Shown here in pieces: positions 1 to 64,000 of a DNA stretch of 64,000 nucleotides (the stretch's first letter is position 1; each line of letters begins with the position of its first letter). Below the pieces are notes generated by a model. The model had not been told where the DNA came from, made no database searches, and worked only from the letters and a program-made list of their open reading frames with translations. A program made the position numbers and the translations under genes. The stretch comes from Adineta ricciae (lineage: Eukaryota > Rotifera > Eurotatoria > Adinetida > Adinetidae): assembly GCA_905250025.1 (NCBI GenBank), contig CAJNOJ010000031.1:434001-498000 (forward strand), read 5' to 3'.

Positions 1-606
1 GACGAAGATCAATGATACTTTGAGTATGTCCTAATCTTTAATAGTAAGACAGAAAAGTAAAAATACAATTGTCAAAGTGAATTTTATCGATACCCGACAG
101 TTGATCGACCTGTCCATTTGGGTTTCTTATAGATATTTTGATTATTTGACATTTAGAATAAATGATTTCATTAATATTATCTAATCAGAAGCAAACAAAA
201 ATCCTTTCAACGCATTCGAAGGAGTGAAACAAGTGTCAATACCAATCGCTTCTCATTTAAAGTTTATATTACTTTGAAATGGAATCGAATAATAACCTAT
301 TAACAAGCGTTTTTGTCTTCAATGACATTTCACTTGTAAAGGTTTCAAGCACGAAAATAGAATAGAATATCTATCGTATATTCGATCTACCTTGAGTACG
401 AAGAACGGGATCATCGTAAACGAGTTTACTCAATTCATCCTTTGAAAGTACAAATTCACTTCTATTGTTTCTACGTCGCAGAATTAAATTTCTTTTCTTC
501 TTCGAATTATGCTCATAGATTTTCAACAAAGATTACAGAGAGATAACACGAATAGTTTATTTCCATAAAACATTTCTGAATATTACACATCGATGATCTG
601 ACTAGA
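1..606. other. Intergenic, downstream of the first Kv channel
   Basis: AT-rich sequence with stops in all frames. It is the 3' flank of the minus-strand channel gene; no coding or RNA feature is seen. Confidence 0.6.
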
Positions 607-2521
607 TTAATTATCTTTATCATTGTCTGTTTCTGAATCGTTATCTGTGTCTTCATCAGATACATAACCAATAATAAACCGCACTTTTCCCGACAAATGA
701 TCATTGCTTTCTTTTTCTTCTAATTCATTAGACAAATCTTCATTATTGTCACATTTGCTGTTGCCTTTGATTTGACTTTCTAAACATTCTCCAGTACGAT
801 TTGTCGGTAGTGGTGGGTCAGAAAATAGAATTTTGTCGGTATAATCTTCTGTAAGAAAACGCTTGCGTGTAAACACTCGTTGATATCGGTCGACAAGAAC
901 TGAAACAAGCATCGAGACAATTGCCATGCCGTAGATAGCACCAAAACATGCTAAACCTCGGCCAAGTGGAGTTACAGGAGTTAAATCACCATATCTAAGG
1001 AAAACAGCGAATTTTCATGTTAAAAAAAATAGAACATTCTTATTAAATCTTTTAACCTTTGTAAAGATTCTTAAGACCTATGAAAGATCTGTTTTTTTTT
1101 CATGTGTATTTACCCGACTGCTGTTAAAGTAATGATTCCGAAATAAATTGCTTTTGGTATTGAATCATATACAACTTCATTGACATCATTTTCAGCAAAG
1201 TAGATCGCTGCACCGAACAGAAAACCACTGATGGTTAAAAATGAGAGTAGAATAAGAAAATCAGGTATTGATTCTTTCAATGTACACATAAGCACACGTA
1301 AAGATTTCACATGTTGAAACATTCGATAAAGTTTAAAGATACGCATGAAACGAAATATACGTAAGAGACTGATGAAAAAATAAGTTTGAGGCGAAATTTC
1401 CCGATGAAAACCGAGAAGATTGATTGTCAACGTAATGTAGAAAGGAACTAAACAACTCAAGATTGAATAGAATTTATTACAACATAGTGTTTACCAATAG
1501 CAAGAAAGTCGATCCAATTGAGCGCCGATCGAATAAATTCAATACAGGATGGACAAGATATCACCCGTAGACAGAATTCGATTGTAAAAAATATTATACA
1601 AATCGATTGAATGATAAAGAATGGCGATTCAAAATTGGCTGGACAGAGATGAGGAGTCGATGTGTTGTTACTTGCAATTAACAAACCTGAAATAAATCCA
1701 ATTACTAGCAAGTTGTGAAGTCTGTAAATTTCTCTTTCAATACCATCTCCTTCTTGTTCGCATCGATTGTTATATGCAAGTCGGTATTTCGGCAAAGTTT
1801 CGACGGCCAGTTCGACTGCAGATATTAAAATGAATAGAATTGAAACGATATTGATAATCTTTGCTGTCATGGAATATTGCGGATATTCTAAATTTGCCCA
1901 CAAATGACGAAAGAAACGGTTCGTTGGCAAGTGAACTTTTCTAGCTAGTTGTAAATCTTCATCTTTCCGAACTTGTTGGAGTGCATCGGCACCTAGATCG
2001 AAATAATTGATTTCTTCTAAAAATATATCCAATGGAACATTTTCCGGTCGACGAAGACGTCCGTATGATTGATAATAGTACAGAATCGCTTCGAAACATA
2101 ATCGATGCCGATCGAAGAAATATTCGTTCTGGATTTTATCGTAGAACAGCGCTCGACGACGGTGATCACCAAGCAATGTTTGCGGATAGCGATCAAGTGT
2201 TGTTTTCAATGTTTCGAAACGAAGACCAGCGACATTGATTACAACACGAGAATTGACTTGACCATCAGATTTTCTTCGTGTTTTGAAATATAGTTGATCA
2301 TCATCTCGACGTTGACGTAAATCGATTATACTTTGAAGATGTTCGAGTCTGAAGTAATAAAACAAGTTAAAAACGTCAAAAAGATCTTAGATTGACTATA
2401 TACTCTGTTGCTGTTTGACCACTCCATTTCGGATTTTTGTAAATTGTTCGAATACTGAATGAGACAAAATGAATAGTATGATTTTCAAGAGAAAAGCAAT
2501 TCTCTACCTGAATTTTGTCAT
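607..2521 (-). CDS. Shaker-type voltage-gated K+ channel (copy 1)
   Basis: Six-TM K+ channel subunit expected to tetramerise in the plasma membrane. Five exons join in frame: 2508-2521, 2404-2454, 1495-2348, 1114-1447 and 607-994, giving 546 residues. The N-terminal third is a T1/BTB tetramerisation domain (VVINVAGLRFET, then NEYFFDRHR, then YYYQSYGRLRRP). Next come S1, a variable S1-S2 loop, S2, S3 (NWIDFLAIVPFYITL), S4 and the pore with filter TAVGYGD, split by an intron between the two glycines. S4 (LLRIFRFMRIFKLYR) carries five basic residues; the place of the first Shaker arginine appears to be Ser. S6 ends SMLVSVLVDRYQRV and lacks the Pro-Val-Pro kink usual in Kv1-4. The C-terminal tail is acidic. 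The first coding exon encodes only about five residues and was chosen because it restores phase and has a paralogous counterpart. The paralogue is at 8005-10000. Confidence 0.9.
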
Positions 2522-3193
2522 GTTATCGTGTAAAGATCATTCATCATCATAGAAAAGGGAAAGAGAAGTAAAATGAAGGATATGCATCTCCAATCGACCG
2601 TGTCATTCAATTGAAATTTTTCCCATGGGAATTAAAATGAGCTGTAATGGAAAGATATATGAACCAATCAAATCGAAGAAGAAATTCTTCTTTCTTTTTT
2701 CGAATATTTCAGTTTAAAGTACAACCTATTACTTTTGAATTAAAGAATACAAGCATATTTATTATCGTTAAAATAGTCTATGAGTTCAACCTTTGTCATT
2801 TTGATCAGAGACAATGGAAAGTTCATTAAAGTTGTGCTCAATCACAATAATCTCTCGATATCATAAATTCCATCGTACGCAATTCATGTTTTTCTTGATT
2901 GAACATCACATGTTTATTTCAACATCATGATTTTCAAAAGGTATTCTATGGCATGAAATGACCAAAAACACGCTTCATTATAGAGCACATTGTACAAGAC
3001 ATTTGCTTCCTAATCAGCATTTATTCTGCACTTGGACCTTTGAACTAAACGAACAGTAATTACTGTGTTAAAGAAGAAAAAGAATAAGTGGCGTTTATCA
3101 TTGATTGATGGAAAGCATTCCACCAATGACAAATTTCTCTTTTTTTCTTTACATGACATTTCTTTTATTATAGGTTTTTCGTCGATAGTAACT
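2522..3193. other. Intergenic between divergent Kv and RAP1GDS1-like genes
   Basis: AT-rich spacer of about 670 bp holding the 5' flanks of two divergent genes. A pyrimidine-rich run ending in TATAG at about 3173 looks like a splice acceptor, so the downstream gene may have a non-coding 5' exon here. Nothing else is seen. Confidence 0.5.
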
Positions 3194-5618
3194 ATGTATA
3201 CAGAAGACGATATTGAAATTTTTCTTAAAAAACTTCATGAATATCAAAATCAAGCATCACTCAGTAAGAAGCATCGTTTGTTTTCTAATCTGAATTCGTT
3301 TGTTGATTTAGCTGATGAAAAACAATCGTTTATATCGACCATTGACAAAAATACGTTAAAAGATCTCGTTCAACAAGATTCAGTTTATCGGCATAAAGCT
3401 ATTCGACTTATCGCTGAAATTTGTAAAGAAGGTTTGTTGAAATCATTGTGACGACTCCAATGGTCAGCTTTTCTATTCTCGTAGAATCCGTCCGTAAGGA
3501 ATGTGTGCAATTAGATTTCGTCTCTCCGCTCAAGTCTTGTTTACAATCGAATAATCTTCAAGAAAAAGTCGAATCATGCCGTGCGATCGGAAACATGTGT
3601 TATGAAAATGGTGAAATCGATCATTTTGCTCAAATGAATTCCATTCTCTTTCTTTCGCTTCAGCTGATGGTTGTGAATTGGTATTAAACACAATTGGCGT
3701 CGGTATTCTATTCGACATATGTCGATATGCTTGCCAAAGACCTGATAATGCACAACTGCGGATGATAATCTTAGGTGCATTACATAATATCATTAATTCG
3801 AATGGTAAATAAAAATAAAAATTAGTTGGATCGAATTGATTTTTTACTTTGTTTTTGAAGAGAAAGTCGCAGAAGTGATATTCAAGGAAGATTTATTCAA
3901 AATTTTTCTTCTGTTTATGCCATATTTATCGGAACCGAGAGTTTTACTGTTTTTGTTTTCAATTTGTTCGAATTTGACCGAATACGATACAAGTATGAAC
4001 GAAAAGAAGGGTTTCGAATTGATTTATTGTTCATCTTCAGATTGTCAACAGCTGCTCGCCAGTCATTTGTTAGCTGAAATTGGAAATCATATAACCGAAT
4101 CGGACATCTATGAAAATCGGACAGTGATTTTACCTTATCTACTTGAAGCTTGTGAAGAAGGTTAATATCTGAAACATTTTTTGGCTACAAACTAATCGAG
4201 ATTTCCTAGATGGTGTCAAAGAAGAACTATGCTCATCACTATTTTATTACAAACTAATCAGTTTATGTGAAAAATACGATGGGAAAGATGAAGAATTCCT
4301 TCGTGAAACATGTTACATTCTTGTTGTTCTTATTACAACCGGTTTGTGTGCTCTGTTCATTTGCTACAAAGCACCGTTTATGATCATTTAGATAAATCTA
4401 TCGATCAGTTATTAAGTTCTAAGCAACATGACCTACTCGAATATGGAATTTCTTGGTTAGAAAAGACAAATCTACAATTGACGATGACCGGTGCATTGAT
4501 CATAACAAACTTAACGCGGAACGATCAATCAGCGATTAGTCTCTTAGCGGATCAACGCAAACCTCATGTAAAGTTAGTTGAACAGTTAAAGAGGTTTTCA
4601 GACCAACTAGAAAACAAACTGGAATTAATGACTGATGAACAAGCGAAAGCTGCGCATGGAATCTTAGGCGCGTTAAGAAATCTCGCTGTACCAGGTAAAT
4701 AATCATCTAGAAACTCGATGCGTCATTCCAACGGAGATTTTTCAGTTGCCAACCGACCGTTATTAGTCGAAAGTCAGGTTTTGGATCATGTCACCCCATA
4801 TATATTTACAAAGAATTTCAACGGTGAAATTGCTTATAAAGGTAAAATATATAATTGATTAATTAATGAAATAGATGGTTTTGTTCAGCAACCGGTGTGA
4901 TTCGTTTTCTTCTTCGTGATGCAAAAGAATCTTCGAAGTTAATAATTATCAAAGATGCTAATCTACAACAAATCGTTGCTAATAGTAATTCAATGCATCC
5001 CGGTGCACAGTGTAAAGATTTCTTTTCGATTCAAAAGCACGCGACGTGAAACATAGTGTTCTTTTAGTTGAATCTCGTCGTGTATTATTTCTTTTACCCG
5101 TGGCTTTGAAAACAAATGAAGTGATCGAATCTTTAGCACGAAACAATGCATTTCCATTGATCACCTCGACATTGGCTTCGTGTGAAGTCCAAGCAAATCG
5201 TGGAATAATTCAAAATGAAGCACTGATTGCACTGAATATCATCATGATGTTAGCAAACCGTATGTAAAATCAATGAGAAAAGTCAGATGTATGATTTAGT
5301 CGTTATAGAATCGATTTGTGAGAAACTTCAAGAAGCGAATTTTCATGACAATTTTAAAGAATTCTTGAAACAAGATATTCAACATGCCGAAGTGGTTAAT
5401 AACATTCTTCAATTGATCCATTTGATCAAAAGACAAAGTAATTAATCGAATATTCAATTCAAATGAAACAATTTCGAACTTTTCTAGAAAATTTTCTCAC
5501 AAACGAACAACTACACGAATATAAACCGCTATTAGAAGATCTTCGTTCGAAACAAAACTGTGCTGGAAAGGGACTGGTCGATCGGACATTGGAAATTCTT
5601 ACAAATGAACTGGAATAG
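3194..5618 (+). CDS. RAP1GDS1 (SmgGDS)-like armadillo-repeat protein
   Basis: Armadillo-repeat protein resembling SmgGDS, which binds small GTPases with polybasic tails (Rap1, RhoA, Rac) and acts as chaperone and exchange factor. About nine short exons join in phase, starting at MYTEDDIEIF and ending LVDRTLEILTNELE. Family-like stretches are LTMTGALIITNLTRNDQSAIS, HGILGALRNLAVPVANRPLL, ATGVIRFLLRDA and NEALIALNIIMMLAN. In the mammalian protein the same motifs occur in the same order. Introns are 50-60 bp, except one junction at 4346-4371 that needs a 26-nt intron or an indel to keep frame. No signal peptide or membrane segment is seen, so it is expected to be cytosolic. The family assignment rests on remembered motifs; armadillo structure is safer than the exact orthology. 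Confidence 0.8.
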
Positions 5619-6563
5619 TTGTTTTATTTTTTGAGAAAAAAAAACAGTTGATTATTCATTTTAACTCAGATAAAACTACAGATTATAACCAATCAACATC
5701 ACAGCTAAGTCGACCATGTCTCGCGACAAATATCTTTTCGAATAGCTGTTATAAAGTTTCTTGTTTGAAAACAAAAGCCTGAATTCAATTTTACATTCGT
5801 CACCGAAACCTATTACCAGTTCGCTCATTTCCATGAGAGACTGTCTCAAAACTTCTGTGTACAAAAGTACACATTGTCACTCCTTTGGTTTCAAGGCCGT
5901 TTCATTTAAGGTGAAAATAAATCTCGAAGTCTATTTTCAATAGGTACAGTAAACATTTTGGAACGTTGTCACTGTCCATATTTGGAATTGGAAAGATTTC
6001 GTGCGCATATCATGAGTAAATGTACGTGAAAAGCAGGTTAAAAATAGTTCTGACGTCACCAAATTTTCGATTGAAGTCAACACCGCGATGATTGTTCTTT
6101 GGGATAGGAGAGCGAAATACCTGAAGTTGATAGTCAATGGAGCAGAAGTATTTCTTTTTCAGCAGCTCTATTTATCACACCTAGTAAACAAATGGATACG
6201 AAGTGTGTCAAATATGTCCATGATATAGAACAAACGAAAAGTTAGAGATAAAAGCAGAACATCGTTTTGTTTTTATACAGATCATTTCCTCGAACATTTG
6301 CAATTTGTTTATCCTAGTGAAACCATGTCGGAATATTTAAACAAACTTTTTTAATATTTGATTGTCATTCTGACAGAAATCGAAATTATGAGAATTACTT
6401 CGAATGTCAATTGGACGAAATCGAAAGAGAAGCTGACAGACGACTGTGTATATATAAATAAATGCTTTTTCATGCTTCTTCTTCTGAATAAAGTACGTCC
6501 GTCTAAAAGAGAAATCCAAATTATAATCGAGTGAGTACGTTTTTTTATTTTGATTCGGAATTT
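5619..6563. other. Intergenic, convergent 3' flanks
   Basis: About 950 bp between the 3' ends of two convergent genes. Only short spurious reading frames are present, and no repeat or RNA was recognised. Confidence 0.55.
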
Positions 6564-7448
6564 TCATAAAATAATGAAGTGTTCGCTAATAATTAACAAA
6601 AGTATAACAATCAGTGAAGTAGATAAGCAAGTCGCACGGTTCGACGGCAGGAAAGCTTTGATATTATCGTAGTTTTTTTCTAATTTTTCTTCTATTTCTT
6701 TGAAGATTTCTAATCGACTGCAATTCGATCCTCGACATATGATGTCAGTTTCAATTATTTCGAATGTTCGCTTATTGATATAATAATTTCCACGAAGATA
6801 TATTTGAGGTGTACGTATAGGCGTTGCTAAACAGTATAATTCATAACAGTACTGCGTTCCGGAGATATTTTCGATGAGTTGATCGACAATGCAAACATCT
6901 TCACATTGTTTCACTTCACACACTTTTGGATCAACTTGATACTGCGTTCGACTACATATTGGTTCCGGCGGACAATGTTGACATGAACTTGTCTGTTGAC
7001 CTGATTTTCGTCGAAGATTTTCGTTCAACCAACTCAACGGTAAATTTAAAGATAAACCATTGCTTGGTAGTTCTTTTAACAGATCAGGTCGATTGCATCC
7101 ATCAGTTTGACATGCATATTCTATCACATTAGCTTGTGACAACCATTGATCAATCGATGCATTGTAACTAATAATTTCTTTCACGGATATAAAATATGGA
7201 TCGGATTGGTAATAGTTTGTTTCATTGCGTGGCATATGTCGTATTTCGAATTGAACTGAATTGACAAGATTTTCTCGAACGAGAACACAAAAGGAAGTTT
7301 TGGCATCGACTTCAATCATCTTCTCACAAGTGCACGTCTCGTCCACACAATCCAAACATTCATAACAACGAAGTGCTTGATTTACTTGACTTAAACAGAA
7401 ACATACCAGTAAAATAGCATAAATTCCTCGAAAAATGTGACCGGGCAT
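6564..7448 (-). CDS. Ly6/uPAR-like GPI-anchored Cys-rich surface protein
   Basis: Single-exon 294-residue protein. It has an N-terminal signal peptide (GIYAILLVCFCLSQVNQA), then a Cys-dense domain beginning LRCYECLDC and closing with CQTDGCN. That ending matches the Cys-Asn signature of three-finger Ly6/uPAR (LU) domains. A linker rich in N-glycosylation sequons leads to a second Cys cluster (CQHCPPEPICSRTQ to CLATP). The last ~20 residues are hydrophobic (STSLIVILLLIISEHFIIL), as in a GPI-attachment signal. Expected location is the outer cell surface. It is longer than a one-domain Ly6 protein; whether the second Cys cluster is another LU domain is unclear. The ligand is unknown. Confidence 0.72.
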   Translation of the reverse strand: MPGHIFRGIYAILLVCFCLSQVNQALRCYECLDCVDETCTCEKMIEVDAKTSFCVLVRENLVNSVQFEIRHMPRNETNYYQSDPYFISVKEIISYNASIDQWLSQANVIEYACQTDGCNRPDLLKELPSNGLSLNLPLSWLNENLRRKSGQQTSSCQHCPPEPICSRTQYQVDPKVCEVKQCEDVCIVDQLIENISGTQYCYELYCLATPIRTPQIYLRGNYYINKRTFEIIETDIICRGSNCSRLEIFKEIEEKLEKNYDNIKAFLPSNRATCLSTSLIVILLLIISEHFIIL

Positions 7449-8004
7449 TGTTTCTCAGTAGTATTATGTAAAAATAAGAAAATAACAGAATGCGAAGAAA
7501 AGTCGCAGAACAACAAAGTGATAACATTGATTGATAAGAAAGGTAGAGAACTGTTGAAATTGATAACAAAACACTCAAATGGATTAATTCAATGAGAAAA
7601 GAAACACAGGTCATTTGCGTTATTAAAAAACTTTCAAATACTGGGTTCCTTGGGTACGATATTCCATATCGGAATATGAAAGGAAAAAAGTTCCGAAATA
7701 TTTCAATTAAAAATGTCTGGATGGTACTTTCTGTACCGCATAATATGTATAAAACGAAAACATCTCTTGCTTTCACCACAGGAGATCCGATCGAACGAAA
7801 AACAGTGTTTTTCTATTGATGTTATAATAGCTTTTTATGGTCTTCTTGCTTTATGCACTGAAATAGAGTTATAAACTTCTAAAATTTATCGACATCGCCA
7901 TCGCCATCATCACAGTTGATTTAAACTATCATGAATGCGAGACATGTTTATGAGATTTTTGATTTCTTACCGGGATAAATCAATTTTTTTGACAGGTACA
8001 AGCA
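7449..8004. other. Intergenic between divergent Ly6-like and Kv genes
   Basis: About 550 bp of AT-rich 5' flank. A run of T followed by GACAG at about 7985-7994 could be an acceptor for a non-coding 5' exon of the Kv gene. No other signal is seen. Confidence 0.45.
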
Positions 8005-10000
8005 ATGCAGAGCACTCAGTCAAATGATAAATTCGTTGGTAGAACATCACGCTCACGAACAGTGACCAAACCATTATCCGCGATTGAAACACGTCGTTTA
8101 GAATATGTTTTTCAGTAAAGAGAATCTCGAAATCATTTCTTTCTCTACCCATAATTTATTTCTTCAGGAACGCACCTTCCAAACGCGCTACCAGCTGGAA
8201 CCCTGCGCAAAGCGATGGGTAAGTCTTAATTTTAATTCCGAATCTTTTATGGTGCTCTTCCTCAGCGATGTGATTAATATCAAAAATTTGCTCCGTCTGA
8301 ATTCCGTTCAATCTCAAAATCGTCATGGAAGTGAGAATTTCGTGGGCGATGATCGTATTGTGATTAATGTTTGTGGTGATCGATACGAAACTCATCGAAC
8401 AACATTAGAATTGTTTCCTGATACGTTACTAGGAAGTTCACGGCGACGAAAGTACTACGATCAAAAGCGGAAAGAATACTTTTTCGACCGGCATCGTGGA
8501 TGTTTTCAAGCAATACTTTATTATTATCAATCAAATGGCCGGCTGAGACGACCAGATTTCATTCCGCTGGATATATTTCTTGAAGAAATAACGTTTTTTC
8601 AACTGGGACCAGAAGCGCTAAAACAAATACGAAAAGATGAAAATATCAAAGAAGTGAAAAAAATTCGTTTGCCCAAAAATCGTCTGCGAAGATCGATATG
8701 GATAACAATGGAATATCCTGATTACTCATTCTTGGCCAAAGTCGTCAACATTATCTCATTAAGCATGGTGCTTATCTCAACCATCACTTTAGCAATCGAA
8801 TCTTTGCCTCAATACTCCGATTTGGATGATTTCGATTGCGAAAAACTATCGTATTCGACTACAACGGAGCCTTCAACAAACACAACAACACTGGGAACAA
8901 CGCCAGAACTGCTGTATGTTTGCCAGTGGTACTATTCTTCACCGTTTTTCATTGTTCAAGTTATTTGTGTAGGATATTTCACAATAGAATTACTTATCCG
9001 AACGTTATGCACACCATCGATACTCGACTTTGTTAAAGATGTTATGAATTGGATTGATCTTTTAGCAGTTATTCCGTTTTATATCTCATTAGGAATTCGT
9101 TTATCAGGTCGAGATGATGAAATCAATTCGAACACGTACGTCGGTCTTCGACTGCTACGTGTACTTCGTCTGGCACGTGTTTTTAAGTTTTTTCGAGTGT
9201 TTAAAAGTATCAAATCTTTGCGCGCATTGGCAACGACAGTCCGAGAATCATTACTGGACTTTTTAATCATGATTATTATTTTAACGTTACTTGGCTTTCT
9301 GTTTGGTGCAGCTGCATATTATGCTGAAAACGATACGAATGCAGTGGCGTTTGATTCGATTCTCAAGGGAACTTATTGGGGAATTATTTCCATCACTAGT
9401 GTCGGGTAAAGATTTCAATATCTGTCGAAATCTATTTGGAATATTCTTTCGTTTAGGTACGGTGATATAGCACCAATAACACCAATTGGACGAGTTATTG
9501 CTTGTTTCTGTGCGTTATTTGGTGCGGCAACAATTGGCATGTTGGTGTCAGTCCTGGTCGATCGCTATCAACGTGTTTATGTACGAAAACTATACAGTCA
9601 AGAAGAAGAAATTGATTTCAGTGACTATATGGATAATGAAAACAATGATCTGGAGTCAAAAGACCATCATTATACGTCAGGACTTCGTCGAAATTCAAAA
9701 ATTGAGGATCCCGATGCACGTGCGCAAGAGAGCGCAAAGAATGCAAGTAGTGCTTTACCAAGTCCTCAAACATCGAATTCGTCATTGGAAGACGAGAACA
9801 ATATGCAAGATGATAATACCGGTCGAATTCAATTCATTATTCGTTATGTTGAAAATGAAGATAAACAAAAATCACCTTGTGAGTCAATGGACGAAACTGA
9901 ATTGGGAACAACAGCTAAACAAACGAATGTTGACAAAGAAGATTTCAAATCATTAGGAGAGGAAGAAATTAGTCGAAGGGTGACTTTCAGTGGTTGTTAG
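8005..10000 (+). CDS. Shaker-type voltage-gated K+ channel (copy 2)
   Basis: Four exons (8005-8114, 8168-8218, 8266-9405, 9457-10000) join in frame to 614 residues. T1 domain: RIVINVCGDRYETHRTTLEL to YYYQSNGRLRRP. S1 follows (NIISLSMVLISTITLAIESL), then a Thr-rich extracellular loop, S2, S3 (NWIDLLAVIPFYISLGIRL) and a full S4 (LRLLRVLRLARVFKFFRVFK) with basic residues every third position. The filter is TSVGYGD, split by an intron at the same place as in copy 1. S6 ends GMLVSVLVDRYQRVYVRK, again without Pro-Val-Pro. The acidic, Ser-rich cytoplasmic tail ends in VTFSGC. The 51-nt second exon and its phase are shared with copy 1, but the S3 intron of copy 1 is absent. The chosen ATG gives an N-terminal extension over copy 1. 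Confidence 0.92.
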
Positions 10001-10072
10001 ACTCATAGAATATAAAAATGCTTCTCCTTTCATGATAAACATTCGAAATTTGCAAATTTTCTTCCAATAAGA

Positions 10073-10078
10073 AATAAA
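10073..10078 (+). terminator. Poly(A) signal of Kv copy 2
   Basis: AATAAA lies about 75 bp after the channel stop codon, the expected place for a cleavage/polyadenylation signal. It is a short motif in AT-rich DNA, so support is modest. Confidence 0.4.
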
Positions 10079-10292
10079 ATGTAAATAAACGTTATATTTT
10101 CATACACAACTAACAAATCCGACTAGTAGATATACTGCATAACGTCTGTTTCTTTTATTATTACACAAATAAATCACAGCGAGAAAATCTACAAAAGAAT
10201 TTACAGCACGCGAAAAAGACATCTATTTGCATACAGTTAAAAGAATAAGGAAGATTATCACCATGTCGAGAAGAACTCATCATCAACGAAGT

Positions 10293-11830
10293 CTAGAAGA
10301 AATAGAAAATCTTCAAAATATACTCGAAAACAAAATCACCTGCTGCATTAAAATCTGCATCAATTGGTTTCTCAACCACTTGTAGAAGTTCGTTTCCTGT
10401 CACTGACAATGGTGGTGTAACTGTGATCGCTGTAGGTGGAAATTTATTATTCGACAAATTCGTTGGTTGAACAGGAGGTTTAAAAGTCGGTTTAGGCTTT
10501 GAAGCAACTGTCTCTTGGAATTTCGTTTTCGATGGCGACGAAGCTTTTAATTTGATATGATTAAATGCTGAATTTGATGATGATTTGAAATTCGTGTTCA
10601 TTTTCTTCAATGGTGGTTGGTCGCTTTCATCATGATCGAATTGCGAAAATAAATGAAATGTTTCGTTATTACTCTTCGACGAATCTTCGTACGCAGAAAT
10701 CTCATTTTCAATCGAACTCAGTAGGCATTTGGTCGGTTTATCTTGCTGACTGGATGGCATACTAAACATATCTGATAGCGGATCTTGTATAGCGATGATA
10801 TTTTGTAAATGAATATTAACATAATGATGTCGATGACGTGTTGATGTGAACACAGCGACCTGAAAAGAAGTTTGACTTATTGTTTACGAACTTGAAAAAG
10901 AAAATGTTTACATTTCTTAGAACAAGAGTATGACCAACACGAATATTGAAACTATCGAGTTTTTCGTCATCGCCAATAAATGTTGCTCGGATGTGACCTA
11001 AAATGAGAGTTGAAATCGAGTAGAGCAGGAACGAAATTAGATACCAGATTTGTCTAATAGAATCGTGTTTTCTTGCCGATCGTAGTGTGTCACAGCTGCA
11101 CACATCAATGGAATGCGTTTTTTAATCCCTAGACGAGCCTAAATTTCGAAGAGAAACCATTAAAAGCAAAACAAAACTAGAGGGTGAATAGATTACTTTA
11201 ATAAGAGCTGTTTGAATACTGATCGGTTCACAAGCGAAGGAATCTTGTAGTTGTTGAAGAGCGATTGCATAGGATGGATAATTGATGATGTTCAAACTAA
11301 AAAGCTACAAAAGGATGAAAGAGAATGAACTATGGTACTACTGATTGAATAACTCACATCTGATGATGTTTTAGGACGTTTAAAACTCGTATTCTCTTCA
11401 TTGGTAAGAACTGCATCTCGAGCAGTTTTATCGTCTTTTAACCGTCGTAAATCTTCACTAGTTTGCTATTGGAATCACAAAAGAAATACATTTAGAAATA
11501 TAAAAACTCGATTATTTATCTTACTAATACAGGTAAAAGACCAACCGGACCTGGTATACTGGATGTCTTAACAGTTGATAATGCTAGTTTCGATTTATTA
11601 CCATTATCATCTGAATTATCTTCCCTCTGAGTTGATGATTTGCTCAATGAAAGACTCATATTTTGAACTTGTGTAACACACGCTGCTCGAGGAGGTTGAG
11701 ACACACATGTTTCTTTCGAAATGATTGTTATTTGGCTTTTCGTATTGATCTGTTCGATTGGATTTTCATTGGCAAGTAACTCTTCGATTTCATCGCAATC
11801 TATGCTTTGATTTCCATCATTCGTTGACAT
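10293..11830 (-). CDS. HROB: HROB homologue (MCM8-MCM9 loader, OB fold)
   Basis: Homologous recombination factor with an OB fold (C17orf53/MCM8IP family), which loads and activates the MCM8-MCM9 helicase in interstrand crosslink repair. Six in-phase exons start at MSTNDGNQSIDCDEIEELLA. A conserved IPGPVGLLP motif ends the Ser-rich N-terminal region. The OB-fold region (DUF4539 type) runs through KKRIPLMCAAVTHYDRQENT, LLDKSGHIRATFIGDD, VGHTLVLRNVAVFTSTRHRH and HYVNIHLQNIIAI. A Lys/Pro/Ser-rich tail ends in an acidic patch, as in the animal family. The stop used is at 10293; a 31-nt terminal intron could give a slightly different C-terminus. Expected to be nuclear. The motif order supports HROB strongly, but it was not confirmed by alignment. 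Confidence 0.82.
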
Positions 11831-11914
11831 TTTTTCTATCTACAAAACACAAGGAAGACTTTAGTTAATATTCTAACAAAAAACACACACACACAAAAAG
11901 AAAAGACCGATATG

Positions 11915-13273
11915 TTAAATACTCGTCAACATCCAACGAGTATTGAGAATCGTTTGATCGGTCTTTGAACTCATCCAACATCCAGTAACGGTTGTAAACA
12001 AATGAACGAGAAGATTTGTACTAGCACATACAAAGATAATTATTAACAATGGAAAATATTGGTTGATTTCGCTTTCAACTAATAAGCCACGGTAAGCACT
12101 GATCGATTGAAACACCAAATATGCCAAATAAAACGGTTGAATGATCGACAACAAGTAAAATATTGTTATAAACAAACAGTTGTTATAAATGGACTAAAAA
12201 CAAGCACATAATGCAAATTTTCAACGATTCATTTCATAGAATTTCATCGAGATTTTTCTTTTCAACTGAGCATTCTGTACAAAGACAGTAGACAATCGAT
12301 AAACGTTTCTTCACTTTGTAATCATTCACTACACTGTCTTGTGTCTGAATAGCTTACCATCAATATTCCAACTGTACACCAGATGAAGACGAATGGTATG
12401 CCAATTGAAAGAATAATAATATGATGTAAAGCAAAATCAGCTTCATTACGTATACTCAAAATAAATGACGAGATCTTGAGGAAAAAAAGAGACTTTTCTT
12501 ATGAAGAAAACAATATGATTTCATTTCACTTACCGCTAACATCAAACTAAGACTAAGTAATGAATAAAATATTCTTGTTTGATTTGTTCTTTAGAAAACT
12601 ACGTGTAATAGTTATGAAAAATGGAAAAATCTCTTTCATACGGTTGAACTTTCTTCTCGAAACGATTCGTTCGTACCAACAAATATGTCCAGAAAATAAA
12701 TGTGATAACAAATACGAATATTCCGGTCAATTGACTCTAAATTTTAACCGATTCAAAGCAAAACAAAACGAATATTCTTCGTCTTACAGTTGTTATTAAG
12801 AAATCATGTCGAGAATTCATTTGACAAAATCGATATCGAATCAAATAATGAATTGTTTTATAACTCGCCAGGAGAAGAAGACTACAAATGGTTGTGATTC
12901 CATCACCAATATCTAATTAAACAAAATTGAGAAACGTTCGCATTCAAGGAAGACGATTTACTTGCGTAGATCATTGTTGAGACGAAAAACAAGATGAGAA
13001 AAGCTAAAAAACAAACAAACGAATGTCTATGTAACCGACAAGAATGCACAACGAACATGAATGTACGATGAAAAGCAGATGAAACGTGAAATCATCATGA
13101 TCAGTTCTGATTGCAAAGATATTCGGAAGTAAAATTATACTCAAAAGTATAATCGCAAGAATTAAGTAAATCTGTCGTTGAATAGGTAAAGATCTTTCCG
13201 AATTCACAACAACAGATTGGGGCATCATGGAAGATAAACGGTTATTTTCAAATGTAACGGTTGTGTTTACCAT
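11915..13273 (-). CDS. Eight-TM membrane protein, family not recognised (copy 1)
   Basis: Six or seven short exons join in frame to about 320 residues. The start is MVNTTVTFENNRL, with a short polar N-terminus, then about eight hydrophobic segments. The segments begin IYLILAIILLSIILLPNIFAI, FHLLFIVHSCSLCILVAFLI and ITTICSLLLLASY. They continue LTGIFVFVITFIFWTYLLV, FYSLLSLSLMLAISSFIL, HHIIILSIGIPFVFIWCTVG, LFITIFYLLSIIQPFYLAYL and FPLLIIIFVCASTNLLVHLF. The C-terminus is short and polar. The second intron-rich half uses a GTATGA donor near 12630. A paralogue with matching segment order and several shared intron positions lies at 19068-20242, and both flank the TRPC gene. No catalytic or transport motif is recognised, so no function is proposed. 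Confidence 0.68.
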
Positions 13274-14322
13274 TTTGTTAATTGTTTAAATGAAAGCTAG
13301 ACAGACATATTCTTTTCTGTTCTATACATTTCTCTCATTCTTGTCTGTTTGTCCTCCTTCACGATTGAAATTTCGAATTCATTTGTTTGTCTGGCTAAAA
13401 TCAGGATTAATAATATTATCATCGTATCCTTCAATGTATTTGATTGATGACAGATTTTATTAATAAAGTAAAAACGACAAGTTCTGGTTTCCTCTTGCAA
13501 CTGTGAGCGGAAAAACACTCTATCCAAAGTAAATGAAACAGATCTCCCATGGAATCGCGCTCGAGTTCCAAAAGAAAATGTTTTATTTAGTCAACCGACG
13601 TATCAATAAAGAGATTTCGTTCGAATGAAAAAGAAAAATGAAAACAGTTAATGAAAAGAAAAGACATTTATCATCGGACTGTCAGTTCTATTTTTTTGTT
13701 GTTGTTCAAACGCCGTCATTTGCCGTTTCACTTCGTTGTCAAATGACACGTTATCACCCGAGATCATTTGTCATTTTTCTTTACCATTTTTTATTATCAA
13801 TTCTCGCCATGTTCAATTTTCTCCGTATACCATACGATCACGTCATGTTTCGCTGCTATTTTCTATCACACACTACTTTTTTCCTTTAATCCAAGAAGAG
13901 AAAGAGAAAAAAAAGCTTAATTCCGTGTCTATTCTTATGTTTGCTTGAACGAGAGATTTCAAACAATCTTTGATCTTTCCCTTTCTCTTCTTCAATGGAA
14001 AGTCGCACCATTAACCTGTAGAGTATAGAATGCATACCATTTTGCTGATGCCAGAATATTCAATCAGGATCTGTTTATTGTCTCGAGTGTCTGAGCTTTG
14101 AAATGATTCTTTTTTTCTTCGTGAAAATATTGCTGAAGGAAAGATTTGACTAGTAAGTGAGTAGATTATCTACCTCTATAAATACCTAGATGCTATACAA
14201 GTATGAATAGATTAAAAAATCTCGTAGAGAGACATGTTAAACGCTCATCTAACACATTTCCGTTAGTTTTAGATCAATATTAACTTAAAACCTACGCCAT
14301 TTGATGAAAAAGTGAAGCTAAA
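13274..14322. other. Intergenic between divergent 8-TM and TRPC genes
   Basis: About 1 kb with T-rich and purine-rich tracts and only short spurious reading frames. It presumably holds both promoters; no element was recognised. Confidence 0.45.
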
Positions 14323-17300
14323 ATGTCTACAATCACTAGTAGTGCTATCGCTACTGCGCAAGCCAAACGATTTAGTGCTCGCTCACAAGTTAACATGCGT
14401 AAGCGCGGTGGAAGTCATGCGATTAATTTCGGCGGTGGAAGAACTAGTTTGTACAAACAAATCTACCACAATGGTGCTAAAAATGGAGTAAATCAACAGA
14501 GTTTGTCTGTCTATTCTAGTGGTTCGTGTGTTTTTCTCGCTTAGGAAATCAATATCAATGAACAATTTGTCCATGCATGTGAAAATGGTGATTATAACAC
14601 TGTGAATCGCATTCTCGAAGAAAATTTAAAATTTAATATTGACGTCACTGATCAATTAGGACGTACATCGATGCGATTAGCGATAGAAAATGAACATCTC
14701 GAAGTAGGAAAAGAATTCTTTGCTTTTATCTCTATTTGTTGGTTCTCTTCGTCATCTAGGTTGTTACTCTTCTCCTTGCGCATTGTGATGGCCAGAAAAT
14801 GCGTGAAGCTTTGCTATTAGCAATCTATCTTGGTCATACACAAATAGCCGAAGCTTGTTTACGTCATCCAAAGTTCAAAAACTTAAACGAGAAAAAAATT
14901 TTCAAAGATGGAGCTTTTTGGCAAACACCATCATCCGATGATGCACAATTTGCACCGGATATAACACCGTTAATCTTGGCTTCACAATATAACCGAACTG
15001 AAATTGGTAAAGTCTTTCGTAATTTTCTCTGAAAACACTTCTTTGTTGTGGATGATTTCAGTTCAATTATTGTTACGTGATGGTGATCGAATAACCAAAC
15101 CTCATGATTATCATTGTAAATGTCAAGAATGTTTGAATAAGTTTGAATTTGATTCGCTACGTCATGCTCAATCACGTTTGAATGCCTATCGTGGTTTAGC
15201 TAGTGAAAGTTATATTAGTTTAGCATCCATCGATCCTATTCTAACGGCATTTGAACTCGGCCATGAATTGAGAGATTTGTCTGGAAAAGAGAAATATTTT
15301 AAAGTAGAAAATGTTGAAATATTTTTTTAAAATCTTATTGTAAACTGTGTTTAGAATGAATATATCAGTTTAGCTGATCATTTGAGTGCTTATGCTGTGA
15401 AATTATTGGATAAAGTTCGTGGTCACAAAGAACTGGATTGTGTCTTGGGAAAGACAGGCAAAGAAACCGAAGAAAAATATGTTTTACTCGCACGGCTGTA
15501 CCTTGCGATTAAATATGAAGAAAAACCAGTAGGAATCGCACACACAAATCGAATTTCTATTCTCAAAAACGCCTTTACTTGTTTTCTAGTTCGTCGCTCA
15601 TTCGAATTGTCAACAGAAACTAGTGGAAATTTGGCACGGTGATATTCGTAACATCTTCAAATTAAATCCTTTAATCATCTTTTTATTGATTCTGGGTTAC
15701 ATATTTGCCTTGCCATTTGTTTGTATATGTTACATATTGACATCATCAACCCAACGAACCATCAAAGTAGGATGAAGAATGTCTTGTTCTGAAAGGTCAA
15801 CTTCGCGTGATTTAGTTGCAAAAATTTCTCAAACAACCGTGCATCAAATTTCTGGGTCATACAATTTCTTACGGAATATTTATTATCTTGATTATCCTGT
15901 CTAGTTTATTATTCGCCAACGAGTTTCAGAAGACAATGAAAAGATTGAGTGTGAATTATCCTGATCTTGTCAATTCCTTCGTTAAATCGAAAAACAATTG
16001 TGCAATATACAATTCTTCAGCATGCGATTATTTCCCTCAAAGTAACGATTTCTATTTTCGACATAATAGTCCAACGTGGATTGATATTACGATAACAATC
16101 TTCATCGTTGGTAAGATTGAAACTTGTATAAACAGGAGATTAGAGGGCGATTCGGATATTTTTTCAGGTTTTCTTTGGCACGAAATTAAACAATGTTATA
16201 CAGATGGGTTCAAGGATTATCTTCTTTCATGGAATAATATTGTGGATTCGTGCATGAATATCCTTTACTTATCGTCATTCGCGCTGAAATATTATGTTTT
16301 TTACGAGGTAAGAATGAACATCTGTTAGTACATCGCATGATGCGTCTAAACCGACTGAACAAGATCGTGTCGTTCTCGAAATAACATAGAGCGAAAGTTG
16401 TGAAAAAGAGAATGTTCATACGATTGAAATTGAGATCTTTTCTCAAATTTCTGTTAAAGTTGAAAGTTTGTCAAAATTCGCATATATTTAGGTGACAAAT
16501 GCTATAAGTATACTGAGCAGTAATGGATTTGGCTTACGAATTGAAGGTGTTTATAATTTGACACAAGAAAATCAAAATGATATCTACCGAACATTGTATT
16601 GGTTGAATGCAGGTAGATGAGAATGCGTTCGAAAGACATTGGATGTTATTTTGAATCATTTTAGATCGTTTCTTTTGGATTCCATTTGATCCTGTGAATG
16701 TTGGTGAAGGATTATTTGCTATTGCAAATATTTTTAGTTTTTCACGTATTTGTTTTCTTCTGCCGGCATTTCAACATCTCGGACCTTTACAGATTTCACT
16801 CGGTCGAATGATGTCGGTGTGTATCGACCGGAAAAACGACTTTTGTAAAGTCTTATCGAATTTTATCTTTAGGATATTGGAAAGTTCATTATCATTTTTC
16901 TTATTATCTTCTCCGGATTCATGTTTGGCTTGAATAATTTGTTTTGGTATTATAGCAAAGATGTACGAGGCAATGTCGAAGTTGAAATGCATGTTTATGG
17001 AACTGATGATCCTCCGCTGCCTGCGGAAACATATTTTGGAACGTAGGTAACGAAGTTTTCATAAAAAAGAAGAGCTTTTCTTGATTTTTAGTATGGGTGC
17101 GACATTTAAAACCGTGTTTTGGTCATTATTCGGTCTCTCAGAAAAGAACGGTGTCAAACTAGGAAATTACCAAAATCGTTTTACAGAATTGATAGGTTAC
17201 TTAATCTATGGAGCATTTAACATTGCCAGCGTGATTGTCCTACTGAATATGCTTATTGCCATGATGTCGAAATCATATGAAACAATTGAAGAACATGCAG

Positions 17301-18431
17301 ATGTGGAATGGAAATTCGCGCGAAGCAAACTTTATATGGAGTACATCAAAGAAGGTAAGAAAGAAAATCTTACTCGACATACATAAACAAAATCGTCTGA
17401 GTCTGACAAACTGCGTTGGCCTGTAGCAAGTGCTTAAGAAAGCTCCGAGTTCATGTTCACTTCTGCTCGAAATAATCGTATGGAGTTCTTCTCTTTTCTT
17501 TATAGGCGGAACGTTACCTGTACCATTTAACATCATTCCAACGCCAGAAAATATTGTACAACTCTACCAACGAATATGTAATTACAAAAAGAAATCTCCG
17601 CCTAGTTCTCCAGATCATAATGGTTCACTGGAGGGTGGTAACAATATACCCATTGCAGCTAACGGTCCGAGGGGGAATGCAAATCGTAATGCACCGATTG
17701 CGACTATATCAAATGGTCAAACATCGACTGTAATGACTAATAACGTTGTCGGACGTCGAAAATCGTTTGATCTTAATCAAACATTAACTTATCGTAAAGT
17801 CATGGAACGTGTCATCAAGCGTTTTCTTTTACACAAACAACGGGAAGAACAAGATGAAATTCGTGAAGGTGATTTCGAAGAACTCAAACAAGACATTCAA
17901 ATGTTACGCTTCGAAATGATGAATCGTTTGGACGAAACACGCGATGACCTAGCTAAAAACAGTCTTCTTCTCAATGAAGGCGTTCTTGTTGTCGGTGAAT
18001 TATTATCATCCATCACACGAGATACGAATCCATTAATTCGAGAAAATTTTCATTTGTTCAAAACGAACTTTCATACAACTTTACACAAAATTCGATCAAT
18101 TGATAGTAGCATGGAATCAACAGATACTACGGCGACAACAACAACATCATCAATGCCAAACATTACAAGTGCTGTGCAAGCAGAAAGAACTCTCCCAACT
18201 TCAAGTTCGGCACCGAGTTTACCTATGAGTGTTCCCAACGAATCCAGCCTTAATCCAATACAAATGATGAAGCAACTAAGTGCAACACATATAACATTAT
18301 CAAATATAGCTGAAGTCGATGAAAGTCTAAATGAAGAGCAAGTAAAAGTTGAAGAGGAAGAAGAAGTCGAAGCAAGACATATGTCGATTCAAACGTCGCC
18401 AGATAATGATGGAACGTTCTTCAGACTTTAA
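14323..18431 (+). CDS. TRPC-type transient receptor potential channel
   Basis: Non-selective Ca2+-permeable cation channel of the canonical TRP class, normally gated downstream of phospholipase C. Thirteen or so exons give roughly 1,080 residues. Order: basic N-terminus; ankyrin repeats (FVHACENGDYNTVNRILEEN, then TSMRLAIENEHLEVVTLLLA, then ALLLAIYLGHTQIAEACL); TRP_2 region (HCKCQECLNKFEFDSLRHAQ); linker FVAHSNCQQKLVEIW; and six TM segments. The S4-S5 region has the TRPC hallmark LGPLQISLGRM. The pore precedes NIASVIVLLNMLIAMMS, followed by the TRP box EWKFAR and GGTLPVPFNIIPTP. The C-terminus has the CIRB-like helix (VMERVIKRFLLHKQREEQDE, then EGDFEELKQDIQMLRFE) and a Ser/Thr-rich acidic tail. 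The first intron is unusually short (about 36 nt). A paralogous 8-TM gene sits on each side. Confidence 0.92.
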
Positions 18432-19067
18432 ATTTTTCAACTTTTCGTGTGTATTGTAAAGGTGCTGCGAGCTTTTCATATTTCTTATTGCTTGAAATTT
18501 TCATTTATTTTCAAAAATAAATCAACGCAAGTATTTCAAACACAAGTGCTTAACCGAATATTCTCGTCTATTAAATCCAGCAATGAACCCATAAAACATT
18601 TCTTCTTCATGACAGTCAGGTTTCAGATAACAAAACTCATGTCCAAAACATTTTCCTCGATCTCACACAAACCTACAGCGTATCTTAACAGTACCATTTT
18701 CGTGTAATTAAGCAGTTTTTCGGTCAGTCAAAAGTGATTCTGATTTAATCAGTTTAAAAGAATCAATCAGAAATAGATTGAAACAATTTTCTATAATGTC
18801 GATGATTACATTTCACACTCATTTCTGTCCGCCATGATTAGACCTTGGTAACTAATTCTGCACATGTCTGAACGCATCGTAATGAACATCTACTTTAATT
18901 ATTAAATATTCATGATTGCAAAACATATTTTCCTTTCGTTCATCTTTTGACACGTACTTCATTCAGACGAGCAATTCGAAAGGTACAGAGCTTTAGAAGA
19001 TTAATCATTCGATAAAACGATAGAAAGAAAGGACATAGTGAACTTAGTTGTACATATTCATATCAAT
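18432..19067. other. Intergenic between TRPC and 8-TM copy 2
   Basis: About 640 bp of AT-rich spacer with no reading frame of note and no repeat seen. Confidence 0.5.
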
Positions 19068-20242
19068 ATGACTGAGCAATTGTTCTCCAATGAAAAATTT
19101 CAAATTTTCAACAAAAATTTTCGTTTTCAACGATGGTTTTACTCATTCATTGGCATCAGCACGGTTTTTGTTATTCTATTTCTGACCTACAGTCAAATTC
19201 GGGATATGAAGAACGATAATTACGATTTTGCTTTTTGTCTTCTTTTAATTATTCATTCAAGTATAATCAAAACTTCTCTTTCAACTACTAAATATTCTTT
19301 ATTTTTTCAGTATGTGCCTTGTTTTCAATCATCTCAACAGCGATTTTCTGTCGTAAACTGTTATCGAACGATGAATGCAAATGAATTCTGTCATTGATTT
19401 TTAGGCATCACGACTGCTATGTTAACTACAATGACGATCATTTTACTCTCGGGTTACACTGGTGTACATTTTTATATTCGATTTTTCTTATTTCCTAACA
19501 ATTCCAAAACGGATTTTTATCTCATCGCAGTATGATTTGTCGATTTGATTTCGTGAATGACGAATGTTTGTGATTTTCAGATTCGGTTAGGATTTGTTCT
19601 GTTTCTCTTGATTTTATTGGTGCCATGGACTAATACAATGGTTCACACACATCGAATGAATAATCCGTAAGGTCATAGGAATTAGTTGTTGACAAATATT
19701 CTATTTCTTCATCTGTTTTAGATTCAAAGAGGAAATTATATATCCGAGATCGACAACATTTTCATGGTTCCTATATCTTGATTTTCTTCTTATAGTAAAC
19801 CATATGTGCTTTGAAATGTTCAATATGAATTTATCTTCATATTTTTGTTTAGATTTCTTTGTTCATCCTGAATGTTCGTAGTCGATCGGAATTGAATCGC
19901 AATCAGTTGATTTTCACTGGTGTTGGTCTAGCTTTAGCTTTAATTTGGTTAGGTTTAGGAGTACTGATGGTAGAACTAAACCAAATAAGCATACCTCATT
20001 TGATTGTTATCAATTCTAGGCTAATAGCAAGATTCGCCATCGATTTTTCTTTCATATTTTATCAATTTCACAAATCAGTTACATCATTTACACAACCTAT
20101 AAAGTAAATGAGTATTTGGGATTAGAAATGAAACTATCCTTGGTTTGTTTTCAAGGCTCTGATGGAATATGCTGTTCAACCAAAATTGGATCATAACACG
20201 TTATTTTCATTACTTCTATTGATTTTTCTAAGGTATTCGTAA
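19068..20242 (+). CDS. Eight-TM membrane protein, family not recognised (copy 2)
   Basis: Paralogue of the minus-strand gene at 11915-13273. The start is MTEQLFSNEKFQIFNKNFRF. Hydrophobic segments follow in the same order as copy 1: [133 protein letters not shown] and FSLLLLIFLR. Shared landmarks are the D-F-x-x-H/C-LL-I-H-S stretch in segment 2 and the GVLM/GILM-intron junction after segment 6. Seven or eight exons with 45-60 bp introns join in phase. The predicted product stops inside the last hydrophobic segment, about 30 residues earlier than copy 1, so it is either truncated or has an unrecognised last exon. Function unknown. Confidence 0.62.
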
Positions 20243-22526
20243 AGCGACTCTTGAGTAGAAACATTTTCCACCCACATTCTTACATCATTCGATCGTGTTT
20301 TTAACCTGAAAAGAAAAAAATCCTCTTCTCGACTGAATTTCAGAGAAAAATGCATCTTTTACCCCTATTTCGATTATTTTCAGCTCAACTTCAGACTTGA
20401 AACTTAAATCGGTAACAACTTTTCCTCCTAAGGTCAGCAAGTCGGCTAAAAACCGATCAAATGATGTCAAAAATGCGCGAGAAACTTTTTACATGACTAC
20501 TTCATCATATGCCTTCTATTTAGTGGCACAAATCTTATTATTCATATAATCACAATGATAATTAGTTTTGTTCTCATGGATAAAATCTAAACAAATAAAT
20601 ATCTTGTTTTGCTTTGAAGATGAAAAGTTAATTAAAAAATCTTTTGATTTTGTCTATCAATCTCATTTTGTTTGTCTATATGCATGACAAACGCATCATC
20701 GAAATCCTTTTTGTTGGACGCGTGATTCTATCTATGCTAATTGAAGGAAGTCGTCATGATGCAGAAGATGATGATCATCTTGATGTCATCGTTTTCTTTC
20801 TTCTGTGTAGATTTATTCGTTGTTGTTGTTGTTCTTGCCATTATTATTCGTCTGTTGTTCACTCGACTAGTGAATTATCATAGTAACTCGTTTGATTCTT
20901 TGAATGACATTCGAATATGTTTCATATGGATATAATTATAGATATGTGTATGATCAAATTTCCAAAGGAAACCCAAAGCGTTCATATAATTTTGATCAGA
21001 CAAAGAAAGAGAAAGAGAGACAAGCAAGAGAAAACGACATTCCGTGATTTGCTGATTTCTGATCATTTGTTCTCTTATTCGCAAGGATTATTTTCCTTTT
21101 TCTTCCCTCTTAATCTATTCTTTAATACAAATGACGAGTTTGGTTAGAAGAATTACGTTGACAAAACGATATCTATGAACGACGAGGAGTGTTGTTCGAA
21201 TTGATTCTGTCAAAATTGCCTGTACATATGTGAGATCGAGTCCGGAGAGAAAGACAACGTCTTAACCTTGTGTCTTTCTCTTTTTTTTCCGAGAGTTCTG
21301 ATGTTAAACAGACGCAATCTGTCGACTTCCTTTGCATATAGGTGTGCATATTTGTTCCCTAATCGATCGTCATCTGAAATTTTGTTTTGAGTCGCTTGTT
21401 CTTCTTCTTTTTTTCCTTCTTCTTACTCACTTTCTATTATTAAAGAACTATGCATTTAAATAACGGATTCATCTAAAGACGTCAACGACTTCGTCTGTCA
21501 CATATTTCAACGGAACAAATAAAATCTACTTGGAAGTACATTGTCAATTCGCCCATTTTTTTCCATACTTTAATTTTGACGTGTATATATAGGTCTGCAG
21601 TTGACATTTCTTTTCTCTATTTTTTATGTCGTCTTTCGATATTCTTTTTTCCTCTGTCAATGAATCCATAAATACTAAATCATAGTTTTGAACAGCAAGA
21701 ATAATTGCAATGTGCTTTTGGGTGGTGGCTAGATATGGAATAGAACAAAGACAAACGATTCAATAGAACCATTATATCGATAAACACGTTGAACGATGTT
21801 GCGCGACGGTCAAAAGAAAAAGAGAGAAAGAAAGCGATGGCATATCGGCTTCAACTTTTGACAAGATTGCTGCTCTCACCGGAAACCCATCTATCGATCA
21901 CAGAAAAATGAGAGCATAAGCAATGGCAAGAACTTGGCAAACAAGCAAACACTTATCATCATCATCATCATTATCGATTTTCCTTTTCTTACTCGTTTAG
22001 TTCTTTTTTTGTTTTCTATCTCTCATATAGACGCATTCAGGTTCAAAATCTATTTCGACATTGTCGCGATTGTTTTATGGCATATTGATCGTATATCTTT
22101 TCTGCCGTCATATGGTTGTAAAACTAGATTACATTCAACCTTCGTCCTTACGCGAAATATAGTGCGAGAAAATAGCGTTTTCTAAATGGATCAATAGAAT
22201 TTCAGTTTTTTCCCTTCAATTAATCGTGATAGACTATGAACTATCCGTTTCCTGTCTACTTTTCTCTTAATTTTGTTCAATTTTGACGAAGCATATCTCA
22301 GGTTGTAGTGTTTAGTTCAACGATGTTCCGCTCTCTAGATTATCGCCCCTCAAAATATGATTTTTGAATGACGTGTCTACAAAAGAACAATAGTAATAAT
22401 AAGACGCGACAAAGCTCTGTAATACGATACTACTGGATCGTATTAATGATGTCACTTTTTGATTTCATACATCTCATTCTTGTTTTCTATTTCAGTTAAG
22501 ATAACAACTAGCACCATCGATTAAAT
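20243..22526. other. Long intergenic region upstream of VMAT
   Basis: About 2.3 kb without a credible gene. It holds T-rich and GAGA-like tracts (about 21000-21020 and 21810-21835), a CATCAT run near 21957-21971 and short spurious frames. It probably carries the transporter's 5' regulatory region; no specific site is recognised. Confidence 0.5.
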
Positions 22527-24737
22527 ATGCCAACTCTAACGATTGATTCTCTAAGAGAATTCTGGTATAAATGGCGTTCATCACGCGCTCTTATTCTTTT
22601 TATAGTCTTCGTTGCTCTTTTTCTTGATAATATGCTTTTAACTACTGTCGGTAAGTTCCTTCTCTGTTTTCTGTCGACGTTTTATTGATATCGGTATGTT
22701 TTGTTGGAAATAGTACCTATCATTCCCGATTATCTCTACCATTTGGATAACCCCAAAGCTACATTCGAGGATACCTACAAGTTTTTGGCGAAAAACTGTT
22801 CGAGACCAGAAATTTTTCGCCATCGGAATTATCTCAATCAACATACGGATCAGCTTCAAGATATTCTTCGTTCTTATTGTAACTGGACGGTTGCTTGGGC
22901 TATGAATCGGACAGAAATTGAAAATGATCAGCGGACAACTGTTTTAGAAAACGTATGTACGAGATGACAAAAATGAAGTTTTATTCTTTGTCCTTTTAAA
23001 GGAAAATCGATGGGTGGGTCTTATGTTTGCGTCAAAAGCTTTCGTTCAGTTAATGACAAATCCATTCATTGGACCATTAACAAATCGGTAAGACAAATGC
23101 TAATTAATAACAAAAAAAATTACGATGATCTGAAATTTCTTCGATAGAATTGGTTATACTATTCCGATGTTTTCCGGATTTGTTATTATGTTTATATCAA
23201 CAATGAGTACGAATTTAGTTATTTTGTTTACATAGGCATTAGAAGAAACATTGTATCTTCATTTTGTTGTCTTTAGCTTTCGTATTCAGTAAAAGTTTCG
23301 GTCTGTTATTCTTTGCTCGCGCGATACAAGGCATTGGTTCTGCTTGCTCGAGTGTATCAGGTTGGTTTCTAAGAAGGGGAAAACTATAGATAAGAAAGTT
23401 TGTTTTCATTCACATTGTATCAGGTCTTGGAATGTTAGCTGATCGATATCCCAATGATGAAGAACGTGGTAAAGCAATGGGTACGGCTTTAGGTGGACTG
23501 GCACTTGGTGTATTAGGTAACACTTGTTTAAAGATTTGAAAATATCCTAACTTTTCTCCGATGTGTATAGTTGGTCCACCATTTGGAGGTTTTATGTATC
23601 AGTATGTAGGCAAGGCATCTCCATTCTTAGTCTTAGCAGCATTAGGATTATTTGATGGACGTATGTTTTATCTTGTTGCTTATTATGAATTTCAACAGTG
23701 CGCATACATTTTTGATTGAATAGTATTACAATTATCAGTATTACAACCTGGTGTAGCTGGTGAACCAGTAGAAGGTGCCTCTTTGAAAACATTGATCAAA
23801 GATCCATATATACTTGTTGCTGCCGGTAACAAAGAATTGAGATGTGAACTCGAATTTATGCTTATGATTTGAATAGGTGCAATATCCTTCGGTAATGTTG
23901 GCATAGCAATGATGGAACCTTCATTACCTATTTGGATGATGACAACAATGCGAGCGAGTGAATTCCAGCAAGGTAAATTATTTTACTCTAGATATTTCTT
24001 TTCTATATTTTGAAGATGATTTGACATTTTAGGAGCAGCATTTTTGCCCGCTTCGATCTCCTATCTAATTGGCACAAATCTATTTGGTCCAATGGCACAT
24101 AAAATGGGAAGGTTATAGAAAACATTCGTCATTCGAAGCATTCTTTTCACTCTTCATATCTATCCTATAGGTGGCTATGCTGCATGATTGGCATGATCCT
24201 TGTATCAGTTGCTTTAATTTGTGTACCGATGGCAACAAGCATATATGGGTTAATTATTCCCAATGGTATTCTTGGTTTTGCTATTGGAATGGTGGATTCA
24301 TCAATGATGCCAACAATGGGTTATTTAGTTGATATTCGTCATGCATCGGTTTATGGAAGCGTTTATGCTATTGCCGATGTTGCATTCTGTCTCGGTTTTG
24401 CCATAGGTATGCTCAGTTGACTTGATCGACGATGTAGAATGATGGTTTTGTTTTTAGGTCCTGCGATGAGTGGTTTTATTGTGCACGCATTCGGCTTTAG
24501 CGGTATGCTCCATATCATTGCATTTATTTGTCTTTGCTATGCACCGTTGATGTTTTTTCTGCGAAATCCACCGGCAAAAGACGAGAATGTGGTAAAAACA
24601 GTGTTTTCTATTTTAATCAAGCCAGAGTTTTTCTTCAATTTTCTTTCCTTTTCATTTAGTCATTGATTATGAATGAAAATCATAGTTCATTTTCATACAC
24701 GCGTAGCAAGTCATTGGACAATGATAGTGGCTATTAA
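22527..24737 (+). CDS. SLC18A2: Vesicular monoamine transporter (SLC18 family)
   Basis: Twelve-TM MFS antiporter that loads monoamines into synaptic vesicles using the proton gradient. About nine small exons join in frame from [21 protein letters not shown]1 is [20 protein letters not shown], with the amine-binding Asp of VMATs. A glycosylatable luminal loop follows (NCSRPE, NWTV, NRTE). TM2 is [19 protein letters not shown], with the conserved Lys. The MFS loop motif is [15 protein letters not shown]. Late TM Asp residues are in [20 protein letters not shown] and correspond to the VMAT2 proton-coupling positions. TM12 precedes [13 protein letters not shown]; a final intron (GTAAAA..TTTAG) leads to a tail ending DNDSGY. 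TM1 and TM2 match VMAT better than VAChT. The symbol marks the family, not VMAT1 versus VMAT2 orthology. Confidence 0.9.
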
Positions 24738-25067
24738 CATATGTATGAAACACTCGGAAACCATCAATAATAAACTTAATCAGTTTAGAAAAAAAATCAA
24801 ATAGAAGTATTTTCTTTTTTTCTTATCCATTTTCTTCGCAGAGAATAATAAATAAGAACCAAGATTACGATATTCAACAGACAAGTTCCAATAACCAACA
24901 TCCCACCTTCATTTCAATTCGGATATTATTTTTCTAATCGATAATGATTTTATTATTAAGTATCTAGGTGAAAACTATTATATCAATAGAATATAAAAAA
25001 GACACATGAATATAAACAATGGAATAGTAGTATAAAAAAAAGAACAAGACGAAGGAACGTATTAAGA
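24738..25067. other. Intergenic, convergent 3' flanks
   Basis: About 330 bp of AT-rich sequence between convergent VMAT and Ig-protein genes; nothing else is recognised. Confidence 0.5.
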
Positions 25068-26209
25068 TCATTGAAAAAGCGTATAAACGATCAGACATAA
25101 AAATATCAGAACTAATGACGGAAAATGATTGATTGATTGATTGAATGGTCGAATATATGAGCCAGGTCGTAATTCAGTCCAAGCACTTGCTTGACGTTTA
25201 CTTTCATCCATAACGATCAAAGTGTATTTACCAAAATCGTTTGGTTCAACATTTTTTATAATCAATCGACTTCCATATCGACTGTCGATCGAATCGGCTG
25301 CGACATTCGTGTCAATGCGATATTTTGCACCACTTGAAATTGCACGACGAACATTCGTATTTCCTTGAGAGAATTCCCATTTTAATACACTCATTGGATA
25401 TGCTTCAGCTAAACATGTAATTTCAGCGTCGGCATTGATGTTTGGTACCTGTTCGACAATGATCTGATCGCAGATGACAGTCGGATCAAAATCGACGAAG
25501 ATATTCACATAATTCTCTGCTGATTGTTTCTGTCCAGTTTGTTGTTCAGCAACACATTTGTACAAACCTCGATCATCTCGACTAACACTATCAATCGTAT
25601 AAACTCCACTATATGATGTTGGGTACTCCTGTCCTTGTCGAATCCACATGAGTAATGGCGGTGGATTTCCTTGTGCTCGACATTCGAGCGTAACTGGATC
25701 ACCCGCCCGGACTTGTACGTCAGCAGTTATGTAAGTTATCGACGGTGGCACGAGTACATTGATAATTTGTTCAAGACGTACTTGAGCTTCTGTGTTGGCT
25801 AATTCACAACGCACGACACCTGAATCAGATTCTTGTACAGGACGGAAAACAATTTCATAAACTTCTTCGGATTCTTTTCGTGCACTGACACGACCACTTA
25901 ATGTATCACGAACGGAACCACCATATGCCAATATACGAAAATCGCGATCTTGACCTGGAAGAAAATGAAAGTCAACGAAGATTAATTGGAAAAATTCAAC
26001 TTACTGAATCGTCGAATGCTCCATAAGACTTGTGTTGGATATTGTGCAAATGGATCGACATTGATTAGAAAACAACGAATTTTCAATCCTTCACCCACGT
26101 TTGGATTCGGCGGATCTGCTTCAATTTTTTGAATTTGCACTGAACTTTGCTGACAAACATATAATTTGATGAAAATACTCCAGATCAGTAATCGACAGAT
26201 AAACTTCAT
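25068..26209 (-). CDS. Lachesin/IgLON-like three-Ig-domain adhesion protein
   Basis: Two exons (26005-26209 and 25068-25954) give 363 residues. A signal peptide (ICRLLIWSIFIKLYVCQQ) precedes three immunoglobulin domains. Domain 1 has IRCFLI, VLWSIRR and DSGVVRCELA. Domain 2 has PSITYI, GDPVTLECRAQGNPPPLLMW and DDRGLYKCVAEQ. Domain 3 has PTVICDQIIVEQ, AEITCLAEAYPMSVLKWEF and EPNDFGKYTLIV. Each domain keeps the Cys/Trp framework, except that domain 3 lacks the usual second Cys (YTLIV in place of YxC). The C-terminus is hydrophobic (SLVLIFLCLIVYTLF), consistent with GPI anchoring. The family mediates neural or epithelial cell adhesion. The lachesin label rests on architecture and the CRAxGxPxPxxxW motif, so related Ig adhesion proteins remain possible. 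Confidence 0.8.
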
Positions 26210-26424
26210 CTAGAAATGAAACCCACATTAAAATTCTGTTCATGTTTTGTTTCTCCCAATGTTAACACACACGCACATAAAAACATCAAATCGTGGAATG
26301 AATGAATGAATGAATTCGAATGTTTTAAGAAGAAGAAAAAGAAGAAGAAGAAGAGATTAAGCATTGTTTAACAAACGCGCATAAACATAGAGCGAGAAGA
26401 AAATAGACGACGTAGAGGATTGAA

Positions 26425-28033
26425 TTACAGATTAATTTTATTGGCTTCAGGCAAATAACTTTCCCAAATTTCTAAAATTTTCTCCTGTTGTTCTAAGAAT
26501 TGTTTCAAATACATATCGAATGCCTTCTTGAAATCATCAATACGTGTTTGTTCGAACACCTCGATTTCCTGTTTAATTGAGTTGGTAATTCGTTCGAAAT
26601 CATCTTTTCCACGAATCACCTTTCCCTCCCATTCATTGATTTCCATTTCCACTTGAGGTAGTTTATCCGCACCTTTCGGTGTTTGTTCTAATTTGGTTTT
26701 CGTTTCACGTTTCTTGCGTAACGTATCTTCAGCTTGCAACCATTGCTGATGGATTTTGATACGTTCTTGAAAGGCTAGTTGCACCATTTCTAATAATGAG
26801 ATATACTCCTTAATCAATTCACTAATCACAGTATATTCTTTGAGCGAATGGTCATTTATTGTTTGTTCGAGTTTTTCTTCCACATTGGCTAGTTCGATTA
26901 AAGCACTTGAGAGTAATGTATGTTCTTCAATGGTAGCTAGATGATTTAAAGATGTTGAGAGAGCTTTCAATGCCTGTCCAGCTTCTTTTCTTTGATTAAA
27001 TAGAAGATTCAATTGATTAAACAGATTCTTCAAATGCGTATGCAAATCAACAATGAACGAATGCTTTTCTTCGAACCATTGATCTTGTTCGCTTGTCTTG
27101 GTTGTTAGTTTTGTCACTTGATTTGTTATGTTCGATAGTGCACGAAGAACACCGGCACCGCTGAGTGCTTGCGTATTATTTGCTTTAGGTAAATCACCAG
27201 GCATTTCAATGAACTCGCGAAAATCGGGATCTTGAACCAATGTTTTATGACGTGCAAGGCGGTTTAAGTATCGTTCGAGTTGAGAACGACGACGATCAAT
27301 GAAGTCCGACGGAATCGCTTCTTCTTTGGAAATTTTCACTTTAGCCATGGATAATGAGTCTTTTTCGGGTGGGGCTGGTAAGATCACGCCCATTTGAAGA
27401 TGTTTATGAATGAGCTTGTTATGTAAACCGAGAAAATCGCTAAATCGCCGATTGACTGAAAAGTCCGTTTTCTTAAACATAGCTAATGACGTTTTGGTTG
27501 TTATACGATAGGTCATATAAGATGACATTCCCTAGAAATAGTCACTTTCAAATTCATTCGATTGATTTGAAAGGGGATTTACATACTTCTCCGACTTTTG
27601 TCGGGTCACTAACGATAATTTCAATGTTAGGATCTTCGACATGTTTTACTTGAGATTTTGTAGTGACTGCAGATGTTGTTGAGATTGGACTCTCCAATGA
27701 GTTTGCCGTACTAATCGCTGGATCACTTGGAAATGTTTGATGTTCCTGCTCAGTTAAAGTCGATGGCTGTGGTTCAAGGACAGCAATTGGCGTAACCGGT
27801 GAGATTTGCAACGATGCTTCATTCGATGAACTCAGTACATTTGTTGCCGGCGGGTTTTTCTTTTCGACTGTTTCACCAAATGGATTTTCCTCATCTTCAT
27901 CTTCGCTCAATGGCACATCATCGGTGGCTGGTAATCTTGCAGATTTATACATTTGATCATCATCTTTATTGTCATCATCGTCGTCATCACCGAAATCTGG
28001 TGGTGAATTGCGATGTTCAAGATCTTTGGACAT
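26425..28033 (-). CDS. SNX2: Sorting nexin 1/2 (PX-BAR, retromer-associated)
   Basis: Two exons (27587-28033 and 26425-27531) give 517 residues, the size of SNX1/SNX2. The acidic N-terminus contains LSEDEDEENPFG, like the family's flexible region. The PX domain that binds PtdIns3P begins IEIIVSDPTKVGEGMSSYMT and contains RRFSDFLGLHNKL, ILPAPPEKD and RRRSQLERYLNRLARH. The rest is a long helical BAR region (from VTKLTTKTSEQDQWFEEKH to the end, FLEQQEKILEIWESYLPEA). It acts on early endosomes as the membrane-bending part of the retromer/ESCPE-1 coat that returns receptors to the trans-Golgi. SNX1 and SNX2 are close paralogues, and the symbol does not separate them. A single 55-bp intron falls in the PX domain. 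Confidence 0.92.
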
Positions 28034-28769
28034 GACGATAATCTACAAAGAATTTGAGACAATCACGAGATTTAATGTTAGTTGCTTTCCTGGATAGAAA
28101 TTTGTTTTTCTCTTTTTGGCTGTTGTTCTATATGATATGCATATGTAAAAAGAAAATGAAGGAAAAAGAAAATGTTCTCTGTAACAATCATTTGAACTAG
28201 TAAAGAAGACAAATGTCAAGCGAATGAAGAGAAAAAACGAGCAAACACACACACACACACAGAAGGATTTGTATATCGCGTTGCCAGATGAAATTTCCTA
28301 TAGCCGCCATGCTTGCTGTCTATTACAGGGAGAGAGAAAAAAAATAAAGAGAGATTTGTAATAACATGCAAAAAATATCTTCTGATTAAACAGCAGATTT
28401 TCACACGGCAAGAAGAAATCAATGACGATCAGTGAAAAAGAAATCCGTTTTCGATTGTCATCATTATGCATAGACAGACAGATATATGTTTCTAATCACC
28501 ATGGATTTTTTTGTCTTTGGAAACGCTCGCATTGCTACAAAGAACGTTTGGAGTTTTAAAAAAGAGGCAGAGAGAGAGAGAGAAAGAAAAACGAAACGAA
28601 AGAACAACAGAAGAAAGACAATGACGACAGTAAAGTGACCATCAAATAATCAAAAAGAAGAAGGAATAGAGAAGATCGTCTGATAGTAGCATCGAAGTAA
28701 AAGCGACGATAATTGTCTCCGAGAAAATACGAGAACGGTGGTGAATGGTTTCGTTTTCTTTTTGTAGAT
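28034..28769. other. Intergenic with simple repeats upstream of SNX1/2
   Basis: About 735 bp between the CK2-alpha 3' end and the SNX start. It contains an AC microsatellite (about 28243-28260) and a GA-rich tract (about 28565-28590). No gene is seen. Confidence 0.55.
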
Positions 28770-30725
<1,956 letters not shown>

Positions 30726-32684
30726 CAAAAGTCGACTAGTGACAATGGCCAACCAGAGCAATGGAAGAAAAAAGGAACAATGGATCTATAATCACAAATT
30801 GAAGAAATTAACCATTCCAAACAGCAAGCCGATCATCGAGCGAGTTAGATCAGTTCAACAATAAAGAAAGGAGAGAATTATTAGAGGTTACCGTTATCAA
30901 GCAATGTGAACAAGACGATTGTGATTAAACGTCATGTCGCATACAGATCAATTCATGCTTAAAAGAAATAGAAAAGTCAGACATTGTCTACGGAGGAGAA
31001 CAGCAATGAGATTGGAAAAGGACGTGCTTGGTTGATTTTTTAATTGCATAGCCTCTACGAAAAATGGAAGGAACTTACTCTTATAGAGGAAGACACTTTT
31101 AATAGATCGAAGGTCTAACCTTAACAACAAATAAATGATTGACAATTTATGTAAGCATGTACATTTAGAAATCGAGTAGATCTTTCGAATAACTTCTCAT
31201 CGAATTCATGATTGATGTGTCGATCGTATTGCTTGGCTAGGTGACTTTTGAGTAGATAGATTTATGTTTCGATTCAATTATAACTGACCCTTGTTAACCA
31301 TTATTGTCGAAACTCCATCCTCTTTTTCCGTATTGATTTAGAGATGAAAAGTACTTTCGTGAGAATCGTCCTGGATAACTATTCCAATAACTTTTTCTAT
31401 CGATATTATCTGATTTTAATCGATTAATATTTCGAGAATATACGCTTCAATTCGTGTAGGTGTCGCTAGTTACACATCGCTTTAATTTATCCGCTACCTA
31501 TCAGAAAGCGCCAGTAAATCATTGCATCATTGAAAATTCTCATCACCGTGACCGATTTTCGATAATTAATGTCTATAAAATATGTGATCTGGTCATTAGT
31601 CTATGAAAATAGTAATTCACATGCATCTAGTGGAATCTATTTTCATGTTGATCCTTCTACTACACATGACCAAAACAAGTGAGCTCCTGTCTGCATACTA
31701 TTATTGTGTCGTTATCGTATTTCTATTAGATAAACTGAGCATCTTGCAGTATGTCACCGAACTCTTGAGAAAAATGCTGAAAAATCCCGCGAAGGGTCAA
31801 TTAAAGAAGAAATACAAAAAGGAAATCATATTTGACTTCGATGAAATCTATGGAAGGTCGTTAAATACTTGGATGTCTCAAGTAGAACGAACAAAGACAT
31901 CTATTGATAACTAATAAGCAAAAGAACGTTCCTTTTTAATGGCATAATTTTCATTAGATGCATACAATCATACAAGTCAAATCATCCTACACATTATATG
32001 GCACTATGTTCCCAAGTCTTCATATCATTATGATTCATACCTACTCCAGAAGACATATTTATTTTCGATTAAAAGTCTCAATGATGCCATCGTGATTCGT
32101 TAATAAATTCCTCTTTCGGATGGAAGAGATCTTTCTTTCTTTTTGTCAATATAAAAGCTTATTCATTCATCTCAGCATGAATCATGTTCTCGATAGATCA
32201 ATCATTGTTTTTCTTTTGAATTACCTACTATTGATCTGTTTTACATACGAAATGAAAGGTCAACTCGAATATATACAGAACAAAGAGGTACCATGGTAAA
32301 ACATGGATATAGCAAATCATTTCAACAAACGTTCTGATTGGTGCATTTCGGATTTGCCAAACAGTAAACATATCGTATGATAACATTGACTGTCTATTTC
32401 GTCGTTGTATTTTTTCTTTGTATGTTGATGAATAACGTCTCTTGTCCGATTAGAATATAAATAAGTCACAAAAATAGGAAATCTCCGATCATTTTCTAGA
32501 TATGTAGTTCGGTGTTGTTCGACAAATCACTTTCTACTCACTTCTCTCTGACTTTGGACTTCTACTTCTTGACTGTGGACGGTTTTCGACGTAGACGAGA
32601 TCAATTCTCTCTCGTTCTCTTATTCGGAAATTCTTTTCTAAAACGACAATTGACACGTGACTTTGAAAAAGAAAACACTACAAA
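30726..32684. other. Intergenic between divergent CK2-alpha and exportin-1 genes
   Basis: About 1.96 kb holding both 5' flanks. One 103-codon frame at 31603-31914 has a hydrophobic start but no recognisable family and no splice partners, so it is not called. No repeat was noticed. Confidence 0.5.
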
Positions 32685-35600
32685 ATGCAATTAATTGAAC
32701 AAGCTCAATCATTGCTAAATTTTGATGGTCAAACAACCTTTGACGTGGGTATTCTTGATGCAGTCATCAGTACGATGCATCATGGACAGGGCGATGCTGT
32801 ACGTAGATGAATGTCTTTCGATATTTACATTCTATGTCATGTGTTTTAAGCAAAAACAAGCGAGCGAAGTATTGAATGTCCTACGTGACCATCCCGACGC
32901 CTGGACAAAAGTTGATTGTATTCTGGAATGTTCAAAATGTAAAGAAACGAAATATTATGCTTTGCAAATTCTCGAAAGAGCAATTCAAACACGATGGAAA
33001 GTTTTACCTAAAGAGCAATGCGAAGGTGAGAGTAGAGTTTTATCAAAATCCCGTTCGTTATTCGCATTTCTTTGCAGCTATTAAACAATTTATCGTCGGC
33101 ATGATCATATCTTATTCGCAAAATCCCGCGTTGATGGAAACCGAAAAGGTTTATTTAAATAAATTGAATGTTGTTCTTGTTCAAGTATGAAAGAGATATT
33201 TTGTTGGTTTCGACTTTTTCGAAAATGGATGATTTAGATCTTGAAACATGAGTGGCCGAAGAAGTGGCCGAATTTCATCAGCGACATCGTTGAAGCAAGT
33301 AAAACCAGCGAATCGATGTGTCAAAATAATTTGGAGATTCTGAAACTTCTCAGGTAAGAAAATATGAATGGTGGAATTTGAATCGAATGTCCGTTTCAGT
33401 GAGGAAGTTTTCGACTTTTCATCGGGTCAAATGACTCAGGCAAAAGCAAAACATCTGAAAGATACAATGTGTAGCGAATTTACGAAAATCTTTCAACTTT
33501 GCGAATATGTTGTGGTAAATAATTATCTATGGACGAAAACCATTCGATCGATTTATAAAACTGCGCTGTTTTAGGAGAAATCTCGTCATCCACCATTACT
33601 TTTGGTCACATTGGAAACATTATTACGATTCCTTAGCTGGATTCCGCTTGGTTATATCTTTGAAACCAATATGGTCAATACACTCATCGACATATTTCTC
33701 ACTGTTCCAATGTTTCGCAATGTAACACTTCGTTGTTTAACTGAAATTGGTATGTCTGTTGAAAAGATCGACATTTTCTAATGAGTTTTCGTCTTTAGCG
33801 AGTATTCAAGTTTCTCAATACGAAGATAAGTTTATCGAATTCTTCCATCGAACTATGGTTCAATTGAAAACAGTAAATTGAGAGTAAACATTACTTAAAT
33901 CAACTTCTTTTTCTTCTATTTGACAGATACTGCCATTGACAATCGATTTAAAAACTGTTTATCGTACAGCGAAAGATGAGGATCAAAATTTCATTCAAAA
34001 TTTAGCTTTGTTCCTCTCGAGCTTTCTTAAAGAGCACGGCTTATTAATTGAACGTTCAAATGATTATAAACAAACGTTAATCGAAGCACTCCAATATCTT
34101 GTTTTAATATCCGAAGTCGAAGAAATCGAAATCTTCAAAATTTGTTTGGAATATTGGAATATCTTAAGTGCTGAACTCTACCGAGACGTTCCATTTCAAC
34201 GTACGGCGTCGTCATATCTTGGCAGAAGTGGTGATAACACTCGTCAACAATTCTATGCTGTTATTCTTTCGAAAGTAAGAGAAACTGCAATGAGCTTTTG
34301 AGAAGAACTTCACTTGTTTCGGGTAAGCAGGTTCGACGAATAATGATATCGCGTATGGCTCGTCCAGAAGAAGTTTTAGTTGTTGAAAACGAACGTGGCG
34401 AAGTTGTACGAGAATTTATGAAAGATACCGATGCGATTAATCTCTACAAAAACATGCGTGAAACATTGGGTAAACAAATTTCTCGAATAGCAACAAAAAA
34501 ACGATTGTTTTGTTCTTTTTCCCAATGTAGTTTATTTAACACATTTGGACTATGTCGATACTGAATCGATTATGACGGAAAAATTAGCAAATCAAGTCAA
34601 TGGAACAGAATGGTCATGGAAAAATTTAAATACAGTAAGTTATGATCGTGAAATACGAGAAATACGAAGATTTATCTTGAACTTTCTAGCTTTGTTGGGC
34701 GATCGGTTCGATTTCAGGTTCTATGGTCGAAGATGACGAAAAACGTTTTCTCGTCACTGTTATCAAAGTAAATCTTGTTTTTTCGTCGAGTAAAACTCTT
34801 CATTGTTCGATTTCATTAGGAGTTACTTGGTCTGTGTGAACAAAAACGTGGAAAGGATAACAAGGCTATTATTGCTTCGAATATCATGTACGTTGTCGGA
34901 CAATATCCACGTTTTCTCCGTGCACATTGGAAATTTCTCAAAACAGTCGTCAATAAGCTATTCGAATTCATGCATGGTCAGTTTTCCTTTGCAACAGACT
35001 GTCTTGTATTCTTCTTTTTTTTGTTAAATAGAAACGCACGAAGGTGTACAAGATATGGCATGCGATACATTCATCAAAATCGCTCAGAAATGTCGTCGAC
35101 ACTTTGTCGTCACTCAACTAGGCGAATCCCAACCATTTGTTGATGAAATTCTACAGAATATTAATGGAATTATTTGCCATTTGGAACCACATCAAGTTCA
35201 TACGTTCTACGAAGCTGTGGGAAATATGATTGCTGCATGTAGTGACATAGTTCAACAGACAAAATTCATCGAAAGATATATGCAGTTACCTAATGGCACA
35301 TGGAATTCTATAATTAACGAAGCAAAACGATCGGTGGATTCTTTGAAAGATCCGGAAACTGTGAGCAGTATACTAAACGTTCTCAAAATCAACATTCGAG
35401 CATCGAAAGCCTTGGGCGCTCCCTACGTCCATCAACTAATCAAAGTTTATCAAGATATGTTACATGTCTATAAAGTCACATCAGAAAATATCAATCAGGC
35501 TATACACATCAATGGTTCGATAGTAGTTAAACAACGTTTAATCAAATCGATGATGACAATAAAAGAAGATACATTGATTTTAATCGGAAATTATTTTTCC

Positions 35601-36697
35601 AAATTGACAAGCTCTCAGCAAATTCGCGAGCAGTTTTTAAATCCGCTGTTTCCATTTGTTTTAACTGACTATCGTGATTGTCATCCAGACGCACGAGAAG
35701 CTGAAGTTTTGAACATGTTGGCAACCTTAATAGCGAAAGCTGAACTCACTATAGCAAATCGTATACCGGAAATATTCGATTTAACATTCGAACATACACT
35801 TCATATGATTGACAAAAATTTCGAAGATTATCCCGATCATCGGAAGAATTTCTACGTTTTTCTGCAATCAGTAATAAATTCTTGTTTTCCTGGTAAGTCA
35901 ACTTTCATTGAATTTCTCGCAGAAAACGTCGCTTCTCATTTTGTAGCACTGTTGGCATTGAGTCCTACTCAATTCAAACTCGTCTATGATTCGATTATGT
36001 GGGCATTGAAACATACAATGAGAACTATTTCAGAATTGGGCTTGGAAATTCTTCAAATAATGTTAAGAAAGTTTCTGACTTGTGATCCACAAGCTGCACA
36101 AACGTTCTATCAAGTTTACTATCTGGAAACCATGCAACACATTTTTGCTGTTGTCTCTGAACGATCACATACGTCAGGTAAAGATTGAATTTGTTGAAAA
36201 GAATAGAGTAATGTATCGTTTTGTTTAAAGGTTTAACCGCGCATTCGCAAATTTTAGCGAATCTGTTTTTAATTGCTGAACAAGCTTTGATTAAAGTTCC
36301 ATTAGCACCGGAAATTCAAGATCCAGCACAAAACTTACTTTACGTTCAACAATTCATGGCAAATTTATTGAAAACAGCTTTCCCACATTTACAAGACGAG
36401 CAAATCAAAGTCATTATCGAAGGTTTTGTTACATTGGATCAAGATATAGCTGGTTTCAAAGAACATCTACGTGATTTTCTCGTACAAATACGCGAGGCAA
36501 CTGGTAGTGACACTGCCGACTTGTATTTAGAAGATCGTGAACAAGCATTAAAACGTGCAGCAGAGGAAAAACGTCACATACAAATGAGTGTTCCCGGTAA
36601 GTTTCCCAAATAAAAAAAAACTCGAGCAAACCAACTCATTCTATTATCTTTAGGTATTCTTAATCCTCACGAAATACCTGAGGATATGCAAGATTAG
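32685..36697 (+). CDS. XPO1: Exportin-1 (CRM1) nuclear export receptor
   Basis: HEAT-repeat karyopherin that carries leucine-rich NES cargo out of the nucleus with RanGTP. About twelve exons start at [20 protein letters not shown]. The CRIME/importin-beta N-terminal region includes [40 protein letters not shown] and [20 protein letters not shown]. Central repeats are nearly invariant: [40 protein letters not shown] and [20 protein letters not shown]. The NES-groove segment [12 protein letters not shown] holds the Cys (equivalent to human Cys528) that reacts with leptomycin B. The C-terminus ends [14 protein letters not shown]. Length is close to the 1,071 residues of the human protein. It shares a divergent upstream region with CK2 alpha. 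Confidence 0.96.
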
Positions 36698-37354
36698 TTT
36701 TCATAACCAATCGAATTTACAATACATATGTGTATGTCGGCTCTCTCAGGAAGATGATCTTTATGAGCTTATATTTCTATCTGCGTACAGTTGAACAGTT
36801 CAAGAGAGATTTTTAAAAAGAGAGTCCATTCACGTATTTATTATGTACATATCTTATGCATATTATGATCATTTCATTTCATTGCTGTTGTAAATCTTTA
36901 GTTGAAAGCCAAGAAAATCTTTTCCCCCCGTTGATTATTTACTTTAAAGATGAAAAAAAATACTTTTGTGTATTGTATTGTCCATTTTGTTCTTCGTGTT
37001 CATTTCAACAAAATATTTAAGCGTTCGACGCGTGCATTGGATCTTTTGATTTGAAGAGCATTTCTTTTCTCTTGTTAAAATGATTGTCGTTCTTGTCAAT
37101 TTATTTATTCTATGAAGAAAATCCAACTGATTGAAAAGACGAATTTTTCACATGTTCATTTCTATGCGACGCATTTTCTCTGACTATTCTGACGTTAACC
37201 TAAAAAGTCTTCGGCTGTCAATAGTATGTAATCAACATAAAATATTTGATGAAAGAGAACACGGAAGAAAATAGACGAGGAAAGAGAAAAAAAGGTGTCT
37301 TTGTTTGCCCGATTGTCTCTATTCTTACATTTGTGATATTAACAATCAAAAATA
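36698..37354. other. Intergenic, exportin-1 3' flank and LRR-gene 5' flank
   Basis: About 655 bp of AT-rich sequence with no recognisable feature. Confidence 0.5.
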
Positions 37355-40070
37355 ATGGAACAATACAATGGCAATGACAGTTTCGATACAGATCTGGACG
37401 ATGAACAAGCAGGTATTTGTTTGAATTCGCTTTCGTGTCACTTTTCCATAAGGAAACAGTTAGTCGATCTTAGTTGGTGTATTTTTCTCTTTCTAAATGA
37501 AATTGAAAGATGGTAACCCTTAACTTTTCATCTGCAGGAGTCGAAAGTTATATGTGACTAAGTGGAGCGCAAAGAATACATTAAGCAGATGTTCTATGTG
37601 AGAAATGAAACTGATTCATTGAATATTTTTCTTACTACTAGTCGGCAAAGTCAGTCCTCGATGTATTTGAATATCAATTCCTCATTTTCATCGAAACTTT
37701 CATCGTTTTCTTGTGTAAAATTCTCCTAGCGAAACTCAAAAGCGTATTTGAGATCGTCGCTGTGTATCATTAGACAAGCGTAGTAGAAGCAATGTTCTCT
37801 CTACAAACACTCTTGAGAGAAAAAAAAGTGTTTTTGTTTTGCATGAGAAGATAATGTTTTCTTACTCTTCCACATCATCAACTCAGGTTTGATGTTTAAC
37901 AGAGAATGAATTGAAAGGAAAATATGGCAAATTACACTTTACTTTGTCTAATTGTTTTCATCGAATAATAAGTATGGAGAGTATCGTACTTTTATCGTCT
38001 ATTTTTTGGACGAAAAAGAAAAATTTATTGATGTCCTGTAGAACAGCTCGAGATATTCATCGTACCTCGATTGACATTCGATGAAAAATTAACTGCACAC
38101 CGAGCTAATCGATTGAATCAAACCTTTGGTCAAACAAACATACCGCTCCAATCACATGATGACTTAAGAAACGAAACTCTTGTTCCATTACGGTGTCAAA
38201 TTCCAGCTGAAAATGGTCAGACTATATTCATCGCTTGTTTTTCATATAAATCATTTCTTATTCATTTAGCAAGAGTTCATATCTATGAAAATAGCTGTAA
38301 AACACTCGACATAACCATCGACTGGCAAATCCGAGGTTTTCTTCCTTATGACACAATCAATATCGCTGACCGATCGTTCTCTTTCAATGATTTCCGCGCA
38401 TTTGCAACAGCACTTCAGTCGAATTTAGAAAGTTTAACCTTACATGCGGTTAATCTGACCTCGTCATCACTTTGCGTTCTTTGCCAAGGATTAATTAAAT
38501 GTGTTCGATTGAACCTATTAGATCTTTCGGATAACAAATTAGGTAAACGAGGATTCGATGCATTGGTGGCAACATTGAATGAACTCCCGTTGTTACGTTA
38601 TTTATCATTGGCGAACTGTGAAATTCAAGATTCGTATGGATACAAAATCGGTGATATATGTCGACATCCCAGTTTAGTGGAAGTCAATCTCACTGGAAAC
38701 AAATTTGAAGAGAATGCTTGTATTTTCATTGGCAACGCATTAAGTACAGAAATTCGATGAACTGTACTGTTTTATTCATAAGATTTTATGATTCTAGCGG
38801 AAAACCAAAGTTTAACATATTTAAATTTAAGTTGGAATATGATACGAAGTTATGCATCCATTGCCCTGTTTCGTGGAATTGAAGTGAGGACCGATTTTGT
38901 TTGTTTTCTAATTAGCTTCATGTTTTTCTTCTCGATGAAAAGGTCAACGAATGTTTAACAGAGTTGGATATATCATGGAGTGGATTGAGTTATGATGGAA
39001 GTGTTGCACTTCGCCGAGTGTTATGTGTCAACAAGGTTTTACAACGTTTGAACATAAGTAATTGTAATATTGAATGGATTAGCGCAAAGTTAATCAGTGA
39101 AGGGTTGAGGAAAAACTCGACATTACAACATCTAAATGTAATTTCCGAGAAAAATTTCTTTAAGACAAAGTAAAAACTATTTATTTCATAGTTGGCATAT
39201 AATCCGATAACAACCCATGGTGCACAATATATAATTGAAGCATTGGATACTAATACAGGTGGAATTAATATGCTCGATCTCTCGGTTAGGCGAAAGACTT
39301 GCTCTTGATGATTTTTCAGGAAGTTTTTCTTCGTAGGGTATAACTATTTATACGTCGACTGTTCGTTTAGCTGAAAAAATTGCACGCGAAAGGGATTTCG
39401 TATTGAGATATGACTGTGAAATACCCGTTCATGATATGCTCGGTCGACAATCAGGTATATAAGAAGTTTTTTTTGTCATTAATCCTTCAGCAAACGTCAC
39501 ACGTTGATTCATATTCTGTTTCAGCAACCAAAGATGATTCAATACGTCGAGTAATTCAACATATTGAAGATAGAAATTGGCGTATATTGGAATACTTTCG
39601 AATGTTGAACAAGTCGAATAAACAAGAAATCGACAGCAAAGCTATTACACTTGACATTGCCGTAAGAAATATTCTCTTCTTAATTGTTGGTTTTGTGTAT
39701 AATTATTTATGCGAATTAGAAATCGGGCGCGAAACTGGAAAATGATGAAATCGAAAGTCTTCATCAACGTTTGACGCAACGATCTGGAGAATCATTGACT
39801 TACAAGTATGAAGAAAGAGAGAATTTTTACGAGAAAAGATGTTTTTGTTTCAGAAATTTGAATTCGATTGTGATGGACCAACGATTACGTGATCGATCAT
39901 TGAAAGCTCGACAGGAGAAACACGCGAAAGATATGGAAAAGCGCAATCAGAAGATTCTCGAAACTGTCAGTCATCATTTTCCGGGTATTGAAGTGATAAG
40001 CAAGCATCAAAAACGTCAAGAAGCAATCGAACAATTGGCTAGACCAAGAGTAATCGGTGCTAAAAAATAA
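37355..40070 (+). CDS. LRRC74-like leucine-rich-repeat (RNI-type) protein
   Basis: About seven exons. The first is short and acidic (MEQYNGNDSFDTDLDDEQA); a 632-bp intron, long for this window, separates it from the second (EQLEIFIVPRLTFDEKLTAH). Ribonuclease-inhibitor-type LRRs follow: LNLLDLSDNKLGKRGFDALV, LRYLSLANCEIQDS, LVEVNLTGNKFEENAC, LTYLNLSWNMIRSYASIALF, LTELDISWSGLSYDGSVALR, LQRLNISNCNIEWISAKLI and LQHLNLAYNPITTHGAQYI. A charged, probably helical C-terminus runs RDRSLKARQEKHAKDMEKRN. The LSWN pattern resembles LRRC74A/B. No signal peptide or membrane segment is seen, so it is probably cytosolic. Unlike the F-box/LRR gene at 51925, its repeats are divergent and not one per exon. Function is unknown beyond protein binding. 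Confidence 0.75.
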
Positions 40071-40810
40071 TATTGAAAACATTCTTTCAAAAAGAATTCC
40101 ATTTTTTCTACGATTGATTTCAATGTAACAAGCAAATAAATCAGTAAAGAATCCAATGCTTCTTACCAATACTTTCTCTGCTGAATAGCGACCTCTAATT
40201 GCAAGAAAATATATATGTTCTGTTCAAACGCAATAACGAATCCTTGATCACAAGCATGAATCTTTCTTTCCTCTTCTCGACCCTGCCTTTCAATCATGTC
40301 ATATGATTCTCGATACTGATAAGACTAACATAAATGTAAAACGAAAGTTTTAACAATAGAAATTGATTCATATTGAACCCGTTGTTTTTCTCTTCATGTT
40401 CCCAAGCATCTTCGTTTCTTTTGCGTGTTTTAGAATTGAGTAGTTTTTTTCTTAGCATGCTGAAAGCAATCTACTTTAACTGACATAATTTGATTGTTCC
40501 AATTATTCATAGTCCGTAGTCAGCAAAATTCTCTTGTAGATTCTATAGTAATTGAAGTTCTATCAACTCAACACGATATTCTTGTAGAATGAGTAAAGAT
40601 GAAAATGAATATCTAAGTTTCTAGTTACTTAGATAAAACCCAATAGATTCATTTTCCTCTCTTTCAATAGTGCTACGGTTATCGTTTCTTTTCCTGTTCT
40701 TCAGGCCTATGTTTATATGATAGTAAAACGAAAAAGAATAGTCTCTAAATGTTTAGAGATAGTGTGTAGTCATTCGTCGTCAAATATTTTCGATTTATCT
40801 CTAGATTAAG
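40071..40810. other. Intergenic upstream of SLC35F6
   Basis: About 740 bp of AT-rich sequence. An ATTAAG stretch precedes the next start codon; no other feature is recognised. Confidence 0.5.
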
Positions 40811-42417
40811 ATGGCTTTTACGCCGTATCAACTATTTTTAGCGGCTCTTATGCTAATTACTGGAAGTATCAATACTTTATCAACGAAATGGGCTGATCGG
40901 TAAAACGAGATTAATTTGCTTTGTTTTGCCTGATGAAGTATTGTATCTTGTTTTTCTAGACAAACGTCTCACTTTTGTGATGGATCTGGTGAAAATGTTA
41001 CATACGAACATCCATTTTTTCAAGTAAACTCGATCTCGGATCTTTTCGTAAAATCCCTTCCGTGTTTTTAGGGTGTTGGAATGTTCTTGGGCGAATTCTT
41101 ATGTCTATTAGTCTTTAAATTTATCTGGTATTCAACGGCTCAGTATCGCATCGAACGTATGACGTACAAAGGCGATGCATCATCTCGAATTGTTCGTTAT
41201 TGGCCGATAAAGATTCAGAAAGACGTGCGTCTTGTCGACGGTGAACAAACATTCAATCCGTTGATATTCTGGGTTGCATCACTTTGCGATATGACATCAA
41301 CGTGTTTATCTTACATCGCATTGAATTATACCAGCGCGAGTTCATTTCAAATGCTACGTGGATCTGTTATGGTATTTACTGCGTTGCTCAGGTATGAAAA
41401 GAACACAGATTGAGTGATTTCTTTTACTGTTGAAATTCTAGTGTGATATTTCTTCGAAAGAAATTAACGTGGAAACATTGGCTTGGAATTCTTGCAGTTG
41501 TAGCTGGCCTTGCAGTTGTTGGTGTATCAGATATACTTTTTTCACAACATCCCGAAGGGAGCCACACAAACACCGAGAAAATTGCAGGTGATGTCCTCAT
41601 CTTAGTCGGAATGTTATTCACAAGTTGTCAAGTAGGACATCAAACATGATTTTCAGTCGTGTTGACTATCGAACTCTTTGTTTAGGTTGTGTATGAAGAA
41701 CGGTTCATTGGAAAATACAATATTCCACCTTTACAAGCAGTTGGCTGGGAAGGAATATTCGGCTTTTCTACGCTTGGATTGTTGCTTATACCGGTAGATA
41801 TGATTCGAGTTGAACATTCTTGATTTAATTCTTGTTGATTAGTTCTATTTCATTATTGTGCCTACATCAAATTCTGGTCCGGCGCATCGACTTGAAGATA
41901 TTCCGTCAGCACTTTGTCAAATGCGAGGAAATTGGATTATTATTCTTGCAACAATTGGTAAGCAGTTTTCATGAGAATTCATTTCGATGGAATTTCTGTT
42001 TAAGGAAATGTCTTATCCATCGCCTTTTTCAATTTTGCCGGTATTTCTGTCACAAAAGAATTATCCTCAACGACACGTATGGTACTTGACAGCGGTCGAA
42101 CATTAATTATTTGGGTTGTGTCATTAGCATTACAATGGCAAGCGTTTTATCCTTTGCAAATATTAGGTAAAATATTTTACTCCGAAAAAGAGAAAAAACT
42201 CGCACTTTCACTTATTTATTTAGGCTTTGTACTTCTGGTTATCGGTATGGGTATTTATAATGGCGTTTGGGAACATCTCATTCGACGCTTTCTCAGTCGC
42301 CCACCGATATCAAATGAGCGATCTCAATTATTACCTAGTCATGATGATGTATCAGTTTATCAATCAACATCAACAACGAATCCGTCAAGTACATTCGCTG
42401 AAACAGTTAATACATAA
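40811..42417 (+). CDS. SLC35F6: SLC35F6-like ten-TM transporter
   Basis: Drug/metabolite-superfamily membrane protein resembling SLC35F6 (ANT2-binding protein, lysosomal/mitochondrial). About eight exons give roughly 400 residues starting MAFTPYQLFLAALMLITGSI. Family-like stretches: INTLSTKWAD, HPFFQGVGMFLGEFLCLLVF, LPLIFWVASLCDMTSTCLSY-type TM, LNYTSASSFQMLRGSVMVFT, FLRKKLTWKHWLGILAVVAG and YEERFIGKYNIPPLQAVGWE. They continue FNFAGISVTKELSSTTRMVL, DSGRTLIIWVVSL and GIYNGV. The C-terminal tail has a possible dileucine sorting signal (SNERSQLL). The transported substrate is not established for the family. Introns are 45-65 bp. Confidence 0.9.
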
Positions 42418-42727
42418 ACATGTCTTCGTTGTCCTTCTTCTGTATAACACGATTGTAATATTTAACATAAGCAAAACATTTGATTTATTTTTATTTTTTT
42501 GTTATTCTCGAATCGATTCAGTTTCTATAGAAAGAAAAAATAAAATTTTCAAAAAGGCATTGATCATCAACGAACATCTGGTGAAAATTCGCTTAACCCA
42601 CAATGCACTTTTATTTTACATGAAAATAAAACCGGGATTAGTGAGAATCAAAGATAAAGAACACAGCCAACTGACATATTGTATATATAATGTAGATTAT
42701 TTTCGATCCTATTTTTCCTCCATCATC
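42418..42727. other. Short intergenic spacer
   Basis: About 310 bp between SLC35F6 and the carboxypeptidase. A frame stays open across it without a plausible start or homology, so it is treated as untranslated. Confidence 0.45.
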
Positions 42728-44557
42728 ATGAATCGAATAGTATCGTTGATTTCTATTCTCGTATCTTTATCGATATGGAATACGTGCACGGAGAGCGCTT
42801 ATGTTCAAGATAAGTTAGTCCGTTTAGAACCATTGACTGAGCAACATCTCGATTATCTTCGTTCTCTTGAAGATAATGGTTCGTTGGATTTCTGGACAGA
42901 AATTACTGGATCCGATCGACCAATCGATGTTCATATTCCAGCAAATGAATATGATCGATATGTCTCGGAATTTAAACAATATTCGTTGCCATTTCATGTT
43001 CTTGTCGACAATTTACAAGAATCGATTGACAATGAACAACGGGAACTTTTACAAGACCGTTTAATGAGACAAATTCAAGGCCGATGGGCAGGACAACCAA
43101 GAGCCAATATTGTTGGCACATATGCGAGATACAATGATATGGTGGCTTTTCTTCAAGAGAAAGCTACTGCTGATCCAACACATGTTGAAGTGTTCGATAT
43201 TGGAAGAACATTCGAAAATCGAATTATTCAAGGTATTACGCTTAAATTCAATCCTTCGGCTACACGAAATATTTGGATCGATTGTGGTATTCATGCTCGA
43301 GGTAAAGAAGGTTAAAATGAATGTTCGGAGAAGTAAAACGAGTGATAAAAATGTTTAGAATGGATCACACCAGCTACATGTATTTGGTTAATTGATCAAT
43401 TCATTGCTGAATACAATAATAATGATGCAACAACTCGAGATTTACTTAATAACTGGAATGTTTATATTGCTCCATCACTTAATCCTGATGGTAATTTAAA
43501 AAAATAAAATTTCGAGATAAATTTATTTTCTCAATTATTTTTAAGGTTATGAATATTCTCACACAACCGTATGTCTCACTACTGAAGCACTTATTTTCGA
43601 AATCGATTTTCTTGTAGAGCCGTTTATGGCGTAAAAATCGTAGTAAACGATCCTCATCTACCTGTTATGGTGTTGATCTCAATCGTAATTATCCATGGAA
43701 GTGGATGACTGGTATAAAGAAACACTGGAAAATATTTTTTTTAATTAATAACCTTGTATTTTCTCATAGGCGGTGCAAGCAGCAGCCCATGCAGTGAAAC
43801 ATATGCTGGTAATTATCAAGAGAAATCATGTTCACCATAGAACATAACATTTTTTGCGTGTCTTTACTCATGCAGGCCCATCAGCTGGTAGTGAAATCGA
43901 AACAGTTGGCGTCGTCAATTTTCTTCAATCGAAAATTAACACCTGGGACATGTATATGTCTTTTCATTCGTACGGTCAATGGTGGTTGTGAGTATAAACA
44001 AACGATGTTTGAAGTTTCACTTAATTAATTTTTATTTTTAGTACTCCCGTAAGTCGGATTTATCGATAAGTTTATGTTGCACAAACTTCTGATTTAGTAT
44101 GGTTACACTACCAATCTTCCAGACAAAGCGCCAGCCAATTACGCTACATTAGAAGCAGCAGCTAAAGTTGGTGCTGCTACCATTCAAACATTTAATCAAA
44201 GAAAATATGCCGTTGGCTCTGTTTCACGATTATTATGTACGTCATTGAATAGAACGAACGTGAATTGATCGAAAAATGGTTTGATTTTGTTCTAGATATT
44301 GCCAGTGGTAGTACTGTAGATTGGGCGTATGATTCTTTGAATATTCCTTATTCATACACAATCGAACTTCCACCCACACAAGGTAAATTTCTCGCTTGTT
44401 TTCAAAGTCGTTGATTTGATTTTTGATCTTAGGTGATTCGGCTGGTTTTGTTTTACCGGTTAGTCTTGCTCCTGGTGTTTGTCAAGAGACTTACGCTGGC
44501 ATGAAAACTTTCTTAGTTCAAGTTAAGAAAAATCTTGCGAGTTCGTCAAGTGGTTAA
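42728..44557 (+). CDS. Secreted M14A metallocarboxypeptidase (A-type)
   Basis: Zinc exopeptidase that removes C-terminal residues, made as a zymogen. Eight or so exons. A signal peptide (IVSLISILVSLSIWNTCTES) is followed by an activation propeptide of about 90 residues (DKLVRLEPLTEQHLDYLRSL on). The mature domain has the zinc site HAREWITPAT, formed across the intron after HAR, and a third ligand in SFHSYGQWW. Substrate-binding Arg/Asn sit in RLWRKNRS and VDLNRNYPW, the conserved Tyr is in LLYIASGS, and the catalytic Glu is in YSYTIELPP. The specificity-pocket position in GSTVDW is Val, hydrophobic as in carboxypeptidase A rather than the Asp of B-type enzymes. Likely digestive and extracellular. 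No C-terminal membrane segment is seen. Confidence 0.93.
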
Positions 44558-45272
44558 AAAATAAGTTCGCTTTTTTTTTTCTTTGTCGTTATCTTAATTT
44601 GAAACACTTCAACTTTTACTCCTGTCATCAAAATAAATCTGCAATATACGTACATATAAAATGCATGAGACAAAATTAACCACAAGAAAAACAACGTCCA
44701 TTAACTGTTTTATTCATAATCTTGTCAAATTAATTCAAGTAGTACCTCTTCAGTGTCTACATACACACACAAATCTAATCAAATTGATCTTGTAGTTCTA
44801 TTTTTCTCTTCGTCTCTCGCTCCTACGAAATAATCTATCATAAGGATTCAAATTCCGGTCGCTGTCTTTCTTTTCTTCTTAATGTCTATATATAAACGTC
44901 ATCGTCATATGAATTTGTTCAGGTTAATGTCACGTTCATTCATTGAATATATCCGTCGAGATCTAATTGTTTTCCAATCGCATCTTATTTCTTCATTTAT
45001 TGCTTATTCGTTCATCTTCCGATTCTTTTCCTATTGAAGAAGTTCTGATAAGTAATCTTCATCGTCATAACAGAAGATCTGCAGAGTAAAACACGAGCGA
45101 GACGAGAAAACATCGAAAAAATGTCCTCGAGCTTTTTAGATATATATGAGAATAAGAAAGAAAAATATGGAAGCAACAAAGAAAGAAAGAAGGAATTGTT
45201 CAGAACGATTTTCCCGCATCTCAATACAACGAGTCTATTACAATAAAGCTTTCACACCGTGCGACAAGCAGA

Positions 45273-45301
45273 CATATATATATATATATATATATATATA
45301 C
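45273..45301. repeat. (AT)n microsatellite
   Basis: Uninterrupted alternating A/T run of about 14 units, directly readable. Confidence 0.9.
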
Positions 45302-45657
45302 ATTCGCTGAACCCCCTTATGCGTCGATTCGCATTATTATAGCGGAAATGAAAAATGCACAAGATGGGTGACAGAGAGAAAAGGAAGATGGTACTTTGTG
45401 ACAAAGTAGAGTAGCAATTGGCGGCTTTAAGAGGCTAACATAAATGTCTAAGCGATCCCTTGTGACGGTCGATTTTTTGTTCAAGAATAGCTCTTTGATA
45501 TAAGATTGATATGTGATCAGGAAAGAATCTAAATGCGAAACTCTATAGGTGCTAATTCGTTTTCCTATCAAGAAATCATTAAATAATGAGTTCGACATAT
45601 ATCCATATATTATCAGAAATAGATTATTGAGTTGAGAACGACGAGAAAGAAACGAGG

Positions 45658-45717
45658 AGAAGAAGAAGAAGATGATGATGATGATGATGAAGAAAAAGAA
45701 AGAAAAGACATAAGAGA
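45658..45717. repeat. GAA/GAT trinucleotide-rich tract
   Basis: Purine-rich simple repeat with consecutive GAA then GAT units, followed by degenerate GAAA. Confidence 0.8.
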
Positions 45718-46061
45718 GAAAAAAGTCAGTAGAAGACAGGAAAAAATCTAACGGAGAAACAGTTTGTCAACAAGTCCTGTCGTTCCCCTTGCTTTCATTA
45801 ATTGAGGCGACATAGTGCGATGTGTTCCTCTTGTTTTATTCAAGAAGTTGTTACCCGAACGAATTGACATTCTTTTCATTTTCATAATTGATCATTAAAA
45901 CTGTAAGAACGGATTAGATTCTTTGACTTTTTCGCTTTCAACTTGTAATATTTTTCGTTTTTCTAGTCCTTCTTTCTGTTTTGTCTGTGTTCTTGTTGAT
46001 ATAATGGAAAACATCTTGAATTCGATTGATCAAATTCGGTTCTCTTGATAAACAACTCGAC

Positions 46062-46749
46062 ATGCAAGTCTTTCCATCGTTTCATCATTCTCTTCTCAAC
46101 TGTTGTCATCTATGGAAATTCATTTTTCTCATTCTTCGAACGACACGGTAAGATTCATCTTGTTTTTCTTGTTTATGCTCTCAAATAACAAATGAGATTT
46201 CAGTTTAATACAATGTCAAATGAATACAACTGTTAATATATCATCGTTGTCTTCAATCAATGTAAGTAGAAACAAAATAATGCAGTACAAGACAGAATGG
46301 ATGATTGGATTTGATTCAATTAGATATTTCCATCAATAATTCTTCGCCCTCAAGATAATTTACCTTTAACTGAACAAGTTATATACGATTTGCGGAATAA
46401 TATGAGAAAAGCCAGTGAAGTCAATGACTTCGACGATGGAGACTATAGTGAAGATGACGATGTCGACTTTGAAGAAGAAAATCATCAACCTCTTTCATTA
46501 CTTCCATCATCATCATCATTGCCAACAATATCTACAACATTGCGTACGACGATGTTCAATTCCCAAATCACCAAAACTCGAACAACAACTGCGACCACAT
46601 TAGTTAAGATTACTACTAATCATCGCGTTGCAGTCATGGAAAGTAAATCATCCGATAATAAACTTACAACACCTTCATCTGCAACTTGTCATTGCCCGCT
46701 ATTTATATATTTCTTATTTTCGTTTAGTTTCTTGTATAGATTCGATTAG
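46062..46749 (+). CDS. Small acidic Ser/Thr-rich surface protein, unrecognised
   Basis: Three exons join in frame to about 167 residues. A basic/polar start leads to a hydrophobic stretch ([15 protein letters not shown]) that can serve as a signal anchor or signal peptide. N-glycosylation sequons (NTTVNISS), a strongly acidic segment with Tyr ([17 protein letters not shown]) and a mucin-like Ser/Thr-rich stretch follow. It ends with a Cys pair and a hydrophobic tail ([14 protein letters not shown]), as in a GPI signal. The acidic Tyr context would suit tyrosine sulfation. The design recalls a short proteoglycan core or mucin, but no family is recognised. It is convergent with the CCDC85 homologue, with only about 70 bp between stop codons. 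Confidence 0.5.
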
Positions 46750-46822
46750 TGAAACATTTCTTTTTCTTTATTTTAAAAAATTTACAAATCTATCTGACAA
46801 TGAAGAGAAAAAACAATTTTCT

Positions 46823-47771
46823 TCATAATAAACAGCTACTTTTCGGTTTCGATCGATCTTCCAAATAGTTCCAAACCAACTAAAACAGGTAAAAGAAACG
46901 ATTGTTAATAGAAAACTTATTTACTCTTCGTTTGCAGAAAACTTTGTTTGTTCATCAATACGTAAAAAATAGAAAAGAAATAGGTTTTTCTTTCTTTTCA
47001 AAGGAAATCGAACATAAAAGAACACGTCCTTGATCGAGAATAAAAATGTCCTGACTTACAGCACAAAATTGTTTGAGTAAGGTTTTTTCCGACTGGTGAG
47101 TTAGACATTGAGTTGTTTGATAAATTTCTACTGTCTAGTGGAGGAAACTCACGTGCTAAGAAATCGAAAAGATGAGTTTCGCCTTACTTTGATAGCATCA
47201 AAGATATTTTCAATAGAGATTTGTTGTTGAAGTTGATCATCAAACGGTGAGTTTAATGAAAATTCTGGTTCGATGGTTACTTTTATTCTGGATAGGTGAT
47301 CGTAAATTGGATTAGATCTTTGAAAACTTGCTGGATAGTTTATAACATCTGTTTGTGATTGTTTCTAGAAAAATTAGATAACGATTAGAACCGGCGATTT
47401 TCTAGTTCATTCTTACATGTTTCTTATTCGAATTTGTAATCATTTGATGAATAATTAATCGAAGGGAATCATTTCCTTTTAAGAGTAATTCCTGTCGTTG
47501 TTCAAGTTCGATTAATTTCTCTTGATAATCCACGATTTGTGAAGTAAGTTTGTCTCTGGCAGTAGCACTAAATACTTTCCATTGTTCAACTAATTCCGAC
47601 ATTTTTTGACGTTCTTTATCAAGTAGAAAACATAATTCTCTTAATTCATCCTGACTTGCAGTTAAAGATGAGGAAGTTTGTCTCATCGCGTTCTCTTCGT
47701 CAATTGATAGCTAAAAGAAAGAAACTCTCAAAGAACAAATTTTCTTCAATGTCTGATTATACTTCTTCCAT
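46823..47771 (-). CDS. CCDC85-family coiled-coil protein
   Basis: Five exons, all phase 0 (47763-47771, 47417-47710, 47188-47364, 47060-47134, 46823-46879), give 203 residues. The first exon is only 9 nt (Met-Glu-Glu), preceded by an in-frame stop. The coiled-coil core runs DELRELCFLLDKERQKMSEL, VEQWKVFSATARDKLTSQIV and DYQEKLIELEQRQELLLKGN. It parallels the CCDC85 signature LCCFLDDDRQK..W..L..LELRQEE. The C-terminus keeps counterparts of the family's AxKVLEVHE and MCNVVWRKLGD motifs: IKTVEIYQ and FCALVWNYLED. Vertebrate members act at cell junctions and in repression with DIPA; role here is unknown. It is shorter than vertebrate proteins and lacks their long Pro-rich middle. Confidence 0.8.
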
Positions 47772-50071
47772 ACGAAATCAATCGCTCAAGTTCAAATCTA
47801 AAATAATCCAATTAATCATTAAGTCAACAAGTCGAATAGAATTGTTCAACAATGTACTTATGTTGAAGAAGTAAATGTCTATACTAGTATATATGCACTC
47901 GAAGATCAAGTGTTCTAATTAAGTTGTATTCTATATTCAAGTAGTGTTAAATATGAAGAAAATCATCAACGATTTTCTTGTCTAATTCTAATGTTTGTAA
48001 ATAGCTAAATATACTTAATAATTATACTTGAACACGTGTTGAAAAAGAAAGACGTACGTGATTGGCAGAACTGATTCGAGATAAAAGTTCTACAGATTGT
48101 CAGTTGTTCTATCAAATAGATAATTATAATGGAATTTGTAATTATCAGATGTTTGACAAGCTGAGTAAATTCTTGACGAAGGACAAATATGTTTGATTAA
48201 GCGAATCATTTTAATCATAACAAGAAAAAAACGAACTTTTTACTTTGTGGAGAAGCAAAAAGCACCGAATCAATCAATGAGTATGAAAATCGAATACGAT
48301 AGGAAAAATAAAGGAAGATCAGGTTGACCGAGCAAAGCTGAGTATATGCCTCGAAGACATCCATATATATTCTGCGATAGCCTAGTCTTGTGCATCTTTT
48401 CAATGCTACTAATCATATGTGACAAATTACATTGATAAGCAAATGTTAACGGAATCTGATTATTAATAGATGATGACTGACTTACTCAATATTACAAGCA
48501 AAAAAGAATGTCTCTCAAATATTTCTTTGATTCCACTAACAAAACAAACTCGAAGTGTTAGATGCCTTTTCATAATTTATCTTCCTACTGAACTCGAGAA
48601 CAAACTAATCGCATAGAAATTTAATCAGTCAATATTTGCTCATTAAAATGATCTCAGAAGCTTTTATACATTTGATCAATCGACGGCCTTGTGTTTCATG
48701 TGATCATTTAAGCCTTCCAACTAAAATTGTTCATACTCATTAAAGCTTTGCTTTTTTTCATGTCTAATTCAGCTTTTTCTCTTTCAAAGAGCATTAGAAT
48801 ACAAAATCTCAGAAAACAAAATAAAAGACAAGTTTTCTCGTACAAATCGGACCGATAAAACAGCGCCATCTTTTTTACGATTGAGGTTATACGTGTCGAT
48901 CAACTATAATTATGCGACATATTACATATGACATACGGGGAACTTGTCCCTCTCATCTCCAACTATTCATGATAGTTTTGCTATGTATTAAATAAATGTT
49001 TTGAATGTGAGGGAAGCATTAGAAGATAGATAATCGTGTGATTTAGACGAAAAAATACAGTAAATGACACGAGTGTTCTGTCCATTTATGAATGCGACGC
49101 GACCAACAGCAGGACTCAATTGCTTTTACTAACTAAGAGAGATTTAGCTATGCTCTTCATCGATCAAAGTTTTAATAAGAAATTTCATTTATTAAAAAAT
49201 ATTCGAAATAATAAGAACATGACTGCTTCCCAAAAAATATTGAAGAAACTCGTGAAAATTACTGAAAAGCACAATATAGTTACAACGTAAATAAAATATT
49301 CTCTTATTGAAGAGTTTTGTAGAAAAATGCTAATCATTTTTTATTAAAAAATAGTTCGTATTTCGTAAGATTACAATTGTATAAATTTTAATTATTAGAC
49401 GATAATAACCAAATATGTACAGTATAAAATGTATATGTATGTGTAGAAGTGCACTTGTTTATTAAATCGTTGAGAAGCATCATTGAATTGAACGATCAAA
49501 TTGTTAATAAAATAAAGAGAGACTGAGAACAAAGACACTATTGAGTAAGGTAACAGTTTCCTCGACGCTATGCCAGCATAAAACATGATCTATAATGTAA
49601 AACTTCTTTACAAACGATTTCATTTCTTTATTTGCTTAAACGTTTTTTATGTTATGAAATTAGTAGATCGAAAGATTTCGAATGGAATGGATCTTGACCT
49701 ATGGTCAAGCACTGAGTTTTCGACATACCTTCTCTCCATACAATATTGTACAACTTTTCGATCATCGGGAGGAAAAATTCGTCGAAATTTTCAGCATAAG
49801 AAAAAAGTTTATCACAAAATCACACGTGTTCATACTATGAAGAATGTTTTCTCTTTATTCATTTATTAAGACAATAAGAGCGCCTAATTCTTTTCCATTT
49901 AAAACACGGATACTTAGGTCAACGTATTTTAGCTATATTCTCTTTCTCGTAGAGATGAGTCTTAGACACATAAATTGTTTGTTTGCTTGCTTGCTTGTGT
50001 GTCCGCAGGGTCAAAAAAACATCGAAAATCGATTTTTCTGAGAAGATATTTTCAGATGCACTTCATTGCGG

Positions 50072-50263
50072 AGACTTCGAATCTGATGCTCGCTCTTCGA
50101 ATTTTTTTAGACAAGGGACCACATTTTTACGAAAAAAAAATTTTTTCTCTCAAAATTGACCAAAGGGCTTTTTGGGTCGAGGAACTCGATTCTGATGTTA
50201 GTTTTTTGAGAACTACAAACAAAAATTTTGAAACAAAGGGTACCCATTCTCGGAAAAAATATG
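50072..50263. repeat. Imperfect tandem dimer (satellite-like)
   Basis: Two units of roughly 85-110 bp share the order GAG-A-CTCGA-TCTGATG, a T-rich stretch, ACAA-GGG and a run of A before T-rich ends. Similarity was judged by eye. Confidence 0.45.
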
Positions 50264-50932
50264 TATAACCATATGATATCGGATATAGTCAAGTGTATAA
50301 GTATGGTAAATGAAATATTCTCGTCATTCTCTGGTGACCTAATAGTTAATTATTGATCTCCATAAATGAACTCTGAAGTAACGTAGCTGTTGTTCATATA
50401 CACGCAATAATGTATTAAAACTATGACATCTGAAATCAATATTTCTACGACAAAGAGCTGAGCGAGTCCAACGACGAGCGTTACTTGTTGTTATCAGCGG
50501 AATCAAATCGTGGAAAATAATTCTAGTAAGAGAGAATATGAATGCGCATGAATTAAGCAATAAAATAGATTTTCAGCCAAATTATATGAGCGATATGCAT
50601 TTCAGCAATAGAAAACCTATGCTGAAGAACTAATTAGAACAATGTAGTTCCATTCGTTTCATAATATAATGCAGAAAGCACAGAGTAAAATCCCATGGAA
50701 CGATATAACATATACCACGCATTACATAAAATACTATCCTCCACAGCCAAATAATAAATCAGCTACTATTTTTGTTCTTCGTTGTAAATGCTCGCATATG
50801 TATGACATGGTTATTGTATTTTAAGAAACTAATCGGCAGTTATCTGTTAACAGAACTACAGGTGTTTTAAAGTAAGATATTACAGCGTTCTTGTAGCTTT
50901 GATGATTGTCTTTAAAGCCATCTGTTTGAGCA

Positions 50933-50961
50933 TATTGAAAAGCGGCTTAGCTTTTTCAATA
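50933..50961. repeat. Short inverted repeat
   Basis: TATTGAAAAGC is followed six bases later by GCTTTTTCAATA, giving an 11-bp stem with one bulge. It is followed by an A/T-rich stretch. Confidence 0.55.
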
Positions 50962-51085
50962 GGCTAAACGCCTTGTTTCCGAAGAGAATCGATAACGTTT
51001 GTTTTTTTCGAAGGTTTTCCACGTTTTCTTATTTACTAAAATGCCATGGGGTAATTAATTCATCAAAATGAATTCACAACAAATT

Positions 51086-51152
51086 GTTAGAGCACCTCAG
51101 TGAGGGAGTTGGCATTCTATTTATGTAAAAAGATGCTGCTGAGTGTTCTAAC
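51086..51152. repeat. Imperfect inverted repeat, about 67 bp
   Basis: GTTAGAGCACCTCAG on the left pairs with CTGAGTGTTCTAAC on the right, with one mismatch and one bulge, around a loop of about 38 bases. It could be a small foldback element or an RNA hairpin. Confidence 0.45.
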
Positions 51153-51815
51153 TCACTCTTCAACACAAAAAAACAGATATATATTTTAGGAGTGACAATT
51201 TAACTTAACTTTAAGTGTTCAAGTTAACGTCACCCTTGCGGTAAACCATAGCTCAATTTTATATTTTGTGGCTTCAAAAAGAAATAAAAGATCATGTGAC
51301 TGGTTTTTCAAGTTGACAAATGATCATTTTTTCTTGTTTCTTTTATCTATCATCGAATAAGACTCGGGAAGAATGAAACGAACACACTGAGAGATGCTGC
51401 ATAAAACTCTCAGCAAACTATATCGTAAAACTTTCCACAGTCATGTGTTTTTTTTACCGAAACACGTCAAATGGTGCAAATCGATCAGTGAAAACTGACT
51501 GGTTAGCATTTAGCGTTCTTGAAAACAAAATTTACATAATCAAAATAAATCTCTGATGTAAGCTGTATAGTTTTTTTAACTTCCACTATACTTTTTAGCT
51601 AAAAAAATTAATTTAGAGGTGTCAATTTCTTTTCAAGAAAATCGAATCGGCTTGCAAAAGCATAAAAGATTTCCGACTTTTAATTCTTGAAACTTCTATT
51701 TTAAATGTCAAAACAGAATTCAATGAGCATGCGTATTCTAACGTCATCTTTCTGCGCACGCCAACAATTCGTAACTGTTGAAATGATTACACGTCAGTTG
51801 TTTTCGTCAAAAGCA

Positions 51816-51825
51816 TATATAAATA
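51816..51825 (+). promoter_or_regulatory. TATA box of the F-box/LRR gene
   Basis: TATATAAATA lies about 100 bp upstream of the ATG at 51925 in otherwise mixed sequence, a plausible core-promoter position. Confidence 0.5.
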
Positions 51826-51924
51826 CATCACCACCATGAGTTAGTATTCATAACGAACAAAGTCAAACATTTTTCATCGTCTCCAGTCTCTACAGTACGG
51901 TCTGCTACACGATTGAAACACAAC

Positions 51925-53888
51925 ATGCATACATTTTCCACATTACCCGTCGAACTTGTTTATCGAATTATGGATCATCAAAATGCGCAAACGCTATTTG
52001 GTTCAATGCAAAATATTTCCCGGCGGCTCAATCAGATTCTGAGCACCTATGAGCGGTATCGAGTAAGTTTACTTTGCACCTTAACACTCTTGTCGGATGT
52101 GCTACACATAAGCCTAATGATATTCGACGCCGTAAATTTCCTCATAGGAAGAGGTAAAGTAATTTCATAATCCACAAATAATTTGATTGAATAAGAAAAT
52201 AACAGTGCAAAGTCATACGAAATCAAGCATTCCTCCACTCTCTCGCCTTTCCGCTATATATCTTAAACTATTCGATACAAAAGCGCATCAACTATAACTT
52301 TTGATGAAACTTCACAAATGAAGCAAACTGACCTCCACAATTTCTGGACCTATGCCTATATTAATTCTAACCATCAACCACACCGAATCCAACTCCCACA
52401 TATCCCAAGAGTAGTATTTCAATTTCATTGAAGGGCGCCCTCAAAAGAGATATCTCGCTACAATCAATAACTATTGATAGTTATATCTTACTCTTTCCAC
52501 TCGATTAGCTCGCAGTAATCTCGTGTCTATATTGCCAACACAGCACCGCTTCTCTCAACACATTGTTTCCTGCGCAACAATTACCATCATCATCCACACC
52601 TAACAATACAGATCTACATCCAACTGCTCCCTAAAAATCTTCCCCAAACATGACTATTTCACATCACACATATACAATCACAACTCTCATCAAAGATTCT
52701 CTTTGCTATTTGACCTTTTCATATTATAATGCTTTCATGTAGACACTCACCACACTAAACCTGTCCGCCAACAGAATCGGTGATGAAGGGGCACAACACA
52801 TTGCGGATGCGTTGCGAACAAACACGGTAATATTGATCTCATTTCACGGAAGTTGACGCACTCAGTCTCTCTCACACCTACAGACACTCACCACACTAAA
52901 CCTATACGGTAACGAAATTTACTGTGAAGGAGCACAACACATTGCGGACACGTTGCGAACGAACACGGTAATATTGATCTCATTTCACGGAAGGTAACGT
53001 ACTCAGTTTCTCTCACACCTACAGACACTCACCACACTAATTCTCAGTTGGAACAGAATCGGTGCTGAAGGGGCACAACACATTGCGGATGCGTTGCGAA
53101 CAAACACGGTAATATTGATCTCATTCCACGGAAGGTGACGTACTCAGTTTCTCTCACACCTACAGACACTCACCACCCTCGATCTCTGCAGTAACGGAAT
53201 CGATGCTGAAGGGGCACAACACATTGCAGATGCGTTGCGAACGAACACGGTAATATTGATCTCATTTCACGGAAGGTGAAGCATTCAGTCTCTTGCACAC
53301 CTACAGACACTCACCACCCTCCATCTCCGCGGTAACGGAATCGATGCTGAAGGGGCACAACACATTGCGGATGCGTTGCGAACAAACACGGTAATATTGA
53401 TCTCATTTCACGGAAGGTAACGTACTCAGTTTCTCTCACACCTACAGACACTCACCACACTCGATCTCGGCGGTAACCTGATGGGTGCTGCAGGAGCACA
53501 ACACATTGCGGAGACGTTGCGAACGAACACGGTAATATTGATCTCATTTCACGGAAGGGGAAGCACTCAGCCTCTCTCACACCTACAGACACTCACCACA
53601 CTCGATCTCAGCAATAACGGAATTGGTGATGAAGGAGCACAACACATTGCAGATGCGTTGAGAACGAACACGGTAGTATTGATCTGATTTCACGGAGGGC
53701 AAAGTACTCAGTCTATCTCACACCTACAGACACTCACCACTCTAGGTCTCAATGGGAACGGAAGCGGTCGTGAAATAGCTGAAAATATTGCGGACGCGTT
53801 GCTTAGGAATGCAGTAAGCCTAATGCTGTGTTGAAGGGAATTCGAAATATTTGATTTACGTTTCTCTTAGAGCGTCAAGATGGTGTAG
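51925..53888 (+). CDS. F-box plus tandem leucine-rich-repeat protein
   Basis: Exon 1 (51925-52062) encodes an F-box-like motif (FSTLPVELVYRIMDHQNAQT, then LFGSMQNISRRLNQILSTYE), the adaptor that binds Skp1 in SCF ubiquitin ligases. After a 680-bp intron come eight exons of exactly 84 bp: 52743-52826, 52884-52967, 53025-53108, 53166-53249, 53307-53390, 53448-53531, 53589-53672 and 53730-53813. Each encodes one 28-residue RNI-type LRR of the form TLTTLxLxxNxIxxEGAQHI plus ADALRTNT. The last repeat is degenerate, and a short final exon ends SVKMV. The seven introns between repeats are each 57 bp and nearly identical. The predicted protein is about 275 residues. The LRR stack would form the substrate- or ligand-binding face. 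Expression, and whether the F-box truly binds Skp1, are not shown. Confidence 0.82.
52743..53813 (+). repeat. 141-bp exon-intron tandem array (eight units)
   Basis: Perfect 141-bp periodicity: 84-bp exon plus 57-bp intron, eight exons and seven introns. Intron sequences GTAATATTGATCTCATTTCA through CACACCTACAG are almost invariant. Introns 52968-53024 and 53391-53447 are identical base for base. Confidence 0.95.
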
Positions 53889-54613
53889 ATCGTGCGATGA
53901 ATGGAATGGGAGAAGCGAGTGTGAGTCTGGTGAGTCTTTTCGTAGAAAGAGTTTTGTTCGAGGGAGAAGTTGGTCGATATCATTTGGTGTGTGATTTGGG
54001 TGACGTTGAGAGGCAGTTAGTGAATAGAAAATGAATTGTGTTGTGAGAAGTGGATGTGACGTGAATGAGAATCTTTTTGTTGTGAAAAAATATATGTGGA
54101 ATAGGTGGAAGTGAATGCTTTAGCTATGAAGGTGTAACAGAGCAGTGTTTGATGGAAGAGGTGATATGGCAAGATACGCTTATGAGAGGTTCTCATGGAT
54201 TGGAATTTGTTTCTGAAAGTGCGTGATTGACAAGACAACATTGCTGTAGACTGCTCGAGTATATTTGAGATATAGCAGAATTGAATCGACAGGAGTGCAG
54301 CACGTATACATTTTGCGTGTCATTTCTCGTAAAGGCAGGGTGATCAGACTATGATACTTTGAACGGGAGTGATGTTTCATTAGTATTTAGCTGTTTTATG
54401 TTTGATTCCAAAGCGTAAATATATTGAGAGCTTGATAATGAAGTTTTATGTTTGTTTGTAGTTTGTTTTTGGAGAGGATAGTATGTATGCATTATCTATG
54501 AATTCTGTAGTGCATTGGAAAGAAACAATGTATTATATAATGAATGTTTCGTTAACTGAAATTACAACTGTTGACCCAGATTTGACAACATTGTTGAAAA
54601 TTTCACTAGATGA
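53889..54613. other. Spacer between convergent F-box genes
   Basis: About 725 bp of G/T-rich plus-strand sequence, probably the 3' UTR and flank of the F-box/LRR gene. No LRR exon on the minus strand could be found here for the downstream F-box exon. Confidence 0.5.
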
Positions 54614-54805
54614 TTAGTTTAGCAGAGAGCTACTACTACTTTGTTTCGACATACTCACCAGATATCGATCGTAAGTGTTGAGAATCTTGTTGAATCGCTG
54701 GCAGACATTTTGCATTGAACAAAATAATGTTTTTTTACTCTCGTGATCCAAAATACGATAAAAAATTTCGACTGGTAAATTGAGGAAGCAGGACATAGCT
54801 TTCAC
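54614..54805 (-). pseudogene. Orphan F-box exon, paralogue of 51925 exon 1
   Basis: It encodes FLNLPVEIFYRILDHESKKT then LFCSMQNVCQRFNKILNTYD, aligned along its length with exon 1 of the F-box/LRR gene. A good donor (CTG|GTGAGT) sits at the same place as in that gene. On the minus strand downstream there is no LRR exon before the neighbouring gene's 3' flank. If unspliced, the frame ends after a Ser-rich run. It is either a gene remnant, an inverted partial duplicate, or a gene whose repeats lie elsewhere or were lost. Confidence 0.6.
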
Positions 54806-56525
54806 TTTGCGTTCTTCAAAATGACTTTAAAATGTTCGGTGTTGGTGTTTGAATACATAGTTGGATATGTCTTTGTTTTTTGTTTTGTGATTATCAGTAG
54901 TTGATGGCGAAATTACTTTTTACTTCCTCGCTAGTTTAAGATAATGCAAATGAAGCGAAACATGACATACCCGAAAGCGAATGTTAATTTTATTGCGAAT
55001 AGAAGGAGGTTTAGTATGCATAGCAGTATGTTGAAATCTAGTGAAAGTGTAAAAGATAAAATATAAGTGAACATATTTCATAATATATTCTTATAAGAAA
55101 AGTAAGAAACAATCCCTTTTTGTACCAGCATTAAATTTTTTGAATTGATTCGAAATATATTTCATGCAAAGTAGTTGTTGACATTTTAGTATGTTTTGTA
55201 AATTATATCCAAAGAACTGTAATATAAGATTTACCTTTCGTGTTCGTGGACATTCTGTTGAAACAACACTATTTCATCATGAATGCGAAGTGCTTTAACT
55301 CAGAAAAAGTGATGACTGTATCATAAATATGAACTCAACGATTATTCTCAATGCCATATAGATGGTAGTTTTGAGGGGCACACTTTATTGTTGATACATC
55401 AAGGAATTTCTAGTTGTTCCAACGAAATATGATCAAATATACTCACATTAAAGTTTCCAATATAGTTGAGTGAAATTCATTGCTCTCTGTATTTCTCGTT
55501 TTACTCTTCGTATATGGGTACATTTATCCATCCGCATACACGTGGACTCGAGCGAGAAATACAGAAAGCGATAAATTTCATTTTATTACACTGGGGATTT
55601 TAGTGTGAAAGTATTTTCTCGCTATTTGGTCATGTTTCATCGAACGAATTAGAATTGTTTTTAGTTATTGCGACAACAGTGAATGGTAAAAATGGATCTA
55701 GTCCCACGATTCTCGTCTGAAAAAGTCGTGTTTGGAGTCAACAGAAAGACAAAAGAAAATCCTTCTATCCCATGCAATTTTTTTTGAATTTCAACTCCAT
55801 AATTAAATATTAAAACTTTCAACGCTCTAGAAAAAACTCTAGACTACTTTTCGTATTCCGACACTAAAATAGAGAAACAAAAAAGCTTACATGAAATTGT
55901 AAAAAAAAACATTTCTCTGTCGCCTCGTGTCATTCTAACCTGAATACAATAAAAATCGTTATACGAAAACTATTTTTGGAAATATTCGTTTTCTGCACTA
56001 GAATATGTTTGTCTTTTTTTCCGAGTATTTCGATCAGATGAAACTTTGGTAGTATTTAGGTTAGGTTTGTTTCTATACACAAAAAATTTAAGGTCAAGAA
56101 GTTTACACGAAGCCGGACGCAACTTTTGAAGGGAGAAGTTCTTGAACGCCATGCTTTCGCAATAGCTAAATAGTTCAATAGTTGAATAAACTTTCAAGTT
56201 TGACACTATAACTGTTTAGTGTCTGATAGATGGTGCTAGAATGCGAGAAAAGATTTCAACCCCTCCAATCCATTGTCTACGAATCTGCGTACTCATAACT
56301 GAGCCAATAGATAAACTGCGTCGCTAGCGTCTCCTACCGACATGGTATATGTATCAACAAACATGGCTAAGAATTCTATTGGTTTGCGCTTCGTTCAAAT
56401 CGAATAAATTTTACAATGATAAAAATTGAGATAATATTTGTTTTCTTTCTCACCTTTCATTCTGATTAAGATATGTAAAATAATCTCAATTAAATCAATC
56501 GTTACTAAACAAACAAAGAAAAAGA
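54806..56525. other. Intergenic between divergent F-box exon and AP-1 gamma
   Basis: About 1.7 kb of AT-rich sequence. Only short spurious frames are seen, with no repeat or RNA recognised. Confidence 0.5.
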
Positions 56526-59500
56526 ATGAAGTTTCCGGATTTATCTATGGTACGATTAGAAACAAAGAAGATTTGTTTTTCGTAAATATAATTTTCAATT
56601 ACTTCTTAGTCGAATCCAATTCGCCTTCGAGACCTTATTCGACAAATACGTTCAGCAAAAACAGCGGCTGAAGAACGTGCGGTTGTACAAAAAGAATGTG
56701 CTTACATACGCGATGCATTTCGTGATGAAGATAACACCTGGCGATGTCGAAATGTCGCTAAACTACTCTACGTCTCCTTGCTCGGTTATCCAGCACATTT
56801 CGGACAGGTGAAGATTCCTTGAATTAAGAACATTTTCATGTAAAATCGAACTTTCCTTTAGCTGGAGTGCTTGAAATTAATCGCATCAGCGCGATTTACA
56901 GATAAACGTATTGGTTATCTAGGAGCAATGCTATTACTCGATGAACGTCAAGATATTCATGTACTCATTACAAATTCACTAAAAAAGTAAGTTTACCTAA
57001 GAAGATGTTTGAAGGTACAAAGCATATCGTCAAATTGTTTTAGTGATCTGAACCATTCAAATCAATATATTGCAGGTTTAGCACTATGTGCATTAGGTTC
57101 AATTTGTTCACCAGAAATGAGTCGTGATCTTGGCGGTGAGGTTGAAAAGTTAATGAAATCNGGTACAAAGCATATCGTCAAATTGTTTTAGTGATCTGAA
57201 CCATTCAAATCAATATATTGCAGGTTTAGCACTATGTGCATTAGGTTCAATTTGTTCACCAGAAATGAGTCGTGATCTCGGCGGCGAGGTTGAAAAGTTA
57301 ATGAAATCTTCGAATCCGTTTTTAAAGAAAAAAGTAGGAAAGACGCCTTGGCCGATCGATTAGAAAATCATTCTTCTAGGCTGTTCTATGTGCTGTTCGG
57401 ATCATTCGGAAAGTTCCTGAACAATTTGATGTTTTTCAGAATTCTATTCGAAGTTTACTTAGTGAAAAGAATCATGGTAGATTTCTACTGATTTCAATAA
57501 GAAATTCCGAACCTAACTTTATTTTGCTTCAGGTGTGCTGCTAACGGCGACTGCTCTTATTATTGAAATGTGTCAACAAAATAGTCACGCACTGCAAATC
57601 TTTCGAAAAGTCTGTTCAAACGAAATGTTTCGTCATTCATTTCGAATTACTTATTAATTTCAGTTAGTACCAAATCTTGTACGAATTCTCAAAAACTTAA
57701 TCATGTCAGGTTACAGTCCTGAACATGACGTATCTGGCATAAGTGATCCGTTTTTACAAGTAAACACAATCGCCGTAGAAAAGAGAAAAATTAAAAATCA
57801 TTCTTTTCGTTTCTGTTTAGGTGCAGCTTTTACGTCTAATGCGAATATTAGGTCGTAATGATCTGGAAGCGAGTGAAACGATGAATGATATCTTAGCACA
57901 GGTGTCGACAAATACAGAAAACAGCAAAAATGTCGGCAATGCAATTCTTTATGAAACGGTATTAACCATTATGGATATTAAATCGGAATCTGGTTTGCGA
58001 GTATGTTGCTAAGAAAATACTTGTCAATCATTTCTTTGTGTTTGTCTTAAAAGGTGTTAGCCGTAAACATCCTGGGAAGATTTCTACTCAATAATGATAA
58101 AAATATTCGTTATGTGGCGCTGAATACACTTTTACGTGTTGTTCATGCCGATCATAATGCTGTTCAACGACATCGAGCAACGATTGTCGAATGTTTGAAA
58201 GATGCTGATGTTTCAATCAAAAGGTAATCCATGTCGATTAAAAAATCATTTGATTTCGATTGAAAGTTTTATTTTAGACGTGCAATGGAATTATGTTTCG
58301 CATTAATTAACTCGAATAATATACGAACAATGATCAATGAAATGATCACATTCCTTGCTACATGTGAGCCCGAATTTCGAGCCGACTGTACATCGAACAT
58401 GTTCTTAGCTATGGAGCGGTAAAGAACATTGAAAAACATTCGTGTGCAATTCATGTATTTTTCCCCATAGATTTTCACCATCAAAACGATGGCACGTAGA
58501 TCAAATGATACGTGTACTTACAACGGTATGTGTGTTCTTTGAAAAGTCCAAGAATAAAGGAAGATAGTTTTTGTTGATTTAGGCTGGAAATAGCGTTCGG
58601 GATGATATTGTATCTAGTTTAATTAGCATTATATCATCAACTTCTGAATTACATGGTTATACAGCACAGCAATTATATAAAATTATTCGAAATGATATAA
58701 CTCAACAACCGCTCGTTCAAGTAGCATCGTGGACTTTAGGTAATTGAAATCAGCGATCGAAGTTCGATGTAAACGCATTTCCTTCTAGGTGAATTTGGTG
58801 ATTTATTTGTTAGCGGACAATATCAACATCCGGATGATAATGAACATGTTCAAGCATCTGAAGATGAAATTGTCGGTGTATTAGAGAAGATTTTAAACTG
58901 GTCGATAAGTACCGTTGTGACACGTGAATATGCGATAAACGCATTAATGAAATTGAGTACTCGATTTCCAAGCTGTTCAGAGTATGTTTCAAAGTTGTTA
59001 CGAAAAAGATCGAATCTTAAATACTCATTCTTTCCTTTTTCAAGTCGAATTCAATCAGTCATGACTGTTTACGCGTGCAATATGAATTTAGAATTACAAA
59101 CACGTGCTGTGGAATACACATCACTTTTTACTAAGCATAATCCGATTAGGTAAAAGATTTAACTCTCTGATTATTACGTACATATAGATGTGATCTACTT
59201 TTTGTTACTAGACCTAGTATTGTCGAACGTATGCCAGTGCTTGTCAGCAATGCAGCATCGAATACAGCTAACGAGGAAACATCTTACGAACAAGAAGAAT
59301 CGCCTTCATTCAACGGACAGAATCATTCCGCCCAAGCAACAAATCCATCTGAACATGTGGTAAACTGGAAGTATTTGTCCGATTTTTAAAGTCTGTTAAT
59401 ATTTATTTCAGAATGATCTATTTAAAATGCTTGATGAAACTCCTCAAACGAATGGTAGAAATGATTCGAATGCTCATTCAAATATCTTAGATTTATTGAA

Positions 59501-60059
59501 TTCTGGTTCACCACAAGTATCCTCGTCATCCAATCCACTCGAAGATATTCTCTTCGGAGATGACTCATCCAAAAATGAATCAATGAACGGTATTCATCCG
59601 TCAAATTGACTGTTTTTCAACAAATCTTCCTTATTTGTCTTCAGGTTCGAATTCCACTATTCCATCCATGAAAGTCATTGATAAAAACGGCCTTTTGATC
59701 GTATTTCAATTTGAAAAACAAGACAGTGTCCTGGTAATACATTTACATGCAACTAATTCAACATCGATACCATTGAAAAATTTTACTTTCAAAGCAGCTG
59801 TACCAAAAGTAATTGTAAACTCGCACATACATCGATTCTTATTCATTTTCTTTCGTAGACATTCAATCTGGAATTATTACCACCAAATAGTACAACTATT
59901 CCGGCAAATAATTCCGGCGATGTTCGACAAATAATCAAAATTTCCAATCCCAACAAAGATAAACTTCGTATGCGTATTAAGTTGAGTTATTCATCTAATG
60001 ATTTTCAAGTGAATGATGAAGCAGAATTAAACACATTTCCTGAACAGTGTTATACTTGA
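56526..60059 (+). CDS. AP1G1: AP-1 clathrin adaptor gamma subunit
   Basis: Large subunit of the AP-1 adaptor that sorts cargo at the trans-Golgi and endosomes. The proposed first exon (56526-56549, MKFPDLSM) splices to [20 protein letters not shown]. The armadillo-like trunk is highly conserved: [60 protein letters not shown] and [21 protein letters not shown] flexible hinge has a clathrin-box-like ILDLLN and LFKMLDE. The C-terminal GAE ear ([18 protein letters not shown] on) includes [11 protein letters not shown] and ends FPEQCYT. About fourteen short introns. At 57161 an N separates two 147-bp copies of the same intron/exon segment, an assembly fault that interrupts the frame as given. Start exon choice is tentative; identity is not. 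Confidence 0.93.
57014..57308 (+). repeat. Duplicated segment around a single-N gap
   Basis: 57014-57160 and 57162-57308 are the same 147 bases except for two T/C differences near the 3' part. They span the end of an intron and most of an exon, separated by one N. This looks like unmerged contig ends or alleles rather than a biological duplication. Confidence 0.85.
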
Positions 60060-60885
60060 ATCTTTTTTCTCTCTCTCACACACACACACACACACTCTCT
60101 GCGTTTCGTCTGTTCAGTTCAATCTCTACACATATTTATTATCATTCATATATGCATGTTTTCTCATTGTCATTTATTCACACCATTTTGTTCGTAGAAA
60201 TAACTTCATTTTTTTGTTCACCTCTTTTTCTATCAATGTCAAAACAAACACACAGAACATGCCTAGTTGAAAAACAACTTTACATTCCATGTTCATTTGA
60301 AAAAGCAAAACATACGGTTCACGAAAGTATTCTCATATACTATAGGGGCATCTTGATTGGCTGTTTTTTCTTTCTTGTCGCACTCAACTATGTCGTTTTC
60401 CTCTATCTTTCTTTCTGTATTGTGCTCATCTACATATGTTTCAAGTGATTGTGTGAAAGCAATGATGATCAATCGTTTTATTCGTTATTACAAAATAAAA
60501 TTTTAACATTTAGACTAAGATTAAAATCAGTTGAGCATTCGATCCTATCAGTTCGCTTTTCACCCGAAACGAACACAAGAAGAGTCATCTACACTTCTAT
60601 GCAATTTGAGAGAAAAAAAAGAAAATTCTGGTAATGATTGGTCTCTGAGCAACGAAACATACTTCGATTTTCGATTCAACACTAAGTGCATACAATCGTT
60701 TAAACATACAAAATCACGTAATCTATTCTTCTTTTATTCTCATCATTCTAGAGGACAAACTACAATCATAGTCATCATCCATCTTATAGCTTTTTGTGTT
60801 TCTTTTATTCTCGTTCGTTTTCTCCTTTTCTTTTTCTTCCTTTCCTCCATTCTTTTTTTCTTCCTTCATTTGACGCTACGAGATG

Positions 60886-60905
60886 TTTCTCGAACACTCT
60901 GGAAT
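60886..60905 (+). promoter_or_regulatory. Heat-shock element of the Hsp70 gene
   Basis: Four contiguous 5-bp units in alternating orientation: tTTCt, cGAAc, aCTCt, gGAAt. Three match nTTCn/nGAAn exactly and one has a single mismatch. It lies about 77 bp upstream of a TATA candidate and 236 bp before the ATG, as expected for HSF1 binding. Confidence 0.65.
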
Positions 60906-60980
60906 CCCATCGTATACCATTTTTTTCTTCTCTCTTTTCTCCTTCTCTCTTCTTCTTCCTTGCACCAGCCATTGTTGCTC

Positions 60981-60988
60981 ATATATAG
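60981..60988 (+). promoter_or_regulatory. TATA box candidate of the Hsp70 gene
   Basis: ATATATAG sits between the heat-shock element and the start codon, leaving a 5' UTR of about 125 bp. Confidence 0.5.
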
Positions 60989-61140
60989 TAGACTGCCCGT
61001 GCGCATACTACAAGCATATCCAACAACACATATTGACTGTTAACCGCATTCTTTTTATTCTAATTTAACTTTCAGATTTCCACGTAACACTTTTACTTCA
61101 TTTTTTTCTTCGATTACTTCAAAACTACTTTTCATAAACA

Positions 61141-63265
61141 ATGGCCGACACTCGCAAAGCAATTGGTATTGATTTAGGTACAACTTATTCTGTAAGTTGA
61201 AAGCAAAAGTTATTTCGAAAAAGTTTATTGTCATTGTTTTCCTTTTCGAATGTAGTGCGTTGGTATCTTCCAACATGGTAAAGTTGAAATTATTGCTAAT
61301 GACCAAGGAAATCGCACAACACCATCCTATGTCGCTTTCACTGATAGCGAGCGTTTGATTGGTGACGCAGCCAAAAAGCAAGTAGCAATGAACCCAAATA
61401 ATACTGTTTTCGATGCAAAACGTCTCATTGGTCGTAAATATGATGATACAACAGTACAATCGGATATGAAACATTGGCCGTTCAAAGTTGTTAACGAAGG
61501 TGGAAAACCAAAAATCCAAGTCGAATATAAAAATGAAACTAAACTGTTTACCCCCGAAGAAATCTCTTCAATGGTTTTAACAAAAATGAAAGAAATTGCT
61601 GAAGCCTACCTTGGTAAGAAGGTCTCTGAAGCTGTTGTCACTGTCCCAGCTTACTTCAACGATTCTCAACGTCAAGCAACAAAAGATGCTGGTGTCATTG
61701 CCGGCCTTAACGTTCTACGTATTATCAACGAACCAACAGCTGCTGCCATTGCTTATGGTTTAGATAAGAAAGTCTCCGCTGAACGAAATGTTTTAATTTT
61801 CGATTTGGGCGGTGGCACTTTTGATGTCTCCATCTTAACGATTGAAGAAGGTATCTTCGAAGTAAAATCAACAGCCGGTGACACACATTTAGGTGGTGAA
61901 GATTTCGATAATCGAATGGTTTCACACTTTGTTCAAGAATTCAAACGTAAACATGGCAAAGACTTACAAGACAACAAACGTGGTCTCCGCCGATTACGTA
62001 CAGCTTGTGAACGGGCTAAACGTACCCTATCATCATCGTCACAAGCCTCGATTGAAATCGATTCCTTACACGAAGGTGTTGATTTCTATTCAACAATTAC
62101 ACGTGCTCGTTTCGAAGAACTCTGTGCTGATCTTTTCCGTTCAACACTTGAACCTGTCGAAAAAGCTTTGCGCGATGCTAAAATGGATAAAGCACAAATC
62201 CATGAAATCGTTCTTGTCGGAGGCTCAACACGTATTCCTAAAGTACAAAAACTCTTACAAGACTTATTCAATGGCAAAGAACTGAACAAATCTATCAATC
62301 CAGATGAAGCCGTTGCCTATGGTGCTGCTGTTCAAGCTGCTATTTTAACAGGCGACAAATCTGAAGACGTTAAAGATTTGCTTTTACTCGATGTTGCCCC
62401 ACTCTCATTGGGTATCGAAACTGCTGGTGGTGTGATGACAGCATTGATTAAACGTAACACAACAATTCCAACAAAACAAACTCAAACATTTACAACTTAC
62501 TCAGATAATCAACCAGGTGTATTGATTCAAGTTTACGAAGGTGAACGTGCAATGACCAAAGACAATCACTTATTAGGTAAATTCGAATTATCCGGAATTC
62601 CACCTGCACCACGGGGTGTTCCACAAATCGAAGTTACATTCGATATTGATGCCAACGGTATCTTGAATGTTTCTGCTATGGATAAGAGCTCTGGCAAAGA
62701 AAATAAAATCACAATTACAAATGATAAAGGACGTTTATCGAAAGACGAAATCGAACGTATGGTTTCTGATGCTGAAAAATACAAGAAAGAAGACGAATCG
62801 CAACGTGATCGTATTTCAGCTAAGAATTCGTTGGAATCTTATTGCTTCAACATGAAAACAACAATCAATGACGAAAAATTAGCCGATAAAATCGATGCTG
62901 ATGATAAGAAGAAGATCACTGATGCTATTGAAGAAGCATTGAAATGGATGGAAACCAATCAAGTAAGATGACAAATTTGCTTGCTTTTCTTTTCATTCTG
63001 AACTTGTTCTTTTTAGCTTGCGGAAAAAGACGAATTCGAACACAAATTAAAAGAAGTTGAAAAAATCTGCTCGCCAGTCATGACTAAACTCTATGGTGGT
63101 GCTGGTGGCGCAGGTGGTATGCCTAGTGGCTTTCCAGGAGCTGCCGGTGGACCACAACCAGGTGCTGGTGGCAGCGCTGGTCCAACCATCGAAGTATGAA
63201 TACGAAATTGAAAGAAAATAATATTATTCAAATCATTTTTCTCTTTGTTTTAGGAAGTCGATTAA
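61141..63265 (+). CDS. HSPA8: Cytosolic Hsp70 (Hsc70/HSPA8-like chaperone)
   Basis: ATP-dependent chaperone of cytosol and nucleus. Four exons (61141-61191, 61256-62962, 63017-63193, 63254-63265) give 648 residues. All three Hsp70 signatures are present: [22 protein letters not shown] and [14 protein letters not shown]. The interdomain linker ([16 protein letters not shown]), substrate-binding domain and lid follow. A Gly/Pro-rich tail ([15 protein letters not shown]) ends EEVD, the co-chaperone-binding motif of cytosolic members. Introns of 53-64 bp fall after TTYS, inside the lid and just before the terminal EVD. Spliced structure is more typical of cognate than of strictly inducible Hsp70 genes, yet a heat-shock element lies upstream. 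It has no signal or organelle-targeting sequence. Confidence 0.97.
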
Positions 63266-63401
63266 AAATCGAGTTTTCTCTTCAATTTCTTTTTTCGTTT
63301 TTTTTTCTTTTATATTGTCAGCGTGTCGTGTACTTGTGTGTGTTTATAAAAAAAAAGAAAGAAAATTGTGTGATGATGTGGACTTTCTCATTAAAAAGAA
63401 A

Positions 63402-63407
63402 AATAAA
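63402..63407 (+). terminator. Poly(A) signal of Hsp70
   Basis: AATAAA about 137 bp after the stop codon. It lies close to the convergent LRR gene, whose stop is at 63466. Confidence 0.4.
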
Positions 63408-63465
63408 ATTCAAGTCAACAAATATCGATTGACACTCAAAACGAAAACCTGTTATCTCTTTTCTT

Positions 63466-64000
63466 TCAAACAAATGCCACACCATAATAGTTATGGTCAG
63501 GATTATTGAAACATTTATATGAACAAAGGAGGACCCGTTGTGGAATAGTTGCAATTGTCGTTTGTTGGGAATGAGCACCTTTGAATGTTTGTTGGACATC
63601 GATAAACTCAACACATTCTAACCAAGTATTTAAAAAATAATTATGACAAAATTGACATTCAGTGCATTGTACTAAAATGTCTTTTGCTTTAGAATTCTTT
63701 TGTAAGTGCGCACGAGGAATGGCTTGAGAACCACCGTTTGTGTTACATAATTCTCCCATTGCTCGACGCGCACAGATTTCTTTCAATGTCAAAATTTCAT
63801 TTTCTTGAACCGAATGAATCGGCACACGTTCTAACAGTGGATTGTGTTCGCTGTGAAATTCATGAAGTTGTAACGTATAAAATTTACTCGGAAAGATACG
63901 AAGACGGTTACATGCGATATCCAAATGTTTCAACGATGTTTTCAGATTAGTTATACTTTCCGGTATTTCCAGGAGATCATTACGATGTACGATTAATGTT
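63466..64000 (-). CDS. LRR protein with Cys-rich C-terminus (5' part off window)
   Basis: Open without interruption from the right window edge to the stop at 63466; the N-terminus is missing. The visible part starts inside LRRs (LIVHRNDLLEIPESITNLKT, then SLKHLDIACNRLRIFPSKFY), closing with a cap-like HSEHNPLLERVP. A non-LRR tail contains LTLKEICARRAMGELC and two Cys pairs (CTECQFC and CSYKCFN) that could bind a metal. It also has FLNTWLECVEFIDVQ. The general plan resembles animal LRRC58-type proteins, which have short LRRs followed by a Cys-rich tail, but this is from memory and not secure. It is convergent with Hsp70. Confidence 0.7.
   Translation of the reverse strand, partial: TLIVHRNDLLEIPESITNLKTSLKHLDIACNRLRIFPSKFYTLQLHEFHSEHNPLLERVPIHSVQENEILTLKEICARRAMGELCNTNGGSQAIPRAHLQKNSKAKDILVQCTECQFCHNYFLNTWLECVEFIDVQQTFKGAHSQQTTIATIPQRVLLCSYKCFNNPDHNYYGVAFV

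Follow-up and report, generated by a model that had tools for sequence, protein, structure and literature searches.

The variable lymphocyte receptors of lampreys consist of leucine-rich repeat (LRR) modules with hypervariable residues on the concave face. Jawless-vertebrate LRR segments are also mentioned in PMC6642158. Its available part describes most human NOD and NLRC genes as giving each 28-aa LRR a frame-preserving exon of its own, and also covers 171-bp exons of two LRRs each in NLRP3 and a consensus for the ribonuclease-inhibitor (RI) type of LRR, 28-29 aa long and reading LxxLxLxx(N/C)xLxxx.... The module as such, one LRR in one exon, is therefore already known. In bacteria, F-box/LRR architecture is presumably represented by the GALA proteins (PDB 9j7j and 4xa9, both matched here). 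As for dispersal, the accessible text of PMC3846280 describes intron-containing host genes of Adineta vaga framed by direct copies of Penelope elements, notes a pLTR 3' of one LRR gene, at its very end, and reports an 8-bp target-site duplication in an NRPS case, and mobile elements are linked to innovation in the F-box family of Caenorhabditis in the part of PMC12062965 that was available.

The locus considered here lies in a window of 64,000 nt, the whole stretch of DNA that was analysed, from the bdelloid Adineta ricciae (GCA_905250025.1, contig CAJNOJ010000031.1, positions 434,001 to 498,000 of the forward strand). Like the human NOD and NLRC genes, as portrayed in the available part of the source, its array has one 28-aa LRR per frame-preserving exon. 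Unlike them, the gene has an F-box-like start and no NACHT domain in its predicted product, and its 57-bp array introns are alike in sequence and co-duplicated, with 4-19 units in one genome. An F-box-like start followed by RI-type LRRs is shared with F-box/LRR proteins, bacterial GALA included, from which the gene differs in its modular exon-intron array, variable count and hypervariable exposed codons, its SCF binding being putative. In contrast to the lamprey receptors, the modules are already assembled in the genome, with splice sites. Like the Penelope-framed genes of Adineta vaga, to the extent that the available text portrays them, the intron-containing gene lies between direct element copies at some loci; unlike them, it has a terminal element of 0.5-1.2 kb without the 8-bp target duplication, and the dispersal appears to resemble that of the Penelope-framed genes rather than to match it. 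In the available text of the literature searched on bdelloid and rotifer LRR and F-box genes, NLR exons, tandem exons, concerted evolution, F-box selection and Helitrons, no such array is described, and no F-box/LRR family turned up in it that combines co-duplicated introns of equal length, 4-19 units in one genome and hypervariable exposed codons. The locus probably belongs to a family of F-box-type substrate receptors with RI-type LRRs that evolves by in-frame module turnover together with diversifying selection on exposed residues.

The original prediction of eight 84-bp LRR exons and seven 57-bp, phase-0 GT..AG introns at 52743..53813 proved exact. The features of the gene and of the unit around it are as follows.

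49936-50489, plus strand: terminal sequence resembling a mobile element, forming the sharp 5' edge of the dispersed unit, limits to within a few bases (14 copies; solo copies)
50490-51924, plus strand: upstream region common to family places (DNA search, best 40 of 77 candidates)
51925-52062, plus strand: first coding exon, 46 aa, F-box-like (24 full-length copies compared; PF12937 at family level only)
52063-52742, plus strand: intron 1, 680 bp, GTAAGT...TAG, non-coding (intron comparison and rejected alternative frame)
52743-52826, plus strand: LRR exon 1 (84 bp, open)
52827-52883, plus strand: 57-bp intron (GT..AG, phase 0)
52884-52967, plus strand: LRR exon 2 (84 bp, open)
52968-53024, plus strand: 57-bp intron (GT..AG, phase 0)
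53025-53108, plus strand: LRR exon 3 (84 bp, open)
53109-53165, plus strand: 57-bp intron (GT..AG, phase 0)
53166-53249, plus strand: LRR exon 4 (84 bp, open)
53250-53306, plus strand: 57-bp intron (GT..AG, phase 0)
53307-53390, plus strand: LRR exon 5 (84 bp, open)
53391-53447, plus strand: 57-bp intron (GT..AG, phase 0)
53448-53531, plus strand: LRR exon 6 (84 bp, open)
53532-53588, plus strand: 57-bp intron without in-frame stop (GT..AG, phase 0)
53589-53672, plus strand: LRR exon 7 (84 bp, open)
53673-53729, plus strand: 57-bp intron (GT..AG, phase 0)
53730-53813, plus strand: LRR exon 8, diverged cap unit (84 bp, open)
53814-53870, plus strand: last intron, 57 bp, differing from the array introns (sequence comparison)
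53871-53888, plus strand: terminal coding exon, 5 codons and stop, SVKMV* (reading frame)
53889-54543, plus strand: 3' region common to other copies (homology to family copies)

Exon starts fall at 52743 + 141k (k = 0 to 7), each exon encodes 28 aa, and most LRR exons follow the residue pattern TLTTLxLxxNxIxxEGAQHIADALRTNT. TRF reports a period of 141 with 7.3 copies and a score of 1417, and a repeat search returns seven 300-nt copies spaced 141 throughout, so the array is not a chance arrangement. Mean pairwise identity is higher among the introns (0.90) than among exons 1-7 (0.84), and an in-frame stop is present in 6 of the 7 introns, intron 6 being the exception. Exon 8 ends in ALLRNA, and the intron that follows it is again 57 bp long, with a sequence unlike that of the array introns. 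Splicing as drawn, which is predicted from the sequence, would give a product of 275 aa: 46 aa of F-box-like sequence, 8 x 28 aa and SVKMV. A frame that continues past the first exon into intron 1 (VSLL...) was tried as an alternative exon in 25 copies and rejected; it diverges equally at all three positions of the codon (0.246, 0.235, 0.241) and stops occur in several copies, and it is therefore taken as intronic.

The first coding exon is under constraint, with no stops in 24 full-length copies and a dN/dS of 0.23. Its reading as an F-box, part of the original prediction, stands moderately well for the family, where PF12937 is matched by 10 of the 10 members scanned at a permissive E<=10 (best 1.4e-5) and PF00646 by 7 of 10 (best 2.6e-4), and less well for the window copy, whose whole product has no F-box match at E<=1. 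The window first exon alone gives PF12937 at E 0.17, a faint hint of an F-box in this copy, and a PDB search with the F-box-like exon found no match at E<=10; membership in an SCF complex is putative. The product matches Pfam LRR_6 at E 2.3e-44, and its PDB matches include a leucine-rich repeat protein (4r5d, the best), ribonuclease inhibitor, GALA proteins, NLRP and RanGAP chains. The repeats agree with the RI type in length (28-29 aa) and in consensus, and the domain search found no NACHT in the 275 aa.

The introns mark the DNA as eukaryotic; (TGTGGG)n tracts occur in the genome but say nothing about the host, since the control pattern is that repeat in reverse, and a search for a spliced-leader sequence had no hit. 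The assembly searched (130.46 Mb, 1033 contigs) contains at least 69 matches to the first coding exon, itself included, on 55 contigs (identity >=78%, E <= 4e-17), with more distant relatives beyond; this is a lower bound for close copies, since 150 of 257 candidates were scored. Among the best 40 of 88 candidates in a DNA search with 51800-54100, matches span the promoter, intron 1, the array and the 3' region; most of the long matches are 75-86% identical. Upstream, longer matches reach 81-93% over 50500-51700 (best 40 of 77 candidates), and the motif TATATAAAT at 51816-51824 is one that we take to be TATA-like. Members on C7, C52, C440, C405, C443, C997, C591 and C239 are at most a few kb away from the end of their contig, either through repeats breaking the assembly or through a subtelomeric position.

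Could the family be mobile DNA, in which the F-box/LRR gene travels as a passenger or works for the element and is not a host recognition gene? Its sharp 5' edge at 49936 speaks for this, being common to the 14 copies read, whose 10 upstream-flank groups show no mutual match beyond a few edge bases (0.6-2.7 kb read). So does a second element copy that starts 3' of the gene, in the same direction, at six loci (C98, C712, C177, C75, C188 and C187). Direct terminal repeats around the intron-containing gene were found at some of the loci read and are absent from the window copy, whose 3' side is cut: its homology stops near 54543, and other copies share sequence with each other further 3'. Position 49936 was rejected as the unit's own end. 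The 49936-50489 sequence terminates family copies but occurs solo too, its solo form ending near 50488-50489, and a second subfamily (L033, L035, L036, L037) begins near 50489 without it, so the 5' edge belongs to the element and is not part of the gene. That second subfamily speaks against the idea of mobile DNA. On the 3' side, four or five of the twelve regions compared lack an element start or end among the matches listed (L058 and L060 have neither), C311 (L059) has the element end only among those matches, and the 3' regions of L061, L062 and L063 do not match that of C98. Inspection by eye of the open reading frames of L036 and L041 revealed no element enzyme and no evident second gene inside the dispersed unit, and there is no clear target duplication: six solo and two right-hand copies were compared, none with a shared stretch as long as 8 bp. 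Hairpins are predicted at both ends of solo element copies. Empty-site checks gave only short matches elsewhere for the window left flank (45500-49940) and, for the left flank of the C98 copy, matches elsewhere only in two repeated stretches. Helitron_like_N genes occur in the genome and share a single contig, C384, with the listed element places, about 50 kb apart. Taken together, we regard it as unlikely that the gene is only a component of mobile DNA.

Module turnover was followed with a position-specific scan that requires an open 84-bp frame and misses units with stops. The arrays read are part of the at least 69 copies; L027, which lies inside the piece read from C239, and L006, whose place is that of L041, are left out. 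It located 316 LRR units, preceded by AG and followed by GT in 312. Gaps within arrays are exactly 57 bp in 280 of 283 cases and 55, 51 and 202 bp in the others, the last (in L034) being probably a broken unit; two gaps of 965 and 5477 bp, which separate distinct unit stretches, are not counted among the 283. In one subset of the arrays, 226 of 249 57-bp introns contain an in-frame stop. Arrays with both the cap and the first-exon side in view count as complete; there are 23, and their unit numbers are 4, 6, 6, 6, 7, 8, 8, 8, 8, 9, 9, 9, 10, 11, 11, 12, 12, 12, 13, 15, 17, 18 and 19, bearing out within one assembly the original prediction that array length varies while frame and register stay intact. 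These 23 form a ready comparison set for measuring module turnover.

Repeat number is thus not fixed, a fixed count having been named beforehand as the outcome that would speak against the prediction: among the 14 copies with the 5' edge read, four pairs have upstream flanks 87-97% identical, and all four differ in unit number in this one assembly, in which tandem arrays can be misassembled. The pairs, which may be alleles or duplicated segments, have 4 and 18 units (C133/C627), 12 and 6 (C255/C157), 6 and 15 (C98:38k/C239:105k), and 9 plus one probably broken and 13 (C9/C103). C255 and C157 agree in order over units 1-3 (94%) and in their caps (92%), which argues for gain or loss of whole internal units; the three remaining pairs show no clear colinearity of their units, which are 84-91% alike at best, with caps at 82-83%.

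Units are homogenised within arrays. In tests on 27 arrays (without L035 and L008, and predating L078, L079 and the full C239 array), of which 26 have at least 4 exon-intron units, 181 of 239 units have their closest match within their own array, against 4% expected at random, and intron divergence is 0.126 within arrays (26 arrays) versus 0.195 between them (325 pairs). Six unit pairs have at most 2 differences in 141 bp, and four of the six are adjacent. The duplication process may be unequal exchange or slippage.

The constant length of the array introns sets them apart from other introns of the gene. For intron 1 the rate is 0.95 gap events for every 57 aligned bases, with a divergence of 0.208 (190 pairs), in the 20 of 25 loci where it measures 600-760 bp, five of 419-491 and 989 bp being left out; the longest, in L041 (C440), is 989 bp against about 680 and apparently carries an insertion. 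The last intron does not belong to the tandem unit; with the first AG taken, it measures 57 bp in 13 of 22 copies and 58-61 bp in 9. Length deviants thus number 3 of 283 for array introns versus 9 of 22 for the last intron, a difference with a Fisher p of 1.7e-9 that is only indicative because the rows are related, and equal length may hide compensating indels. In our view, short introns are favoured as such and the turnover of units additionally removes length variants; selection on spacing may also account for the constancy.

Within the exons, codons 6, 8, 9, 11 and 14 are hypervariable. Their within-array divergence at positions 1 and 2 is 0.467, nearly four times that of the introns, and in every one of the 26 arrays their pN is above the intron divergence (0.425 against 0.126 on average). 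The remaining LRR codons have a pN of 0.082 and a pS of 0.153, pN being the lower of the two in 23 of 26 arrays. Third-position divergence is low at the intervening codons (0.16 at codon 7, 0.04 at codon 10, 0.17 at codon 12), which speaks against a local or regional mutation hot spot. At the variable codons pS is also high, 0.37, and a crude count puts pN/pS there at only about 1.15, so the argument for selection rests on the introns and neighbouring codons; fourfold third positions of codon 9 differ in 41% of same-residue pairs versus 19% at other codons. Codons 6, 8, 9 and 11 are, we assume, the exposed positions on and beside the concave strand in the ribonuclease-inhibitor LRR consensus. 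The concentration of diversity at exposed LRR positions favours the recognition role of the original prediction, and ligand recognition by the LRR surface itself stays conjectural.

These patterns bear on whether the array is a coding minisatellite, whose units arise by slippage and drift neutrally in a dispensable multicopy family, as adjacent near-identical units, a high copy number and a few broken-looking units or splice sites (4 of 316 without AG|GT, one 202-bp gap) would suggest. A stop-bearing unit would leave a long gap, however, and with only 1 of 283 gaps long the open-frame scan can have missed few; the first exon is constrained, and the codon-specific pattern, of restraint at most LRR codons and excess over the introns at the variable ones, argues against neutrality, which makes this account quite improbable. 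That modularity is kept mainly for alternative splicing by exon skipping, and not for evolutionary change in copy number, is very improbable, since copies differ in unit number at the DNA level, although every LRR exon is frame-preserving and the available part of PMC6642158 calls strict exon-LRR correspondence a precondition for it in human NLRs.

In the family evolving by in-frame module turnover, each LRR would be one 84-bp exon plus one 57-bp intron that moves as a 141-bp unit. The exact modules and, in one assembly, their variable counts are observed. Tandem gain or loss of whole units would alter LRR number with frame and register kept, and turnover would homogenise introns and scaffold residues within an array; selection would meanwhile diversify the exposed residues at codons 6, 8, 9 and 11, plus 14. 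The F-box would tether an LRR-bound target to an SCF ubiquitin ligase. Within one genome, the exon-intron module would let an LRR surface vary in both length and residues with its frame unbroken. In a bdelloid host this is relevant to the ways in which recognition diversity could continue to arise in a long-asexual lineage, and to the dispersal of intron-containing genes by mobile elements. A tentative and rather doubtful extension is that dozens of element-bounded F-box/LRR genes, their 141-bp units gained, lost and homogenised and their ligand face strongly selected, form a germline-diversified repertoire in a supposedly asexual animal; if so, ubiquitin-ligase targets such as parasite or selfish-element proteins could be re-specified without sex.

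Other sequences in the window were noted as well. Just beyond the array gene, the minus strand at 54653-54778 carries another F-box-like exon (NLPVEIFYRILDHESKKTLFCSMQNVCQRFNKILNTYDRYL) that shares 57% identity with the first, and 55008-55660 is another repeat, with an 89% match to C31:382383-383034 on the same contig. Farther upstream, 38071-38760 (plus strand) holds an open reading frame with RI-type LRR-like motifs, recognised by eye, in one open frame and not modular. Two oppositely oriented genes, named by eye as voltage-gated potassium-channel-like, occupy 1110-2365 (minus strand) and 8105-10000 (plus strand).
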